DNA of 64,000 bases from Methylophaga sp. 41_12_T18 (GTDB taxonomy: Bacteria; Pseudomonadota; Gammaproteobacteria; Nitrosococcales; Methylophagaceae). Numbering within the stretch: position 1 is the first letter of the stretch; each line of letters begins with the position of its first letter. The notes under the pieces were generated by a model that did no database searches, was not told the DNA's origin, and saw only the letters and a program-made list of their open reading frames with translations. This document shows, piece after piece, positions 1 to 64,000 of this stretch. A program made the translations under genes and the position numbers. Location: the NCBI GenBank assembly GCA_002163115.1, contig MAAI01000024.1, positions 1 through 64,000 on the forward strand. Direction: 5' to 3'.

Positions 1-895
1 ATCTTCTAATCAAGTTGAAGCAGCAGATATATTACGCAATAAAGGTCTACGTAGAGTTGGCCCTTACCGAGTAACGCAAGTGATGGGCAGTACGACTTCT
101 GCTTGTCTAGCGACACCATTTAAGATTAAAGGTGTGAATTATTCGATGTCGTCAGCGTGTGCAACCAGTGCGCATTGCATCGGTAATGCGATGGAACAAA
201 TTCAACTCGGCAAACAAGACATTGTTTTTGCTGGTGGTGCAGAAGAAGAGCATTGGACTATGAGTTCATTGTTTGATGCGATGGGTGCATTATCAACTAA
301 ATACAATGACACTCCAGATAAAGCATCACGTGCTTATGATGCGGATCGTGATGGTTTTGTTATCGCTGGTGGTGGTGGTGTCGTTGTATTAGAAGAATAC
401 GAACATGCTAAAGCTCGTGGCGCTAAGATTTATGCTGAATTGACTGGCTATGGCGCAACATCAGATGGTTACGATATGGTTGCTCCATCAGGTGAAGGTG
501 CTATCCGTTGTATGCAATTAGCAACAGAGACTGTTGATGCACCGATTGATTACATTAATGCTCATGGTACCAGTACGCCAGTAGGTGATTTAGCTGAGCT
601 TGGTGCTGTTAAAAAAGCATTCGGTGATGACTTACCTGTTGTTGGTTCAACTAAATCATTGTCAGGCCATTCATTAGGTGCAGCTGGTGTGCAAGAAGCG
701 ATTTACTGCTTATTAATGATGGAAAATGATTTCATCGCCGCATCAGCAAATATTGATAACCTTGATGCAGAAGCAGAAGGTGTACCGATTATTCTTGAGC
801 GGAAAGATAACGCAGGCTTGAAGACGATTATGTCGAATAGCTTTGGTTTCGGTGGAACCAATGCCTGCTTAGTGTTTGAGAAGTTAGACGATTAA
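1..895 (+). CDS. fabB: 3-oxoacyl-ACP synthase I (FabB), 5'-truncated by window edge
   Basis: This is the C-terminal ~297 residues of a beta-ketoacyl-ACP synthase I, which condenses malonyl-ACP with acyl-ACP in type II fatty acid elongation and is needed for unsaturated fatty acids. The frame is open from base 2, so the start lies outside the window. The catalytic cysteine sits in [10 protein letters not shown] (codon 158-160). The two active-site histidines are in NAHGTSTP and SGHSLGAAG, and the C-terminal glycine loop reads SFGFGGTNA. The sequence matches E. coli FabB almost motif for motif (for example [13 protein letters not shown] and MVAPSGEGA), which separates it from FabF. A hairpin terminator follows the stop directly. 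fabA usually lies upstream, but it is not visible here. Confidence 0.97.
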
Positions 896-900
896 AATAA

Positions 901-930
901 AAAGGCCACTCATTGAGTGGCCTTTTTTTT
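901..930. terminator. Bidirectional rho-independent terminator between fabB and a small convergent gene
   Basis: The stem AAAGGCCACTCA / TGAGTGGCCTTT has an almost loopless turn and is followed by eight T on the plus strand. On the minus strand it is followed by TTTTATTTT. It can therefore stop fabB and the convergent small gene. Confidence 0.9.
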
Positions 931-1102
931 ATACTAAATCGTCGTCAGTGACGGGGCCGCGTTTACCGGCTAATGATTCTTGGATTAAAGCGATAAGCTG
1001 GCTTTTTTTATCTGGGTCATCCAAATGTTTAGAACTAAAAGTAATACCATATTTTGCTGCGTACTGTTGCACGATCATCACTAAAACAGTTTCATCTTCC
1101 AC
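929..1102 (-). CDS. Small hypothetical protein (57 aa)
   Basis: This short ORF ends inside the fabB terminator and is convergent to fabB. I do not recognise a family. The product is charged and soluble, with no signal peptide or membrane segment; the middle reads YAAKYGITFSSKHLDDPDKK and the C-terminus is acidic (TDDDLV). I chose the GTG at 1102 because a GGAGA ribosome site lies 6 nt upstream of it (1109-1113 on the complement). The longer ATG start at 1135 has no Shine-Dalgarno sequence. The gene is divergent from the esterase at 1168, so both promoters must share about 65 bp. Its compact placement with a terminator and a good ribosome site favours a real gene. Confidence 0.55.
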   Translation of the reverse strand: MEDETVLVMIVQQYAAKYGITFSSKHLDDPDKKSQLIALIQESLAGKRGPVTDDDLV

Positions 1103-1167
1103 AAATTTTCTCCAATTGGCATAAAATTGCCACATTATAACGTTAACAACAAAAAAGCAGTTAAATA

Positions 1168-1926
1168 ATGAAGTTGCATTATCAGATCACTGGCTCTGGT
1201 CCAGCACTAGTAATTGTTCATGGCTTATTTGGCTCGTCTGATAATTGGCGAAGTATGGCTAAATATTTTGCCAAGCATTATCAAGTGATCAATATTGATT
1301 TACGTAATCATGGTCGTTCACCACATAATGATAGCCAAAGCCTGAGTGAAATGGCTGAAGACATCTTCGAGCTTTGTCAGCAGTTGCAGTTAACGAAAGT
1401 TAGCATCTTGGGCCATTCACTTGGTGGTAAGGTGGCTATGCAGTTCACTGATCTCTATAGTCATTACGTTGAAAAATTAGTAGTAGTTGATATTTCACCA
1501 CGTCAATACGAGGGCCAACATACGCCCTTAATGGATGCGATGATGGCATTGGATTTCACGGCACTGCAATCACGTAAACAAGTTGATGAGGCTTTAGCGT
1601 TATCAGTTGATGACCCAAGTGTTCGTCAATTTCTATTGATGAATCTAATTGTAGAAGATGAACAGTTGCAGTGGCGTATTAATCTACCTGCATTAAAAGC
1701 AAACTATAAACAGTTTATGAATGAAGTGTTCAGCGACTCCAACTCCAACAGTCTTTGTTTATTTGTCTATGGTGAACACAGTGAATACGTGACTGAGCAG
1801 GATAGGGATGATATTCAAGCTATATTTCCTTACGCTGAGTTTGCTTCATTACCTGCTGGCCATTGGGTGCATGCTGAACGACCACAACAATTCAAACGTA
1901 TCGTTGAGGAGTTTCTATTAAGATGA
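1168..1926 (+). CDS. Alpha/beta-hydrolase esterase, YbfF type
   Basis: A 252-residue single-domain alpha/beta-hydrolase. The oxyanion-loop motif HGLFGSSDNW and the strand DLRNHGRSPH lie in the first 60 residues. The nucleophile elbow is GHSLGG near residue 91, and the late histidine is in GHWVHAERP. The layout and length match E. coli YbfF, an esterase active on short acyl and acyl-CoA-like esters; the physiological substrate is unknown. The stop overlaps the start of the next gene by 4 nt, so the two are co-transcribed. No signal peptide is visible, so it is cytoplasmic. Confidence 0.85.
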   Translation: MKLHYQITGSGPALVIVHGLFGSSDNWRSMAKYFAKHYQVINIDLRNHGRSPHNDSQSLSEMAEDIFELCQQLQLTKVSILGHSLGGKVAMQFTDLYSHYVEKLVVVDISPRQYEGQHTPLMDAMMALDFTALQSRKQVDEALALSVDDPSVRQFLLMNLIVEDEQLQWRINLPALKANYKQFMNEVFSDSNSNSLCLFVYGEHSEYVTEQDRDDIQAIFPYAEFASLPAGHWVHAERPQQFKRIVEEFLLR

Positions 1927-2273
1927 TTGAGCCTGAACTATTAATGCAATTAGTTGAATTTAGACGTGAGCGTGATTGGGAACAGTTTCACAACCCTAAA
2001 GACTTAGCTATTTCATTGTCTATTGAAGCTTCTGAGTTATTAGAATGGTTTCAATGGCGAACTAATGAAGACATCAATCAGCAATTACAATCTGATAGAC
2101 GAGTAAAACTAGAAGATGAGTTAGCGGATGTGGCCGTTTATCTTAGCTATCTTTGCCATGACTTAGGTGTAGATATTAATAAAGTGGTACAGGCCAAAAT
2201 GGTCAAAAATGCAGCAAAATACCCGGTCGATAAAGTCAAAGGTCGCGCCGATAAATATAATGAATATTCCTAA
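1923..2273 (+). CDS. MazG-like nucleotide pyrophosphohydrolase
   Basis: A 116-residue all-alpha NTP pyrophosphohydrolase of the MazG / RS21-C6 (dCTPase) superfamily. The metal-binding helices are visible: EASELLEWFQW (ExxE type, near residues 33-43) and EDELADVAVYL (ExxD type, near residues 60-70). These proteins hydrolyse (d)NTPs to NMP and pyrophosphate and are thought to clean the nucleotide pool. The start overlaps the esterase stop (ATGA type). The length is typical of the short single-domain type, not of full-length MazG. The exact substrate cannot be read from sequence. Confidence 0.85.
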   Translation: MIEPELLMQLVEFRRERDWEQFHNPKDLAISLSIEASELLEWFQWRTNEDINQQLQSDRRVKLEDELADVAVYLSYLCHDLGVDINKVVQAKMVKNAAKYPVDKVKGRADKYNEYS

Positions 2274-2335
2274 CGAAGTGTTAGCATACAAACTGTCTAA
2301 TACTAATGATATCCAGTTCTAAGGAACCGTTACCA

Positions 2336-3193
2336 ATGAGTTCAATTGTCTTTCTTATTCAATGCCCTGACCAAAAAGGCTTAGTGGCCGGTATCACCAA
2401 TTTTTTTGCTGAGCGTGAATACAATATTTTGCACTGTCAGCAATATACGAATGTACAAGATGGTCAGTACTTTATGCGTATCAAATTGGAAGATGAAGCA
2501 AATCTGGACCGATCTGAATTGGAACAACAATTTTCTGACTTTGCTACAAAGACTGGCTTAATATGGTCTGTTCGTTATACCGATCAACCTTATCGTGTCG
2601 CATTATTGGTTACCAAGGCTTCTCACTGTCCTTATGATTTGTTGTTGCGAGAAGTAGAGGGCGAATTGAAATGTGATATTCCATTAATTATTGGTAATCA
2701 TGATGATTTAGCGGGCATGGCCAAACAGTTTGATAAACCGTTTTATCACTTGCCGATTACTAAGGGAACCAAACCGCAACAAGAAGCACAGATTAAAGAG
2801 CTACTGAAAGAATATGATATCGACCTGGTTGTGATGGCGCGGTATATGCAAATTTTGTCAGAGCAATTTGTTGAAGAGTTTGCTGGTCGAGTGATTAATA
2901 TTCATCACGGTTTCTTGCCTGCATTTCAAGGAGCAAAACCTTACCATCAAGCCTATGACCGCGGCGTTAAAATAATTGGTGCAACATCACATTACGCTAC
3001 CGCAGACTTAGATGAAGGTCCTATTATTGAACAAGATGTCGAGCGTGTTATGCATGGTAATAGCCCGGAAGACTTAGTTATGATTGGTAAAGATATAGAA
3101 CGGTTAGTACTTGCTCGTGCCGTCAAAGCTCATATTGAGCATCGCATTATTATTTCTGGCCGTCGTACGATTGTCTTCTCTGAAGGTGCATAA
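2336..3193 (+). CDS. purU: Formyltetrahydrofolate deformylase PurU
   Basis: PurU hydrolyses 10-formyl-THF to formate and THF, supplying formate for PurT and balancing the one-carbon pool. An N-terminal ACT domain (about residues 1-80, FLIQCPDQKGLVAGIT) precedes a formyltransferase domain. The latter has MARYMQILS, the hallmark INIHHGFLPAFQGAKPY and the catalytic DEGPIIEQD segment. I place the start at 2336: AAGGAA lies 9 nt upstream and the resulting 285 aa fits the family (E. coli 280). The in-frame ATG at 2306 would add ten unconserved residues. A terminator follows about 50 bp downstream. Confidence 0.95.
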   Translation: MSSIVFLIQCPDQKGLVAGITNFFAEREYNILHCQQYTNVQDGQYFMRIKLEDEANLDRSELEQQFSDFATKTGLIWSVRYTDQPYRVALLVTKASHCPYDLLLREVEGELKCDIPLIIGNHDDLAGMAKQFDKPFYHLPITKGTKPQQEAQIKELLKEYDIDLVVMARYMQILSEQFVEEFAGRVINIHHGFLPAFQGAKPYHQAYDRGVKIIGATSHYATADLDEGPIIEQDVERVMHGNSPEDLVMIGKDIERLVLARAVKAHIEHRIIISGRRTIVFSEGA

Positions 3194-3240
3194 GCTATAA
3201 ATTAACTATGATTTCAGCTAGATAACAACACTGAACTAGA

Positions 3241-3266
3241 AAAGGGAGCTTAGCCTCCCTTTTTTA
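3241..3266 (+). terminator. Rho-independent terminator after purU
   Basis: The stem AAAGGGAG / CTCCCTTT with a 6-nt loop is followed by a T tract. It closes the purU transcription unit. Confidence 0.85.
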
Positions 3267-3370
3267 TTGCCGCAAATACTTGACGCAAACACTCAATGCA
3301 TCACACACTGTGAATTGAACGAGGGATTGTCATTCTCGCTAACTATAATAAATAAGAGTCAGGTATTGTT

Positions 3371-4234
3371 ATGAGTTCCGAAAGTCATGTTTTATCGAGC
3401 CAAGCACAAGCGATTGCTGAATTATTAGAGCAATTAATTAATGATGCGGCCATTGAAGTACCGATGTTGCCAGAAGTTGCCAATAAGGCATTATTACTGG
3501 CACAAAATCCGGATTCTGATGCAACAGAGATGGCGAAGTTGATTCAAAGTGATCAATCTTTAGCGGGTCATGTGATGCGGATAGCCAATTCGGTGGCCTA
3601 TACACCACTAGCAAACCTTGTATCGTTACAGCAAGCCATTGCCCGTCTTGGTATGGGGTTGATAAGTGAAATTGCTTTAGCGGCATCCATCGGCACAAAA
3701 TTATTTAATACACCTGGCTATGAAGATTACGTCGAACAACTCTGGCGTCACGCTCTAGCATCTGGTTTATGGGCAAAAGAAATTGCCAGACATAGTCGGA
3801 CGAATGTTGAAGTTGCTTTTTTAGCCGGACTTTTACACTCAATGGGACGACCAGCGGTATTACAATCGATTTTAGATTTAGCCAAACAGCAAGCTGTAAC
3901 TTTAAGTCCTGAAGACATTACTGCACTGGAAAGTAATTATTGTCATTCAGTCACGACTTCAGTGATTAATGCTTGGAAAATGCCAAGTTTAGTGGTTGAA
4001 GCAGTAAGTTATTATGCTGACTATAAGAAGGCACCTAATGCTCTAACACAGGCTGCACAAGTACATGCTGGAGCGCTCTATGCTACTCATATGTTGCATG
4101 AAGATGAGTTAGATAAGACGGGATTATTATCTTCACCGGTATTGTCGATTTTGAACCTTTACCAAGATGAAGCTGAGCAATTATTAACGCATACTGATGC
4201 AGTAAAAAATCGCTTGGAGGGCTTGTCATCATGA
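3371..4234 (+). CDS. HDOD-domain signalling protein
   Basis: A 287-residue protein made almost entirely of an HDOD domain, a degenerate relative of HD phosphohydrolases used as a non-catalytic signalling or partner-binding module. Typical HDOD features are PMLPEVANKALLLA near residue 31, DQSLAGHVMRIANSV, and the run SLQQAIARLGMGLISEIAL. The later FLAGLLHSMGRPA carries an H but not the full HD metal set. No other output domain is present. The stop overlaps the sthA start by 4 nt, so production is coupled to the transhydrogenase, an unusual partner worth noting. Confidence 0.88.
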   Translation: MSSESHVLSSQAQAIAELLEQLINDAAIEVPMLPEVANKALLLAQNPDSDATEMAKLIQSDQSLAGHVMRIANSVAYTPLANLVSLQQAIARLGMGLISEIALAASIGTKLFNTPGYEDYVEQLWRHALASGLWAKEIARHSRTNVEVAFLAGLLHSMGRPAVLQSILDLAKQQAVTLSPEDITALESNYCHSVTTSVINAWKMPSLVVEAVSYYADYKKAPNALTQAAQVHAGALYATHMLHEDELDKTGLLSSPVLSILNLYQDEAEQLLTHTDAVKNRLEGLSS

Positions 4235-5631
4235 GCACATCACAACTAGAATTTGATGTCGTTGTTATTGGTAGTGGCCCTGCGGGACAAAAGTCTTCTA
4301 TTCAAGCTGCAAAAATAGGTCAAAAAGTGGCCATTATCGAGCGTGATAGCCTATTTGGCGGTGCTTGTGTACATCGAGGCACTATTCCATCTAAAACACT
4401 AAGAGAAAACGCACTGCGTGTAAAACACATGCGTCAAAATGCGGCTCTAGTAGACTTTAAACTAGGCGAAGATACTGAAATGGCGACCTTAGTTGATCGC
4501 CTTGAATATGTATTAAAAGCCCATGATAAATATATGCGTGAGCAGATTGCTCGTAATGATATTGAGCGTATTCATGGCCGTGCTAGCTTTGTTGATAGTC
4601 ATACCGTGAAAGTCACTAAAGTTAACGGTGAAGAATTAGAGCTGAAGACTAAAAAGGTGATCATTGCTGCCGGCTCCTATCCACGTAACCCAGATAATAT
4701 TCCTATTGATCACGAACACCTGTTAGATAGCGACTCGATTTTGTCGATGTTATATTTGCCTGCGAGTTTAACCGTCTTGGGTGGCGGCGTTATTGCCAGT
4801 GAGTACGCATCCATATTCCAAGCCTTGGGCGTCAAGGTAACGATGATTGATAAATACCCAACACCATTAGGGTTTCTAGATCAAGATATGACCGATACCT
4901 TTGTACAAGCCTTTGAAAAAATGGGCGGTACCTGGATGGGTAAACAAAAAGTTGAAAAAGTTTACTGGGATGGCATTAGTGAAGTAGTGACTGAATGTGC
5001 CGATGGCACAGTGGTGAAAAGTCAGAAGCTACTTTGTGCGGCCGGCCGGATTGCTAACGTGGGTGATTTGAAATTAGAAAATGCGGGCTTGGCTCTCAAT
5101 GACCGTGGCTTAATCACCGTTGATGAAGACCTATGTACCAGTGTCGAAAATATCTATGCTGCGGGTGACGTCATTGGTCCGCCATCTTTAGCGTCAGCAT
5201 CAATGGAACAAGGTCGTCGCGCTGCTTGTAATGCCTTTGATATTCCTTTGGGTGATATGAGTAAACTGATTCCAGCAGGCATTTTCTCGATTCCAGAATT
5301 ATCATCAGTGGGCCTGACTGAAACACAAGCTCGAGAAAAACATGGTGATGTCATCGTTGGGCGGGCAAAATTTGAAGAAGTAGCACGTGGTCAAATTTCA
5401 GGCAATACCGAAGGCATGTTGAAGATTGTTGCAGATGGCCAAGGTAAGAAAATACTCGGTGTGATGTTAGTCGGTGAAAGCTCTACAGAAGTGGTACATA
5501 TCGGTCATATGGCAATGTTATGCAATGCCGAAGTAGACATATTTGTTGAAAGTACCTTTAACTTTCCAACATTGGCTGAAGCATATCGTATTGCTGCTTT
5601 AGAAATATTAGCAAAACGACCACAAGACTAA
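4231..5631 (+). CDS. sthA: Soluble pyridine nucleotide transhydrogenase SthA
   Basis: A FAD-containing flavoprotein that exchanges reducing equivalents between NADPH and NAD, usually to drain excess NADPH. At 466 residues it has exactly the E. coli length. The N-terminal FAD Rossmann motif is VIGSGPAG (residues 12-19). The active-site region CVHRGTIPSK (46-55) has one cysteine and a threonine where lipoamide dehydrogenases have a second cysteine. This is the normal SthA pattern, not damage. The NAD(P) fold motif is LGGGVIASEYAS, and the second FAD motif is YAAGDVIGPP. The C-terminal dimerisation domain is complete. It overlaps the HDOD gene and is followed 3 nt later by ydfG. Confidence 0.96.
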   Translation: MSTSQLEFDVVVIGSGPAGQKSSIQAAKIGQKVAIIERDSLFGGACVHRGTIPSKTLRENALRVKHMRQNAALVDFKLGEDTEMATLVDRLEYVLKAHDKYMREQIARNDIERIHGRASFVDSHTVKVTKVNGEELELKTKKVIIAAGSYPRNPDNIPIDHEHLLDSDSILSMLYLPASLTVLGGGVIASEYASIFQALGVKVTMIDKYPTPLGFLDQDMTDTFVQAFEKMGGTWMGKQKVEKVYWDGISEVVTECADGTVVKSQKLLCAAGRIANVGDLKLENAGLALNDRGLITVDEDLCTSVENIYAAGDVIGPPSLASASMEQGRRAACNAFDIPLGDMSKLIPAGIFSIPELSSVGLTETQAREKHGDVIVGRAKFEEVARGQISGNTEGMLKIVADGQGKKILGVMLVGESSTEVVHIGHMAMLCNAEVDIFVESTFNFPTLAEAYRIAALEILAKRPQD

Positions 5632-5634
5632 ACT

Positions 5635-6390
5635 ATGAAAACTATATTAATAACCGGTGCTACATCTGGCTTCGGTGCTGCAATGGCACGTTTGTTTGCC
5701 AACAATAATTGGCAATTGATTATTACTGGTCGTCGGCAACAACGCTTAGATGAGTTACAGCAAGAACTGGGTGGCCCCGACAAGGTGCATACCTGTTGTT
5801 TTGATATCTCAGACAGGGCAGCTGTAGAACAGGCGATAGATACCTTACCAGCAGCCTTTGCTGATATTGATGTATTGGTGAATAACGCTGGCTTAGCTTT
5901 AGGCTTAGAACCTGCCGATAAAACCGATCTTGATGACTGGGAAAAAATGGTAGATACCAATATCAAAGGGCTGATGTATTGCACCCGCTATGTATTACCG
6001 AAAATGCGTGAACGCAAACAAGGTTATGTATTGAATATTGGCTCTGTCGCCGGTAACTGGCCTTATCCTGGTGGCAATGTCTATGGTGCAACCAAAGCAT
6101 TTGTGAAGCAGCTGTCGTTATCTTTACGTGCTGATTTATTAGGTACTAACATCAGAGTCACCAATATCGAACCGGGTATTGCTGAAACTGAATTCTCACT
6201 GGTGCGATTTAAAGACAATGAAGCGGCGGCGGGTGATGTATATCAAAATACCAAAGCCTTAGCTGCAGAGGATATTGCCAATACCGTGTGGTGGTTGGTG
6301 AATACCCCCGAGCATGTCAATGTCACTACGATGGAAGTGATGCCTACTCAGCAGGCGACGGGGCCGTTGGCTATTTATCGTGGTGAGTAA
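5635..6390 (+). CDS. ydfG: NADP-dependent 3-hydroxy acid dehydrogenase, YdfG type
   Basis: A 251-residue short-chain dehydrogenase close to E. coli YdfG, which oxidises serine/allo-threonine and 3-hydroxy acids and reduces malonic semialdehyde with NADP(H). Cofactor motif TGATSGFG is at residues 7-14 and TGRRQQRL follows beta-2, with arginines that fit NADP preference. NNAG, the catalytic Ser in NIGSVAGNWPY and the YGATK Tyr/Lys pair are all present. The E. coli-like segments NAGLALGLEP and WWLVNTPEHVNV support the subfamily. It follows sthA by 3 nt, giving an HDOD-sthA-ydfG operon that joins two NADP(H)-handling enzymes to a signalling protein. Confidence 0.92.
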   Translation: MKTILITGATSGFGAAMARLFANNNWQLIITGRRQQRLDELQQELGGPDKVHTCCFDISDRAAVEQAIDTLPAAFADIDVLVNNAGLALGLEPADKTDLDDWEKMVDTNIKGLMYCTRYVLPKMRERKQGYVLNIGSVAGNWPYPGGNVYGATKAFVKQLSLSLRADLLGTNIRVTNIEPGIAETEFSLVRFKDNEAAAGDVYQNTKALAAEDIANTVWWLVNTPEHVNVTTMEVMPTQQATGPLAIYRGE

Positions 6391-6449
6391 TAAATTTTCA
6401 TACGACTCTGAATATTTTTACTGTCTAATAATTATTACATGACTTGTCG

Positions 6450-6713
6450 ATGGGATTAGATACAGTAGAGTTTGTCATAATAATTGAAAAGGAGTTTGGG
6501 CTTTCAATTCCTGACGAAGGTCTCGAACATTTAGGTGTTGTAGGCGATTTAGTTGTTTATGTAACAAATGCTTGTGAGATGCAAAATGGAATAAATCTTG
6601 AGTTCGAGTTGGTTTATGAAAATCTAAAAAGTATTCTGCATAATGATTATGGTATTCCTATCAAACAAATTAACCTAAAGTCACATGTAGTCAAAGATTT
6701 AGGTATGGATTAA
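6450..6713 (+). CDS. Acyl-carrier-protein-like ORF with permuted or incomplete ACP layout
   Basis: An 87-residue product that begins MGLDTVEFVIIIEKEFGL, resembling ACP helix II onward but without the phosphopantetheine serine (DT where DS is expected). It continues SIPDE and a helix-III-like GDLVVYVTNA. After a linker, the C-terminus reads like ACP helix I and loop (LKSILHNDYGI ... VVKDLGMD). It stops exactly where the modified serine would normally follow. The order is therefore second half then first half of an ACP. I chose ATG 6450, since family members begin MGLDTVE; a TTG at 6444 is the alternative. Neither has a clear ribosome site. The ORF is AT-rich, stands alone, and no acyltransferase is adjacent. 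It could be a diverged functional carrier or a decayed tandem. Confidence 0.55.
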   Translation: MGLDTVEFVIIIEKEFGLSIPDEGLEHLGVVGDLVVYVTNACEMQNGINLEFELVYENLKSILHNDYGIPIKQINLKSHVVKDLGMD

Positions 6714-6752
6714 TCCCACATAACAAGCAAATCATCGAGAGAAAAATAAAAA

Positions 6753-6786
6753 GGTGACTGTGAGAAAGGTAATTAGCACAGCCACC
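6753..6786 (-). terminator. Rho-independent terminator of the pspA-VWA operon
   Basis: Read on the minus strand, stem GGTGGCTGTG / CACAGTCACC (one G-U pair) with a ~14-nt loop is followed by TTTTTATTTTTC. It lies just after the VWA gene stop. Confidence 0.75.
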
Positions 6787-6804
6787 AGGGCATAAAACTA
6801 AAAG

Positions 6805-8016
6805 TTAATATTTAGCGCTATCATCGTCATAAACTAAGCCTTTTTCTCTAGCCTGAGCCGTAATCGAACCATAGAGTTTGCTATCAAATGAGTCTTTGGC
6901 ACTGCCGTCTTCTTCTACTTTTTCACGTAGGTATCTTTCTCGTTTCTCGGCTAGAATTTTAAGGTCTTGTCCTAACTCTTTACGTTGTTTGGCTTCTTTA
7001 GCAATATACGCTGTTTGTTCATCCGTGCTCATTGCTTGCATAGCTACTGGCAACGCTTCTTCTGGGATATCATCCAGTGCTACACGGCCACTGCTGATTG
7101 CGTCGACAAGCTCATTTTCACCTAAGAAATTGGCTTTACCACTTTTGCTTGAGTTAAAGGTGGCACGTCTTGCTCGAGATGCATCACTGGCTTCTTCATG
7201 CAGTTTTTTTGTGGCAGATAATTTTAATGCCTGTTTCGCTTTGTCTTCTTTGTTGCCAAAGTAATGGCGAGTGTCATCTAACTTTTTAGATAACTCAGCT
7301 AATTTTTTATCAAACGGGGTGGCTATAGCGATAGCATTACCAGATTGTCCAACTTGGAAATAATCACCATTACCTAGACTGGCGACTTGTTGCCAGTTGG
7401 CAGTGGTGGCGACATCTTGACCTGCTTGAATGGTATTGATGATAATACCTTTCTGTTTTGCTAAAGCCATGGTTTCTGGATATTTCACATCATCTTGATA
7501 ATCCATATGTGCGGGTGCATCACCAACTAGAAAGACAACTTTGTAGGTTTGCTGATCATCATTCCATTGCATGTTGTTGACGGCATCATATAAGCCTTGG
7601 TTAACACTCTCGGGTGTATCACCGCCACCATTAGCTTTAAAGTCCATTAATTGAGCGTACATGGAATCTAGATCACCTGATAAAGGCACACTTTTAGTCA
7701 CGTAATCATCTCCACGATCACGGTAGGCTACTAATCCTATTTTGATATCGGGTGCTGTTTGTGCTGATGCCATTGTGCTGGCAATTGACCAGATCTTTTC
7801 TTTGGCGGTGTCGATAAGGCCGCTCATGCTACCGGTAGTGTCTAATACAAATACTACTTCAATCTTAGGTTGTTCGTTATGTACAGGAGCCAATTTAACA
7901 GGGTCAATAATGACTGGTGAAGTTGTCGTTGCTAAAGCATGTTGAATGGTAGGTAAGAAGGTGACAGTCACTGCCGTGGCCGCGAAGATACTTACAGCAA
8001 GTAATTTAGTTTTCAT
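6805..8016 (-). CDS. Secreted von Willebrand factor A domain protein
   Basis: A 403-residue exported protein. An N-terminal signal peptide (MKTKLLAVSIFAATAVTVTF..., likely cut near ALA) precedes a VWA domain at about residues 50-230. That domain has a MIDAS motif DTTGSMSG, GGGDTPES for the threonine site, and VVFLVGDAPAH for the later aspartate. The C-terminal third is charged and helical (repeated KQRKELGQ- and EKRERYLREK-like stretches), with no LPXTG anchor and no membrane segment. Such proteins bind divalent metal and mediate protein contacts, so this one is probably periplasmic. It is last in a pspA-membrane protein-VWA operon and is followed by a terminator. The ligand is unknown. Confidence 0.85.
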   Translation of the reverse strand: MKTKLLAVSIFAATAVTVTFLPTIQHALATTTSPVIIDPVKLAPVHNEQPKIEVVFVLDTTGSMSGLIDTAKEKIWSIASTMASAQTAPDIKIGLVAYRDRGDDYVTKSVPLSGDLDSMYAQLMDFKANGGGDTPESVNQGLYDAVNNMQWNDDQQTYKVVFLVGDAPAHMDYQDDVKYPETMALAKQKGIIINTIQAGQDVATTANWQQVASLGNGDYFQVGQSGNAIAIATPFDKKLAELSKKLDDTRHYFGNKEDKAKQALKLSATKKLHEEASDASRARRATFNSSKSGKANFLGENELVDAISSGRVALDDIPEEALPVAMQAMSTDEQTAYIAKEAKQRKELGQDLKILAEKRERYLREKVEEDGSAKDSFDSKLYGSITAQAREKGLVYDDDSAKY

Positions 8017-8028
8017 GATTCAATCCTC

Positions 8029-8595
8029 TTATTGGTGAGTAGATAGTTTTTGCACAGCTGCTTCTGCAACTTGATATGCATGTTGAAAATCAGAGTTATT
8101 GGTTGCTGTATCTGTATTGCGGCGTGAATTTTTCATGCTGCTAAGAATCAGCACAAATAAGGCTTGAGTTAGAAAGAAACACCAGAGACTAAGAAATAGA
8201 CTATCGGTGTGACTTGCCACCCAAAATGCCACGACAATACTGATCGCTGTTAATGCCAGATCAGCGAGTGATGAAAATAAGCTGGAATAGAAATAGAGTG
8301 AACGTATTAACCAGAGCGAAGCTAGGTTAATTAAGATAAATAACGGTGCTGGTGGCCAAACTAGCCAAATTATAATTGTGATGACAGACCATGCAGATAT
8401 TACGGTAATTCGGCCTGTTTTTTCATTACTTCTATTTAATAGGTAAAGGATATATGCCAAGGTTATACCGCTAATTAGGAATCTAATTACGAGGTTGTCA
8501 GCAAAAAGTGATGACAATACATAATACGAGGCACTGCCGACTAAACTTGTAACTAAGGCGACGAGGACACCATCAAAGAAAGTGGTTTTTTTCAT
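8029..8595 (-). CDS. Integral membrane protein between PspA-like and VWA genes
   Basis: A 188-residue product with about five hydrophobic segments (for example VLVALVTSLVGSASYYVL, FLISGITLAYILYLL and LFILINLASLWLIRSLYF) and a short polar tail (TDTATNNSDFQ...). I do not recognise a named family. The start at 8595 overlaps the pspA-like stop as ATGA and has GGAG 6 nt upstream. A longer start at 8607 would lie inside the previous gene without a ribosome site. By position it is the likely membrane partner linking the PspA-like protein in the cytoplasm and the VWA protein outside; that is an inference from the operon only. Confidence 0.8.
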   Translation of the reverse strand: MKKTTFFDGVLVALVTSLVGSASYYVLSSLFADNLVIRFLISGITLAYILYLLNRSNEKTGRITVISAWSVITIIIWLVWPPAPLFILINLASLWLIRSLYFYSSLFSSLADLALTAISIVVAFWVASHTDSLFLSLWCFFLTQALFVLILSSMKNSRRNTDTATNNSDFQHAYQVAEAAVQKLSTHQ

Positions 8596-9125
8596 GATGC
8601 GCTCCATTTTTGTTGTTCATGTAAGAAGGCGACTTCAACATCTTCATCTTGGACAGCAGCGTGATCGTTATACGTTGTACTTGCAGAGGTATCAGTTGTT
8701 GTTTGGCTAAATATGTCTGCCTTTTGTTTCATGCTGCTGAGTTGAGATTGTTGTTCTTGGAGTTGTGTATGCAGGTGTTTGATCGTGTCTTCTGTTTTGT
8801 CCGCTATAACCATAATGGCAGACTGGAACTGTTCTGTTTCTAACTTACGTCTAATTAACTTTTTGGCTAAGTCAGTTTTATCTGATTTAAAACATAACGC
8901 GATCTGTTGTTCTAATTGAGTCAAATTTTCTGCTAACTCTTGCTGTTTTTTCTGGTGTTGCTGCTGCTCTAAATTTAATAGTTTTAGTTGTCTTTCATCA
9001 TTATTAAGTGTTTCTTCCATCTCACGAATGGCTTGTTTAAGTAATAGTTCTGGTTCTTCTAATTGATCAATAACCGCATTAACATCGGCATGAAAAAGTC
9101 GTGATAAACGTGTAATTAAAGTCAT
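8592..9125 (-). CDS. PspA/IM30-family protein
   Basis: A 177-residue coiled-coil protein of the PspA/IM30 (ESCRT-III-like) family, which coats and stabilises the inner membrane under stress. The N-terminus (TLITRLSRLFHADVNAVID) is the amphipathic membrane-binding helix. The family signature follows as EEPELLLKQAIREMEE. The rest is nearly continuous heptad coiled coil rich in Q/E/L (about residues 40-145). It is shorter than E. coli PspA (222 aa), lacking the last helices. It heads the operon and is divergent from an OmpR-type regulator gene. No pspB, pspC or pspF homologue is present, so control probably passes through the neighbouring two-component system. Confidence 0.88.
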   Translation of the reverse strand: MTLITRLSRLFHADVNAVIDQLEEPELLLKQAIREMEETLNNDERQLKLLNLEQQQHQKKQQELAENLTQLEQQIALCFKSDKTDLAKKLIRRKLETEQFQSAIMVIADKTEDTIKHLHTQLQEQQSQLSSMKQKADIFSQTTTDTSASTTYNDHAAVQDEDVEVAFLHEQQKWSAS

Positions 9126-9222
9126 AATATTTCTCCTGTTGTGGTGGTATATCTTGGTTCCCAGTTTAGGAGGCAGGCAAAAAAGTAAGTAGGCGTGTTT
9201 TGGTAAAACGTTTGGCAGATTT

Positions 9223-9239
9223 TTTACAAAAAATTTACA
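9223..9239 (+). promoter_or_regulatory. Tandem TTTACA repeats, candidate OmpR-type regulator site
   Basis: TTTACA occurs at 9223-9228 and again at 9234-9239, an 11-bp period. This is the spacing at which OmpR/PhoB-family regulators bind head to tail. The site lies in the 146-bp divergent promoter region between pspA-like and the regulator gene, so it could control both. Function is inferred. Confidence 0.35.
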
Positions 9240-9271
9240 TTTGATTATCTGGAAGACGATAGACTGTGGGC

Positions 9272-9970
9272 ATGCAGAAAAAACTACGAATTTTAATTGT
9301 TGAAGATGAAGTTGCTATCCGTGAAGGCTTGATCGATGTCTTTATCTATCACGGTTATGACGTGGATTTTTCCGGTGATGGTGCGGAGGGTTTAACAAAA
9401 GCACAGACAGGTCAGTTTGATTTGGTTCTGTTAGATGTGATGTTGCCGAGCTTGAATGGTTTTGAAATCTGCAACCAGATCCGTCAACACGATCCAGAGC
9501 AAGCCATTATTATGCTCACCGCCAAAAGCAGTGATGAAGATATTATTGAAGGGTTGTCTTTAGGTGCCGACGATTATGTGGCCAAGCCCTTTTCTGTGGC
9601 CCAGTTAGTATTGCGTGTGCAATCTGTTTTGCGACGATCACACAAAGTAGCTAATCAAAATCAGCAAATCCAATTGGCTGATGATCTGGTAATTGATTGC
9701 CAAAACTTCTCTGGTAACAAGGGAAGTGAAAGCCTGTCGTTTACTAGTCGCGAGATTGATATATTGCAATATTTGCAGGCAAATTCTGAACGGCCGGTAT
9801 CACGAGATGAGTTACTGAATAAGGTTTGGGGTTATGCCAAAGATGCTGATTTGGAAACCCGTACCGTTGATATTCATATCGCCAAATTACGTCGTAAAAT
9901 TGAGTCTGATCCTTCGCAGCCGAGTTACCTGACCACAGTGCGTGGTGCTGGTTATCGCTTGTTGGTGTAA
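9272..9970 (+). CDS. OmpR-family response regulator
   Basis: A 232-residue two-component regulator. The receiver domain has the acidic pair in VEDE, the phospho-acceptor Asp55 in LLDVMLP, the switch Thr in MLTAKSSD and Lys in YVAKPFS. The C-terminal winged-helix DNA-binding domain (about residues 130-230) carries TSREIDILQYL, SRDELLNKVWG and the recognition helix TRTVDIHIAKLRRKIE. Start ATG 9272 is preferred; an in-frame GTG at 9266 would add two residues. The next gene encodes a histidine kinase beginning right after the stop, so the pair is an operon. It is divergent from the pspA-VWA operon, its most likely target. Confidence 0.93.
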   Translation: MQKKLRILIVEDEVAIREGLIDVFIYHGYDVDFSGDGAEGLTKAQTGQFDLVLLDVMLPSLNGFEICNQIRQHDPEQAIIMLTAKSSDEDIIEGLSLGADDYVAKPFSVAQLVLRVQSVLRRSHKVANQNQQIQLADDLVIDCQNFSGNKGSESLSFTSREIDILQYLQANSERPVSRDELLNKVWGYAKDADLETRTVDIHIAKLRRKIESDPSQPSYLTTVRGAGYRLLV

Positions 9971-12112
9971 ATGATGGCGAAAAATAAACTGACAGGTCTA
10001 GATAAGACAACATTACGGCGCTGGTTGATGTTCTTTTTCTTCGCGATTGCGATACCAACCGCATTGCTTATTCAACAAGCTTATAGTCAATTAAAGTGGG
10101 AAGCGTTTCATCAGCATCAAATTACGGCTGAAGAGTTAGCCAGTCGAATTGATAATCAGTTTATGCAACTCATTAGGGCAGAAGAACAACGACCTTTTAC
10201 CGATTATTCATTTTTGAATGTTGCCGGCGATGCTACCGCCAATTTTTTGCAACGATCACCCTTATCTCAATTTCCGGTTGAGTCAGCTATTCCGGGCATG
10301 ATTGGTTATTTTCAGGTGGATGCAGCAGGGCAGTTACAGACGCCATTATTGCCTGATGTATTAGAACAAGCTGATAGTTACGGAATCTCTACAGCTGAAT
10401 TAGTAGCAAGAACAGACTTGGTTCAAGCCATTGAAGCCATCTTGAGTGACAACCGTTTAGTTCAATACAAGAAAGCGACAGGCAGTAAGGCAGATGAGGA
10501 ACAAGGCCAAGATAACGATGTAACTGTAGATAGTGTTGTTGTTACTGAACTGACCAGCGAACGATTGTTCTCACGTGAGATGCGCGATGTACGTGATGTC
10601 ACGGTAAGAGAAAATGAGACGTTTGTGCCATTAGATAAGCAAATGACATTTGATGATCTTAAAAACATCGCACCTAGTGAGATGAAGAATTTAACTAAAT
10701 ATGGCCGGGTGGAAGATTTAAAACTTGAACAACGCTATCAACAACAAGCTGAACAGCAGGTCTTGCTCAAGGAACAAAAGTCCAAAGTTGAACGAGCTAA
10801 AAAAATAGTGAATAAGGCTAGGCAAGAACAAAGTGCCTTACCTGAATCGATTGAGATGATGGCGGCTGATGAAGTGGATATCATGGGTGAACTTACTGCA
10901 CGTCCAAGTATTCAAGCTAATGTAGCACCATTAACGATCCAAACCTTTGCCAGCGAGGTTGAGCCTTTTGAATTTAACCAACTGGATAGTGGCCATTTTG
11001 TTTTATATCGTAAGGTCTGGCGAAATGGGCAGCGTTATACTCAAGGGCTATTGATTGAACAGCAAGCGTTGCTTAATCATATGATTAACTCAGCATTTCG
11101 AGAAACATCACTGGCGCAAATGACTAATTTGCTGGTGGCCTTTCAAGGCAACGTTTTAGAGGCCTTTAGCGGTCAAACAACTGGTGGTTATTTGAGTAGT
11201 GCACAAGATTTAAATGACGAGCTACTCTACCAAACCAGCTTATCGGCGCCGTTAAGTGATGTGCAGTTATTGTTTAGTATTACTCAACTGCCAGCAGGTC
11301 CTGGTGGGCTAGTGATCAAGTGGTTAGCCTTTATTTTAGCTGCGGTATTAACTGTCGGTTTTTATCTTATGTATCGACTGGTTGTGGCCCAAATTAACTT
11401 AGCTAATCAACAACAAGACTTTGTTTCTTCAGTGAGCCATGAGTTAAAAACACCGTTAACATCGATCCGTATGTATGGCGAAATATTGCGTGAAGGTTGG
11501 GCCAGCGAAGAAAAGAAAAAGACTTATTACGACTATATTTTTGATGAAAGCGAGCGCTTATCGCGTTTGATAAATAATGTATTGTTGATGGCGAAGCTGA
11601 CTAGAAATTCACAACATGCAGAGTTGAAACAACGCACCGTAGCGGAGCTGATGGATGAAGTTAAATCAAAAGTATCGAGTCAGGTTGAACGAGCAGAGTT
11701 TGAGTTAAAGCTAAGTTGTGATGAGCAAGCGGGTAACGCTAACTTGATGATAGATGACGATTGGTTTAGTCAGATCATGATTAATTTAGTGGATAATGCC
11801 ATTAAGTTTTCAGCTAAGGAGGAGACAAAAGTCATCGAAATCTCTTGCCAACAATGTTCTGATGGCAAGCTTCAGTTTAATGTCCGCGACCATGGCCCCG
11901 GCATCGATAAGAAACAAATGAAAAAGATCTTTCAACTGTTTTACCGTAGTGAAAGTGAGCTAACACGTGACACGGTGGGTACAGGCATAGGTTTAGCGTT
12001 AGTACATCAAATGCTCGTCAGCATGAACGGCCAAATTGATGTGGTGAATACTGAACCCGGTGTTGAATTTAGACTTTCTTTCTCTAGTCAATCATCCAAG
12101 TTACAGCATTAG
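9971..12112 (+). CDS. Membrane sensor histidine kinase with very large periplasmic region
   Basis: A 713-residue kinase. One membrane segment lies near residues 17-36 (LMFFFFAIAIPTALLI), followed by a ~410-residue extracytoplasmic region. This includes a highly charged, partly coiled-coil stretch (about 225-290, EQQVLLKEQKSKVERAKK). A second membrane segment lies near 452-472. The cytoplasmic HisKA domain has phospho-acceptor His490 in SSVSHELKTPL. The HATPase domain shows NLVDNAIKFS, DHGPGID and GTGIGLALV. There is no HAMP or PAS domain. It forms an operon with the preceding OmpR regulator. The 3' end overlaps the convergent gene at 12084 by 29 bp. The signal is unknown; neighbours suggest envelope or membrane stress. 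Confidence 0.92.
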   Translation: MMAKNKLTGLDKTTLRRWLMFFFFAIAIPTALLIQQAYSQLKWEAFHQHQITAEELASRIDNQFMQLIRAEEQRPFTDYSFLNVAGDATANFLQRSPLSQFPVESAIPGMIGYFQVDAAGQLQTPLLPDVLEQADSYGISTAELVARTDLVQAIEAILSDNRLVQYKKATGSKADEEQGQDNDVTVDSVVVTELTSERLFSREMRDVRDVTVRENETFVPLDKQMTFDDLKNIAPSEMKNLTKYGRVEDLKLEQRYQQQAEQQVLLKEQKSKVERAKKIVNKARQEQSALPESIEMMAADEVDIMGELTARPSIQANVAPLTIQTFASEVEPFEFNQLDSGHFVLYRKVWRNGQRYTQGLLIEQQALLNHMINSAFRETSLAQMTNLLVAFQGNVLEAFSGQTTGGYLSSAQDLNDELLYQTSLSAPLSDVQLLFSITQLPAGPGGLVIKWLAFILAAVLTVGFYLMYRLVVAQINLANQQQDFVSSVSHELKTPLTSIRMYGEILREGWASEEKKKTYYDYIFDESERLSRLINNVLLMAKLTRNSQHAELKQRTVAELMDEVKSKVSSQVERAEFELKLSCDEQAGNANLMIDDDWFSQIMINLVDNAIKFSAKEETKVIEISCQQCSDGKLQFNVRDHGPGIDKKQMKKIFQLFYRSESELTRDTVGTGIGLALVHQMLVSMNGQIDVVNTEPGVEFRLSFSSQSSKLQH

Positions 12113-12422
12113 GATGTGCTTGTTGTTGGCCGAGATATTTCAAGCCTTTTACGCAGCGAATAATAAACCATAATGCGGTGGCGAGTAATAAGAAGTAACC
12201 AATCAGGATAAAGGTGAGTAAGCCACTGATAATACTAAATAACATACCTATCCAAAAGGTGCGGATTTGGTATTGGTAATGACTTTGCACGGAGTCTAAA
12301 TTATCTTCCTTGTTGATATAGGCCATCACCAAACCAATTAAGGTCAAAATCGGAAATACCATGCCTACCAAATACAAGATGTAAATGATTTTAGCCGTGC
12401 CAGTGCTGTTCGATAACTCCAT
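12084..12422 (-). CDS. DUF4870-type small membrane protein
   Basis: A 112-residue membrane protein with three to four hydrophobic helices: IIYILYLVGMVFPILTLIGL, the middle helix FWIGMLFSIISGLLTFILIG, and LLLATALWFIIRCVKGL. The polar signature between helices (INKEDNLDSVQSHYQYQIRTF) is characteristic of the DUF4870/Tic20-like family of unknown function. The 3' end overlaps the convergent kinase gene by 29 bp. It lies downstream of the znuB-like gene, 31 bp away and on the same strand, so it may be the last gene of that transcript. Confidence 0.75.
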   Translation of the reverse strand: MELSNSTGTAKIIYILYLVGMVFPILTLIGLVMAYINKEDNLDSVQSHYQYQIRTFWIGMLFSIISGLLTFILIGYFLLLATALWFIIRCVKGLKYLGQQQAHPNAVTWMID

Positions 12423-12453
12423 TACTTGTCCTTGATGCTATTTAAGTTGTTGC

Positions 12454-13218
12454 TTACTTTAGCAAATTTTGACAACGATTCAAGATAGGCTGACTTAATA
12501 GGCAAACAACTAAGAGTGTCCAAACGATGATGGCACCGGTTGGTAAGTCAAAAGTAATGGAAGCAAAGACACCTAATATATAACCTAAAAGACCAAGACT
12601 ATAGGCATAAATAAGCCGTGTTTTCGCTTGTTTGATGATACGGCATGCAAGTGCTGGCACTATCAGACTGGCAAAGACGAGATAGATGCCGACTAGTTGG
12701 ACCGAAGCTGTCACCGCTAATGAAAATACCAAATAAAAGACTAGAGGGTTTTTCTGGTTGAACTTAAACCAAATCAACAATAATGGGATATACAAGGCCG
12801 CTATCCATAATAGTTGCTGACTACTGACCCACAAAATTTGACCAACTAAGAGGTCATGTAATAGTTCATCACTGTGCGGTGCATAGCTGACTAAGATCAG
12901 CCCACCGCTGGCAGCGAGAACAAATAAGATACCGATGATGGCTTCTAGTGATTCTTTATGACGTTGTTCTAGGCCGTAAATTAAACCTGCTCCTAATAAG
13001 GCACTGACACTCGCAAAAACTTGTATTTGCCAGTTGGCCAATTCACCACCAAAAACGATTGCAGCAATAACTCCCAAGGCTGCTATTTGCGCAATAGCTA
13101 AGTCGATAAAGATAATGCCACGCTTTAAAACTTCATGACCTAATGGCACATGTGTGGACAAAACGAGCGCACCTGCCAATAAGGCAGGTGCGATTAATGA
13201 TAGGTCTAACCCGTTCAC
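12454..13218 (-). CDS. Zinc/manganese-type ABC transporter permease (ZnuB-like)
   Basis: A 254-residue permease of the ABC-3 family, with about eight hydrophobic segments. LSTHVPLGHEVLKRGIIFID near the N-terminus and the central YLVFASLIVPALACR are typical of ZnuB/MntB. It would carry metal through the inner membrane. The start overlaps the znuA-like stop by 4 nt, so the two are translationally coupled. Family permeases need a ZnuC-type ATPase, but none is encoded next to it here. The ATPase must come from elsewhere, or the system works differently. Confidence 0.88.
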   Translation of the reverse strand: MNGLDLSLIAPALLAGALVLSTHVPLGHEVLKRGIIFIDLAIAQIAALGVIAAIVFGGELANWQIQVFASVSALLGAGLIYGLEQRHKESLEAIIGILFVLAASGGLILVSYAPHSDELLHDLLVGQILWVSSQQLLWIAALYIPLLLIWFKFNQKNPLVFYLVFSLAVTASVQLVGIYLVFASLIVPALACRIIKQAKTRLIYAYSLGLLGYILGVFASITFDLPTGAIIVWTLLVVCLLSQPILNRCQNLLK

Positions 13219-14111
13219 TTAGTCGTTTCCAATAATAACGATAAGGTATTATCAAATAAGCTAAATAAATCAGTAGCAGCATCATTGCCACCAACAGTAA
13301 AAGGTAAGACACGTTTGTCGATAGATGTTTGTTCAACTAACCAGTTAGAGGCTCTTGGTGATTGGTAAGCAGCGTGAATAACAAACTTAGCCGGTGTCAC
13401 TTTCAGCTGTTTAACTACGTTGCTAAGATCTTGCACCGTCGGAGGTACACCTGGTTTCGCTTCAAGTCGGCCCACTTTTTCTAGCTGTAACCAGCTGATC
13501 AGGTAATCCCAGTTATCATGTTGAACTACGATAGGCATACCGATGAGTGGTTTGGCTTGTTGCTGCCAAGTTGTCATCGCGGCTTGCCAACGTTGTTCAA
13601 AATCAAGCCAGCGTTGTTGATAGTATGCTTGGTTCGCATTATCGAGTTGTTGTAGACGACTCGTTAATGCTTTAGCAACTGCCAATACCATGACCGGACT
13701 GGTTTGAATATGTGGGTTACCTGCAGCATGAATGTGACCTTGACTACGATCCAGCTGTGATGGAACGCCAGTCAATTGCACAAAGTCTGTTGCCATAAAG
13801 TAACCGGCAGCACCGACTTGAATATCAGCATTACCAGACTTGCGTTGTAGTAATGGCAACCAACCTTCTTCAAGCTCAGCGCCGGTACAAACTAATAAAT
13901 CTGCACGCCTTGCCTTGGCAATTAAGCTAGGTCTAGCCTGAATATAGTGTGGATCTTGTAAGCCAGTGGTAGCCGAGTAGCTAGTGACTTTATCACCACC
14001 TAACTCTTGGCTTAATGAGGCCCACTCAGGTTCACATGCAAAAATACTTACTTCTGCCTGTACGGTTAAGCTAGTGAAAGCCAGCAGTAGACTTGTAATA
14101 AAAACTCTCAT
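13215..14111 (-). CDS. Zinc ABC transporter substrate-binding protein (ZnuA-like)
   Basis: A 298-residue periplasmic binding protein of cluster A-I. The signal peptide MRVFITSLLLAFTSLTVQA is followed by AEVSIFACEPEWASL. Metal-ligand positions appear in GLQDPHYIQARPS, in GHIHAAGNPHIQTSP and in VVQHDNWDYL. It lacks the long His-rich charged loop of E. coli ZnuA, having only the short SQGHIHAAGNPH. It lies 12 bp after the porin gene and overlaps the permease gene. The natural ligand is most probably Zn(II), judged from the neighbours, though Mn or Fe binders share this fold. Confidence 0.87.
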   Translation of the reverse strand: MRVFITSLLLAFTSLTVQAEVSIFACEPEWASLSQELGGDKVTSYSATTGLQDPHYIQARPSLIAKARRADLLVCTGAELEEGWLPLLQRKSGNADIQVGAAGYFMATDFVQLTGVPSQLDRSQGHIHAAGNPHIQTSPVMVLAVAKALTSRLQQLDNANQAYYQQRWLDFEQRWQAAMTTWQQQAKPLIGMPIVVQHDNWDYLISWLQLEKVGRLEAKPGVPPTVQDLSNVVKQLKVTPAKFVIHAAYQSPRASNWLVEQTSIDKRVLPFTVGGNDAATDLFSLFDNTLSLLLETTK

Positions 14112-14123
14112 GTCGAACTCCTA

Positions 14124-15485
14124 TTAAAAGCTATGGGCGCCGTGAGCACCAATGCTGATGGTATATTGTAAAAGAAATTGCGTATCATCTTCACTAGAAG
14201 ACTTGTCATGATTGATCTGAGCACGAACTCGGCTGAATTCACTTGGTAACCAATCTAAAACTAAACTATAACGCTGTGGGTGATAACCTGATGCATCTAA
14301 ATCAGCATCTTCTAACAACTCATCATCAGATGCACGATGTTTGCTGCCTAACCAGTCATAACGTACGCCAGTTTTCCATTGTGGTGAAAATTGGTAAATA
14401 CCTTCTACAAAACCACCGTATTGTTTGCCCTCGTATGAGGCTAACTCATCTTCATGGCTTAACTTACCGTCATCGTTTAGGTAAAAATATTCACTTACTA
14501 GGGTAAAGTTTTGTTGTCTAAAGTTACCTTGTGGCGCCCATTTATAGACAAAAGAAAGGTTGGTAATATCTGTATCACCATTAAAAGCAACTGACTCAGC
14601 TTCACCGCCACCATGGCTATGACCGCCACTGTATTCACGATCATCAGGGCTCGCTTGCCAATGTGATAAACCTAGTTGCCAGTTGTGGTTTGTACCAATA
14701 TCGCCACCGGTTTTGGCAAATACTAACCAATCACCAATGCCGTTGTGTTCACCACTGCCAGGGTGTTGGTCACCATTACCAACTGTGCTACCAACTTCAA
14801 TATATTGCTCGGTAGGTAATACATAAGAAAGTTTTAAACCATCAGTCGATAATTGATTACCAAATAAACCACGATAAATTAATGGTGCATCAGCAAAATT
14901 CCACGCATGAATATGCTTTTCATTTAAATAACCGATAGGTGAGAAGAATCGACCTGCACGAACGGTCATGCCATTGCTTAAACCAAGAGTTTCGATAAAG
15001 GCTTCTTCTACTTCGACTTCTGTTTCACCTTCATGATCATGTAGAGCTATGGTTGCTTGACCGTATAAAAGTTGATCAATATTGGCGCTAAGGACTATTT
15101 CACTTTCGCCTAAAGAAAATCCTTCACGAGCAAGACCAGCTTCTCCGCCTAATGAAAAACCGCTGATTTCATAGTCATCAGCATTGTTTTGATAATCACT
15201 AAATTGGCCGTTTAATACGGCACTGATTGCTGGGTTAAAGCGGTTGTTACTTTGTGCTACAACTGGGCTAGGTGCAGCTTTTACTTGTGCAACTTGTTGT
15301 TGCACTTGCTGGGTCTTTGTTTCTGTGTGTTGTAAACGCTGTTCTAATTCGACAATGCGCTGTTCGTAGTCGGCACGCATTTGCATAACCTCAGCTTTTA
15401 AATCACTTAGGTCATCAGCATAGACAGGCGCGGTCGAAAATAAGGCAAGCGAAATCATCGCCGCCAATGGTGTTTTTGAGTTCAT
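14124..15485 (-). CDS. Outer-membrane porin-like protein of the zinc-uptake locus
   Basis: A 453-residue outer-membrane protein. The signal peptide ends at APVYA; a ~50-residue coiled coil follows (LKAEVMQMRADYEQRIVELE...), as in trimeric OprP/OprO-like or Slp-like porins. The rest is alternating-hydrophobic beta strands and ends in aromatic-type GAHGAHSF. Two loops are rich in metal-binding residues: HDHEGETEVEVEE and GGHSHGGGEAE. No TonB box or plug domain is visible, so it should be a porin and not a TonB receptor. It sits between a small His/Cys exported protein and znuA-like, so passage of zinc or a zinc chelate is the likely role. The 80-bp leader upstream contains nested inverted repeats. 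Confidence 0.8.
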   Translation of the reverse strand: MNSKTPLAAMISLALFSTAPVYADDLSDLKAEVMQMRADYEQRIVELEQRLQHTETKTQQVQQQVAQVKAAPSPVVAQSNNRFNPAISAVLNGQFSDYQNNADDYEISGFSLGGEAGLAREGFSLGESEIVLSANIDQLLYGQATIALHDHEGETEVEVEEAFIETLGLSNGMTVRAGRFFSPIGYLNEKHIHAWNFADAPLIYRGLFGNQLSTDGLKLSYVLPTEQYIEVGSTVGNGDQHPGSGEHNGIGDWLVFAKTGGDIGTNHNWQLGLSHWQASPDDREYSGGHSHGGGEAESVAFNGDTDITNLSFVYKWAPQGNFRQQNFTLVSEYFYLNDDGKLSHEDELASYEGKQYGGFVEGIYQFSPQWKTGVRYDWLGSKHRASDDELLEDADLDASGYHPQRYSLVLDWLPSEFSRVRAQINHDKSSSEDDTQFLLQYTISIGAHGAHSF

Positions 15486-15494
15486 AATTACTTC

Positions 15495-15571
15495 TCATAG
15501 CAATAAGCGAATAGAGCCAATCTGTTAGAGGGATCTATTCTGTTAAAAGTTAAGTTTTGGATTTGCTATGA
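15495..15571 (-). promoter_or_regulatory. Nested inverted repeats in the porin-gene leader
   Basis: TCATAGCAA (15495-15503) pairs with TTGCTATGA (15563-15571). Inside it GAATAGA (15509-15515) pairs with TCTATTC (15534-15540). Together they fill the gap between the small gene and the porin gene and could form a leader structure or attenuator. There is no strong T tract, so it is not a simple terminator. Confidence 0.4.
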
Positions 15572-15856
15572 AAAAATAGGAGGGGCGCGAATTGAATGTG
15601 CATCACGTTGCTGAATCGGCAACGATGAAGTGTTGGAGCTGGAAACGACAACACTGATTGGCGCTGTAGTGAACTGCTGGGGCGAAGTAACAATATCAAG
15701 CGTAGGTGAATGACCATAAGCTTCAAAACGCTCACATTGTTCTTCTGCAATATGGAAAGCATGTTCAGCATCATGCCAAATGGCGAACGACTGCATTAAC
15801 AGCAATATTGCTGTTAGCAGGGCTAACCAATGACGTTGATGATGGACTTGTTGCAT
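15566..15856 (-). CDS. Small exported His/Cys protein upstream of zinc porin
   Basis: A 96-residue product with a hydrophobic N-terminal segment (LALLTAILLLMQSFA) acting as a signal peptide or single anchor. Next comes a potential metal-binding patch, WHDAEHAFHIAEEQCERFEAYGH. The C-terminal half is Ser/Thr-rich and low in features. I do not recognise the family with certainty; it resembles small DUF2946-like proteins found beside metal porins. It begins 10 bp after dapE and precedes the porin gene, so it may be the first gene of the metal-uptake group. The clustered H/D/E/C residues suggest metal binding; this is inference. Confidence 0.6.
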   Translation of the reverse strand: MQQVHHQRHWLALLTAILLLMQSFAIWHDAEHAFHIAEEQCERFEAYGHSPTLDIVTSPQQFTTAPISVVVSSSNTSSLPIQQRDAHSIRAPPIFS

Positions 15857-15866
15857 GATAATAGTT

Positions 15867-17012
<1,146 letters not shown>

Positions 17013-17357
17013 TTAATTGGCAAAATAAGCAGCATAATCAGCTTCTTTAAAGCCAACCATGCAGTCGTTGTTGTTAGTCACAACAGGACGTTTAATTAAT
17101 GTTGGGTTTGCTAGCATCAGTTCAATAGCGATGGTTTGATCAAGCTGATCTTTACGAGGGTCTTCTAGCTTACGCCAGGTAGTGCCTCGTTTATTAAGCA
17201 ATGTTTCCCAAGATACTTTTTCTAACCATGATTCAAGGGTGCTTTGGTCAAGGCCATCTGCACGAAAATCATGAAATTGAAAATCCACGCCGTTGGCATC
17301 TAACCAACGGCGGGTTTTTTTCACTGTATCGCAGTTTTTGATACCGTATAAAATCAT
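17013..17357 (-). CDS. ArsC/Spx-family protein (YffB-like)
   Basis: A 114-residue thioredoxin-fold protein. MILYGIKNCDTVKKTRRWLD has the single N-terminal cysteine (CDTVKK) of the ArsC/YffB group. The KRPVV motif near residue 90 and the C-terminal GFKEADYAAYF complete the fold. YffB-type genes commonly lie just upstream of dapE, as here (15-bp gap). E. coli YffB resembles arsenate reductase, but real substrates are unknown. It is not Spx proper, since it lacks the CxxC motif. Confidence 0.87.
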   Translation of the reverse strand: MILYGIKNCDTVKKTRRWLDANGVDFQFHDFRADGLDQSTLESWLEKVSWETLLNKRGTTWRKLEDPRKDQLDQTIAIELMLANPTLIKRPVVTNNNDCMVGFKEADYAAYFAN

Positions 17358-17381
17358 AGTGTTTTACCTAATGATGTGAGC

Positions 17382-17477
17382 TTTGTTCGTCTGCAAGGCG
17401 TACGAGAAGCCGTAGCGGAGTGTATGTTGTTATACATGAGCAACGGAAGTCACAGTGCACCGCCGCAGACGGACAAA
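17382..17477 (+). repeat. Large imperfect palindrome in the dapD-yffB gap (structured element)
   Basis: The outer arms TTTGTTCGTCTGC (17382-17394) and GCAGACGGACAAA (17465-17477) pair over 13 bp, with one G-U on the plus strand. GGCG/CGCC extends the stem past a two-base bulge. An inner hairpin has CCGTAGC / GCAACGG (one mismatch) and TGTAT / ATACA around GTTGTT. Three stacked stems over ~96 nt look like a dispersed palindromic repeat or a structured RNA. It interrupts an otherwise tight operon. Confidence 0.65.
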
Positions 17478-17491
17478 AGACACATTATTAT

Positions 17492-18313
17492 TTAGATATC
17501 ACGTAATAGTTCATTGATACCCACTTTACCTAAAGTCTTAGCATCAACTTGTTTTACGATAACTGCACAGTACAAGCTGTATGTACCATCTTTAGAAGGT
17601 AAGTTACCAGAAACAACAACAGAACCTGCTGGGATACGGCCGTAAGTGATTTCGCCAGTCATACGGTTGAATATTTTTGTGCTTTGGCCAATGTATACAC
17701 CCATTGAAATAACAGCACCTTCTTCTACGATCACGCCTTCTACAACTTCAGAGCGAGCACCGATGAAACAGTTATCTTCAATGATAGTTGGGCCAGCTTG
17801 TAATGGTTCTAATACACCACCGATACCTACACCACCAGAAAGGTGAACGTTTTTACCAATTTGAGCACATGAACCTACTGTTGCCCATGTATCAACCATG
17901 GTGCCTGAATCTACATAAGCGCCGATGTTAACGTATGAAGGCATCAATACTACGCCTGATGCGATATAAGAACCGCGACGAACATTAGCGGGTGGAACTA
18001 CACGCACGCCGGCTTTGTTGAAATCTTCTTCATTAAAGCTAGCAAATTTAGGATCAACTTTATCGTAAAAGTTTGTTTCACCACCGGCCATGATTTTATT
18101 TTCATTTAAACGGAATGAAAGTAAAACTGCTTTTTTCAACCATTCGTTAACAACCCAGTCGCCATTTGTCTTTTCAGCAACACGGGCACTACCGTTATCT
18201 AGCATGCCTAATGCTTCGTTTACAGCATTGCGTACTTCAGCATCAGCATTTGCTGGTGTGATGTCAGCACGACGTTCAAATGCTTCTTCAATAATTTGTT
18301 GGATATCGCTCAT
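17492..18313 (-). CDS. dapD: Tetrahydrodipicolinate N-succinyltransferase DapD
   Basis: DapD adds succinyl from succinyl-CoA to tetrahydrodipicolinate, the committed step of the succinylase branch to DAP and lysine. The 273-residue protein (E. coli 274) has a helical N-terminus ([18 protein letters not shown]). It then has a left-handed beta-helix of hexapeptide repeats (for example [20 protein letters not shown] and [12 protein letters not shown]). The start at 18313 has GGAGA 5 nt upstream. A longer ATG at 18325 would overlap the dapC stop and add four unconserved residues. It sits between dapC and the yffB-like gene. Confidence 0.97.
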
Positions 18314-18324
18314 GGGGTTCTCCA

Positions 18325-19527
18325 TTAGTTTTCTAAAGTTTCAATAAGTGTTCGAATTCGGTAAGCAGCATCGACGCATTCATCTAATGTGGCGACTAAG
18401 GCCATACGGATGCGATTACTGCCTGGGTTGCCATTGTCGGTATCGCGGCCTAGGTAACTTCCAGGCAGGACAGTGACATTGTGTTCAGCAAATAGTTTTT
18501 GGGCAAATTCAGTATCTGAGATTGGCGTTTCAGCCCACAGGTAAAAACCAGCGTCTGGCAATTGTACATTCATCACCGGCGATAAAATACTTAAAACAGC
18601 AGCAAATTTTTCTCGGTATAAGCTACGATTTTTTAGTACATGTGTTTCATCCTGCCAAGCAAGGACTGAAGCAGACTGCGTCGCCGGCGCCATCGCACAG
18701 CCATGATAGGTGCGATAACGTAAAAAGTCTTTAAGAACATTGCCATCACCAGCAACAAAACCTGAGCGTAAACCCGGTGCGTTGGAGCGTTTAGATAAGC
18801 TATGGAATACCACGCAACGACTTAAATCGTCATAACCTGCGGCAACTGCCGCTTGCAATAAACCGACCGGTGGGTTGACATCATCAAAGAAGATTTCGGA
18901 ATAACATTCATCGGAAGCAATGATGAAATCATGTTTGTGTGCCAGCTCAATTAACTTGGTTAAAGTGGCTTGGTCAATGACTGCACCGGTTGGATTGCCT
19001 GGGCTGCATAAATAGATAAGCTGACAACGATCCCAGATGTCACTGGTCACCGAATCAAAGTCAGGAATGAAGTTATTCTCGGCATCACAGTTTAACAAGT
19101 AGGGTTCTGCACCGGCTAAAATCGCTGCACCTTCATATATTTGGTAGAAGGGATTTGGCATTAATACTAAAGGCGCATCTTGATTACGATCAATAACCGC
19201 TTGAGCAAATGCAAATAAGGCTTCTCTAGTGCCATTGACGGGGATAACTTGACTGCTAGGCTCGATATTACCGTTTAAGGTGAAGCGGGTATTTAGCCAA
19301 TCTGCAATGGCATTGCGTAATTCGATAGTGCCGGCGGTTGTAGGGTAGCTAGCAAGGCCATGCAGGTGTTCAATGACCGCTTCAGTGATGAATCTAGGGG
19401 TAGGGTGCTTAGGCTCACCTATCGATAAAGCAATAGGTGACTTGTCTGCGGGGGGATGACAATCTGCTTTCAGTTTAGCCAGTTTTTCAAATGGATAAGG
19501 ATGCAGCGCGGCTAAATCAGGATTCAT
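18325..19527 (-). CDS. dapC: Succinyldiaminopimelate transaminase DapC
   Basis: A 400-residue fold-type I PLP aminotransferase of the DapC group, converting N-succinyl-2-amino-6-ketopimelate to N-succinyl-LL-DAP with glutamate. The N-terminus [14 protein letters not shown] and [12 protein letters not shown] are typical of Dap[13 protein letters not shown] and [10 protein letters not shown] line the PLP pocket. [10 protein letters not shown] holds the PLP-ring Asp, and the PLP lysine is in [20 protein letters not shown] 19527 is the start; a TTG two codons upstream is less likely. It heads the dap operon, whose promoter lies in the 19528-19705 gap shared with a divergent ParD-like gene. Confidence 0.93.
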
Positions 19528-19705
19528 AATCAACTAACTGTAAATAAAATCGAATCATTATAACGGTTTGCTAATAGCTTCGCGATGTTTCCTTTGTGCA
19601 GATAAAAGTGTGACTTAGTTCACGTTTTTATAAAAAGTGACTAGATGTGACAAATGAACTATGGGAGTATTATTCATCACTACTAACTAATTTAAATCCC
19701 ACTCA

Positions 19706-19882
19706 ATGATTGATATTAAGTTACCGAAAACACTCATCAAGCAAGTTGATGAGCATGTATTACAAACAGACGTGACAACTGAACAGCAAATCGAAGACTG
19801 GATAAAGTTAGGCATGATGGCTGAAGAGCATCCCGAGCTTACTTTGTCTTTTGTTAAAGAGTTGTTGCAACTCAAAAAATAA
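19706..19882 (+). CDS. ParD-like orphan antitoxin (58 aa)
   Basis: A short ORF that encodes MIDIKLPKTLIKQVDEHVLQ followed by the segment QQIEDWIKLGMMAEEHPELT and SFVKELLQLKK. This pattern (QIE.W.KLG...E..PEL...FVK) matches the ParD-like family (PF11903 as I recall it), a ribbon-helix-helix-type antitoxin group. No toxin gene lies on either side: dapC is divergent upstream and an EamA transporter follows. It may be a solitary regulator or a remnant of a toxin-antitoxin pair. The ORF is intact with ATG start and TAA stop; I see no strong ribosome site. Confidence 0.7.
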   Translation: MIDIKLPKTLIKQVDEHVLQTDVTTEQQIEDWIKLGMMAEEHPELTLSFVKELLQLKK

Positions 19883-19929
19883 CCGATAACTAGGCTCATA
19901 TTAAGTCAAATCATGGTATAAACGCTGCC

Positions 19930-20817
19930 ATGATGAATCGATTTATTTCAGAACAACGCCTCGCTGTTATCAGCGTATTATTTTCTGCCAGCATGTGGGG
20001 CCTTATTTGGTATCCCTTACGCCTGTTAGACCAAGCCGGCATGTCTGCTGTTTGGAGCTCATTAATAATGTATTTGGCCGCAGCTTTATTAGCTGTGCCG
20101 ATATTATTTCGCCAATATAAATCTATACCGGAACATTTCTGGGAATTATTGATACTTGCTATTGCCGCTGGGGTGACCAATGTTGCCTTTGTGGTTGCCT
20201 TAATTGAAGGCGAAGTGATGCGCGTTATGTTGTTGTTTTACCTTTCTCCTTTGTGGACGGTAGTGATAGGTCGTTGGTGGTTAGGTGAAACCTTGTCACG
20301 GCCAGCAGTGTTGATGTTTTCGATAGCCATGGTTGGTTCGATAGTGATGTTATGGAACCCTACTATTGGTTGGCCTTGGCCGCATGGTCTAGCGGATTGG
20401 TTAGCATTAATCGGCGGCGTGGCTTTTTCTATTAATAATGTATTGGCGAGAAAGTTAGCCTCAGTGTCAATGGGCCTAAAAACCGGTGTTATTTGGTGGG
20501 GGGTGGTACTGGTATCACTTGTGGTTCTATTGTGGCAACAAGCACCAGTACCGACGGTAGATATTCAAGTATGGGCCGGTGCTTGGCTACTTGGTTGGTT
20601 GGCTATTGTCGCGATGACGGTAGCGGTACTTTATGGTGTTGCCAGAATGCCGGTTTATCGTTCAGCCGTTATCATGTTATTTGAACTTGTCGTTGCCGCT
20701 ATTGCTGCTTGGTTCCTCACTGAGGAAGTGATGACTGTACAAGAATGGTGCGGTGGACTACTTATTATTCTAGCGGCCTATGGTATTGCTCGAGTAACTA
20801 CAGCAGATACACAATAA
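19930..20817 (+). CDS. EamA-family (DMT) transporter
   Basis: A 295-residue membrane protein with about ten hydrophobic helices in two EamA repeats (roughly residues 10-140 and 155-290). Signatures are FSASMWGLIWYPLRLLDQAG in the first helix, FYLSPLWTVVIGRWWLGE at the end of repeat one and LFELVVAAIAAWFLTEEV at the end of repeat two. The family exports amino acids or other small metabolites; the substrate here cannot be told. It is 47 bp after the ParD-like gene and 35 bp or less before the VOC gene, so it may be co-transcribed with the latter. Confidence 0.88.
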   Translation: MMNRFISEQRLAVISVLFSASMWGLIWYPLRLLDQAGMSAVWSSLIMYLAAALLAVPILFRQYKSIPEHFWELLILAIAAGVTNVAFVVALIEGEVMRVMLLFYLSPLWTVVIGRWWLGETLSRPAVLMFSIAMVGSIVMLWNPTIGWPWPHGLADWLALIGGVAFSINNVLARKLASVSMGLKTGVIWWGVVLVSLVVLLWQQAPVPTVDIQVWAGAWLLGWLAIVAMTVAVLYGVARMPVYRSAVIMLFELVVAAIAAWFLTEEVMTVQEWCGGLLIILAAYGIARVTTADTQ

Positions 20818-20852
20818 AATAATATTAACTTAACGTCAGCTTGAGAATAGAA

Positions 20853-21242
20853 ATGATTAAATCTATAGCACATGCCAGCTTTTTGGTTGCCGATCTTCAA
20901 CAGTCACTTACTTTTTACTGTGAGGTCTTACAGATCCCGCAGAATATGACTCGACCTAACTTTCCATTTGATGGGGCCTGGTTAGATCTCGGTGATAGTG
21001 GCCAACAGTTGCACTTAATGAAGTTACCTAATCCAGATAGCAAAGAAGGGCGTCCGGCACATGGTGGCAAAGATAAACATATTGCTCTAGTGGTGGACAA
21101 CGTTGACGAACTGGCTGCACGTCTAGAAAATTCTGGGGTAGAAATATCAAGAAGTAAGTCGGGCCGACCTGCATTTTTCTGTCGTGACCCGGATGGCAAT
21201 GCTTTGGAGTTTGCAGAAGATTTTTCTATTTTTAAACCGTAA
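20853..21242 (+). CDS. VOC-family (glyoxalase/dioxygenase-fold) protein
   Basis: A 129-residue single-chain vicinal-oxygen-chelate protein with two beta-alpha-beta-beta-beta modules. The first begins IKSIAHASFLVADLQQSLTFYCEVL, with a potential metal His. The second has GGKDKHIALVVDNVDELAARL and ends CRDPDGNALEFAED, with a metal Glu. Members include glyoxalase I, fosfomycin-resistance enzymes and dioxygenases; nothing here picks one. Start ATG 20853 is preferred to the TTG at 20841, since homologues begin close to the first strand. Confidence 0.85.
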   Translation: MIKSIAHASFLVADLQQSLTFYCEVLQIPQNMTRPNFPFDGAWLDLGDSGQQLHLMKLPNPDSKEGRPAHGGKDKHIALVVDNVDELAARLENSGVEISRSKSGRPAFFCRDPDGNALEFAEDFSIFKP

Positions 21243-21531
21243 TATGGGTCGATTTCCCAGTTATCAACAACTTACAGAGTTACCCACATAATCTGTGGAT
21301 AACTCTGTGGTTAACTCTCCAGCAAATCGCTAAGTCATTATTCTGTAATAAGCTCAGTCTAATTGGTTAAAAAGTAACCAGTGGTATAAAGTTGTTTTAA
21401 ATCAACCTGTTACGTTAATGTTTATTGCGATCAATAACTTAGCTGCACTAGTTATAGTAACTATGTAATAGTTTTGTCACAAGTGCATAACTATTGATAA
21501 GTCAAGCTCAAAAATGACATTTTTAAACAGT
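21243..21531. other. Convergent intergenic region, 289 bp
   Basis: The gap separates the stops of the VOC gene and nnrS. Apart from the DnaA-box-like cluster it is AT-rich. It has an FNR-like sequence at 21421-21434 that faces no gene start. I see no ORF and no clear terminator hairpin. Confidence 0.6.
21261..21314. promoter_or_regulatory. Cluster of DnaA-box-like sites in a convergent intergenic region
   Basis: Within 54 bp are TTATCAACA (21261-21269), TTACCCACA (21280-21288), TGTGGATAA (21294-21302, a perfect TTATCCACA on the other strand) and TGTGGTTAA (21306-21314). The gap lies between the ends of two convergent genes, where no promoter is expected. That makes DnaA binding or titration more plausible than transcription control. 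No dnaA, dnaN or gidA gene is near, so this is not an obvious oriC. Confidence 0.5.
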
Positions 21532-22734
21532 TTAGCCGGCTTGGCCATCTACTCGTGGTCGAATTAAAATATGAGCGTAAGCATAGAGAAAGAGACTAAA
21601 TGCCGTTACCCATAATGCTTGGGAAATGGTTATCCACTGTAAGTACAACTCTGGCAATATAATCGGTGCCAGTACACGTATATAAGCGCCCAATAATAAA
21701 CTGACAAAGACCCAACTAATTATTTTAGGTGGGTGCATAATATTTCGGCCGGTATGGCCAAGGGAAATACGAGCAACCATACCTAAGGTGAGCATGCCAA
21801 TGCCACCATAGGTGTAGGCATGTAGGGGGAGCGTGTCAGAGAACAAGGCGAAGTAGTTAATGGCTTTCAGTGCAAAGCCAAGCACGAAGATGCTATAGCC
21901 TAAGTAAAGTGCCCATAATAACGGTTTCTGCCATATACCCTTGGTATGCCAGCCCCATAGTCTGATTGTATGAGTAATGGTTAAGCCAACCGCTAATAAC
22001 GCAACGAGTAGCTCTAGATCGGTAAATACATCGAAGATCCAAAGTGCTGCTAACAAGGCCAAGCTGGTTGAATCCACGAGCGGCCAGTTTTTAACTTGAA
22101 CGTCGTAACCTACGCCTCGTTCGATGAAAAAGGGCATAACACGACGCGCCAGGGTAAATATAAGTGCCATTACAAAGTAGACAGCAGAATATAACCCCCA
22201 TGATATACCTTGGTCGATGATATGAAATGCACCGAGATAAAAGAAAATATTGGCAGCAAAAATGAACAGTAACTTGGTGACAATAGCCAGTTGCCGCCAT
22301 TGTTTAACTTTAACGATAGGATGTAAAACAGCGAGAATGAGGCCGAGTAAAAATAGCAGGTCAAAGCAAGCGGCCCAGACAAATAAAATAGCTGAATCAA
22401 GTAAAGGTAATATCCGAGCCAACAACCAAAGAAAGCACAGTAATAGCAGTGGCCAACCTTTAATGGTGGGCACTCCGGTCCAGTTTCGTACTGCAGTGAG
22501 TAAAAAACCGGCGCTAATGCCCATGACATAGCCAAAAATCATTTCGTGGCCATGCCAAGCTATCGGCGTCAGCATTGCTACTGGCAAAGGCCAAGCAAAG
22601 CTATAGTTGGCCATCCACACCAGAGTGGCGATAACGGAAAATAGACTAGCAAACAAGAAAAACGGTCGAAAACCAAGCTCAAATAAGGCGAATTTTTTAA
22701 TAGGCTTAACTGAGTGATTGTTCGGTTGTTTCAT
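21532..22734 (-). CDS. nnrS: NnrS family membrane protein
   Basis: A 400-residue haem- and copper-containing membrane protein family member, linked in proteobacteria to resistance to nitric oxide and nitrosative stress. About twelve hydrophobic helices are present. Family marks are FELGFRPFFLFASLF at the N-terminus, the conserved HGHEMIFGYVMGISAGFLLTAV with two histidines, RRVMPFFIERGV, and HAYTYGGIGMLTLGMVARISLGHTGR near the end. Start ATG 22734 lies 10 bp after the ttcA stop. An upstream in-frame start at 22806 would overlap ttcA by 62 bp and add unconserved residues. It is the last gene of the mobAB-moeA-ttcA run. Confidence 0.9.
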   Translation of the reverse strand: MKQPNNHSVKPIKKFALFELGFRPFFLFASLFSVIATLVWMANYSFAWPLPVAMLTPIAWHGHEMIFGYVMGISAGFLLTAVRNWTGVPTIKGWPLLLLCFLWLLARILPLLDSAILFVWAACFDLLFLLGLILAVLHPIVKVKQWRQLAIVTKLLFIFAANIFFYLGAFHIIDQGISWGLYSAVYFVMALIFTLARRVMPFFIERGVGYDVQVKNWPLVDSTSLALLAALWIFDVFTDLELLVALLAVGLTITHTIRLWGWHTKGIWQKPLLWALYLGYSIFVLGFALKAINYFALFSDTLPLHAYTYGGIGMLTLGMVARISLGHTGRNIMHPPKIISWVFVSLLLGAYIRVLAPIILPELYLQWITISQALWVTAFSLFLYAYAHILIRPRVDGQAG

Positions 22735-22744
22735 TAGTTTATTT

Positions 22745-23617
22745 TCATCCTTCTCTGGCGAGGGGCGGGGATAGACCGTCATTGTAAGCGGCATCTTCTT
22801 CGCCACTAGAAAAGATGCGTTGTTGTTCTAAGTCTTTAAAGTTAAACAGTTGACCATCAGCTAGTTGAGATGGTGAGATGTTTTGTAGGCTGCGGAAAAT
22901 ATTTTCTAATCGTCCTGGCTGTAGTTTTTCCCAGCCTTGCAACATTTCTTTGATAACTTGACGTTGCATATTTTCTTGCGAGCCACATAAGTTGCAGGGA
23001 ATAATTGGAAATTTTTGCCATTGCGAATATTGTTCAATATCCGATTCTTTACAATAGCTGAGTGGTCGAATCACTATATTGGTTTTATCATCACTCAATA
23101 ATTTAGGCGGCATGGCTTTTAATTTACTGCCATAGAACATATTTAAAAACGTAGTTTCGATAATGTCATCACGGTGGTGACCCAGCGCGATTTTGGTAAT
23201 GCCATTTTGTCTGGCATAACCATATAAAGAACCACGGCGTAACCGTGAGCAGATACCACAAGTAGTTTTGCCTTCTGGTACTATTTCTTTGACGATACTG
23301 TAGGTATCTTTTTCAATGATATGAAACGGAATACCAATTTTTTCAAGGTACTCAGGCAGGATATGTTCCGGATAGCCTGGTTGTTTTTGATCTAAATTAA
23401 CCGCAATTATTTCAAAATTAATCGGTGCATGTTTTTGCAGATTCATTAAGATATCAAGCAAAGTATAGCTGTCTTTACCGCCTGATAAGCAGACCATGAT
23501 TTTATCGCCATCTTGAATCATGTCGTAATCAGCGATAGCTTGGCCAACGTTACGGCGCAAACGTTTTTTTAGTTTATTGAACTCACGTATTTGTTTGTTA
23601 TCGGGTGTTTCAGACAT
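22745..23617 (-). CDS. ttcA: tRNA 2-thiocytidine(32) synthetase TtcA
   Basis: TtcA thiolates cytidine 32 of certain tRNAs using an ATP-pyrophosphatase domain and a [4Fe-4S] cluster. The 290-residue protein has the PP-loop SGGKDS at residues 45-50. Cysteine pairs are in [13 protein letters not shown] and [32 protein letters not shown] is also typical. The length is slightly below E. coli TtcA (311). The ORF starts immediately after the moeA stop, so the genes are co-transcribed. Confidence 0.95.
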
Positions 23618-24877
23618 TTAAATAAGACCTGCAAAAGGTTGGACTGTGACGACAGTGTTAGGTGCAATACCATCACATTGTTCTTCTAATAAAATAAAGC
23701 AGTTGGCGATGCTCATCGAGCGTAAAATTCCTGAGCCTTGTTCGCCAGTAATTTTCACTTTGCTATTACCATGCTCATCTTCAAATAAAATACCGCGTTG
23801 AAATTCAAAACGACCTGGACGTTTACGAATTTGGCTGATGCATTCTATTTGCATGGTGCGTTTGAGACGATTTGTTTCACCTGATAATTTCAGTAATGCA
23901 GGTGTGACAAATTGATAAAAAGTGACCATTACTGATACAGGGTTGCCGGGCAGACCAAAAAACAAGCTGTCATTAATTTTACCAAAGGCGAGCGGACGAC
24001 CTGGTTTCATCGCTATTTTCCAGAAATCTACCTGACCTAATTCGGCAAGCATTTCTTTCACATAATCAGCATCACCTACAGAAACGCCACCTGAAGTGAT
24101 AACGACATCAGCTTGTTGTGAAGCAAGGAGTAAAGCTTCACGTAATGCTTGTTTTTGATCGGGCACCACACCCATATCGATGATGTCGACATCAAGCCGT
24201 TTTAACATGCCATATAAGGTATAACGATTACTATCGTAGATTTGGCCTTTTTCTAAACTGTCGCCTAGAGAGCGGAGTTCGTCACCGGTGGAGAAAAATG
24301 CGACTTTTAGTTTTTGTTTGATTTGAACTTCAGCAATACCAAGGGAAGCAATTAAACCCAGATCAGCCGGCGTGATTCTATGACCGGGGTTTAAAACCGT
24401 ATCACCAGAAGATAAATCTTCACCACTAAGACGTACATTTTGACCCAGCTGATGCTCACCGTGCACGGTGATTTGTTTGCCTATTACTTCGACATGTTCT
24501 TGCATAATGACCGTATCGCATTCCTCAGGCACCATGGCGCCGGTCATGATCCGTATACATTCACCCGCTTGTACTTGTCCGGTGTAGGCTTGGCCTGCAT
24601 AGGCAATACCGACTTGAGTAACGGTAAAACTATCAGCTTTAATATCTGCACCGTTAATGGCATAACCATCCATCGCTGAATTATCGTAAGCGGGAACATT
24701 GATAGGTGAAATGATAGTTTGCTGTAAAACTTGGTCTAAAGCATCACGTAATGCTACTTTTTGCCAGCCATTTAATGGTGTTAATAATTGTTCGATGCGC
24801 TGTTGAGCATCATTCACACTTAAGCTACTCGTTTCATGTGGATCAGCACAACTCGGTTGTGGGATAAACTCAGCCAT
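23618..24877 (-). CDS. moeA: Molybdopterin molybdenumtransferase MoeA
   Basis: MoeA inserts molybdate into adenylated molybdopterin in the last step of molybdenum-cofactor synthesis. The 419-residue protein has the domain order of E. coli MoeA (411). Conserved stretches include PAYDNSAMDGYAI, IMTGAMVPEECDTVIMQE, FSTGDEL, ITSGGVSVGDADYVKEML, and FGLPGNPVSVMVTFYQFV. It directly abuts mobAB upstream and ttcA downstream on the same strand, so it is in the middle of the operon. No moaA-E genes are in the window. Confidence 0.96.
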   Translation of the reverse strand: MAEFIPQPSCADPHETSSLSVNDAQQRIEQLLTPLNGWQKVALRDALDQVLQQTIISPINVPAYDNSAMDGYAINGADIKADSFTVTQVGIAYAGQAYTGQVQAGECIRIMTGAMVPEECDTVIMQEHVEVIGKQITVHGEHQLGQNVRLSGEDLSSGDTVLNPGHRITPADLGLIASLGIAEVQIKQKLKVAFFSTGDELRSLGDSLEKGQIYDSNRYTLYGMLKRLDVDIIDMGVVPDQKQALREALLLASQQADVVITSGGVSVGDADYVKEMLAELGQVDFWKIAMKPGRPLAFGKINDSLFFGLPGNPVSVMVTFYQFVTPALLKLSGETNRLKRTMQIECISQIRKRPGRFEFQRGILFEDEHGNSKVKITGEQGSGILRSMSIANCFILLEEQCDGIAPNTVVTVQPFAGLI

Positions 24878-25996
24878 TTAAGCGGTCCAATTGTTTATAT
24901 GTTGGTTAATAAAACTAATCATAGCGTTAATATCGTTTAAGTCGAGCTGGATTAGCTCGTTATCGAGCTCCAATTTCTCATCACTGGCAATGGCAATAAT
25001 ATTATTATCGACTGGGTGTAATAATGGTTTTCCTAGGCTGGGCCGATGAAGTTCAATTTTAGGAAAAGCTTCATGTTTAAAGCCTTCAACTAAGATTAAA
25101 TCTAGTTTTTCAGTGGCGAGACGCGGTAATAACTGACTTAACCGTGGCTCATCCATATCATCAGGCTGAGTTTCCATTAAAGCCATTAACCGACTAGAAG
25201 CAATCAGCATTTGTTGAGCACCTGCTTTTCTCAGCTCATAGCTATCTTTGCCTGGCTTATCAATCTCAAATTTATGATGAGCATGTTTAATAACGCCTAC
25301 TTGTAAACCTTGTTGCTTTAATACCGGTAATAGTTGCTGTAATAAAGTGGTTTTACCAGTACCACTAAAGGCTGAAAAGCCTAATAAAGGAACCGTTGAT
25401 GTGAGCGGAGGGTCAGAAATAACAAGATCTTCAGGATGATTGAAGTTTACAAAAGTATCGGGTTGATCAGAAAAATCAACCATAGTGAGTTTATGACGTT
25501 GTAACCACAGATCAATTTTTCGGTCACCTTGTAATAAATAGGCTTTTAAATCATCTTGTAAGCGGCAAGGAATTAAACTGAAAACAGGTTGTAAACGTTG
25601 GCCATCAAAAGCCACAGCAATATCAGCAGATGATAACAACAAGCTTTCCATTAATCGTTGGCGAAGTTGTGGAGAAACGGATGGGCAGTCACATGGTGAG
25701 GTTAAAATATAATCAGTGTCGACGGATTGCATTGCACTGAGCATGCCGGCTAAGGGGCCACAAAAACCTTCAATACTATCGGAAATAGTCGGGTAGCCAA
25801 ATGCTTGGTATTGTTCAATGTTACGGTTGGCATTAATCACTAAGCTATCAACTTGAGATGCTAAGGCGTCAATGGCATAACGAATCAATGGCTTTTGCTG
25901 AAATTGAATCAGTCCTTTATCTTTGCCACCCATGCGGCGAGCTTGACCACCTGCCAGGATAACCCCGGTGATTGATGGAGTATGGGATGTAATCAT
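24878..25996 (-). CDS. mobAB: MobA-MobB fusion: molybdenum cofactor guanylyltransferase / GTP-binding adapter
   Basis: A 372-residue fusion. Residues about 1-190 are MobA, which adds GMP to molybdenum cofactor to form the guanine dinucleotide form. Its marks are VILAGGQARRMGGKDKGLI, IEGFCGPLAGMLSAM and TSPCDCPSVSP. Residues about 205-370 are MobB, a P-loop GTP-binding partner, with FSAFSGTGKTTLL, VIKHAHHKFEIDKPGKDSY and LILVEGFKHEAFPKIELHRP. In E. coli these are separate adjacent genes. The fusion suggests fixed stoichiometry and points to bis-MGD enzymes (DMSO-reductase family) in this organism. It is first in the mobAB-moeA-ttcA-nnrS run. Confidence 0.95.
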   Translation of the reverse strand: MITSHTPSITGVILAGGQARRMGGKDKGLIQFQQKPLIRYAIDALASQVDSLVINANRNIEQYQAFGYPTISDSIEGFCGPLAGMLSAMQSVDTDYILTSPCDCPSVSPQLRQRLMESLLLSSADIAVAFDGQRLQPVFSLIPCRLQDDLKAYLLQGDRKIDLWLQRHKLTMVDFSDQPDTFVNFNHPEDLVISDPPLTSTVPLLGFSAFSGTGKTTLLQQLLPVLKQQGLQVGVIKHAHHKFEIDKPGKDSYELRKAGAQQMLIASSRLMALMETQPDDMDEPRLSQLLPRLATEKLDLILVEGFKHEAFPKIELHRPSLGKPLLHPVDNNIIAIASDEKLELDNELIQLDLNDINAMISFINQHINNWTA

Positions 25997-26043
25997 AGGG
26001 ATTCGCTGTTATGCTCTTTTGTAATGAATATTAAGGATTTACC

Positions 26044-26688
26044 ATGAATAAAATATGGTTTTCGGCGCTCATTATACTGCTAAATACATCACTAAGTTGG
26101 GCGGATGATCTTAAAATTGTCGTGGTGGGCCTATTTAGTCAACAGGCCGTGATCGAGATCAACAAACAGCAACGATTATTAAAGGTCGGCCAAACCAGCC
26201 CTGAAGGTGTCACATTAATTTCAGCGACAAGCAGTAAGGCTGTATTAGAGATTAAAGGCAAGCAACAAGAATATACATTGGGAGAGCATATCGGCGGTCA
26301 ATTTACTCCTCCTCCAGCGCAACCGGTAGTGAGTCTGTGGCCAACTAATGGCATGTATCTCACTCCAGGTACCGTCAATGGTTTTAGTGTCGATTTTTTA
26401 GTGGATACTGGCGCCTCTGCAATTGCTATAAATGCCGCAACAGCAAAACGATTGGGCCTAGATTACAAGTCGAGTACACCGGTTGGAGTTAAAACAGCAT
26501 CAGGGATTACCCTTGCTTATCCGGTTAAGTTAGATGTGGTGCAAGTAGGCGAGATTAAGTTGTATAACGTTCAAGCAATGGTACTTGACGGCGCTGAACC
26601 TAGTCGCGCTTTATTAGGCATGACATTTTTAGGCCAGCTTGATATGCAGCGTAGCGGTCTGCGTATGGATTTAAAGCAAAAATTTTAG
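26044..26688 (+). CDS. Periplasmic retropepsin-like aspartic protease
   Basis: A 214-residue exported protein. The signal peptide MNKIWFSALIILLNTSLSWA is followed by an SH3-like N-terminal region (to about residue 85). Then comes a clan AA aspartic protease domain of the TIGR02281 kind: the catalytic motif FLVDTGASAIAIN near residue 117 and LLGMTFLGQLDM near the end, with hydrophobic flap GVKTASGITLAYPV. One DTG motif per chain means it acts as a dimer. The substrate is unknown. It is a single gene, divergent from mobAB. Confidence 0.88.
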   Translation: MNKIWFSALIILLNTSLSWADDLKIVVVGLFSQQAVIEINKQQRLLKVGQTSPEGVTLISATSSKAVLEIKGKQQEYTLGEHIGGQFTPPPAQPVVSLWPTNGMYLTPGTVNGFSVDFLVDTGASAIAINAATAKRLGLDYKSSTPVGVKTASGITLAYPVKLDVVQVGEIKLYNVQAMVLDGAEPSRALLGMTFLGQLDMQRSGLRMDLKQKF

Positions 26689-26697
26689 TTAAAAAAA

Positions 26698-26723
26698 AGC
26701 CCGCAGATAAAATCATGCGGGCT
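26698..26723 (-). terminator. Rho-independent terminator after folE2
   Basis: Stem AGCCCGC / GCGGGCT with a 12-nt loop. The T tract (eight T) follows on the minus strand, so it serves the queD-folE2 transcript; it may also slow the convergent protease transcript. Confidence 0.85.
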
Positions 26724-26749
26724 TGATATGTGTCACTAATCGCTTTTAA

Positions 26750-27556
26750 CTAAAAACCATTGGTGATCAATGCATAAGCTGAATGATTATGAATTGATTC
26801 AAAGTTTTCTGATTCGATGGTGTAAGCATTAACGCGTTCATCATCATTCAGTCTAGCTGCGATATCACGAACGATATCTTCAACAAATTTTGGATTGTCA
26901 TAAGCCCGTTCAGTTACATATTTTTCATCTGGACGTTTTAACAGACCAAAAATTTCACATGATGCTTCTGACTCAACAATATCAATTAAATCTTCGATCC
27001 AGATAAAGCTATCAACACGTACAGTTAAAGTAACGTGAGAGCGTTGATTATGAGCACCATAGTCAGAAATATTCTTTGAACATGGGCATAAGCTTGTTAC
27101 TGGCACGACCACTTTAACGGTGATCATTGTTTCATCACCGGTGATTTCACCAATAAAGCTAACTTGGTAATCCATCAGGCTTTTAACTTTGCTGATGGGT
27201 GCTTCCTTATTTACAAAATAAGGAAATTCCATTTCAACATAGCCTGATTCGGCTTGTAGACGTTCGGTCATTTCACCTAACATTTCACGGAATGATTTCA
27301 CCGTAATTTCACGTTCGTGTTGATTTAAAATCTCAACAAAACGCGACATATGTGTGCCTTTAAACTGATGTGGCAGGTTGACATACATATTGAAGTTCGC
27401 AATGGTATTTTGTTCGCCGCTAGAGCGATCACTTACGATAATCGGGTGTTGAATATCTTTGATACCGACCTTATCGATTGCGATATGGCGCTTATCGACA
27501 ATATTTTGAACATCTTCGATTTCGTCACAGCAATCAGGTTTTATATCAGTAGTCAT
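26750..27556 (-). CDS. folE2: GTP cyclohydrolase IB FolE2
   Basis: FolE2 converts GTP to dihydroneopterin triphosphate, the first step of folate and queuosine synthesis, and unlike FolE does not need zinc. The 268-residue protein has the catalytic cysteine in [41 protein letters not shown], and the late segment [19 protein letters not shown]. Start ATG 27556 lies 7 bp after the queD stop, with GAGGA upstream. An ORF extension to 27616 would overlap queD. FolE2 is often made when zinc is scarce, which fits the Zur locus elsewhere in this window, but I see no clear Zur box at queD. Confidence 0.95.
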
Positions 27557-27563
27557 GCGTATT

Positions 27564-27944
27564 TTATTCCTCACTGTATCGGACACAAGCACGATCGGTT
27601 TCCCAGAGGGTAACACCCGAAATTTTTGCTGTGTCGATATTTAATGTCTGGCTTAAGTTTTGATAAAAGTATTGGGCGATATTTTCAGCCGTTGGATTGA
27701 TAGTATCAAACGGTGGAATATCATTCAGATAACGATGATCTAGGGTTTTGGCTAATTTACGAGTAGCTGTTTTAATGGTCTTGAAGTCCATACCCATACC
27801 ATGTTGATTGAGTGCGGTCGCGGTCACTTCAACTTCAAGCTTCCAGTTGTGGCCATGCATACGACTGCAATCCCCCGGGTATTCACGTAGGGTATGGGCA
27901 GAGGCAAAGTCTGCCAAAATTTTTAAGGTGTAGGTTGCGCTCAT
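27564..27944 (-). CDS. queD: 6-carboxy-5,6,7,8-tetrahydropterin synthase QueD
   Basis: A 126-residue T-fold enzyme that makes 6-carboxytetrahydropterin from dihydroneopterin triphosphate in preQ0/queuosine synthesis. [22 protein letters not shown] carries zinc histidines and the catalytic cysteine, here with the CxxxHGH spacing of Que[22 protein letters not shown] holds the other conserved His/Asp residues, and VTLWETDR the C-terminal Glu. It directly precedes folE2, whose product is its substrate, giving a two-gene pathway unit. Confidence 0.93.
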
Positions 27945-27986
27945 AGTTGACTATTATACTAGGGAATTAAATTGGCTAACAAACTA

Positions 27987-29822
27987 TTATGCCTGAAAAT
28001 GATTATTGACGGTATTTATAATGCCCTGAGCATCTAAACCGCAGTCGCTTAACATCTGTTGGTGATTGCCATGATCGATGAATTTATCAGGCAGACCAAG
28101 GTTAATCACCTGGATATTATTGGCAATAGTATGTAGGTATTCATTAATGCCACTGCCCGCGCCGCCGCTTACGGCATTTTCTTCGATAGTAATAATCAGC
28201 TGATGATTTTGGACTATCTTATCGATGACTGCAGTATCTAATGGTTTTACAAAACGCATATTAACCACAGTGGCATTTAGCATTTTTGCGGCATCAACAG
28301 CGGCATAAACCATGCTGCCAAAGGCTAAAATAGCGACTTTTTCACCTTGTTGTTTGATTTCAGCCTTACCAATTACGAGCGAGGTTAGTTCAGGCTTTAC
28401 TTCTGTACCTATGCCGCTGCCACGTGGGTAACGAACTGCGCTGGGTCCATTATGTTTATATCCGGTGGTCAACATTTGGCGACATTCATTTTCATCGGCG
28501 GGAGCCATCACCACCATGTTTGGAATGCAACGTAAATAACTTAAATCAAAGCTACCTGCATGGGTTGGACCATCGGCTCCAACAAGGCCAGCGCGGTCTA
28601 TAGCAAATAAAACAGGTAAGTTTTGCAAAGCAACGTCGTGGATTAACTGATCATACGCGCGTTGTAAAAAGGTGGAATAAATAGCGACCACGGGTTTTTT
28701 GCCTTCACAAGCAATACCGGCAGCTAAGGTAACGGCATGCTGTTCAGCGATACCGACATCGAAATAGCGATCAGGGAACTGTTCGGCGAAGTCGTTTAAA
28801 CCTGAACCATCAGACATAGCCGGGGTAATGCCGATTAAGTCTTTTGAATTTCTAGCCATATCGCATAACCATTGGCTAAATACTTGGGTGTAGCTGGGGC
28901 CAGATGACTTACTATTTGCTGGGCTAACACCATGATATTTACCTGGCTGTTGTTCCGCAGGTTCATAGCCTTTGCCTTTTTTGGTCACAATATGTAGAAA
29001 TTGTGGTCCCTTACGCTCTCGTAAGTTACCCAAGGTAGTGATTAATGTATCTAGATCATGGCCATCAATAGGGCCAATATAGTTAAAGCCCATTTCTTCA
29101 AACAAAGTGCCTGGAATCACCATGCCTTTGACATGTTCTTCGGCACGGCGCGCAAATTCCCAAGCGGGTGGAATTTTTTCCAATACTTTTTTACTGCCTT
29201 CGCGAGCCGAGGTATAAAATTTTCCAGATAATAAGCGTGCTAAATAATTAGACATACCGCCGACATTTTTAGATATCGACATTTCATTATCATTAAGGAT
29301 GACCAGTAGGTTGGCACTGAGATCACCAGCATGAGCTAAGGCTTCATAAGCTTGGCCTGCGGTGAGTGCGCCATCACCAATAATTGCAACGGCGCGACGT
29401 GAATCATTGCTGGCTTGTGCAGCAATTGCCATGCCCAAGGCTGCACTAATCGAAGTGCTTGAATGACCTACGCCAAAGGTGTCGTAGATACTTTCACCGC
29501 GTTTAGGAAAGCCAGACAAGCCACCTGGTTGGCGCATGGTATGCATCTGATCACGGCGGCCAGTAATAATCTTGTGTACATAACTTTGATGGCCGACATC
29601 CCAAACAAAACGGTCATCTGGAGTATTAAATACATAATGTAGGGCTAGGGTCAGCTCGATAACACCTAAGTTTGAAGATATATGGCCGCCAGTCTGCTGC
29701 ACGCTATCAACAATTAAAGCGCGAATTTCATCGGCAAGTTGTGGCAGCTGTTGTTTATCTAGCTTGCGTAAATCATCAGGACTATCAATTTGAGAAAGGA
29801 TTGTTTCCATGGCATTTGTCAT
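27987..29822 (-). CDS. dxs: 1-deoxy-D-xylulose-5-phosphate synthase Dxs
   Basis: The thiamine-diphosphate enzyme that joins pyruvate and glyceraldehyde-3-phosphate, first step of the MEP isoprenoid pathway. 611 residues (E. coli 620). [19 protein letters not shown] and [15 protein letters not shown] at the N-terminus, the ThDP motif [18 protein letters not shown]...NDNEMSIS, and the pyrimidine-domain [13 protein letters not shown] are all intact, as are [21 protein letters not shown] and RYPRGSG. It lies downstream of ispA and xseB in the common xseB-ispA-dxs order. Confidence 0.97.
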
Positions 29823-29829
29823 TATTATT

Positions 29830-30726
29830 TTAGTGAGCGCGTTGTACTACAAAATTGGCTAATGCCGATAAAGCTTGTGTGTCATACGCTAATCCATCTA
29901 GTTGAGCCTGTGCTTGCTCAATTAAGTCATGTGCTTTTTGCTGTGCGACTTCCAAGCCGATTAAGGCTGGATAGGTGGGCTTATTTAAGGCTATATCTGC
30001 GCCTTGTGTTTTGCCTAAAGTATCAGTATCTGCGATGACATCTAATACATCATCTTGTACTTGGAAGGCGAGGCCTATGTGGTGAGCATAAAGATCAAGC
30101 CTGCTTAACTCAGTATCTGTTACTGAGTTGGAGGCCAAGGCACCTAGTTTTACACTAGCGCGAATTAAGGCGCCAGTTTTAAGTTCGTGCATAGTTTGCA
30201 AAGCATTTAGATCCAGTGATTTACCTACCGACTCAAGATCAATCGCTTGACCACCGGCCATGCCAATAATGCCTGAACGTTGCGCTAGTGTTTTCACCAT
30301 TTGGCTTTGTTGTTGAGGATTAAGCTGGTCATCACATAAGCTTTCAAAGGCTAAGGATTGCAATGAATCACCGACTAACAGTGCTGTCGGATCATCATAG
30401 GCTTTGTGGCAGGTAGGCCGACCACGACGTAAATCGTCGTTATCCATGATCGGCATATCATCATGAACTAATGAATAGGCATGAATCATTTCTACGGCGC
30501 AGGCGGGGGCATCTAATTGCTCTAGACGGGCACCCAATGCTTCGCCGGTGGCATAGACCAACAGAGCACGTAATCGTTTACCGCCATTTAAGGTTGAATA
30601 GCGCATGGCTTCCAACAATTGTGTAGAAGTATGGTTGTTATCGGCTGTCAGTCGACTATCTAACGCTGTTTCAACACGCTGTTGGTGCTGTTGCATCCAA
30701 TTTTTAAGGGAGAAAGAGCTATTCAC
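29830..30726 (-). CDS. ispA: Farnesyl/geranyl diphosphate synthase IspA
   Basis: A 298-residue trans-prenyltransferase (E. coli IspA 299) that condenses DMAPP with IPP to geranyl and farnesyl diphosphate. The first aspartate-rich motif is [19 protein letters not shown] and the second is [25 protein letters not shown] binds diphosphate near residue 50. The start overlaps the xseB stop (ATGA type), and dxs follows after 7 bp, so isoprenoid entry and chain extension are co-expressed. Confidence 0.96.
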
Positions 30727-30968
30727 GATTCGTTTTTATTTGTATCAAAATCTACTAATGATGATTGGCCAGACTGTTCTAATAACACCTGTACTTTCTG
30801 TTCTGCTGCTTTTAATGCTTCTTGGCAATCACGGGTAAGTAATACACCACTTTCATAAAGTTTTAGCGATTCTTCAAGGCTAATATCACCTTGCTCTAGT
30901 CGTTCAACTAATGACTCAAGCTCAGTAACAGCGGCTTCATAGTCCATTTTTTTTCTTCTTGTCGCCAT
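30723..30968 (-). CDS. xseB: Exodeoxyribonuclease VII small subunit XseB
   Basis: An 81-residue helical protein that combines with XseA in exonuclease VII, which degrades single-stranded DNA. Family signature: DYEAAVTELESLVERLEQGDISLEESLKLYESGV. Length and place before ispA are as in E. coli. It is first in the xseB-ispA-dxs operon. The 126-bp upstream region, shared with divergent ribF, carries a 10-bp perfect inverted repeat. Confidence 0.94.
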   Translation of the reverse strand: MATRRKKMDYEAAVTELESLVERLEQGDISLEESLKLYESGVLLTRDCQEALKAAEQKVQVLLEQSGQSSLVDFDTNKNES

Positions 30969-30992
30969 GCCCGCCTCTAAACAAAATTTAAA

Positions 30993-31035
30993 CCAGCAGA
31001 CAGTATATGTGAATCAACCAATCCTTGTCTGCTGG
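30993..31035. promoter_or_regulatory. Perfect 10-bp inverted repeat between xseB and ribF
   Basis: CCAGCAGACA (30993-31002) and TGTCTGCTGG (31026-31035) are exact reverse complements with 23 bp between them, in the divergent promoter region. It could be an operator with half-sites about three helical turns apart, or an mRNA leader hairpin. There is no T tract typical of a terminator. Confidence 0.45.
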
Positions 31036-31094
31036 ATTGTTTATTTAATAGTCGTTAGGCTGTTAGTTTTTAGTTGGTAATCACATAAAAATTT

Positions 31095-32024
31095 ATGCGT
31101 AGAATTATACGTGGGTTTCATAATCTTCCCGTTTCTTCACCAGGCTGTGTTGCTACGATTGGTAACTTTGACGGTGTGCACTTGGGTCATCAATCGGTAT
31201 TAAACCAATTGGCGATGAAAGGAGATACCTTGGGCTTGCCTGCGGTGGTTATCACTTTTGAACCGCAAGCTAATGAGTTTTTCTCTCCCGCTACGGCACC
31301 GGCTCGATTAAGTCGTTTTCGTGAAAAAGTAGATGCCTTACGCTGCTATTCGATTCAACAGCTCTGTGTTTTACGCTTTAATAAAAAATTAGCGCAGATG
31401 AGTGCTCAGGATTTTATTCAACGTTTATTAGTTGAAGGTCTAAATGTACGTTATTTAGTGGTCGGTGATGATTTTCGCTTTGGCAAAGATCGCCAAGGTG
31501 ATTTCAAGTTATTACAGCAAGTAGGCCAGGAAATGGGCTTTCAAGTGGTCAATATGCATACATTCTCAGTCGATAATATTCGAGTGAGCAGTACCCGTAT
31601 TCGGCAAGCATTGAAAGTCGGTGATTTAATGTTGGCCGAAAAGTTATTAGGTCGTCCATATCGAATGAGCGGCCGTGTCGCTCATGGTGATAAACGCGGT
31701 CGTACCATGGGCTTTCCAACGGCGAATATTCATTTACATCGTTGTAAAGTACCACTTAATGGTGTTTATGCCGTTCAGTTATTTGGCATTGATGGTGAGC
31801 CGATTAAGGGCGTGGCTAATGTAGGTATTCGACCGACTGTCGGTGCTGAAAAAGCCCTGCTTGAAGTGCACCTATTTGATTTTAATCGTGAAATTTATGG
31901 TGAACACGTGCAAGTCCATTTTTTACATAAAATACGGGAAGAGCAAAAGTTTGCTGATCTGGCGGAGTTGATTGAGCAGATTAAACTCGACTGTGATCAA
32001 GCGCGTAGCTTTTTTTCATTATGA
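31095..32024 (+). CDS. ribF: Bifunctional riboflavin kinase / FAD synthetase RibF
   Basis: A 309-residue enzyme that phosphorylates riboflavin to FMN and adenylates it to FAD. The N-terminal nucleotidyltransferase has VATIGNFDGVHLGHQSVLNQ, VVGDDFRFGKDRQGDF and the ISSTRIR-like VSSTRIRQAL. The C-terminal kinase domain has GRVAHGDKRGRTMGFPTANI, GVYAV and VANVGIRPTVG, then LEVHLFDF and YG. The length matches E. coli (313). It is divergent from xseB, and its 3' end overlaps convergent cbiZ by 28 bp. No FMN riboswitch is visible upstream. Confidence 0.96.
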   Translation: MRRIIRGFHNLPVSSPGCVATIGNFDGVHLGHQSVLNQLAMKGDTLGLPAVVITFEPQANEFFSPATAPARLSRFREKVDALRCYSIQQLCVLRFNKKLAQMSAQDFIQRLLVEGLNVRYLVVGDDFRFGKDRQGDFKLLQQVGQEMGFQVVNMHTFSVDNIRVSSTRIRQALKVGDLMLAEKLLGRPYRMSGRVAHGDKRGRTMGFPTANIHLHRCKVPLNGVYAVQLFGIDGEPIKGVANVGIRPTVGAEKALLEVHLFDFNREIYGEHVQVHFLHKIREEQKFADLAELIEQIKLDCDQARSFFSL

Positions 32025-32704
32025 GTTACATCCCATGAGATGGATTTAGTGACCGCATCTTTGACCATCTGACCCAATATCTGGCCAAATAAAACGTGTT
32101 TACCACAGTAGTGGACATGATGTTCTCCATCACCATTCACAATAGCGATGGCATCGGTCCCGGTTCCTGTCGCTATTTGCTGTGAAATAGGACTTAAAAT
32201 ATTGGCCTCGGTGAGGGCGGCGGCTTTAGCTTCGGTTGCAATCATCAGTGCTTCGACCATGGCGGCTGAACTTAATGTTGCTGAGCTTAAAACAATAATA
32301 TTAATCGTGCCGGTATCGGTAGTGGTCGTTGTCATACTTCGGTATTCAGCATAATCACCGACATGTCGTGCATTGGCTAAGCCGCTGGTGACGACAACAG
32401 CTAATTCAACCTGTTGTACTATTTTTCTTTCGATACGTAATGATGACATTGAAGCGGCTGTCATCATGCCCACTATCGGTCCTTTAAGCGCTAATTGTCG
32501 ACCATATTGGCGAAGTGTTTCATCGGCACTGGTTGTGGATTGACTCGTTTTGGCTACTTTGATGTTAAGTAAGTGTTGTGCATGAGTGAGTCCGCCATTT
32601 AACACGGCAGAGCTGAGTATTTGATATGGCTTTATTAATTCAATATGGCTGTGTTCATTACAGCTATTAAGTTGAGCAAATTGGGTTAGTTGGATTGTAG
32701 ACAT
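31997..32704 (-). CDS. cbiZ: Adenosylcobinamide amidohydrolase CbiZ
   Basis: A 235-residue CbiZ-family protein. CbiZ cleaves the aminopropanol/nucleotide-loop amide of (adenosyl)cobinamide or pseudocobalamin to adenosylcobyric acid, allowing corrinoid salvage or remodelling. Typical segments are MMTAASMSSLRIE, VVVTSGLANARHVGDYAEY, the TGTINIIVLSSATLSSAAMVEALMIATEAK stretch, and TGTDAIAIVNGDGEHHVHYCGKH. It stands alone, without other cob genes, between ribF (28-bp convergent overlap) and a signalling operon. No cobalamin riboswitch is seen upstream. Confidence 0.85.
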   Translation of the reverse strand: MSTIQLTQFAQLNSCNEHSHIELIKPYQILSSAVLNGGLTHAQHLLNIKVAKTSQSTTSADETLRQYGRQLALKGPIVGMMTAASMSSLRIERKIVQQVELAVVVTSGLANARHVGDYAEYRSMTTTTTDTGTINIIVLSSATLSSAAMVEALMIATEAKAAALTEANILSPISQQIATGTGTDAIAIVNGDGEHHVHYCGKHVLFGQILGQMVKDAVTKSISWDVTHNEKKLRA

Positions 32705-32755
32705 ACTTTAATATGATAGATGTAAAGATGAATGCAAGGCGGTAACCAATAAAAC

Positions 32756-34486
32756 TTATTGGACAGAAGCCTGTTTATTTTCCCACGCTTCAATCTCTGC
32801 CACAGGTAAGGGCCGAGAATATAGATAGCCCTGAACACGAGGGCAGCTCAAATCTTTGAGTTTACTGGTGATTTCGTTTGTCTCTACACCTTCAGCAATC
32901 ACGTCCATATTTAAAGCTTGGCCAATGGCGATAATGGCTTTAGCTAAGGCTAAATCGGCAGTTGATTCAAGGATGTTAGCGGTGATTGAACGATCTATTT
33001 TGATGATATTCATGGGAAACGCACGCAGGTAGGACAAAGATGAATGACCGATGCCAAAATCATCAACAGAGAAGGTGATGCCCAGCTTAGATAATCGATG
33101 CAGTTTATTGATGTTTTCTTCAGTATTGGCTAACGATTTACGTTCAGTTAATTCAAAAGTAAGTAATGGTGCTAACTCTAGGTGCTCGGAAATATAAGAC
33201 TCCACCATTTTGGTGAAATGATCAGCATTAAATTGATGGGCCGAGATATTGATAGATACTTTGCGGTTATTAATGCCTTGTTGTTGCCAAACCTGTAGTT
33301 GTTTGCAAGCTTGATTAAATACCCAATTGCCAATATCCAGAATTAAGCTACTTTCTTCAGCAATGGTAATAAATTTCTCGGTATTGTGCATACCGCCATT
33401 ACCATCAGGCCAGCGAAGTAACGCTTCATAGGAGCTTACAGAATTATCAGCAAGCGAGATGACCGGTTGATAAAATAAGAGAAATTCATCATTTCGCAAT
33501 GCTTCAATTAATTTAACTTCTAAGTCATGCTTAAATTTAGTGGCGTGGTGTAATTTTTGGTTATAGAAACTAAAGGTATTGCGACCTTCATCTTTGGCTT
33601 GATACATGGCCATATCACTGTAGCTAACTAAGCCTTCAGCGGTATGGCTGTCATTAGGATAGATGGCGATGCCCATGCTGGTGGTGATATTGACCGGCTT
33701 ACTATTTATTTGAAAAGGGTCCTGAAAGAGTGCGATTAAATTTTCAACTAATTTAAGAAAATCATTATCGTGCTTGACGTCTTTTAAAATTATTGAAAAT
33801 TCATCGCCACCAAGACGTGCCACTACATCACTACGGCGTAGTGCATTTTTTAGTCGGCTTGCAACTTTGGTTAATAATTGATCGCCAGCTGGGTGGCCGT
33901 AGTTGTCATTGATTAATTTAAACTTATCTAAGTCCAATGTCACCAAAGCAAATTTTTGCTCAAGTCGGATACTTTGTTCGAGACAAGAACGGAGAAATTC
34001 ATTAAAAATGCTCCGGTTATATAGTCCAGTCAGACTATCAAAGTGGGCGAGTTTACTGAGTCGAGACTCCAGTGTTTTGTCTCTTAATGAATAGCGAATT
34101 GTTCGTTCAAGTAGGGGGGCTGTCAGCTGACTTTTGATTAAGTAATCATCGGCACCGAGTTCCATCGCGGTCAGATCGGTTTGATGATCATCAACGCCAG
34201 ACAACATAATAATCGGTGGCGAAATATTAAATTTTTGCTTAATTTCAGCAATGAGGCCGAGACCTAGTTTGGCACCCAAGCGATTATCAAGTAGGTAGAA
34301 GTCGAAAGTACTTTGTTCAATTTGTTCTAAGCCTTGCTCATAACTCTGAGACCAAACAATACTACCTACTTGACCTAATGCTTCTGTTAATAACTCGTTG
34401 AGGATAATGAAGTCATCTTCATCATCATCGACGATCAAAATACGCATTTGTGAGTATTTGACTTTATTTGAGCTTAGTTTATTCAT
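32756..34486 (-). CDS. Receiver-GGDEF-EAL response regulator
   Basis: A 576-residue protein with three domains. A receiver (about 12-130) has VDDDEDD and the phospho-Asp in FYLLDNRLG. A GGDEF domain (about 150-310) has the intact ARLGGDEFSII active-site loop. An EAL domain (about 325-565) has SSYEALLRW, FELTERKSL, VDDFGIGHSSLSYL and EGVET. Both the synthase and the phosphodiesterase catalytic motifs are kept, so it could make or break c-di-GMP depending on phosphorylation. It overlaps the CheY-like gene by 4 nt and is the output of the kinase-regulator triad. Confidence 0.92.
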   Translation of the reverse strand: MNKLSSNKVKYSQMRILIVDDDEDDFIILNELLTEALGQVGSIVWSQSYEQGLEQIEQSTFDFYLLDNRLGAKLGLGLIAEIKQKFNISPPIIMLSGVDDHQTDLTAMELGADDYLIKSQLTAPLLERTIRYSLRDKTLESRLSKLAHFDSLTGLYNRSIFNEFLRSCLEQSIRLEQKFALVTLDLDKFKLINDNYGHPAGDQLLTKVASRLKNALRRSDVVARLGGDEFSIILKDVKHDNDFLKLVENLIALFQDPFQINSKPVNITTSMGIAIYPNDSHTAEGLVSYSDMAMYQAKDEGRNTFSFYNQKLHHATKFKHDLEVKLIEALRNDEFLLFYQPVISLADNSVSSYEALLRWPDGNGGMHNTEKFITIAEESSLILDIGNWVFNQACKQLQVWQQQGINNRKVSINISAHQFNADHFTKMVESYISEHLELAPLLTFELTERKSLANTEENINKLHRLSKLGITFSVDDFGIGHSSLSYLRAFPMNIIKIDRSITANILESTADLALAKAIIAIGQALNMDVIAEGVETNEITSKLKDLSCPRVQGYLYSRPLPVAEIEAWENKQASVQ

Positions 34487-34935
34487 TTGACTGGAGGTAA
34501 GGCCACAACGTTAAACCAATAGTCGGTGATCGATTGAATCATTTCGACTAAGTTCTCAAAAGAGACCGGTTTAATCACAAAAGAATTCACCCCCATATCA
34601 TAAGAGCGAGCTACATCTTCTTCGGCTTTGGAGGTGGTTAAAACAATAATTGGGATAGATTTGAATTTGTCATCATTTTTTAGAATTTTTAATACTTCAC
34701 GACCATCCATGATTGGCATATTTAAATCTAATAAGATTAAGCCCGGTAAAGGCTGATCTTTTAAGGCAGCGTAATCACCTTCACGATTAAGATACTGTAA
34801 TAATTCACGGCCGTTACTCGTGAAGTCGATAGGGTTAGCTAAACGTGCTTCTTGTAGGGCATCGGTGACGAGTAACTGATCATCGGGATCATCATCACAC
34901 ATATGGATGGTAATGACAGCTTGATTTTCAACCAT
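34483..34935 (-). CDS. CheY/Rcp1-like single-domain response regulator
   Basis: A 150-residue receiver without an output domain. CDDDPDDQLLV gives the acidic pair; the phospho-Asp is in LILLDLNMPIMDGREVL, and Thr/Lys are in VLTTSKAEED and SFVIKPVSFENL. The ALQEARLANPIDFTSNGRELLQYL segment is characteristic of the Rcp1 type, which pairs with phytochrome-like kinases. The start overlaps the kinase stop by one base, and its own stop overlaps the GGDEF-EAL gene, so it probably shuttles phosphate in a relay. Confidence 0.92.
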   Translation of the reverse strand: MVENQAVITIHMCDDDPDDQLLVTDALQEARLANPIDFTSNGRELLQYLNREGDYAALKDQPLPGLILLDLNMPIMDGREVLKILKNDDKFKSIPIIVLTTSKAEEDVARSYDMGVNSFVIKPVSFENLVEMIQSITDYWFNVVALPPVK

Positions 34936-36623
34936 TAGAAGTCGCTCCTAGGGCTAGTGGTAATAAAATATAATTTAAACTGTGTGCCTACACCCGGTTC
35001 AGATTCAACTTTAATTTGACCATGATGTTTCTCAATAATTTTTTTACAAATCGCTAGGCCAATACCGGTACCATGGTATTCGCCGCGGCCATGTAAACGC
35101 TGAAATATTTCAAATACTTTATCAGCATATTCTTGTTCAAAGCCAATGCCATTATCGGCAACGGTGATTTGAATGTATTCATGCTGTTCTAGCATGACAT
35201 TTTCTGTTGAGATATTAATAATGGGTGCTTGATCTGCCTTGGAAAATTTCATGGCATTAGTCAGCAAGTTTAAAAATAATTGATACAACATTACTGGTTC
35301 GGCTTTTATAGTCGGCAACTCAGTGATATTAATCTGTGCTTGTTTCTCTTGAACGGTTAATTTCAAGTCAGAAATAACATTATCAATAACGTTGTTTAAC
35401 GATACTGATTTCAGCTCAATTTCTTGGCTGCTAACACGAGAAAAGCTTAATAAGTCATCAATGAGACTACGCATCCGTACCGAGGCTTTTTGCATGCGAT
35501 CAATATAGTCCAAGGCTTTATTATCGACACTGCCTTTCATCGAGGTTTGTAGCCGGTCACCAAAGGCTTGGATTTTTCTCAATGGTTCTTGTAGATCATG
35601 AGAAGCAATATAGGCAAATTTTTCGAGTTCATCATTAGATTGAGCAAGCCGTTGATTGGTTACTTTTAACTCATTGGCTTGAGCACTTAACGACTGGTGA
35701 GCATGTTGCAATGATTCATGACTCTCGACGCGTTTTTTATAGGTTTGAATATAATCTAATACTAAGCCAATGAGTGGCACGACATAGGCAATAATTTTTA
35801 AGAAGTGAGCACTATTAAAGTCACTATCAAATAGCATTTGTGAACCTAATACCATGTGTAATTCGACGATGACTTCGGGCACTGCACTGAGTAACAATGC
35901 GGTGGCAAAAATACTCGGGTGACGTTTCATGAATAGTGGATAAATAACCAAGCCGGCAAACATAAATAATACTAATGGCACTACATCATAAGGTCGACGG
36001 ATAAAGGCATCAGGGAACTGCGTTTGTGGCAAATGAGTACTGGTGGCTGATAGGTAAATTAAAATATAACCCACCACAGCAAAAACTAAGCTGATGGCAA
36101 GAATAAATTTGATACCTTTTTTAGGTTCGTGTTTTCTATCGGTTAAAAATATACCAACACCGATAATCATGATCAGTGCATTAAAAACGCGTGATAGCGC
36201 CCAAGTGAAAGGGATTAGGTCGGTATTATCAGCAACAGCTGTAATTAGACGCGTGGCTGCTAAGGTATGGAAGGCATCCATAGCGCCAGCACAAAATAGG
36301 GCAATGCCGATAACAGGGGTGGTGACATCATGGGTGATGGAATAATGACTAAACGCTAACAGCACCACAAAAATAGCGGCACAAAACGCGGTCCATTCTA
36401 ATAAGGCATGGGTGAAACCACCGGATAAACGATAAAACATATCATCGAGTGTTGGTTGGCTGGAGGCCATCGTGTGCAGGTGACCGGCATTGCCAAAATC
36501 AAAACCAAACCATTGCAGCAAAAACGGAGCGATGCAAATTGCTAACACAGCAATCACTACCGCACGCGGTAGTCGATGTTCCTCATCTATTTGAGGAAAA
36601 ATGTTGCTTATTTTTAAATCCAT
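34935..36623 (-). CDS. Multi-span membrane histidine kinase
   Basis: A 562-residue kinase. The N-terminal ~290 residues form about seven to eight membrane helices in a MASE-like sensor region with an extracytoplasmic loop, marked by the conserved DVTTPVIGIALFCAGAMDAFHTL and PFTWALSRVFNALIM. A coiled linker (about 300-335) leads to the HisKA domain, with FAYIASHDLQEPLRKIQAF. The HATPase domain has LLTNAMKFS, VADNGIGF and GTGIGLAICKKII. The DLQEPLRK type is common in kinases partnered with Rcp1-like receivers. The signal is unknown. It is first of three overlapping genes. Confidence 0.9.
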   Translation of the reverse strand: MDLKISNIFPQIDEEHRLPRAVVIAVLAICIAPFLLQWFGFDFGNAGHLHTMASSQPTLDDMFYRLSGGFTHALLEWTAFCAAIFVVLLAFSHYSITHDVTTPVIGIALFCAGAMDAFHTLAATRLITAVADNTDLIPFTWALSRVFNALIMIIGVGIFLTDRKHEPKKGIKFILAISLVFAVVGYILIYLSATSTHLPQTQFPDAFIRRPYDVVPLVLFMFAGLVIYPLFMKRHPSIFATALLLSAVPEVIVELHMVLGSQMLFDSDFNSAHFLKIIAYVVPLIGLVLDYIQTYKKRVESHESLQHAHQSLSAQANELKVTNQRLAQSNDELEKFAYIASHDLQEPLRKIQAFGDRLQTSMKGSVDNKALDYIDRMQKASVRMRSLIDDLLSFSRVSSQEIELKSVSLNNVIDNVISDLKLTVQEKQAQINITELPTIKAEPVMLYQLFLNLLTNAMKFSKADQAPIINISTENVMLEQHEYIQITVADNGIGFEQEYADKVFEIFQRLHGRGEYHGTGIGLAICKKIIEKHHGQIKVESEPGVGTQFKLYFITTSPRSDF

Positions 36624-36818
36624 TCATCACCTCACTGTGATGGCTAAAATTAAACGGTATAAACAAAGTTTAATTTGGCTATTGATAATGGTCTAAATCA
36701 TAGCGGTTAAAGTGCACTGGAAGCAATAGTTGACTGACGCAGTCAGGTTTATAAAATAGTACATTTAGTTAAAATTAAATGTAATTTCATTGTCTTAGCT
36801 ATTTATTGTCGAACTGAG

Positions 36819-37817
36819 TTATTTTAATGGCGGCAGATATTGTTGTATTGCATGAGGCATAAAATGAAATAAAACAGTTCGACAGCTATGCCAATAAACA
36901 GAAAGTAGTAACAATGCACCTCCAATAATAACACCTGTAATAGCAGAACTCGAACTATCGATACCGTATGTTTTTAACAGCATTGAGCAGGCATATAACA
37001 CATAAGCTAAACCTGAAACCAACATGGCACGTCGATCGATGGCAATAGATAATACGGCCATCAGCGCATAGAGTACGAGCACAATACCCGCTTCAAACAA
37101 ACCATTATTGCCATCAAAAATGCCTAAAATCGAAAAGATAGGATGAACAATGAGCGGGGCAGCTATCAAGTGTAACCAAAAAGCGACATCAGATTTACGT
37201 GTTTGACGAACCCGATCTGCCATATCCCACCACATGGCATATAAAAAAGTGGCAAAACCACTGACAAACAACAGCGGAGTCATCCACTGCTTAATGCTGG
37301 CATCAGTACTGGCTACTGTCACTGCGATGACACCACCAATAGCCGCGGCAGTACCAGCTGCCACAGTGATAGGAACTTGAAAACGTTGCCAATGCAACCA
37401 GGCGGCAATAGCGGTAATAATACCGGAACTAATAAGGCTAACTTCCGATAGTGGTCCTAATATAGCCATGGAGATGTTAAATATGCCAGCAAGAAAGCTG
37501 ACTAACAATACGATAGCTGGTAAAGCCATCCGACGTTTTAAGACAAAAAACTCAGCTAAGCCCCAAGTGGTTACAGTAAATAAAATGGCGCCCATTAACT
37601 CACTGATTGAAGAGCCAAACCATCCGATAGATGTCAGTACTAAAGCACAAGCAATGACGACAAAAATATCGTTAAAACTGGTCACTAATTGAAAGTTTTC
37701 TTCATCTACTGATGGTAGATCATTCAAGCTAGCGGTATGGTCACGAAATGCATTGACTGATGCATCAGTAAAAATGCCGGCTTTAACAGCCGAAGTTAGA
37801 TCTTCATCTGTGTACAT
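36819..37817 (-). CDS. Conserved integral membrane protein of unknown function
   Basis: A 332-residue protein. The first ~45 residues are soluble (MYTDEDLTSAVKAGIFTDAS...), followed by ten or so hydrophobic helices to the C-terminus. The N-terminal pattern, a short helical domain preceding many helices, recalls the DUF2157-type membrane proteins, but I cannot assign it firmly. There are no transport or catalytic motifs that I can name. It is followed on the same strand by two further unknown genes upstream in coordinates of transcription (38274 and 38782), and may be their last member. Confidence 0.75.
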   Translation of the reverse strand: MYTDEDLTSAVKAGIFTDASVNAFRDHTASLNDLPSVDEENFQLVTSFNDIFVVIACALVLTSIGWFGSSISELMGAILFTVTTWGLAEFFVLKRRMALPAIVLLVSFLAGIFNISMAILGPLSEVSLISSGIITAIAAWLHWQRFQVPITVAAGTAAAIGGVIAVTVASTDASIKQWMTPLLFVSGFATFLYAMWWDMADRVRQTRKSDVAFWLHLIAAPLIVHPIFSILGIFDGNNGLFEAGIVLVLYALMAVLSIAIDRRAMLVSGLAYVLYACSMLLKTYGIDSSSSAITGVIIGGALLLLSVYWHSCRTVLFHFMPHAIQQYLPPLK

Positions 37818-37872
37818 AAATTAACCTTTGTTATTTAACAGTGCCACGAATTGTATTTGTACTTGCACAGCG

Positions 37873-38274
37873 TTAATGACGAATAGTGAGCAAGATAAAA
37901 TGAGCCATTTGTTCCATTCGCTCCAAGCTTACATCGGCTTTTTTTATAAAATCAGCATCATAATGGTCTGGGTTTGCCCATTGCTTACCGTTAATATTGC
38001 AGCGTTTAGCGAGCTTGTTAATGCCCAAGTCTTCCAATGCAAAACCTAACTCGGTCCATAACAGGCTTAGTCGAGTTTCAATGGCGTGATCTCGTTGCTG
38101 AGTATCATTCATCTGTCTGATATAGACGGCAGTTTCTCTGGATGCTGAAATGAGTCTTCTTAATGCTGCAATTGATTGTTGTTTGCGAGCATCACTGGCA
38201 CGGTTCAAATTTGTTAGCCATGAGCGAACATGTTTGAAAATTTCCCAGAGTAGTCCTGCACTAAGGTTTGCCAT
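37873..38274 (-). CDS. Hypothetical helical protein (133 aa)
   Basis: The product is soluble, mostly helical and charged: SWLTNLNRASDARKQQSIAA, RRLISASRETAVYIRQM, and a C-terminal region WANPDHYDADFIKKADVSLERM. No family recognised, and no signal peptide or membrane segment. It lies 55 bp upstream of the membrane-protein gene and 37 bp downstream of another unknown gene, all on the minus strand. Codon use looks ordinary for the region, so the ORF is probably real. Confidence 0.6.
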   Translation of the reverse strand: MANLSAGLLWEIFKHVRSWLTNLNRASDARKQQSIAALRRLISASRETAVYIRQMNDTQQRDHAIETRLSLLWTELGFALEDLGINKLAKRCNINGKQWANPDHYDADFIKKADVSLERMEQMAHFILLTIRH

Positions 38275-38311
38275 AACAGTGTATTAACTCATCCTTAACT
38301 ATCGGTCTTAT

Positions 38312-38782
38312 TTATGATTGGCTAATATTAGCATCAAAATATTTCACAAACTCTTGATCGTAATATTCTTTTTGGTCGAGCCATACCGTTAAAAAGTTTT
38401 CTCGCTCTAACCATTCATTGATTTCTACTTCCCAACCCAACCACTGATTGGCTTTGCCTTGCCGAGTTGAGCGTTGATACATTAAATAAGCACGCTCAAA
38501 AATAGAGATTCTGATTAACAAAATGGCTTCTTGTTGTTTTTGTTCACCCTCATCGAGCTCATTTGGTGAATGAAATGGCGTATCAAATATATCTAATCTT
38601 GGATGATCTAAACACAGCTGCTGCAATTCAATATATTTATCATCTAATACATCATAAGTGCCATATTCACGTTCATCACGCAGTGCGTGTTGTTCTCTAA
38701 AATAACTGATAATTGCAACGGGTAAACCAATGATAGTCACTACAAAAGTGGCCATCTCTAAATAAAAATGTAACTGTTCCAA
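38312..38782 (-). CDS. Hypothetical membrane-anchored protein (156 aa)
   Basis: One N-terminal hydrophobic helix (LEMATFVVTIIGLPVAIISYF) anchors a cytoplasmic domain of about 125 residues. That domain is rich in acidic and aromatic residues (YGTYDVLDDKYIELQQLCLD, WLGWEVEINEWLERENFLTVW). The pattern resembles a widespread group of single-span proteins of unknown function. I cannot name the family. It lies in a run of poorly known minus-strand genes. Confidence 0.65.
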   Translation of the reverse strand: MEQLHFYLEMATFVVTIIGLPVAIISYFREQHALRDEREYGTYDVLDDKYIELQQLCLDHPRLDIFDTPFHSPNELDEGEQKQQEAILLIRISIFERAYLMYQRSTRQGKANQWLGWEVEINEWLERENFLTVWLDQKEYYDQEFVKYFDANISQS

Positions 38783-38872
38783 CGGTGTATTTCCTGAGTT
38801 TAAATGCGGGTATATGACGGGCAGGATAACGTAAAAGTTCAGATGTTAGTGAAAATAATACGAAGTGAATTT

Positions 38873-39658
38873 TTATCGTAGTTTATGTCGCTTTTGATAC
38901 GACACTAACAGGGCGTATAAACCCAAAGCGGCAATCATATGTTTTATCGAATGGCCACTAATCGATAACGCTAAGATGTCATAGATAGCGTTATCAAAAT
39001 ATTCGAATACTTTAGCCAAGAAATAACAGCTAATTAACAGCCAATAGCCATTAACACGGTCAAATCGGCTGCAGAACAATAGTAATGTCACCGGTATCGC
39101 CAACATTGGAAAAAACTGGATAAAGGCATAAAAGCGAAGATCGCCGACTCCTTGCAGCTCTGAAACATGCCAGTAAACAACGGATGCGATGCCTGCGATT
39201 ACTAACGGCCACAGTAATTTTTTACCAATATTAAGAGAAATAAATTCAGCAATAATGATTGCGAATAAGGCCATAAAGGCAATGGTCATCGGCAGCCTAT
39301 CCCATACTAAGGTCTGGTTGTTGGGTGAGATATGATAATAACCTGAGCCAAAGGCTACTAAACTCACTCCAATAAACAGCAAGGTGTAAGCTGATTTCAT
39401 CTCATGAATGATCGTCAGCTTGTTTGATATCAATAGTTGATATAAACCAACAATACCGACGATTAAAAACGGTAAGTTAGACAATACATTCCAAAAATTT
39501 GGAATGGCAATCATGGTGCGAAAATCAACAAAGGCATGATAGGCCAAGTCTTGTGGAATCCGCTCCAGACTTACTAATCCGATAATTGCTGATAATGAAA
39601 ATAACAGAATAAGAGTAAATCCAAGTTTTTCTCTTTTACTTTTTTGCATCTTTAGCAT
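38873..39658 (-). CDS. Ceramidase-like (CREST superfamily) membrane hydrolase
   Basis: A 261-residue membrane protein with seven hydrophobic helices. Motifs of the alkaline ceramidase / CREST superfamily are present: FWNVLSNLPFLIVG in the early helix, FGSGYYHISPNNQTLVWDRLPM (Ser, His and Asp of the zinc site), and the late His pair in ISGHSIKHMIAALG. Eukaryotic relatives hydrolyse ceramides; the bacterial substrate is unknown and need not be a sphingolipid. No sphingolipid synthesis genes are nearby. It is a single gene or is co-transcribed with the CxxC membrane protein upstream (40 bp gap). Confidence 0.75.
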   Translation of the reverse strand: MLKMQKSKREKLGFTLILLFSLSAIIGLVSLERIPQDLAYHAFVDFRTMIAIPNFWNVLSNLPFLIVGIVGLYQLLISNKLTIIHEMKSAYTLLFIGVSLVAFGSGYYHISPNNQTLVWDRLPMTIAFMALFAIIIAEFISLNIGKKLLWPLVIAGIASVVYWHVSELQGVGDLRFYAFIQFFPMLAIPVTLLLFCSRFDRVNGYWLLISCYFLAKVFEYFDNAIYDILALSISGHSIKHMIAALGLYALLVSYQKRHKLR

Positions 39659-39699
39659 TGTGTCCTTTGTTGAGTAAAGCCAGCTGATGGAGCGAGCTA

Positions 39700-40095
39700 T
39701 TATTGGTCATCGAGATCGTTAGGAAACTGCCATTGCTTACCAATCGTTGTACAAGACTGGCAAACCTCGCTAATGGAAAGCTGATAATTAATAAAATAGC
39801 TTAAAAAGTTTAATAAGCGGGTTACTCTTTTAGCTATAAACCAAACGTAGACTAAATAAAGAGTAAACAAATAGCTGATTGCTTTAATCAAGAGGATAGA
39901 AAAAATAAAGTGTTCTACTTGGTTATCAATATACAAAATAAACAAACTGACAACAGCTATCGAGACTAGCTTGGTAACAAGGTAAATGGGTAATAAGATA
40001 AATAGGCTGATGATTAATGTACCTAGCGTATCAAGCACACTGGCACGAAACTTTATTTTCCACTTTGTTTTGGCAGCACACTGCGAACACTTCAC
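39700..40095 (-). CDS. CxxC membrane protein of unknown function
   Basis: A 131-residue protein that starts MKCSQCAAKTKWK, has two or three hydrophobic helices (TLGTLIISLFILLPIYLV, IAVVSLFILYI, LIKAISYLFTLYLVYVWFIA) and ends with a second pair in EVCQSCTTIGKQW. The two CxxC pairs at opposite ends could together make a four-cysteine zinc or redox site on the cytoplasmic side. Family unknown. Its start overlaps the pirin-gene stop by 4 nt, so the two are coupled. Confidence 0.65.
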   Translation of the reverse strand: MKCSQCAAKTKWKIKFRASVLDTLGTLIISLFILLPIYLVTKLVSIAVVSLFILYIDNQVEHFIFSILLIKAISYLFTLYLVYVWFIAKRVTRLLNFLSYFINYQLSISEVCQSCTTIGKQWQFPNDLDDQ

Positions 40096-40802
40096 TGCAT
40101 CGTCTCAATACATAAAACCTGAGCCGGAGTGGTTGCCGTAACGGCGATACTATTTACCTCTGTCACTGCCATGCCATCTCGTGCTGATAGGTAATCATCA
40201 TCAATAATCACTTCGCCAGAAAGAATAAAAAAATACACAGCAGGTGAATCAAGCTGGCAGTGGTAGCTGATGCTACTGTCGGCATCAATCACTGCCATAG
40301 ATAAATAAGCATCCTGATTTATCCAAACAGAACTTTCTTTATCTTGTTCAGGAGAAACAATGGTTAAAAATTGATTATGAGCTTGTAGCTTATTGATGGT
40401 TTTTTGTTCATAACGAGGCTCAATATTGCGCTGTTTAGTGAAGATCCAAATTTGCAGAAAGTTCACATCTTCAGTAGATGAGTTATTGTATTCAGAGTGA
40501 GTGACACCGGTGCCAGCCGACATGATCTGCACATCACCACTACGGATAATGTGTTGATTACCCATACTATCTTGATGACGCAGGCTGCCTGACAGTGGTA
40601 TTGAAACAATCTCCATATTGTCATGCGGATGGGTCTCAAAACCCATACTCGGCACAACAACATCATCATTTAACACTCGCAGCTTACCAAAGCCCATCCG
40701 ATCAGGATTATGATAGCCGGCGAAACTAAAGGTATGGTGACTGTGCAGCCAACCGTGATTAGCTTCGCCGCGTGAATTAGCTTGGTGTATGACTTTATTC
40801 AT
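40092..40802 (-). CDS. Pirin-family protein (YhhW-like)
   Basis: A 236-residue bicupin. The N-terminal cupin carries the metal-binding histidines in HSHHTFSFAGYHNPDRMGFG, FETHPHDNMEIV and GTGVTHSEYNNS. The second cupin is shorter and degenerate. E. coli YhhW, of the same length and pattern, has quercetin 2,3-dioxygenase activity in vitro; the natural role is unclear. It sits between a GFA protein and the CxxC membrane protein on the minus strand. Confidence 0.92.
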   Translation of the reverse strand: MNKVIHQANSRGEANHGWLHSHHTFSFAGYHNPDRMGFGKLRVLNDDVVVPSMGFETHPHDNMEIVSIPLSGSLRHQDSMGNQHIIRSGDVQIMSAGTGVTHSEYNNSSTEDVNFLQIWIFTKQRNIEPRYEQKTINKLQAHNQFLTIVSPEQDKESSVWINQDAYLSMAVIDADSSISYHCQLDSPAVYFFILSGEVIIDDDYLSARDGMAVTEVNSIAVTATTPAQVLCIETMQ

Positions 40803-40844
40803 CTCGATAATCCTTTGGCAAAGGCTAAGGGTAGTCTAGGTCGA

Positions 40845-41246
40845 TTAACTTTGTTCTGGATGCCACTCATCATATTCAGGAATATCAGCAGAGTAATTGA
40901 GCCAACTGACTTCATGAGACTTCCAGATTCGAAATTCAGGCTGCACACCTGGATCGTCATCCAAGGTCGCCACCCGCAAAATCAATAAAGGCGCATCCTC
41001 TTTAATCGAGATCAGTTGTGAGCCACAGGTTTTGCAAAAATAGCGATGTTTGCCAGCCGATGATTCGTAGCTCGATAAATTATCTTCGCCGTCTAACCAA
41101 CGAAAATGATCATGTTCAACGCCTGCACCGGTGTTAAACGCTGCCGCATGTGCTTTGCGACATGACTGACATGAACAATGCAAAATAGGCGTAGCCAACG
41201 CATCGACTTCATATTGAACTTGCTTACATAAACAACTGCCTTGCAT
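40845..41246 (-). CDS. GFA-family zinc protein
   Basis: A 133-residue protein of the family named for glutathione-dependent formaldehyde-activating enzyme. Zinc cysteines are at MQGSCLCKQVQYEV (C5, C7), HCSCQSCRKAHAAAF and FCKTCGSQL. The name comes from Paracoccus Gfa, but most members of this length have no proven activity, so a role in formaldehyde handling is only possible. It lies 42 bp upstream of the pirin gene on the same strand. Confidence 0.88.
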   Translation of the reverse strand: MQGSCLCKQVQYEVDALATPILHCSCQSCRKAHAAAFNTGAGVEHDHFRWLDGEDNLSSYESSAGKHRYFCKTCGSQLISIKEDAPLLILRVATLDDDPGVQPEFRIWKSHEVSWLNYSADIPEYDEWHPEQS

Positions 41247-41316
41247 CGTGAACTTCCTTAATTTGAAAACGTGGGTTTAAAACAGACAGAATACAAGGTT
41301 TGTACTCTTTTATTAA

Positions 41317-41994
41317 CTAGGCTTCGCTCATACTCTTGTACTGTTCAAAATCGAACTCCAAAACATCAGAGATAGTATCAAGCACAATATGCTCTAATTT
41401 TAACAACTCAGTATCAGGTGCAATCAAGTCTGGAACTTGAACCACCGTCATGCCGGCTGAAACCGCCGACTTCACACCATTGGGTGAGTCTTCAAAGGCA
41501 ATACAGCGTGTAGGTTCACACGACAAGCTGGTGGCCGCTTTTAAAAAGATCTCAGGATCAGGTTTGCTATGAGTAAGCTGATCGCCACCAATGACAATCT
41601 CGAAGTAATCGAGAACCGCTGATTTTCGCAACTTATGCTCTGCAATGGCTGTTTTAGATGAGGTGGCAACGGCCATAGAGATATTGTGCGATTTAAGGTG
41701 GGCTAATACTTCTTTTACCCCTTGTTTTAAAGGAACGGGATCATCTTTAACCCAACTACCATACAAGCCTCGCCAAGTGGCATTAAAAAGCTCGGCATCA
41801 ACGGCGCCGTTCAAGGCTTCTTTGATTATGGCATTGCCTTTTGCAGTGTTGGTGCCGACAAAGCGCATAAATACATCCGACATATCACCAAGACCATATT
41901 GTTCACAAATAGTGTCGAATGCTTTTTTGGCTAAGGGTTCACTATCTAGTAGTAAGCCGTCCATATCGAAGATTGCTGCTTGGAAGTTTTTCAT
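41317..41994 (-). CDS. HAD-family sugar-phosphate phosphatase (YniC/HxpB-like)
   Basis: A 225-residue HAD subfamily IA enzyme. Motif I FDMDGLLLDSEPL gives the nucleophile and acid/base aspartates; motif II is AVATSSKTAIAEHKL, motif III SKPDPEIFLKAA, and motif IV AFEDSPNGVKSAVSAG. The helical cap is about residues 17-85. The pattern is that of E. coli hexitol phosphatase / 2-deoxyglucose-6-phosphatase. The substrate cannot be fixed from sequence. It is 63 bp from zur on the same strand. Confidence 0.9.
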   Translation of the reverse strand: MKNFQAAIFDMDGLLLDSEPLAKKAFDTICEQYGLGDMSDVFMRFVGTNTAKGNAIIKEALNGAVDAELFNATWRGLYGSWVKDDPVPLKQGVKEVLAHLKSHNISMAVATSSKTAIAEHKLRKSAVLDYFEIVIGGDQLTHSKPDPEIFLKAATSLSCEPTRCIAFEDSPNGVKSAVSAGMTVVQVPDLIAPDTELLKLEHIVLDTISDVLEFDFEQYKSMSEA

Positions 41995-42057
41995 TGTAGG
42001 TTTAATTGATCTTAGTTTTATCTTGATGTGTGAATTGAGTGCTGAATGCTACGATTA

Positions 42058-42519
42058 TTAAGCTTCTGAGCTAGCACAGGACTCACATAAACAATGTAGT
42101 TCTAATTGAGGGCTTTTTAATTTAAAGCCAGCATCTTCAACATTGTCTTTTAAAGTGTCGAGTAACGTTTTTTGAATGCCGATTTCTTTTACAGCACTGC
42201 ATTCATCACAGATTAGGAACTGTGGTACTTCATGTGAATGACTACAACTGATATGAGAACAGGCGACATACTTATTGGCTAAGTGAAGTTTATGGACAAG
42301 TTTTTCACTCTCAAGGAAATCTAAAATTCGATAAACCGACATGGGAGGAATGGGCGAGTCAAACTCAGTGCGACAGAAGTCAGATAATTCATAAGCTGAT
42401 AATGCTTTGTCGGATTTAAGTAGCCCAGTTAGCACGTATTTACGTTTATCCGTCAGTCTTGCACCGTTGGCCTTGCATGCTTGTTCTGCATGATCGAGGA
42501 CATTATCAATTTTGCTCAT
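42058..42519 (-). CDS. zur: Zinc uptake regulator Zur (Fur family)
   Basis: A 153-residue Fur-family repressor. A winged helix (about 1-85) has NGARLTDKRKYVLTGLL, LSAYELSDFC and PPMSVYRILDFLESEKLVHKL. The dimerisation domain has YVACSHISCSHSHEVPQFLICDECSAV and a C-terminal CLCESC. The two CxxC pairs make the structural zinc site, and the VACSH / HSHE histidines fit the sensory site. The SVYRILDFL and FLICDEC forms are those of Zur, not of Fur. It is divergent from the Zur-box-controlled GTPase gene 198 bp away. Confidence 0.93.
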   Translation of the reverse strand: MSKIDNVLDHAEQACKANGARLTDKRKYVLTGLLKSDKALSAYELSDFCRTEFDSPIPPMSVYRILDFLESEKLVHKLHLANKYVACSHISCSHSHEVPQFLICDECSAVKEIGIQKTLLDTLKDNVEDAGFKLKSPQLELHCLCESCASSEA

Positions 42520-42658
42520 AGAGAGTTACCAGAAATAGATTTCGTTGTTTGTAGCGTATTGTACCTGTCGTGGTGTAACTCATGTAAATACATCTGTAAC
42601 GAGTCGATGGATGTGGAAGTGTTGAGCAGCTTCTTTCTTTAATTTTATTGAATAATAT

Positions 42659-42684
42659 AAATGATATGTTGTAACATATCATTT
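42659..42684. promoter_or_regulatory. Zur-type operator, perfect 26-bp palindrome
   Basis: AAATGATATGTT, two central bases (GT), then its exact reverse complement AACATATCATTT. The GATATGTTnnAACATATC core is the form of proteobacterial Zur boxes. It lies 33 bp upstream of the COG0523 gene start and in the zur divergent region, so zinc-bound Zur should repress the downstream operon. Confidence 0.85.
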
Positions 42685-42717
42685 TTGTATTTAGAAGTTT
42701 TTATAGGATCTCCCAAA

Positions 42718-43923
42718 ATGACTCAACAATCACGACTTCCAGTGACTGTGCTTTCAGGCTTCCTTGGCGCTGGTAAAACAACCGTATTAAGCCATATTTT
42801 AAATAACCGTCAGGGCAAGAAAGTGGCAGTTATTGTGAATGATATGAGTGAAATTAATATTGATACCTCTATTGTTCAAAATGAAGTAGAACTAAACCGT
42901 AGTGAAGAAAAATTAGTAGAAATGAGCAATGGCTGTATCTGCTGCACATTACGTGAAGATCTATTAGTAGAAGTAAGCAAGTTAGCTAAAGATGATCGTT
43001 TTGATTACCTTATTATTGAATCAACAGGTATTTCAGAGCCATTACCTGTTGCAGAAACCTTCACATTTGAAGATGAAAGTGGTGTGTCACTATCAGATGT
43101 GGCAGAGCTAGATACCATGGTCACCGTAGTTGATGCCGTTAACTTTTTGAAGGATTTTGAAGAGGCGCAGCAATTAGATGAGGTCGGTGAATCATTAGGT
43201 GAAGAAGACCAACGTAGTGTGGCAGACCTACTCATCGAGCAAGTTGAATTTGCAGATGTCATTCTGATCAGTAAGACAGACCTAGTTAAGCCCTCTGATA
43301 CTGAACGTTTGATGGCTATTCTTAAAACCTTAAATACAAACGCTAAAATTATTTCAATTTTTGACGGCAAAGTCGATCTTGATCAAGTCTTGGACACAGG
43401 CTTATTTGATTTTGATCGTGCTCAACAAGCACCAGGTTGGCTTAAAGAAATGCGTGGTGAACATGTTCCTGAAACAGAAGAATATGGCATTAGTAGTTTT
43501 AGTTACTTGGCACGCCGTCCATTCCACCCTGAGAAGTTCCATCAGTTTCTTCATAATACGGAACAGTTTGGCAAGTTAGTTAGATCAAAGGGGTTCTTTT
43601 GGTTAGCTTCTCGTCCCGAGTTTGCTGGCCAGTGGAGTCAGGCTGGTGGTATTGCCAGACATGGTTTTGCAGGCATGTTTTGGAAAGCAATTTCAAAAGA
43701 GCAATGGCCAACTGATGAAGACTCTCTCGCTTCTATTGAAAAACAATGGCAAGAACCATTCGGTGATATGCGCCAAGAATTGGTGTTTATAGGTCAAGGA
43801 CTTGATCAAGATGGAATGAAGCAAGCACTCGATGATTGCTTATTGCCAGAAACAGAAGTGTTAAAAGGCAAAGCACATTGGGCAACGTTAAGCGATCCGT
43901 TTCCTAAATGGGGAGAAGAATAA
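42718..43923 (+). CDS. COG0523 zinc-responsive GTPase (ZigA/YeiR/CobW-like)
   Basis: A 401-residue G3E-family GTPase with Walker [10 protein letters not shown] (residues 14-22), the metal-binding CxCC motif GCICC (Cys73, Cys75, Cys76), [10 protein letters not shown] (switch/Walker B) and SKTDLV as guanine specificity motif. A CobW C-terminal domain follows ([19 protein letters not shown]). Such proteins are zinc metallochaperones made under zinc starvation. Start ATG 42718 has AGGA 9 nt upstream, and the longer ORF start at 42661 would lie inside the Zur box. It leads the GTPase-DUF1826-DUF2796 operon. Confidence 0.94.
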
Positions 43924-44597
43924 TGGGGTCACAGCAAGTAATTAACGACCATTCTCTAGCAGAGATCAAGTCATCTTCTAGCCGTTTGCATAGTGAAGCT
44001 ACGGTGATGACCGATATTTTTAAATCTGATATCAATATCACTATTTGGCAACGCCAACTGACGAACAAGCTTATTCAAGCAACAGAGAAGATTATTAGTA
44101 CTAATCCGAACTTGAAAATATCGACGATAGTGACACCAGACGATGTATCTTCAGTGATTAGTGATGAGTTGGGGGAAGGAGAAGAAATAACCATTTTCCG
44201 CGAGGATGTCGTTGAATTGGTGGAGATGTTTTGTTTTCTATTTGAATTACAGTCTGTGGGCTTAAGGCTGACAACACTGGAACATGCTATGTGTCCACGG
44301 TTTCATGTTGATCGTGTGCCATGTCGTTTAGTCACCACTTATCAAGGTATCGCTACTGAATGGCTAGAAAATGAAACGGTTGATCGCAGTAAGTTGGGCA
44401 TGGGCAATCAAGGTAAACCTGATGAGTTATCAGGTGTATATACAAAACCCAGCCAAATTCAGCAGCTCAGTCATGGTGAGGTGGCATTGTTGAAAGGAGA
44501 GTCATGGGACGGTAATGAAGGCAGAGGCCTTGTTCACCGTTCACCACAAGTCTCTGCTGGCGAACGTCGCTTGTTAGTTACATTAGATTTTGTTTAG
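43923..44597 (+). CDS. DUF1826 protein of zinc-limitation operon
   Basis: A 224-residue member of DUF1826, a family regularly found with Zur and COG0523 genes. Conserved segments: CPRFHVDRVPCRLVTTYQG, EWLENETVDRS and the end GLVHRSPQVSAGERRLLVT. The spacing His128-x-Asp130 ... His205 ... Arg215/216 on predicted beta strands looks like the facial triad plus co-substrate arginine of Fe(II)/2-oxoglutarate oxygenases; that is my inference, not an established function. ATG 43923 overlaps the GTPase TAA by one base, with GGGGAGAA upstream. Confidence 0.85.
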   Translation: MGSQQVINDHSLAEIKSSSSRLHSEATVMTDIFKSDINITIWQRQLTNKLIQATEKIISTNPNLKISTIVTPDDVSSVISDELGEGEEITIFREDVVELVEMFCFLFELQSVGLRLTTLEHAMCPRFHVDRVPCRLVTTYQGIATEWLENETVDRSKLGMGNQGKPDELSGVYTKPSQIQQLSHGEVALLKGESWDGNEGRGLVHRSPQVSAGERRLLVTLDFV

Positions 44598-44620
44598 CGT
44601 TTAAAAAGGGAGAGCCAGTA

Positions 44621-45190
44621 ATGAAAATGCAGTTTCATCATTTATTTTTACTATCGAGCATTGCGATGGCTTCTACAGGCAATGTAAAAGCAGAACTGGC
44701 ACATCTTGATGCACATGTTCATGGTTTAGCTGAATTGATGATTGCAATTGAAGGTCAAACAGTTGATATCCAGTTGCAGTCTCCAGCCATGAACTTGGTG
44801 GGCTTTGAGCATAAAGCCCACTCTGAAAGTGAAATTGATGCGGTGCAACGTGCAGAATCATTATTGAACTCTCCCAACCTTTTATTCTCTTTTAAAGGTG
44901 GGCAGTGCTCACTTATTGAAACGTCAGTCGATATCTCAAGTGTCCTGGAAAATGACCATTCAGAACTTGATGGTCATCACCATGAGCATGAAACAGATGG
45001 AGAACATCACAATGAGGTTTCTGCCCATTATCAATATCACTGTAATAATACCGATGAGTTAGCTGCTGTGAGCGTGAACATGTTTAACGACTTTCCGGAT
45101 ATTAAACAAACACGTGTACTTTGGCTAACAGAGTCGAAGCAAGCTGCGACCACACTCGATAGTGATAATTACACGGTCATCTTTAAGTAG
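44621..45190 (+). CDS. ZrgA-like periplasmic zinc-binding protein (DUF2796)
   Basis: A 189-residue exported protein. The signal peptide ends near NVKAELAH, followed by HLDAHVHGLAELMIAIEG, the DUF2796 start. A His-rich insert lies near residues 112-140 (DGHHHEHETDGEHHNE and HYQYHC). The C-terminal part (DFPDIKQTRVLWLTESKQ) is typical. The family includes ZrgA of Vibrio cholerae, a zinc-binding part of a second zinc-uptake system. It is last in the Zur-box operon and convergent with the DUF3299 gene, 14 bp apart. Confidence 0.88.
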   Translation: MKMQFHHLFLLSSIAMASTGNVKAELAHLDAHVHGLAELMIAIEGQTVDIQLQSPAMNLVGFEHKAHSESEIDAVQRAESLLNSPNLLFSFKGGQCSLIETSVDISSVLENDHSELDGHHHEHETDGEHHNEVSAHYQYHCNNTDELAAVSVNMFNDFPDIKQTRVLWLTESKQAATTLDSDNYTVIFK

Positions 45191-45204
45191 TTAAAGCAGT
45201 CAAT

Positions 45205-45852
45205 TTACTCTCCTGTATATTCTTCAAATGAATGCATCTGCATACTGTAGGCTGATGTTGCCATTTCATTTTCAATAATTGATGTGGTTAACACACCTGA
45301 AATCCAAAACGGATCGTAGATTGAACTGAGCTTGAGTCCGTCAGCATAAGTGACAAAGATGATTTGATTGGGTGGCGGTGGTGGCACATGAATACAAGCA
45401 CCAAAAAAGGGGACTAAGAAAAACTGAGTAACGTGTTGTTGCTCATTAAACTCTAGTGGCACGATAAAGCCCGGAACACGAATAGATTGATCATGCATTT
45501 CAGCTTTGACCTTAGTAGAAATCAAAGCCTGCTGATAAGGATCATCACTGCTGATTGCGGCACTATTTTGTAGTTGCTGGGTGATCTGATCTTCCAGCGA
45601 ACCATCGACGACATCAGTCACATAACTGGGCGGATTCAACAGCGCCTCCAAGTCATCTTTAGGTATTAAATCAACCCAGTCGACTGTTTTATATGTCAGC
45701 GAATCATGGGGTAATGATTCTGGTTGAGCCGTGACCGTTTCCACCGGACTGACGATAAGTTCATCTTGCTTATTTTCAACTACATTAGTTGATTCAGAGC
45801 TATCACAAGCGACCAACAGTAAACTAGCTAAGGCCAGTAGAAGCAGTTTCAA
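45205..45852 (-). CDS. DUF3299 lipoprotein of zinc locus
   Basis: A 215-residue lipoprotein. The signal reads LKLLLLALASLLLVAC with a lipobox cysteine. The DUF3299 domain (about 120-205) has VPGFIVPLEF, FFLVPFFGACIHVPPPPPN and YDPFWISGVL. This domain accompanies the Zrg-like zinc transporter genes in other proteobacteria. I propose TTG 45852 as start, since AGGA lies 8 nt upstream; an earlier TTG at 45879 has no ribosome site. It is divergent from the ABC ATPase gene, sharing a promoter region with a Zur-box-like half-site. Confidence 0.82.
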   Translation of the reverse strand: MKLLLLALASLLLVACDSSESTNVVENKQDELIVSPVETVTAQPESLPHDSLTYKTVDWVDLIPKDDLEALLNPPSYVTDVVDGSLEDQITQQLQNSAAISSDDPYQQALISTKVKAEMHDQSIRVPGFIVPLEFNEQQHVTQFFLVPFFGACIHVPPPPPNQIIFVTYADGLKLSSIYDPFWISGVLTTSIIENEMATSAYSMQMHSFEEYTGE

Positions 45853-45906
45853 AGTGTTTATCCTATTTATATGGTTCAAATTTAATTAGTCATTATTTGT
45901 TGTGTT

Positions 45907-45923
45907 GATATATCATATCATTT
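45907..45923. promoter_or_regulatory. Degenerate Zur-box-like site
   Basis: CATATCATTT (45914-45923) repeats ten bases of the right arm of the 42659-42684 palindrome, and GATATATCATATC reads as a short symmetric core. The left arm is poor. It lies between the divergent DUF3299 and ABC ATPase genes, so it could bring both under Zur. Weak site. Confidence 0.45.
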
Positions 45924-45957
45924 TGAGTGGTGAATTATAAATTAAGGAAGAAATACA

Positions 45958-46638
45958 ATGGCTATTGAGGTTTCAAGGCTTCGTTTCTCTTATCCTGAAC
46001 AGCCAGAACACAGTGTATTAACAATTCCTTCATGGAGCTTAGCTAAGGGCAGTCAAACCTTTGTCTATGGCCCATCAGGTGGCGGTAAATCAACTTTACT
46101 TAACTTATTGAGCGGTTTATTAACGCCAACAGAAGGTGAAATTTCACTGTTTGGTCAACGCCTAGATACGATGAGTAGTCGGCAGCGAGATCAGTTTCGC
46201 GCCAATAAAATCGGCTATGTATTCCAGCAATTTAATCTGATCCCTTATTTAAACGCCGTTGATAATATCCGGTTAGCTTGCCAGTTTTCACAACGAAAAA
46301 AGCAAGCAAACATAAATGATGACATTACTGACTTACTCACGTCTTTGAGTATTCCAGAACGAGATTGGCATTGTGCTATTCGCCAACTCAGCATTGGTCA
46401 GCAACAACGTGTAGCCATTGCGAGAGCATTAATCAATAAACCCAAATTTTTGATTGCAGATGAACCCACATCGTCACTTGATCCGGTTAATCGCGATGCT
46501 TTTATGGCCTTATTAATGTCTCTTGTGGCAGAGAATAACATCACCTTATTATTTGTCAGCCATGACATGTCGTTAGCGAATTACTTTAATCATGTCGAAG
46601 CCTTAACAGACATCAACCGCATAGAGGAACACGTTTGA
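45958..46638 (+). CDS. ABC transporter ATPase (LolD/MacB type) of the zinc locus
   Basis: A 226-residue ATPase with Walker A GPSGGGKSTLL, Q-loop YVFQQFNLIPYL, signature LSIGQQQRVAIARAL, Walker B FLIADEPTSSLD and the switch His in LLFVSHD. The LolD/MacB class works with FtsX-like permeases that move lipoproteins or act as mechanotransmission machines and not as classical importers. ATG 45958 has AAGGAAG close upstream. It overlaps the permease gene by 4 nt. It is not a ZnuC, so it does not obviously supply the ATPase missing at 12.5-14.1 kb. Confidence 0.9.
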   Translation: MAIEVSRLRFSYPEQPEHSVLTIPSWSLAKGSQTFVYGPSGGGKSTLLNLLSGLLTPTEGEISLFGQRLDTMSSRQRDQFRANKIGYVFQQFNLIPYLNAVDNIRLACQFSQRKKQANINDDITDLLTSLSIPERDWHCAIRQLSIGQQQRVAIARALINKPKFLIADEPTSSLDPVNRDAFMALLMSLVAENNITLLFVSHDMSLANYFNHVEALTDINRIEEHV

Positions 46639-47882
46639 TGTTTATGAAACTAGCCTTGCAAAGCCTATTAGATCGAAAAGGTTCGGTGGTGCTTTCTATC
46701 ATGGCGATGACGATCAGCATCTTTGTGTTGTTGAGTGTTGAGCATATTCGTCATGAAGTGAAGGAAAGTTTCTCCAATACCGTTTCAGGTGTTGATCTGA
46801 TTGTAGGCACCAGAACAGGCAGTGTGAACTTGTTATTACACTCCGTTTTTAGAATTGGCATGCCGACCAATAATATTAGTTGGCAATCTTACGAACAGAT
46901 AGCAAGTAGTTCAAATGTAAAATGGGCTATTCCCATATCACTCGGTGATTCGCATAAAGGTTTTCGTGTATTGGGAACAAACCAGAGTTATTTCCAACAT
47001 TTCAGTTATGGAAAACAACAGGCATTACGCTTTGCTCAAGGTGATGAATTTGATGCAGTTTTTGATGTGGTATTGGGTTCGATTGTAGCCAAAAAACTAG
47101 GCTATCAATTGGGTGATAGCTTAACCCTTGCTCATGGTATTGCTGATACCAGCTTTAGTCGACACGACAATCTGCCTTTTAAAGTAGTCGGAATCTTAGC
47201 ACCAACGGGAACCCCAGTTGATCAAACCTTACACGTGAGCTTACAAGGTTTAGAGGCCATTCACCTTGATTGGCAGCAGGGCGTGAAAATTTCAAATAAT
47301 TCGCTCACGCAAACAGATCTAGAGCAGGCAGCCTTGCAACCTAAAAGTATCACCGCCTTTATGCTGGGGCTGAAATCAAAAATAGCGACCTTTAAAGTGC
47401 AACGACAAATAAATACCTATGCCAACGAACCGCTGCTAGCGATCCTACCCGGTGTGGCCTTGTCCGAACTTTGGCAAATGATGAGTATGTTAGAAAAGAC
47501 CTTATTATTGGTTTCAGCATTGGTGTTTGTAGCAGCTTGTCTAGGTGTGAATGCCATGTTGTTATCGTCTATTCGAGAACGAAACAGAGAAATTCAATTG
47601 CTTCGTGTGGCAGGGGCACCGCCACGATTTTTGTTTTTGTTATTAGAGCTAGAAGCAATAGTGATTACCTTAACGAGTATTACTCTAGCTTCTATTTTGT
47701 TGCTGATGAGTTTGGCACTGTCACAAGACTATTTGGTCGCACAGTTTGGTTTGCATATCTCAGGAGCCATTTATAGCGAACGGAGTGTGGGGATTCTTGT
47801 TGCGATACTGCTTACTTCTTGTATCGCTGCGTTAATTCCTTCTGTTTATATTTATCAGAAAGGGATAAATGTAGGTGGTTAA
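46635..47882 (+). CDS. FtsX/MacB-type ABC permease of the zinc locus
   Basis: A 415-residue permease with one N-terminal membrane helix (VVLSIMAMTISIFVLLSV), a ~230-residue periplasmic MacB-like domain (FSNTVSGVDLIVGTRTGS...) and three C-terminal helices (LLLVSALVFVAACLGVNAML, LEAIVITLTSITLASILLLM, VGILVAILLTSCIAALIPSV). This is the FtsX topology of type VII ABC systems. Together with the ATPase, DUF2796 and DUF3299 it matches the Vibrio zrg gene set as I remember it. Transport of zinc itself, as opposed to a lipoprotein or chelate, is unproven. Confidence 0.88.
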   Translation: MMFMKLALQSLLDRKGSVVLSIMAMTISIFVLLSVEHIRHEVKESFSNTVSGVDLIVGTRTGSVNLLLHSVFRIGMPTNNISWQSYEQIASSSNVKWAIPISLGDSHKGFRVLGTNQSYFQHFSYGKQQALRFAQGDEFDAVFDVVLGSIVAKKLGYQLGDSLTLAHGIADTSFSRHDNLPFKVVGILAPTGTPVDQTLHVSLQGLEAIHLDWQQGVKISNNSLTQTDLEQAALQPKSITAFMLGLKSKIATFKVQRQINTYANEPLLAILPGVALSELWQMMSMLEKTLLLVSALVFVAACLGVNAMLLSSIRERNREIQLLRVAGAPPRFLFLLLELEAIVITLTSITLASILLLMSLALSQDYLVAQFGLHISGAIYSERSVGILVAILLTSCIAALIPSVYIYQKGINVGG

Positions 47883-47939
47883 TTTTTATAGGTATTTAAG
47901 ACAGTGAATTGTTTGGGGTAGGTATTGGTTTTAAGTGGT

Positions 47940-48078
47940 TTTTATTCGCTGCCGCTAGAGCGTTCATTTCTTTTGCGTGGCCACAAATTTGTCAGGAACG
48001 AATTTGAACGAGAATGCGCCCGAAGGGTGAGTGGCAGGGATGCGACGAATAAAAAAACGAACCAAAGAAAAGGCCACC
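47940..48078. repeat. Palindromic non-coding element, possible dispersed repeat
   Basis: TTTTATTCG (47940-47948) and CGAATAAAA (48046-48054) form a 9-bp inverted repeat, and CTGCCGC / GTGGCAG lie just inside them. GTGGCC near 47977 and GGCCAC near 48073 also oppose each other. The base composition is richer in GC than its surroundings. Overlapping ORFs on both strands show no protein-like sequence. It separates the zinc locus from the HNH nuclease gene and marks the left border of the accessory stretch. Confidence 0.45.
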
Positions 48079-48107
48079 CGGCGTTATCGCTGATCACCAA
48101 AAAGACT

Positions 48108-48773
48108 TTATTCTCTGACAATGCGAGACACCCTTGAATAAACAAGGTCTCTTAAGGCGGATTTGTTTCTACCGTGGTGAAGTTCTCGATGACAGTTTGG
48201 ACATACCGCAATAGCATTTTGTACTGTATCGGTGCCGCCGTCTGCCAAACGGCGCAAGTGATGAACCTCTAGGTAAGGCGAACCATCAGGTTTAGTAAAT
48301 GGGCTGGGTTTTGTACAAGCCTCACAACATCCTTTGGCTTCTTTTAGTACATAAGCAACTACGCGAACGTCCCTTGCAAAAATTTCGCTGGATGATGAAA
48401 CGCGTTCAGGCTTTTTCTGTCCATCCGGAGGATTCTTCGTCGGAGTAACTTTAGATAGTCCCTGTTCCATTTCCTCAGAGGAATAAGCAAGTATAGGACT
48501 TAATTCCTCTTTAGATTTAACCGACAACTCCCAAATGCCGCGACCGCTTTGTTGCGACCTTTTGATAACACCGCTGTCTACTAAGTCTTTCTTAGCCCAG
48601 CGAACCTCTTTCTCAAAAAAGCTTTCGTTTGTGTTCGTTTTCTTTGCAAGATCGATAGCATTCAAGCCAAAATGATCAGACAAAGCTATATATACTGGAG
48701 ATGGAGACAAGGGTCCTTCTCGCTGTAAAAGATTGACTAAAGTTTTTTTAATTTCATTTCTATCTGGGATCAC
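48108..48773 (-). CDS. Mrr-N / HNH endonuclease
   Basis: A 221-residue predicted nuclease. The N-terminal ~85 residues look like the Mrr N-terminal winged helix (EIKKTLVNLLQREGPLSPS, then FFEKEVRWAKKDLVDSGVIKR and GRGIWELS). A charged linker follows. The C-terminal HNH domain (about 140-205) has GCCEACTKPSPF, YLEVHHLRRLADGGTDTVQN and AVCPNCHRELHH: the four zinc cysteines, the catalytic His pair (171-172) and the Asn and His of HNH are intact. This architecture is seen in restriction systems that cut modified DNA. There is no methyltransferase partner. It borders an IS element and a HEPN-like gene. Confidence 0.87.
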   Translation of the reverse strand: MIPDRNEIKKTLVNLLQREGPLSPSPVYIALSDHFGLNAIDLAKKTNTNESFFEKEVRWAKKDLVDSGVIKRSQQSGRGIWELSVKSKEELSPILAYSSEEMEQGLSKVTPTKNPPDGQKKPERVSSSSEIFARDVRVVAYVLKEAKGCCEACTKPSPFTKPDGSPYLEVHHLRRLADGGTDTVQNAIAVCPNCHRELHHGRNKSALRDLVYSRVSRIVRE

Positions 48774-48815
48774 CGAATGTTCTCTCTAAAAAAATAACAG
48801 TGTGTTTTATGGCCC

Positions 48816-48986
48816 TTAGGCACAGGCTTTTGAAAATCGCTCTACCCATAGTTGACCCTCAACTAGTTCGTTATACGCCGCTTCGATATCGAATTCCCTT
48901 AAGGCGTTATTAACTCCAGGGCTTGCTGTAACGGTTTCACAATCACCAAGAAGAACTGGTGGCAGGTCAATGAAGTTAAAGGGAAA
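48816..48986 (-). pseudogene. Possible gene remnant abutting the IS left end
   Basis: On the minus strand an open frame runs from the IS edge to a stop at 48816, reading FPFNFIDLPPVLLGDCETV and then NALREFDIEAAYNELVEGQL. I do not recognise it. If the IS is removed in thought, the frame upstream meets a TGA within about a dozen codons and has no ATG. It may therefore be an old fragment, or not coding at all. Its only apparent ATG lies inside the IS and is not native. Confidence 0.3.
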
Positions 48987-49037
48987 TGATCTTCCCCACA
49001 AAAACTGGACACCAATATTAACTATATTGGAGTCATT

Positions 49038-49364
49038 ATGAAGAGACAATACACGGCCTTTACAAAAGAGTTTAAACTGGAAGTGCTACACCTAGCAAAA
49101 CAACCCAATACCTGTATCGCCAAGCTTGCCAGAGACTTAGGTATTCGCAGAAATATGATCTATAAATGGAGAGTGCAGTTGGCCGCTAAACAGGATAAAG
49201 CATTTAAAAGAACCGCGGATACAGCTTCAACAGACCACCACAAAGCCACACATGCTGAGTTATTAAAGCAAAACCAACAGTTGAAAAAAGACCTCGAATT
49301 GTCTCGCATGGAGAACGACATCTTAAAAAAAGCCAAGGCTTACTTCGAGGGGAAAAAGAACTAA
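49038..49364 (+). CDS. IS3-family transposase OrfA
   Basis: A 108-residue protein with a helix-turn-helix of the Transposase_8 family (FTKEFKLEVLHLAKQ, KLARDLGIRRNMIYKWRVQL) followed by a leucine-rich coiled coil (LKQNQQLKKDLELSRMENDI) for dimerisation. It ends ILKKAKAYFEGKKN. OrfA binds the terminal repeats. A run of seven A followed by G (49325-49332) near its end is a classical slippery site for -1 frameshifting into orfB to make the OrfAB transposase. Confidence 0.93.
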   Translation: MKRQYTAFTKEFKLEVLHLAKQPNTCIAKLARDLGIRRNMIYKWRVQLAAKQDKAFKRTADTASTDHHKATHAELLKQNQQLKKDLELSRMENDILKKAKAYFEGKKN

Positions 49365-49402
49365 GATTTCAGTTTATTGCTAGGCATACTGCTCACTACC
49401 CT

Positions 49403-50227
49403 GTGCAACTACTGTGCATGTGCATGCAAGTGTCTAAAAGTGGTTTTTATTACTGGAAAAACAAACCTATTAGTCAACGAAGTAAGCGAAACAACCAGCT
49501 TCTTTATCATGTTATTCAGGCCTATAAAGCCAGCCGAGGTACGTATGGCTCACCACGCATTTATTATGAACTTAATGCCAATGGCATTAAAGTGAGTTTG
49601 AATAAAATAGCAATGATGATGAAACAGCATGGGCTAGCGGCTCGTGCGTCAGCCAAGCACAAGAAAACAAAAATAGCGCGCAATACCACAGGCTTTGCCA
49701 AGAATGTGTTGGCGAGGACTTTCAGTAGTGATAAACCTAACGAGAAATGGGTAAGTGATACGACGTTTATTGAGACTCGACAAGGCTGGTTATACCTTGC
49801 CACCATCATTGATTTGTATTCTCGGAAGGTGGTGGGCTGGTCGATGTCAAAGAGCAACAATACGGCTTTGGTGACACAGGCATTATTAATGGCCGTAAAA
49901 CAGAAGCCTAGGCAGCAACCAGTCATACTCCATTCAGACCAGGGCTCAACGTACCGTGCCGATAGTTACCTTGCATTATTTAAAGCTCACCGGATTAAGC
50001 AAAGCATGAGCGGCAAAGGCGATTGTTATGACAATGCCGTAGCGGAAAGTTTTTTTGGCACACTCAAAACAGAACTCATTGCTGGATTTAATTATCCATC
50101 AAGGGAAGAAGCGAGAAGACATATTTTTGAATACATTGAAGTATTTTATAACCGAGTAAGACGTCATTCTTCATTAAATTATCAGTCACCTGTTAATTTT
50201 GAAAAGGCGTTTTATACTAGAAACTAG
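49403..50227 (+). CDS. IS3-family transposase OrfB (DDE integrase domain)
   Basis: Read from an internal ATG the product has 274 residues, but the frame is open back to the slippery site near 49330 and encodes ELRFQFIARHTAHYPVQLLC, normal for the start of OrfB. The native enzyme is thus the OrfAB fusion of about 395 residues. A HTH_21-like segment (KASRGTYGSPRIYYELNANG) precedes the rve integrase core. The DDE triad lies in WVSDTTFIE, HSDQGSTY and NAVAESFFGTLKTE. All three acidic residues are present, so it should be catalytic. Confidence 0.93.
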   Translation: MQLLCMCMQVSKSGFYYWKNKPISQRSKRNNQLLYHVIQAYKASRGTYGSPRIYYELNANGIKVSLNKIAMMMKQHGLAARASAKHKKTKIARNTTGFAKNVLARTFSSDKPNEKWVSDTTFIETRQGWLYLATIIDLYSRKVVGWSMSKSNNTALVTQALLMAVKQKPRQQPVILHSDQGSTYRADSYLALFKAHRIKQSMSGKGDCYDNAVAESFFGTLKTELIAGFNYPSREEARRHIFEYIEVFYNRVRRHSSLNYQSPVNFEKAFYTRN

Positions 50228-50314
50228 TGTCCAGTTTTTGTGGGGAAGATCAAAACGTCCCCTTTAATCATTTTAATGTATATCTTGACGTGAAGCTGGG
50301 AAAGAAATTTTGAA

Positions 50315-51199
50315 TTAAATGTTCGTATTTTCTTTATTATGCTTTTTTAAGGCTTGAGAAACATAATTAATTAGCGATATGGCTTTTACGCTATTTACTT
50401 TTTTTCCATAGTCTAATGATTCACCGTGTAAAATCATATGTCGATTAAAGGAGTTTCCTCCACCACTTTCTTTACGTTCATACTCAGACTCTCCTACAGG
50501 TGTGGTAGTCGCTAATGGACTTAAAAATGCAGCTTTACATGTATCTGTTTTAAATTTGTCTACATAGATTGCAGTTTTAGGTTTCTTATCTTTTTTCATA
50601 AATAAATATTGATTAACCATTTCTTTACAAATGCCATCAGTTTGAGCCAATAAGATAGGAATTGCTAAATAGTACTCACCACGTATGTGTGCATCAATTG
50701 CAGCACTGATGATATGTGCCCTTTCCGGGAACAGCATTTTGAGAGAAGTTCTAACCTCTTCGATTTTCTCATCAAAATATTCTATTAATGCTTCATCAAC
50801 TTCTTCATTATTTTCATCTATGATTGCTTTTCTTAACTCCCAAAGGTCAGAAAGTGTCATATTAAAATCATAGTACCAGCCGCGTTTAGCTAGTAACAAT
50901 AGAGCCTCTTGTATTCTAGGAGGGAGATCAATAAATGATTGTTGAAGCTCAAGGTGTGACTGTATAAGCTTGGGTAAAGTTGGGGAAGCTATTCGATTGA
51001 ATGAATTACCGAACATTTCAAACTGCTTTGTGTATAAAGCTAAATTGGGGGGGATTTGGATTTTTTCGAATTTTTCTTGTAGCTTTATTAATGGTGCTAA
51101 AACTTTTACTGAATTATGAAAATTAATTAGTTGACTGTGTTGTTGAAAGTGAATTTTTTCCCATTGCTGGAGTAACTTTTCTATCCCATTGTTAGTCAT
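50315..51199 (-). CDS. HEPN-like predicted RNase, defence-type protein
   Basis: A 294-residue, mostly helical, acidic protein of no firmly known family. The first ~200 residues include coiled stretches (LIKLQEKFEKIQIPP, LQQSFIDLPPRIQEALLLLAKRGW, ELRKAIIDENNEEVDEALIE). The C-terminal ~130 residues look like a HEPN domain: HIRGEYYLAIPILLAQTDGI as the early helices and FNRHMILHGESLDYGKKVNS near the end, giving Arg253-x4-His258, the R-x4-6-H signature of HEPN ribonucleases. Such proteins are common in defence islands, acting as abortive-infection effectors. It is next to an IS and near an HNH nuclease. Its codon and base use are more AT-rich than the core genes. Confidence 0.7.
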   Translation of the reverse strand: MTNNGIEKLLQQWEKIHFQQHSQLINFHNSVKVLAPLIKLQEKFEKIQIPPNLALYTKQFEMFGNSFNRIASPTLPKLIQSHLELQQSFIDLPPRIQEALLLLAKRGWYYDFNMTLSDLWELRKAIIDENNEEVDEALIEYFDEKIEEVRTSLKMLFPERAHIISAAIDAHIRGEYYLAIPILLAQTDGICKEMVNQYLFMKKDKKPKTAIYVDKFKTDTCKAAFLSPLATTTPVGESEYERKESGGGNSFNRHMILHGESLDYGKKVNSVKAISLINYVSQALKKHNKENTNI

Positions 51200-51275
51200 T
51201 TTCAGTATGCCTTTTATGGTGGTGATTCATAGAAGTTAAGATAGAAATTATTTTAGAACAGAAGTTAAAAATTAG

Positions 51276-51770
51276 TTATGTTTTAACAAATTGGCCAACA
51301 TCAGAATTTTCAAAAACAGTCTCTAAAGCAGAGCGCTTCAAACCTAAAGCAAAACCCAATACACCACTGCCGATAATGACATCGTCGTAGTTGTTGATGC
51401 TTTCATCGACTAAGACTTTAACTGAGTCGGGTAGGGCGATGGGAGGTACGGCGCCGACCACGTAGCCGGTGACTTCGGGTACTTCGTCAAACTCGGCCAT
51501 GCGTAGTTTTCGTTCGCCTAGGTGTTTGCGTAGTGTGCCCCAGTCGGCACGGCCACCGCCGGGTGCAGCTAGTAAGCTGAATGTGCCAGACTTGGCTTTG
51601 AATAAGATGCTACGGATGACAGAAGAAGGATCTTTACCTTGTTCGGTAAGCAGCTCTTCTAGGTTGCGAATCGGTTTTTTATCTTCGCTGAGTGGAATCT
51701 CGATGACTTCAAACGGGATGTTCTGTTGCTCAAGTAATTCGGTTACTGGGGAAGAAATCGTTTGACTCAT
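51276..51770 (-). CDS. YbaK/ProX-type aminoacyl-tRNA deacylase
   Basis: A 164-residue editing-domain protein. EQQNIPFEVIEIPLSEDKKP and PSSVIRSILFKAKSGTFSLLAAPGGGRADW match the YbaK/EbsC/ProXp fold, with the conserved lysine in LFKAK. GYVVGAVPPIALPDSVKVLVDES is the substrate-loop region. Members remove wrongly attached Cys, Ala or other amino acids from tRNAs; the exact specificity is open. Start ATG 51770 has GGAG 6 nt upstream. The ORF can be extended to 51908, but that would overlap the next gene. Confidence 0.85.
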   Translation of the reverse strand: MSQTISSPVTELLEQQNIPFEVIEIPLSEDKKPIRNLEELLTEQGKDPSSVIRSILFKAKSGTFSLLAAPGGGRADWGTLRKHLGERKLRMAEFDEVPEVTGYVVGAVPPIALPDSVKVLVDESINNYDDVIIGSGVLGFALGLKRSALETVFENSDVGQFVKT

Positions 51771-51792
51771 AAAAACTCCGTTCTCGTTATAG

Positions 51793-52344
51793 TTAGGTAA
51801 TTCTAAGCTGCCAAGTAGGCTGTTGGTGTTGGTCGATAATATTGTGGTTTTGTAGCCATTGCTTGGCGTCTTCGGCATCTTGTTCAAACCACGCTTGGGC
51901 ACTGCCAAGACGGAAGGTATAACCCCAGCGATCCATGTCGATCATCATCCGTTGTTTATCCATGTCTGGTAGCTGGTCGGCAAGCAGGATTTGCAGATAA
52001 CAGACGCCATTTTCTTCATCAAAATCACCTTCGGCATCGGTATCTAAGTTGTCACGACGTAGTTGATCCATACAGATGTAGTGACCAGACTCATGTAGGG
52101 CTGAGTGAACTGGTGTGTCATGACGTAGATACAGTTGGTTGTTGATGATGCCGGCTTCGCGTTCGCCAAAGAAACTACCGGGGATAGTTTCATTCGCGGC
52201 GACAAAGTTGATTTCTATGCCATAGGGTTTAAGTAGTGTTGCAAGTTGTTGCTGGCGGTCGGCGCAGCAGTTCACAACATTGGTGGGATCGGCTTGTGGT
52301 TCAACGGGCGTTGCTAATTGCGCTTGTTCAGACACGTCGTGCAT
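51793..52344 (-). CDS. Small protein with HExxH-type metalloprotease motif
   Basis: A 183-residue protein with the zinc-peptidase-like motif HSALHESGHYICMD near residues 80-93 (HESGH). An acidic segment follows (LDTDAEGDFDEENGVCYLQIL), which may provide a third ligand. The C-terminal region reads WGYTFRLGSAQAWFEQDAED. The N-terminal part has two adjacent cysteines (VVNCCADR). There is no signal peptide, so it is cytoplasmic. I know it only as a conserved hypothetical. Its ATG at 52344 lies within tcdA, overlapping it by 17 bp, so the two are co-translated; a role linked to tRNA modification is possible but unproven. Confidence 0.7.
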   Translation of the reverse strand: MHDVSEQAQLATPVEPQADPTNVVNCCADRQQQLATLLKPYGIEINFVAANETIPGSFFGEREAGIINNQLYLRHDTPVHSALHESGHYICMDQLRRDNLDTDAEGDFDEENGVCYLQILLADQLPDMDKQRMMIDMDRWGYTFRLGSAQAWFEQDAEDAKQWLQNHNIIDQHQQPTWQLRIT

Positions 52345-53065
52345 CACCAATAATATGGTTAATGACTAAACCGGCTAAGGTTAAACCAAAGATTGAAGGC
52401 ATATAACTGACGGTGCCATTCACTGCTCTTGGGCGACCACGACCTACCGATTCAGGTGGTAAGGCAGGCATTGGTGCTTCGAGTGAATAAACGGTTTGAA
52501 TGCCTTTACCTACACCACGTTTGCGTAGGTGGCCACGCAGTTGTTTAGCCAGTTTACACATTGAAGTATTCATAATGTCGCCGGTGCGAACTTGAGTTGG
52601 GTCGAGCTTGCCGCCGGCCCCCATGCTGGCAAAGATTGGGGTTTTGTTTCGCCATGCAGTTTCAATTAAAGTCGCTTTGCTGCTCATGCTATCAATGGCA
52701 TCCACCACGACATCAAAGTCTTGATCTAATAGTTCTGGAATGTTTTCCGGGGTGAGAAATTCTTTGATGATATTGAGTTTGCAGTCTGGATTGATATCGC
52801 GAATACGTTCGGCCATCACATCAGCTTTGGCAACATCAATGGTTGATTTCAGCGCCACTAATTGACGGTTCATATTTGAAGCTGACACGACATCATGATC
52901 GACTAAAGTCAGTTCACCGACACCCATACGCGCTAAAGCTTCGGCAGTGAATGAACCGACACCGCCCATGCCCGCTAGAAATACATGACTATCTTGTAGG
53001 CGTTTGATGCCTTCATCACCAATTAAAATATGGCTGCGTTCAAAAAGTGGATTGGGTGTGCTCAT
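52328..53065 (-). CDS. tcdA: tRNA threonylcarbamoyladenosine dehydratase TcdA
   Basis: A 245-residue E1-like (ThiF/MoeB family) enzyme that converts t6A37 in tRNAs to its cyclic form ct6A using ATP. The nucleotide site is FLAGMGGVGSFTAEALARMGVGELTLVDHDVVSASNMNRQL. DVVVDAIDSMSSKATLI and SMGAGGKLDPTQVRTGDI are typical TcdA/CsdL segments, and the C-terminal GRGRPRAVNGTVSYMPSIFGL is conserved. The length is slightly shorter than E. coli (268). No csdA/csdE genes are near. Confidence 0.93.
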   Translation of the reverse strand: MSTPNPLFERSHILIGDEGIKRLQDSHVFLAGMGGVGSFTAEALARMGVGELTLVDHDVVSASNMNRQLVALKSTIDVAKADVMAERIRDINPDCKLNIIKEFLTPENIPELLDQDFDVVVDAIDSMSSKATLIETAWRNKTPIFASMGAGGKLDPTQVRTGDIMNTSMCKLAKQLRGHLRKRGVGKGIQTVYSLEAPMPALPPESVGRGRPRAVNGTVSYMPSIFGLTLAGLVINHIIGDARRV

Positions 53066-53107
53066 AGTGTGTTGTCGATCTGCAATTAAATGTGGCGCTA
53101 TTTTAAC

Positions 53108-53455
53108 TTATTCTTGAGTGCTCGCGCAGGGTACACACATGATTGCAGTAGGATTAATGTTAAGTCGCTGCGGATCTATTTCTTGGTCGCAGATATTGCA
53201 GTAACCATAGTCGCCAGATTCAATGAGTGATAAAGACATTGAGATATCACGTAACTGTTGCTGTTTAAGGCGGGTGGTTTCTTGTGCCATGGACTGAGAT
53301 TGCAGCGCTTCACCGCGTGAGACTCGGCCGACACTGGTTTGATCTAACTCAACGGTTTGTAGACTGCCTTGGGCAAGTTGCAATGAATCTTTTAGGCTAT
53401 TGCGTTGTTGTTGTAACAGCTGGCGGAATTTATCAAGTTCTGCATCGTTCATCAT
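53108..53455 (-). CDS. DksA/TraR-family C4 zinc-finger protein
   Basis: A 115-residue protein with a helical hairpin (LDKFRQLLQQQRNSLKDSLQ ... RLKQQQLRDISMSLSLIESG) and a zinc finger, YCNICDQEIDPQRLNINPTA...MCVPC. The CxxC...CxxC spacing is intact. It is shorter than DksA (151 aa) and lacks the DxxDxA tip acidic residues of true DksA, so it is a DksA/TraR-like paralogue. These bind RNA polymerase or act with ppGpp. Its start overlaps the tgpA stop by 4 nt. Confidence 0.85.
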   Translation of the reverse strand: MMNDAELDKFRQLLQQQRNSLKDSLQLAQGSLQTVELDQTSVGRVSRGEALQSQSMAQETTRLKQQQLRDISMSLSLIESGDYGYCNICDQEIDPQRLNINPTAIMCVPCASTQE

Positions 53456-55443
53456 TGGGCCTTTTTGGGCTGAAAAAGTTTGATTGCTGTTTGTAACTCA
53501 GTTATTGAATGCGACTTATTACCATAATGTAAATCAATATAAAGCTGAGTGATAGTGTTTATGTCACTTTTATGGTGTTGAAGTGTCTTGATTGCTCGGT
53601 TAGCAAAGTCATTTGGCCCTTCACCAGTGGCTGGAATGAGTTGGAACTTGGCCAATTTAGAACAAAAATCCTGATAGAGACGCACCACAGGATCGGCCTG
53701 TTGGCGCTGATAAAACAACAAGAGCGGTAATAAGATAAATACTAAGCTTAATAAGCTGCCTAGCCAGATAGCAATGGATTGCCAGTTTGGGTTGGTCATA
53801 CCTAATTTAGTTAAGAAGTCACGCTGTCGTTCTGGGCCATAGGCTAATACCCATAGGTTCCATACATTATTAACGGCATCCCAGTTGTTATTAATTGATT
53901 GCCATAGTTCAATCAATGCATCGCTATTGGCCACAAACAGCGGCGAACGCATTGATAGGGGCATAATTTCATTGATGCCATATTCAATACGATCACTTGA
54001 GACTGCGGCGGTAGGATCGATTCGTACCCAGCCTTTATCTTGTAGCCATACTTCTGTCCAAGCATGCGCATCACGTTGTCTGACTACAAGCGTATCGTTG
54101 ACTGGGTTGATTTCTCCACCTTGATAACCGGTGACAACACGAGCTGGAATACCAGCGGCCCGCATTAATACCGTAAAGCTGGCGGCATAATGTTCACAAA
54201 AACCACGCCGACTATTAAATAAGAAGCCATCAATGGTATCGCCGGTTAACAGTGGCGGTGTCAGCGTGTAATAAAAGTCACTTTGATTAAAATGACTGAG
54301 TACACGTTGAATATAGGCTTCGTCAGTTGCTGTTTCTGAGCGCCATTGTTGGGCAAGTTGTTTGCTTAAGTTGTGATGGTTATCAGGCAGTTCCAATGCA
54401 CGTTGTACAAACGGTTCGTGTTGTTGATTGAACTGATAATCGGGCTGTGAAGTCAGCTGATAATGAACGCGTTGTTTTACGGATTCGTTACTTTGTAAAA
54501 CCCCATCGGCATTAATATGTGATTTAACCGTTGTGGGTGATTTATTGGGCATATCCAAGGCAAACAACCAGTTTTCATTATGCGGTTCTAGGGTGAGTGA
54601 ATAGTGATATTCAGCACCGCTATATTCAATGTTTGTTTCGACAGCTGAGGTGAGGCTTCTATTTATTTCTGTCCAGGTAGTACCGTCAGTTAACCACAAT
54701 ACTGGCCCACGCCAATAACGTTGTGCTGGTGGTGGTAATTCACCTTCAAAGCTGACTCGAAATGCGACTTTATCAGATTGGATTAAATTACTGATTTTGC
54801 CCAAGGTCATTTTGTTATCAATGCCGGTACTGCCACTATGAGAATCTTGCGGTAAGCCCCATAAAGGTCCTGCAATGCGTGGAAACAGGACAAACAAAAT
54901 CAGCATAATGGGTAATGATTGCACTAACATCTGACCAGACAGCTTTACGATCTGAAGTTTTTTGATGACGTGCTTGGGATCATTCACCGTAATCAAACAA
55001 GCGGTCATAATGATGACCACAATAAACATCATCATCACCATAGGAATGCTTTGGGTGAAAAAGAAGTTGGTTATCACTACAAAGTAGCCTAGAAATACGG
55101 TGACATAATAATCACGCTGGCTACGAATCTCGGTGACTTTGAGGCCTAACATCATTACTAAAAAGGCGACGCCGGCATCGCGGCCGATAGTGCTGCCGTA
55201 GTTAAAGGTGATTGCTAAAATTGCTGCGACAGCAATGACCAGTTGGAAAATGCGTACAAGATAATGTTTGTTAGAAGGCAAATACCAATCAAACCAAATA
55301 TTCATGCAACGCCAAGCGATGGCGGTGAGAAAAACTAAACTTACCCAAATCGGCTGATATAAAAAATGGGGCGAGGCGGCCAGTGTTAAGCCTAGCATTA
55401 GCCATAATATCGATGTCGACGAAGGGGCGGCTTTATGCATCAT
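53452..55443 (-). CDS. tgpA: Transglutaminase-like membrane protein TgpA
   Basis: A 663-residue inner-membrane protein. Six or so N-terminal helices (DUF3488, about residues 10-200) precede a periplasmic transglutaminase-like domain (about 370-490). The catalytic Cys is in RRGFCEHYAASFTVLMRAAGIPAR, His in DAHAWTEVWLQDKGWVRIDPT. A further membrane helix (WLGSLLSLVFILLPLLLFY) and a small cytoplasmic tail follow. TgpA of Pseudomonas aeruginosa is essential and has the same layout. It overlaps the DUF58 gene by 11 bp, in the standard moxR-DUF58-tgpA order. Confidence 0.92.
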   Translation of the reverse strand: MMHKAAPSSTSILWLMLGLTLAASPHFLYQPIWVSLVFLTAIAWRCMNIWFDWYLPSNKHYLVRIFQLVIAVAAILAITFNYGSTIGRDAGVAFLVMMLGLKVTEIRSQRDYYVTVFLGYFVVITNFFFTQSIPMVMMMFIVVIIMTACLITVNDPKHVIKKLQIVKLSGQMLVQSLPIMLILFVLFPRIAGPLWGLPQDSHSGSTGIDNKMTLGKISNLIQSDKVAFRVSFEGELPPPAQRYWRGPVLWLTDGTTWTEINRSLTSAVETNIEYSGAEYHYSLTLEPHNENWLFALDMPNKSPTTVKSHINADGVLQSNESVKQRVHYQLTSQPDYQFNQQHEPFVQRALELPDNHHNLSKQLAQQWRSETATDEAYIQRVLSHFNQSDFYYTLTPPLLTGDTIDGFLFNSRRGFCEHYAASFTVLMRAAGIPARVVTGYQGGEINPVNDTLVVRQRDAHAWTEVWLQDKGWVRIDPTAAVSSDRIEYGINEIMPLSMRSPLFVANSDALIELWQSINNNWDAVNNVWNLWVLAYGPERQRDFLTKLGMTNPNWQSIAIWLGSLLSLVFILLPLLLFYQRQQADPVVRLYQDFCSKLAKFQLIPATGEGPNDFANRAIKTLQHHKSDINTITQLYIDLHYGNKSHSITELQTAIKLFQPKKAQ

Positions 55444-56401
55444 GGTATAAAGCCAATGCGGTTAAGCAGTTATGTAAATGTTGTTCACCAATACCATAAG
55501 CGATGGTGTTATTAGGCAGCTCTAATTGTGAGCTGGATTTAGTTTGTTCACTGATTAATAACCACTGACATAGTTGCGATAAACGTTGTTCAGTATTACC
55601 GACACCGGCCGTATCATTCCAAGTTAAACAACGCTGGCCGCTATGTGCACCACTGAATTGTTTGGTGCGTAATACATCATCCCTAGCTACCGCTTTCCAA
55701 GCAATGCTGTGTATCGGATCGCCTTTTCGGTAGTTCTGAAAGCCAGAAAAGTCATCGAGACCTTTTTGTTGGCTAAGCATTATTTTCTCACCGGAATTTG
55801 TTGCTACTGGTAACGGTAAGATGCCTTCCGCTTGGGGATAAACCAACACACGGGCGCTGGTATTGAAATGGGTCCAACTGTTAAAGAGTCCCAACGGAAA
55901 TAGGGTACTAACCCTTAATCTACCTAAGGACTGATAACCACGTTGCTGGGTGGTTATTTCGATGGTAGAGCTGACAGATTGTTGAGCTGGAACTAGTGAA
56001 ATATGATTTTTATAAACAAAGCCGCTTAACCGTTTAAATGGATTCCAGCTAATAATTTTGTTCGGTTGATGGGCTAATTCAATTTGATGAAAGTCACGTT
56101 GATTAGGATTATTGATAACCACGGTAAAAGTAGCTGTTTGACCACAAAAGACAGGCTCGGCATGGCAGTGTTTAAGTTCTATTTTGGCAATATTACGATG
56201 GGTATGCAGCATCGCGGTGTGGCCTAAACTGACTAGTAAAAACACTAATAAATGGCTCATGCTGTTGCTGTAATTGATTGCACCCAGCAACATAATGAGT
56301 AAAAAAAAGGCAAACATAAAGCCAAAACGACTAGGAATGATATAAATCCGTTGTCGGTTTGGAGGAGAAATACGCCGATAAAGCTTTAAGAGCATTTGCA
56401 T
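55433..56401 (-). CDS. DUF58 protein
   Basis: A 322-residue protein with two N-terminal membrane helices (FMFAFFLLIMLLGAINYSN and LLVFLLVSLGHTAML), a beta-rich middle (NPNQRDFHQIELAH), and the DUF58 signature FSGFQNYRKGDPIHSIAWKAVARDD near residues 220-245. The family accompanies MoxR ATPases and TgpA and probably acts with them at the membrane. The biochemical role is unknown. It lies 8 bp after moxR. Confidence 0.9.
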   Translation of the reverse strand: MQMLLKLYRRISPPNRQRIYIIPSRFGFMFAFFLLIMLLGAINYSNSMSHLLVFLLVSLGHTAMLHTHRNIAKIELKHCHAEPVFCGQTATFTVVINNPNQRDFHQIELAHQPNKIISWNPFKRLSGFVYKNHISLVPAQQSVSSTIEITTQQRGYQSLGRLRVSTLFPLGLFNSWTHFNTSARVLVYPQAEGILPLPVATNSGEKIMLSQQKGLDDFSGFQNYRKGDPIHSIAWKAVARDDVLRTKQFSGAHSGQRCLTWNDTAGVGNTEQRLSQLCQWLLISEQTKSSSQLELPNNTIAYGIGEQHLHNCLTALALYHDA

Positions 56402-56409
56402 GCTAGCGG

Positions 56410-57321
56410 TTAAATGATGGTGACGTGACTGATTAGATCACTAACAAGGTTAATTGAAGCCTGTTCGTCGCGGGCTTGCAGTCGGTGAGCAACCACGCTT
56501 GGTAATACTGCTTGAATATCTTCAGGCACGACATGATCACGTTGTGCAATCAATGCCCAGGCTTGTGCGGCATGAATTATGGCTAGACCAGCACGAGGTG
56601 AGAGACCAAACAGATATAAACCTGATTCACGGCTATAAGCCAATAAGCGTTGCACATAGTCCACTAGGGCTTCGGAGACATGGATGCTAGTGGCATGTTT
56701 TTGAAGCTTAAGTAATTGCTCTGGCGTAATGACGGCGGTTAAAGCTTGCAGTAATTGTCGGCGATCTTCGCCTAGCAATAATGAACGTTCGGCTGCGGCA
56801 TTGGGATAGCCGATTTTAATCCGCATTAAAAAGCGGTCAAGTTGTGATTCAGGTAATGGAAAAGTACCAATTTGGTGTGATGGATTTTGAGTGGCGATAA
56901 CAAAGAAAGGGGTAGGCAGCGGGTGAGTTTGACCTTCAATGCTGACTTGCTGTTCTTCCATGGCTTCTAATAAGGCACTTTGTGTTCTCGGCGTGGCACG
57001 GTTTACTTCATCTGCTAACAACAGTTGAGTGAAAATAGGCCCAGGATGAAAAGTAAATTGGCTGGCATTTCGATCAAATACCGATACGCCTAAGATATCG
57101 GCGGGCAACATATCACTGGTGAATTGAATACGTTGAAAGCTTAAGCCTAAGGTGGCAGCCAAGGTATGAGCCAGCGTTGTTTTACCTACACCGGGCAAGT
57201 CTTCGATTAATAAATGACCTTTGGCTAACATGCAGGTGAGTGCGAGTTTAACGGTGTGTTCTTTGCCTAGAATGATGCTGTTAATCGAATCTAAAACATC
57301 ATTAATAACGCGGTCGGTCAT
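56410..57321 (-). CDS. MoxR-family AAA+ ATPase
   Basis: A 303-residue AAA+ ATPase. Walker A LPGVGKTTLAHTLA, Walker B LLADEVNRATPRTQSALLEAMEE, sensor 1 VIATQNPS, arginine-finger region PLPESQLDRFLMRIKIGYP and a lid domain with LSPRAGLAIIHAAQAWALI. MoxR proteins act as chaperones for metal-cofactor or envelope proteins, often with VWA partners. Here the partners are DUF58 and TgpA, with no VWA gene in this operon. Confidence 0.93.
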   Translation of the reverse strand: MTDRVINDVLDSINSIILGKEHTVKLALTCMLAKGHLLIEDLPGVGKTTLAHTLAATLGLSFQRIQFTSDMLPADILGVSVFDRNASQFTFHPGPIFTQLLLADEVNRATPRTQSALLEAMEEQQVSIEGQTHPLPTPFFVIATQNPSHQIGTFPLPESQLDRFLMRIKIGYPNAAAERSLLLGEDRRQLLQALTAVITPEQLLKLQKHATSIHVSEALVDYVQRLLAYSRESGLYLFGLSPRAGLAIIHAAQAWALIAQRDHVVPEDIQAVLPSVVAHRLQARDEQASINLVSDLISHVTII

Positions 57322-57397
57322 AGTTCTACCTTGAGAAACGTAAAATTCGTGTCGAATAGTGTGCCATATTCGTCTGCGTTAAGCGGTGATCAAAGTC

Positions 57398-58135
57398 TTA
57401 TTTATAAACAACACTACAGTTTTTACCACGTGACTTAGCTTGGTACAGTGCATCGTCAGCTTGGCTGATTAAGGTGTCCAGTGAGATTGGGTCTTTAGGA
57501 TTAAATGCAATTAAGCCGATACTGACAGTAAAGTTAACCTCAATATCTTCCTGCATGACCATGTTTTGTCTAATTTCATGATGAATTCGTTCACATAAGC
57601 TAAAGGCATTGAGACTATTGGTATTAGGAAGTAAAAAAACAAACTCTTCACCGCCAAAGCGAGCGATTAAGTCACTTTCTCTGGCCACTTTTGTTGCCAG
57701 TTCACTAAATTGTGAGATGACTTTATCGCCAGTGCTATGACCGTAGTTATCATTAATTTGCTTAAAGTCATCAAGGTCGACCATTAAAATGGTAAATGGA
57801 CTTTTCTGGCGAATAGCTAAAGCATAGTAACTTTTTGCACATTCAAACCATGCACGTCGTGTTTGTAGGCCGGTGAGTGAATCCTTATGAGCAAATTCAC
57901 GCATCTTTAGTTCTAGTTGATGGACTTGTAGAAATAAACGGATGATAAAGGTCGACATGATTGGAGCGATAATGACCGGGATAATCGCTGCAATTACATA
58001 GATTTGGAGGGCAGTCGGATCATGATCAAATGCCATTAGAAAAAGGAAGGTTAAAAACAGCGACATGACAATTGCAAAAGCGGTGAATAAACAAACCGAT
58101 TTGAGTTGTCCTAATTGACCAAAAAAATGTCTCAT
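57398..58135 (-). CDS. Membrane diguanylate cyclase (GGDEF)
   Basis: A 245-residue protein with two N-terminal membrane helices (VCLFTAFAIVMSLFLTFLFL and LQIYVIAAIIPVIIAPIMST) and a GGDEF domain from about residue 80 (KDSLTGLQTRRAWFE). The active-site loop is ARFGGEEFVFLL, a catalytic variant (GGEEF). FTILMVDLDDFKQINDNYGH binds metal and GTP. No periplasmic sensor domain of note. It probably makes c-di-GMP. Start overlaps the tatD-family stop by 4 nt. Confidence 0.92.
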   Translation of the reverse strand: MRHFFGQLGQLKSVCLFTAFAIVMSLFLTFLFLMAFDHDPTALQIYVIAAIIPVIIAPIMSTFIIRLFLQVHQLELKMREFAHKDSLTGLQTRRAWFECAKSYYALAIRQKSPFTILMVDLDDFKQINDNYGHSTGDKVISQFSELATKVARESDLIARFGGEEFVFLLPNTNSLNAFSLCERIHHEIRQNMVMQEDIEVNFTVSIGLIAFNPKDPISLDTLISQADDALYQAKSRGKNCSVVYK

Positions 58136-58890
58136 TTCAATAGCATTCTCACATTATTAGTGGTTACTTTAGTGATGATTTCAATTGTTTTCTGCCTTAA
58201 TTCTGCTACTTTCTTCGCAATTAATGCAACATTTTCTGGAGAATTTCGCTGCTCAGCTTGTTCTGCGAGGGGCATATCTGGCGCATCGGTCTCTAATGCT
58301 ATAGCCGTTAGCGGCAACTTGGCCACTAATCCTTGTAAGCGGGTGGCTCTGTTATGAGTGATGGCACCGCCAAAGCCTAATAACAAACCTTGTTTGATAT
58401 AAGCTTGAGCTTGTTGCTCACTGCCACTGAATGCGTGGACAATGCCTGATTTAATTGAATATTTTTTTAACAGTGCGAGTGTTTGATCATGCGCTTTGCG
58501 AACATGCAGTAATACCGGTAGTTCAAACTCTTTTGCTATCGCTAGTTGCTGTGCAAATAATTGGCTCTGACTTTGTTTATCGTGATTAGGAATGTAGAAA
58601 TCCAAACCAATTTCGCCGATGGCTATAGGGGAGTGTTGTGCAACATACTCTCTGAGCAACGGAATATGCTGTTCATGATGCTCAGCCATAAACATCGGGT
58701 GCATGCCTAAAGCAGGATGTAACTGCGGTGACTGTTGGCAAACGGTTAATAAACGATCCCATGTAGCTGCTGTGACGCCGGGTACAAAAAGAGTGTCGAT
58801 AGTTAACTGCTGACAACGATGTAAAATTGCCTGTCGATCTTGGTCAAAGATGGGAAAATCAATATGGCAGTGGCTATCTATTAGGCTCAT
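58132..58890 (-). CDS. TatD-family metal-dependent hydrolase
   Basis: A 252-residue TIM-barrel hydrolase. LIDSHCHIDFPIFD has the HxH metal pair, AIGEIGLDFY the bridging Glu, LLHVRKAHDQTLALL and IVHAFSGSEQQAQAY further histidines, and ALETDAPDMPL the final Asp. TatD-type proteins act as 3'-5' DNA exonucleases or D-amino-acid-tRNA editors; the YjjV-like form is the closest fit. It shares a 4-nt overlap with the downstream GGDEF gene. Confidence 0.92.
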   Translation of the reverse strand: MSLIDSHCHIDFPIFDQDRQAILHRCQQLTIDTLFVPGVTAATWDRLLTVCQQSPQLHPALGMHPMFMAEHHEQHIPLLREYVAQHSPIAIGEIGLDFYIPNHDKQSQSQLFAQQLAIAKEFELPVLLHVRKAHDQTLALLKKYSIKSGIVHAFSGSEQQAQAYIKQGLLLGFGGAITHNRATRLQGLVAKLPLTAIALETDAPDMPLAEQAEQRNSPENVALIAKKVAELRQKTIEIITKVTTNNVRMLLK

Positions 58891-58960
58891 ACCCAGAGTT
58901 TACCGGCGTGCCATTAGATTGACTATAGCGATTAGTCAGCTGTGAATTTAGTCGGAGCTG

Positions 58961-60622
58961 TTAATGAACCCGTGCCATGCCTTCACCGCGTGGATCACTG
59001 GCAGCCGTTAAGCTATTGCTGTGTTTATCATGAATGATAATCTGCATATTGCCATAGCGACGGTTGAGCGGCTTAATATTGTGGCCTCGCTGTTCTAGTG
59101 CTGTTAATTCTGCAGCCTCAAACCCGGGTGTTTCAACTTGAATGACATCAGGTAAATATTGATGATGGAAGCGAGGTTTACTGACAATGGTGTCAGCATC
59201 TTCGCCATTGATGAAATCTAAAATTCCGAGCAATACCATGGTAATAATACGGCTGCCACCAGGGGTACCGATCACCATTAACTGTTGGTCATTTTCAATG
59301 AAAGTAGGACTCATGCTCGATAAAGGACGTTTATTGGCTTCGATGGCATTTGCTTCATTGCCGACTAAGCCATAGACATTAGCTGCACCAATTTGGGCAG
59401 AAAAATCATCCATTTCATCATTGAGTAATACACCGGTACCATCGGCAACAAAGGCTGAGCCAAACGGGTAGTTAATGCTTAAAGTCGCCGAAACACGGTT
59501 ACCTTGATTATCAATAATTGAAAAGTGGGTCGTATCTTCGCCTTTGCTTGGTGGTGCTGCGAGTTGTTTACTGCTACTAGCTAGTTGGTTATCAATGGTT
59601 GCCGCCAGTGTTTTGGCATAAGTCTTTGAGCTTAGTTTTTGCACCGGGACCGATACAAAGTCGGTATCACCCATATAACGACTGCGATCAAAGTAGGCGC
59701 GACGCATGACTTCGGTAAGTAGATGGCGTTGCTGGTGGATATCGGCGTGTTGATAATCAAGCTGTTCGAGTTGATTTAACATCGATAATAATACAATGCC
59801 GCCAGACGAGGGCGGAGCTACGGAGGTGACTTTATAACCTTGGTAGCTGCCAGTGATAGGTGTACGTTCTTTCACTTGGTAGTTGCGTAAATCTTGCTGT
59901 GTCCAAATGCCACCGGCTTGTTGCACTGAGTTAATTAATTTGTCAGCCACTTCACCTTGATAAAAGCCAGCACGACCATGTTGGGCGAGTTGCTGCAATG
60001 TGGCAGCAAGATTATGTTGGATTATTTTGCTGTTTAGCTCTGGAACTTGGCCATTGGTTAAAAACGTTGTTCGTGCTTCAGCGGATTGATTTAATGTGGT
60101 TAAGCGAAATTGAGCGAGCTGTTGATAATGCTTGGTAACGCTGAAACCTTGTTGAGCATAACGAATTGCCGGCGCTAGGGTTTGGGTTAGAGGCAGGCGA
60201 CCATAATGCTGACTTAAATGATCCAGTGCTGCCGGTACGCCTGGAATTCCGGCGGCTAAAGCGCCATCCAATGACAACTGTTTATCTACCTTGCCGTTAT
60301 CATCAAGATACATATCTCGGTGGGCAGCAGCAGGGGCTGTTTCACGGCCATCAACCATGGTTTGAAAGCCATCTTCAGCTCGATGTAATAACCAGAAACC
60401 ACCGCCACCTAAGCCTGAACCAGCAGGTTCAACTACTGCTAGGGCAGCACTAACTGCCACTGCGGCATCAAAGGCATTACCACCTTGTTGCAAAATTTCT
60501 AAGCCAGCTTGTGTTGCTAAGGGATGGGCGCTGGCAATGGCGGCTTGTTGAAGTTCATCGCTGGCGACAAATGGACTGAAGAGAAGTGTCAGACAAATGC
60601 TTAGCTGGCGGATGAACATCAT
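58961..60622 (-). CDS. ggt: Gamma-glutamyltranspeptidase Ggt
   Basis: A 553-residue periplasmic Ntn-hydrolase that cleaves or transfers the gamma-glutamyl group of glutathione. The N-terminal signal peptide (FIRQLSICLTLLFSPFVA) is followed by ASAHPLATQAGLEILQQGGNAFDAAVAV. The autoprocessing site is GEDTTHFSIIDNQGN: cleavage before the Thr of TTHFS creates the catalytic N-terminus of the small subunit. Substrate contacts are VDGRETAPAAAH, and SSMSPTFI and GTPGGSRII in the small subunit. It follows trhO by 3 bp. Confidence 0.94.
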   Translation of the reverse strand: MMFIRQLSICLTLLFSPFVASDELQQAAIASAHPLATQAGLEILQQGGNAFDAAVAVSAALAVVEPAGSGLGGGGFWLLHRAEDGFQTMVDGRETAPAAAHRDMYLDDNGKVDKQLSLDGALAAGIPGVPAALDHLSQHYGRLPLTQTLAPAIRYAQQGFSVTKHYQQLAQFRLTTLNQSAEARTTFLTNGQVPELNSKIIQHNLAATLQQLAQHGRAGFYQGEVADKLINSVQQAGGIWTQQDLRNYQVKERTPITGSYQGYKVTSVAPPSSGGIVLLSMLNQLEQLDYQHADIHQQRHLLTEVMRRAYFDRSRYMGDTDFVSVPVQKLSSKTYAKTLAATIDNQLASSSKQLAAPPSKGEDTTHFSIIDNQGNRVSATLSINYPFGSAFVADGTGVLLNDEMDDFSAQIGAANVYGLVGNEANAIEANKRPLSSMSPTFIENDQQLMVIGTPGGSRIITMVLLGILDFINGEDADTIVSKPRFHHQYLPDVIQVETPGFEAAELTALEQRGHNIKPLNRRYGNMQIIIHDKHSNSLTAASDPRGEGMARVH

Positions 60623-60625
60623 AAC

Positions 60626-61633
60626 TTAGGCCTCTTTTATTATTTGTTCTGCTAACGATGCTTGGCGTTGTTGTGCTTTTAATTGTTGTTTTTCAGCACG
60701 GTGAGTTGCAATGGTTTTGGCTGAATCTGAGCCCATATGAGCTTCACCACGTTCAGTTGCGAGAGCGACTTGTTTTTCACGTTCTCTGTAGCGTGCTTTT
60801 TGAGTGTCAGATGTTTTATCAAAACAATGTGGGCAACTGATGCCATGTTCGTATTGTTCAGTTTGTTGTTCTTGTTTGGTGATCGGCATACGGCAAGCAT
60901 TACATTGATCGTATTGACCTTTTTCTAAATGATGATCAACGGTGACTCGTTCATCAAATACAAAACATTCACCTTCCCACATGGTGTCATCAGCAGGTAC
61001 ATCTTCTAAATATTTTAAGATGCCGCCTTCTAAATGATAAACCTCTTCAAAACCTTGCTCTTTCATATAAGCAGTCGATTTTTCACAACGAATTCCACCA
61101 GTGCAAAACATCGCGACTTTTTTATGCTTAGCAGGGTCGAGGTGTTGTTTTACATAGTCTGGAAATTCACGAAAACTCTCGGTATCAGGGTTGATCGCAT
61201 TTTGAAATGTACCGACCTGATATTCGTAATCATTACGTGTATCGACTAACACGACATCAGGATCACTGATTAACGCATTCCAATCTTTCGGTTTTACGTA
61301 GGTACCGACGATATGAGTTGGATCAATGCCGTTGACGCCCATGGTGACGATTTCTTTTTTCAGTTTTACCCGAGTACGAAGAAAAGGCATTTCTTCGTTA
61401 AAGGATTCTTTATAAACAATATTGCCAAAGCGATCATCAGTTGTTAAATAGGCGATTAAAGCATCGATTGCAGCACGTGTTCCGGCTACAGTACCATTGA
61501 TACCTTCTTGGGCTAATAACAAGGTGCCACGGACTTCTTGCGCCAACATAAAGTCGAGCAAAGGTTGTTTAATCTCTTGATAATCATCGAGTGTGACAAA
61601 TTTGTAGAGAGCACATACAACGGTCTGAGCCAT
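60626..61633 (-). CDS. trhO: tRNA uridine(34) hydroxylase TrhO (YceA, rhodanese family)
   Basis: A 335-residue protein. TrhO uses O2 to hydroxylate uridine 34 in some tRNAs, giving ho5U. An N-terminal acylphosphatase-like domain has [21 protein letters not shown]. The rhodanese domain (about 125-220) has [19 protein letters not shown] and the active-site Cys in [16 protein letters not shown]-terminal zinc-binding region has CNACRMP and CPHC. E. coli YceA is similar (350 aa). It is first in the trhO-ggt pair, with its promoter in the 61634-61853 gap. Confidence 0.95.
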
Positions 61634-61853
61634 GGTAATCCTGTATTTTTAATAATGTAATCAACCGGCTATTCTACTTTAATTCACACACTTTGTCTGG
61701 GGTGATTCATTTTTTAGTGTGAACGAATAGAATAAATGCACAAGTTAAATTTACTGCAATGATAAAAGCTATCAAGACAGCCTGTTTTGATTGTTATAAA
61801 ATTAAATTACTTGCTGTTGATACTCCATAATTATAAGAACAGTGGCTATTAAA

Positions 61854-62282
61854 ATGATTGAATTTGCAGAACAATCTATTCAAGTCAAAGATATTATGAC
61901 CAAACCCGTTATTACGGTGAAGTTAAATGAAACTGTTGCTCAAGTATTGAAACTGGCAAAAACTAAAAATGTCACCGGTTTTCCACTGGTCGATGACAAG
62001 AATAAACTTATTGGTATCGTGTCTACACTTGATTTAATCACCTTAATGGCGGTGGGCAAGCAATACCTCAAACTGGGCGAACTACCGTTAGCGATAAAAG
62101 TAGATAAAGAAGTGCTGACACTTCGGCCTAGCTCAACCACTAAAGAAGCGATTAAAACGTTAATCAAGAATCGGGTGGGGCGAATTATTATCGTTGATAA
62201 CGAACATTCACCTTGTGGCATCGTGACCCGTAAAGATATTGTTAATTATTTTATTGAGCTTTATAAACTGGAAAAATCATGA
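61854..62282 (+). CDS. CBS-domain pair protein
   Basis: A 142-residue protein made of two CBS domains: VKDIMTKPVITVKLNETVAQ ... VTGFPLVDDKNKLIGIVSTLDLI, and EVLTLRPSSTTKEAIKTLIK ... VGRIIIVDNEHSPCGIVTRKDIV. Such stand-alone pairs bind adenine nucleotides and regulate a partner; the partner is not evident. Start ATG 61854 is chosen; GTG 61842 would add four residues. It is convergent with the CHASE3-GGDEF gene 83 bp away. Confidence 0.9.
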   Translation: MIEFAEQSIQVKDIMTKPVITVKLNETVAQVLKLAKTKNVTGFPLVDDKNKLIGIVSTLDLITLMAVGKQYLKLGELPLAIKVDKEVLTLRPSSTTKEAIKTLIKNRVGRIIIVDNEHSPCGIVTRKDIVNYFIELYKLEKS

Positions 62283-62365
62283 GAGTTTGGAATAAATAGG
62301 CAGGTTGATGCTAGCAAAAGCATTTCGAACTAGGCGTTGATAACACCTTAATGAAGTAAAGATGA

Positions 62366-63664
62366 TTACGTATCACTAGAACGCTTCAACATGCTTCGGT
62401 CAAAAAATTTATAGTGAGTTTGTTGATCATTTTTTGCCGCATACATAGCAATATCTGCATAATTAATGACTTCTTCACTATTTGTGGAGTCGTCTGGCAC
62501 TATAGCAATACCGGTACTAAGAGAGATTTCAATTGATTGATTCTGTATAACCATTGGCGACTCGAATTTGGCTAAAATGGTTTGAATAATTTTATTAACT
62601 TCAGATTGTGATTTTACGGCTTGAATTAATACAATAAATTCATCACCACCGATACGGTAGATATGGTCATCAGTACGTATTGAGTTTTGAATCCGGTTTG
62701 CTGCCTCAATCAGGACTGAATCCCCTGCATCATGACCGAAAGTATCATTGAGTTGTTTAAATTTATTCAGATCGATAAAGCAAACACCACACTTTAAATT
62801 AGAGCCTTTTTTAAGCTGTATCGTTTTTTCAAGATCCGCAAAGAGGTTGTTACGGTTTTTTAAACCCGTTAACAGGTCATGATGTGCTTGATAGTTTAAC
62901 TTTTCTGTCCTTGAGTGAATTGCCTCATTCATTGTATAGAACCGAGCCAACAAATAGCCCATTTCATCTTTTGAAAGCATATCTGAAATATCTATTTTTT
63001 CGCCGGCTTCCATTTTGTGAGTGTTAGCTATTAATAATTTTAATGGGGAAAAAAAGTTTCTATTTAAAAATGGGATCGTAAGAATAGCTAACACAATAAA
63101 AAAAACCATTTCAGCTATCATCAACGTTACGATTTGTGCTCGATGTGCTTTAAATATCCCTTTCCTTTGCTCGAGTAAAAGGAGTTCATCATTATTAAAG
63201 TCAGTCAATTGGACTTTGATTTTATCCATGAACTGCTTGCTCTCATCTTGTTTTACTAGTTCTAAGGCTTGGGCGGGCTCTAGTGCCGACAATGAAATTG
63301 TTGCTGCTAATTTTTCAAACTTAAGCGCAATTAATGTTTGCACGGTATCTAAACGTTGTTGTTGTTGATTATCTGAGGTCAGAATTCTAAGTTTTCTGAA
63401 GTGATCTTTGACGTTAAGAAGGCCGGCATGATAGATGTCTAAGTAACTTGGGTTTTGAGTGAGTAACAGCCCTCGCTGGCCTCTTTCTGTATCTTTCAGG
63501 CTACTTAATAGTTTTTCTGTTGTTATAAGTACTTCATGAGTATGAATGACCCATCTCAGTTTTTCTTCTTCAAATGTTTCCATTTTAAAAGTAAAAACTG
63601 AATTACCAATTACAGTTAAAAATAAAAAAACTATAAATAGCGTTAGTTTTATACGTATGGTCAT
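62366..63664 (-). CDS. CHASE3-type sensor diguanylate cyclase
   Basis: A 432-residue membrane diguanylate cyclase. An N-terminal helix (LTLFIVFLFLTVIGNSVFTF) precedes a CHASE3-like helical periplasmic domain (about 35-175) with LLSSLKDTERGQRGLLLTQNPSYLDIY in the usual place. A second helix (IVTLMIAEMVFFIVLAILTI) leads to a HAMP-like linker and the GGDEF domain, with intact YRIGGDEFIVLI. FIDLNKFKQLNDTFGHDAGD is also typical. No EAL domain. The ligand of CHASE3 is unknown. Confidence 0.9.
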   Translation of the reverse strand: MTIRIKLTLFIVFLFLTVIGNSVFTFKMETFEEEKLRWVIHTHEVLITTEKLLSSLKDTERGQRGLLLTQNPSYLDIYHAGLLNVKDHFRKLRILTSDNQQQQRLDTVQTLIALKFEKLAATISLSALEPAQALELVKQDESKQFMDKIKVQLTDFNNDELLLLEQRKGIFKAHRAQIVTLMIAEMVFFIVLAILTIPFLNRNFFSPLKLLIANTHKMEAGEKIDISDMLSKDEMGYLLARFYTMNEAIHSRTEKLNYQAHHDLLTGLKNRNNLFADLEKTIQLKKGSNLKCGVCFIDLNKFKQLNDTFGHDAGDSVLIEAANRIQNSIRTDDHIYRIGGDEFIVLIQAVKSQSEVNKIIQTILAKFESPMVIQNQSIEISLSTGIAIVPDDSTNSEEVINYADIAMYAAKNDQQTHYKFFDRSMLKRSSDT

Positions 63665-63830
63665 TCTTTGCTCACCTTTACCGATATTTTAGCTTGCTAA
63701 AAGTATGGTGAGTATTAGTATGCACTTGTTTATAAGCTAACTAGCAACTATTTATCGTCTTTAGTTGCAATAGCATTAGCACCTAAACCAAACTAGAACA
63801 GCCGTTTTCAGGTGTATTGTTGAGTGGCAC

Positions 63831-64000
63831 TCACCTCCAGTTAGATATTAATTGCTGTAAGTGTTGCTCAGTGAAATCAGACAAGCGATGCAATTTCAGG
63901 TGACTAATATCAAACTTTGTTTGTGAAAATTCGAGTTCTGCAGGTATGGCAACCGTTTTTATATGGGCTTTTTTGGCTGCAACAATGCCAGATACCGAAT
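63831..64000 (-). CDS. HAD-family hydrolase, C-terminal part (cut by window edge)
   Basis: On the minus strand the frame enters from the window end with SVSGIVAAKKAHIKTVAIPA and continues to a TGA at 63831-63833; 56 residues are visible. The reading 'xDSVSGIVAAKKA' corresponds to motif IV (D-S-x-x-G) of HAD subfamily IA phosphatases such as YqaB and beta-phosphoglucomutase-like enzymes. The rest lies beyond the window. The 166 bp between this stop and the CHASE3-GGDEF start show no feature I can support. Confidence 0.75.
   Translation of the reverse strand, partial: SVSGIVAAKKAHIKTVAIPAELEFSQTKFDISHLKLHRLSDFTEQHLQQLISNWR

Follow-up and report, generated by a model that had tools for sequence, protein, structure and literature searches.

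The window analyzed here is a stretch of 64,000 nucleotides from contig MAAI01000024.1 of Methylophaga sp. 41_12_T18. On its forward strand an open reading frame was found at 6450..6713, exactly where the sequence-only reading had placed it. It runs from an ATG at 6450 to a stop codon at 6711-6713 and encodes P0001, a permuted, serine-less protein of 87 aa that resembles acyl carrier proteins (ACPs). Homologues start at the same Met, and an alternative in-frame TTG start at 6444 would make P0001 longer by two residues. No obvious ribosome-binding site was found upstream of 6450; among the matches listed, ribosome-binding motifs preceded 27 of 94 family genes versus 13 of 94 control positions, which is a weak difference. 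The promoter scan was at chance level (3 found versus 2.7 expected). The region 80-895 of the window, about 5.5 kb upstream, resembles what we take to be the 3' part of a gene for a FabB-type ketoacyl-ACP synthase, probably by coincidence.

The codon of Gly2 (6453..6455) falls at the position of ACP Ser36, the 4'-phosphopantetheine serine, since the profile alignment sets GLDTVE under SLDTVE. Residues 3-40 (6456..6569) correspond to the second half of ACP with helices II-III-IV, and residues 53-87 (6606..6710) to its first half, comprising helix I and loop I up to Asp35. Both halves were delimited by matches to ACP models and PDB chains and by the helices predicted by AlphaFold2 (3-16, 22-25 and 31-46 in the former, 52-67 in the latter). 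The linker from ACP helix IV to helix I occupies residues 41-52 (6570..6605), which is where an extra domain sits in long relatives. The DLGMD end, with the stop codon directly after it (6696..6713), was identified as conserved by comparing the C-terminal motifs of the relatives. All of these features lie on the forward strand.

Residues 3-40 matched ACP models just past the serine (TIGR00517 38-75 and NF002148 39-76, E 3e-12), while residues 53-87 matched the N-terminal part of such models (NF004533, E 6.7e-6). In a phmmer search of PDB chains, residues 3-39 aligned with ACP 39-75 and residues 55-87 with ACP 5-37, the C-terminal half being weak by itself (i-Evalue 79-93). These matches agree with the earlier proposals that the N-terminus is ACP from just past the phosphopantetheine site onward and that the C-terminus is an ACP start stopping short of the serine. 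A family profile placed its positions 3-42 on residues 36-75 of the ACP chain 2ehs (i-Evalue 3.6e-13) and its positions 56-87 on residues 3-34 (i-Evalue 1.2e-6). A profile of the short forms aligned with a single ACP over 42 columns (score 98.5) and with a doubled, head-to-tail ACP over 80 continuous columns (score 144.8). When the halves were restored to ACP order, 78 columns aligned with a single ACP (score 146.1), indicating that the homology spans the whole domain. With the columns of the C-terminal half shuffled, the doubled-ACP score reached a mean of 97.8 and a maximum of 102.0 in 20 trials, and this control ruled out a chance resemblance to ACP.

The helix order in the P0001 family is II-III-IV-I, versus I-II-III-IV in ACP. 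P0001 is a circularly permuted ACP composed of helices II-III-IV, a linker, helix I and the DLGMD end, and it is cut exactly at the 4'-phosphopantetheine serine. Compared with AcpP (TIGR00517, PRK00982; PF00550), both halves are alike residue by residue, including Asp31, Asp35, Asp38, Glu41, Glu47 and Phe50; the differences are that the halves are swapped, that the chain is cut at Ser36 and that Gly replaces the serine. P0001 scored below the cut-offs of PF00550 (18.6 vs 20.8 bits) and TIGR00517 (44.2 vs 70.45 bits), and some long relatives scored above that of PF00550, e.g., L044 with 40.7 bits. Among the matches listed, every one of the 31 short and 55 long members matched ACP models at E<=0.001.

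The residue aligned to Ser36 is Gly2 (MGLDTVE vs DSLDTVE). The sequence-only reading had put Thr in place of the serine, which is incorrect, as Thr5 corresponds to ACP Thr39. Because the serine is replaced by Gly, ordinary loading with 4'-phosphopantetheine is impossible. Thus, the suggestion of a circularly permuted carrier held for the permutation, which is supported by the doubled-ACP alignment, the shuffle control and the conserved ends, but not for the carrier. Two copies read head to tail, which had been expected to make up one complete ACP, would give the junction DLGMD-M-GLDTVE, with an extra Met and no serine.

Gly occupied the serine site in all aligned members of a set whose search pattern had fixed this Gly. 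Because the original DNA pattern had fixed the Met-Gly start, searches leaving codon 2 free were also run. The window protein was the only member in 299 Pseudomonadota genomes, and in 148 Planctomycetota genomes the only copy was that of the search-centre genome itself. Besides the search-centre genome's own copy in each case, one more was found in 99 Bacteroidota genomes, seven in 240 Verrucomicrobiota genomes (one of them, L215, with a damaged end), and two by a profile search of 59 Planctomycetota genomes. All 10 new members from searches leaving codon 2 free started with Met-Gly, and hits with any other codon 2 all fell outside the family; some of the 10 may repeat genomes of the DNA-pattern search (the start of L226 is the same as that of L093). 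An in-frame stop was present within 30 codons upstream of the start in 73 of 93 members among the matches listed.

The DNA pattern, a degenerate form of the start Met-Gly-Leu-Asp-x-Val-Glu, was scanned over the genomes of 84,980 species and gave at least 117 loci. Together with the window, L021 and L024, 120 pattern-bearing sequences were obtained, of which 103 were ACP-like, 96 of those being complete; the other 17 were not ACP-like or were cut off and were set aside. According to the record titles of the matches listed, the loci span Planctomycetota, Verrucomicrobia, Bacteroidota and Alpha-, Beta- and Gammaproteobacteria, and further loci belonged to Geobacteraceae, Acidobacteria, Gemmatimonadetes, Armatimonadetes, Lentisphaerae, Sumerlaeota and others. 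A search of 95 genomes detected one full-length relative, from the same class as the window (G063), with 32% identity over residues 1-87. This relative (L002:1501-1770) has both conserved ends and an in-frame TAG at codon 27, which may reflect a pseudogene, a sequencing error or recoding. A plasmid search detected one relative, from Gemmatirosa, with 30.8% identity over the whole query. One long member (L024:6537-7232) lies on an IMG/VR viral contig.

The search pattern left the C-terminus unconstrained, so the conservation of this end was not built in. The equivalent of Asp31 lay exactly five residues before the stop in 84 of 94 complete ORFs longer than 40 aa, and the end motif was present in 88 of 94 complete members versus 30 of 528 neighbouring ORFs (both among the matches listed). 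Two of the six members without the terminal motif position were just one residue longer. The C-terminal Asp was found in 30 of the 31 motif-bearing short forms among the matches listed. P0001 itself has the Met-Gly-Leu-Asp start and a stop right after the Asp35 equivalent, the features that define the family. The DLGMD-stop boundary, singled out earlier for comparison among homologues, is therefore conserved across phyla; the reading of P0001 as the edge of a decayed tandem array is contradicted, as its homologues share the DLGxD-stop boundary, and the conserved ends also rule out a truncated pseudogene for the family.

Several sequences depart from this arrangement. L115, L141, L142 and L045 have ACP-like starts and ends without the motif and are perhaps frameshifts or damaged copies. 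The short alignment excluded L032, L052, L110, L045 and L115, and the long alignment excluded L060, L141 and L142. Two ORFs from Planctomycetota, G768:C1:6744123-6744434 (L191) and G855:C27:1197-1703, match the long-family profile only C-terminally or in its middle part and are possibly split or unpermuted relatives. In long relatives from sphingomonad and Fibrella plasmids (L146:5962-6654, L147:5962-6654, L149 near 4971-5651 and L148:4917-5615), the cut is displaced upstream by a few residues, the Met-Gly start is absent and parts of the motif are missing. The sphingomonad plasmids are conjugative or mobilizable (e.g., pUT1, where the gene lies beside IS elements), and the Fibrella relative is also on a plasmid.

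AlphaFold2 modelled the window protein with a pLDDT of 89.1 and a pTM of 0.76 from a 30-row alignment, predicting with good confidence that a single P0001 chain forms a complete four-helix unit. In Foldseek, the short model matched ACP halves at E near 1 (2qnw, 41 columns, 1.3 A). HAD phosphatase cap domains ranked higher (best rows, E 0.11), and these were judged to reflect a common helical arrangement. The VIA rows for the short model and ACPs gave Z up to 6.8 at low identity, in a comparison that follows chain order and is blind to permutation.

Short members consist of a single permuted ACP unit. In the long forms, helices II-III-IV are followed by a second ACP-like domain, which is degenerate and bears a hydrophobic two-helix hairpin, and helix I comes last. 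The long member L044 (225 aa) was modelled with a pLDDT of 90.7 and a pTM of 0.69; its hydrophobic hairpin was read from the sequence, and the model has helices at 114-134 and 140-162. The part of this model at about 50-185, hairpin included and with about 75 residues aligned, matched whole ACPs, and the first 24 rows were all carrier proteins. The best match of the inner domain was 6lvu (Z 8.6, 3.1 A over 75 residues), although Z values of helical bundles call for caution. Sequence homology of this domain to ACP was not detected by hhalign (probability 1.7%), and structural comparison is the sole support for the likeness. Tandem ACPs such as the prodigiosin doublet 5y08 and the mupirocin didomain 2l22, both of which were in the structural match list of the long form, likewise have two ACP-like units per chain. 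However, in the long form one permuted unit is wrapped round the other, the outer unit has no serine, and the inner unit is degenerate and bears the hydrophobic hairpin. The layout of the long form is what would be expected if a head-to-tail ACP array had been cut at the serine in both the first and the last copy, and a tandem origin of the P0001 family is plausible.

Short and long forms interleaved in the phylogenetic tree, with 13 changes for the short and 14 for the long form, and starred branches force at least five of each. Gain or loss of the inner domain has therefore probably occurred again and again. In this tree the ACP group needed three changes and one was still compatible, the 77 columns being too few for the question of a single origin of the permutants. 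The window protein grouped with a protein from Kangiella (L083; 100/80). The remaining 56 genomes of the window's genus and family yielded no full-length match. In the sister genome G001 a flanking gene was kept at 89% identity, and the P0001 gene was absent beside it. The G+C content of the P0001 gene was 32.2% versus 41.3% for the window, at about the 2nd percentile, with 24.1% at the third codon position. A recent horizontal acquisition of the gene is likely.

Gene neighbourhoods were compared by clustering 569 ORFs around 100 loci among the matches listed, after dropping ORFs of 40 aa or less. Beyond synteny in Hymenobacter no neighbouring gene recurred, the maximum being 5 of the 100 loci, so that the neighbourhoods suggest no pathway in which a partner might be sought. 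The source genome also encodes an ordinary ACP (G000:C5), and ACP-like partial matches were present in the 14 member genomes searched.

That a widespread family of ACP-like proteins exists whose chain is circularly permuted, with the cut at the prosthetic-group serine and Gly in its place, is in our judgment nearly certain. As to its function, the best overall explanation is that these serine-less proteins act as docking mimics of ACP, which we favour tentatively and a little short of even confidence. The P0001 family would carry no 4'-phosphopantetheine and would work as a free-standing mimic. Its acidic recognition face around helix II would be kept and would dock on ACP-recognising enzymes while delivering no substrate, so that the docked mimic might act as a competitor, a sensor or an adaptor; the long forms might dock at the membrane. 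The docking step taken by itself we consider possible but rather doubtful. The mimic is favoured because the serine is missing while the positions of the acidic face, which are those contacting ACP partners, are largely kept. Among the matches listed, at positions that the search left unconstrained, Asp31 was kept in 96% of short and 92% of long forms, Asp35 in 96% and only 58%, Glu47 in 100% of both, and Asp56 in 80% and 85%. Asp38 and Glu41 were also kept, but in that set the search pattern had fixed them. Against the mimic stand the lack of a recurring neighbour gene, the poorer retention of Asp35 in long forms, the shifted ends of the sphingomonad and Fibrella plasmid relatives, and the drift in helices III and IV of residues that hardly vary among the compared ACPs (Glu60 51% in short and 45% in long forms, Ile62 29% in short forms).

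The conserved acidic residues could instead be needed for folding or to bind metal. A protein that senses lipids or metals, its four-helix bundle retaining the pocket and the acidic metal sites of ACP and binding free acyl chains or a divalent metal without ACP partners, would account for the ACP-like core, for the acidic positions 31, 35, 38, 47 and 56 and for the hydrophobic hairpin of the long forms, and we regard it as unlikely, though the least so of the alternatives. The terminal Gly might also be the working group. Methionine aminopeptidase removes an initiator Met that precedes Gly, and the alpha-amine of Gly2, at the ACP active-site position, would then take the place of the serine oxygen and become acylated or aminoacylated, so that the protein would be a carrier that dispenses with phosphopantetheine. 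The constancy of Met-Gly when codon 2 was left free fits this reading, as any residue other than Ser would suffice to abolish loading. However, no acyltransferase or ligase recurred as a neighbour at the 100 loci among the matches listed, the plasmid relatives from sphingomonads and Fibrella have this arrangement although they do not start with Met-Gly, and Gly may be just sterically required where helix II begins; we therefore consider this carrier improbable. That the family represents a new type of carrier or of lipidated regulator, with the N-terminal Gly amine beside the C-terminal carboxylate replacing the phosphopantetheine arm and the chain ends forming the active site, appears slightly more improbable still.

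Breaks inside a flexible loop can favour domain swapping, and P0001 might accordingly work as a dimer or a hetero-pair, e.g., by exchanging helix I with a second copy or with an ordinary ACP. This is very unlikely, as the monomer is predicted to be complete and even a pair would have no serine. The least probable reading is a truncated or decaying pseudogene or a chance resemblance. The low G+C content, the lack of an obvious ribosome-binding site at 6450 and the internal TAG of the same-class relative would suit it, but the ORF is intact with the family invariants, both ends are conserved, and the doubled-ACP alignment withstood the shuffle control.

ACP is among the most studied small proteins. 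In Pfam and NCBIfam, no model describes the P0001 family, and the relevant matches were all to ordinary ACP models. No report of a natural permuted ACP was found in the searched PMC literature, outside which most subscription papers lie. DUF1493 is presumably a serine-less ACP-like family that is unpermuted; its Pfam model gave no match to P0001 or the relatives searched. The presence of a serine-less permuted family in many phyla shows that the ACP scaffold can serve a conserved role for which no prosthetic group is needed, and it also means that acyl carriage is impossible for the products of many genes that match ACP profiles.
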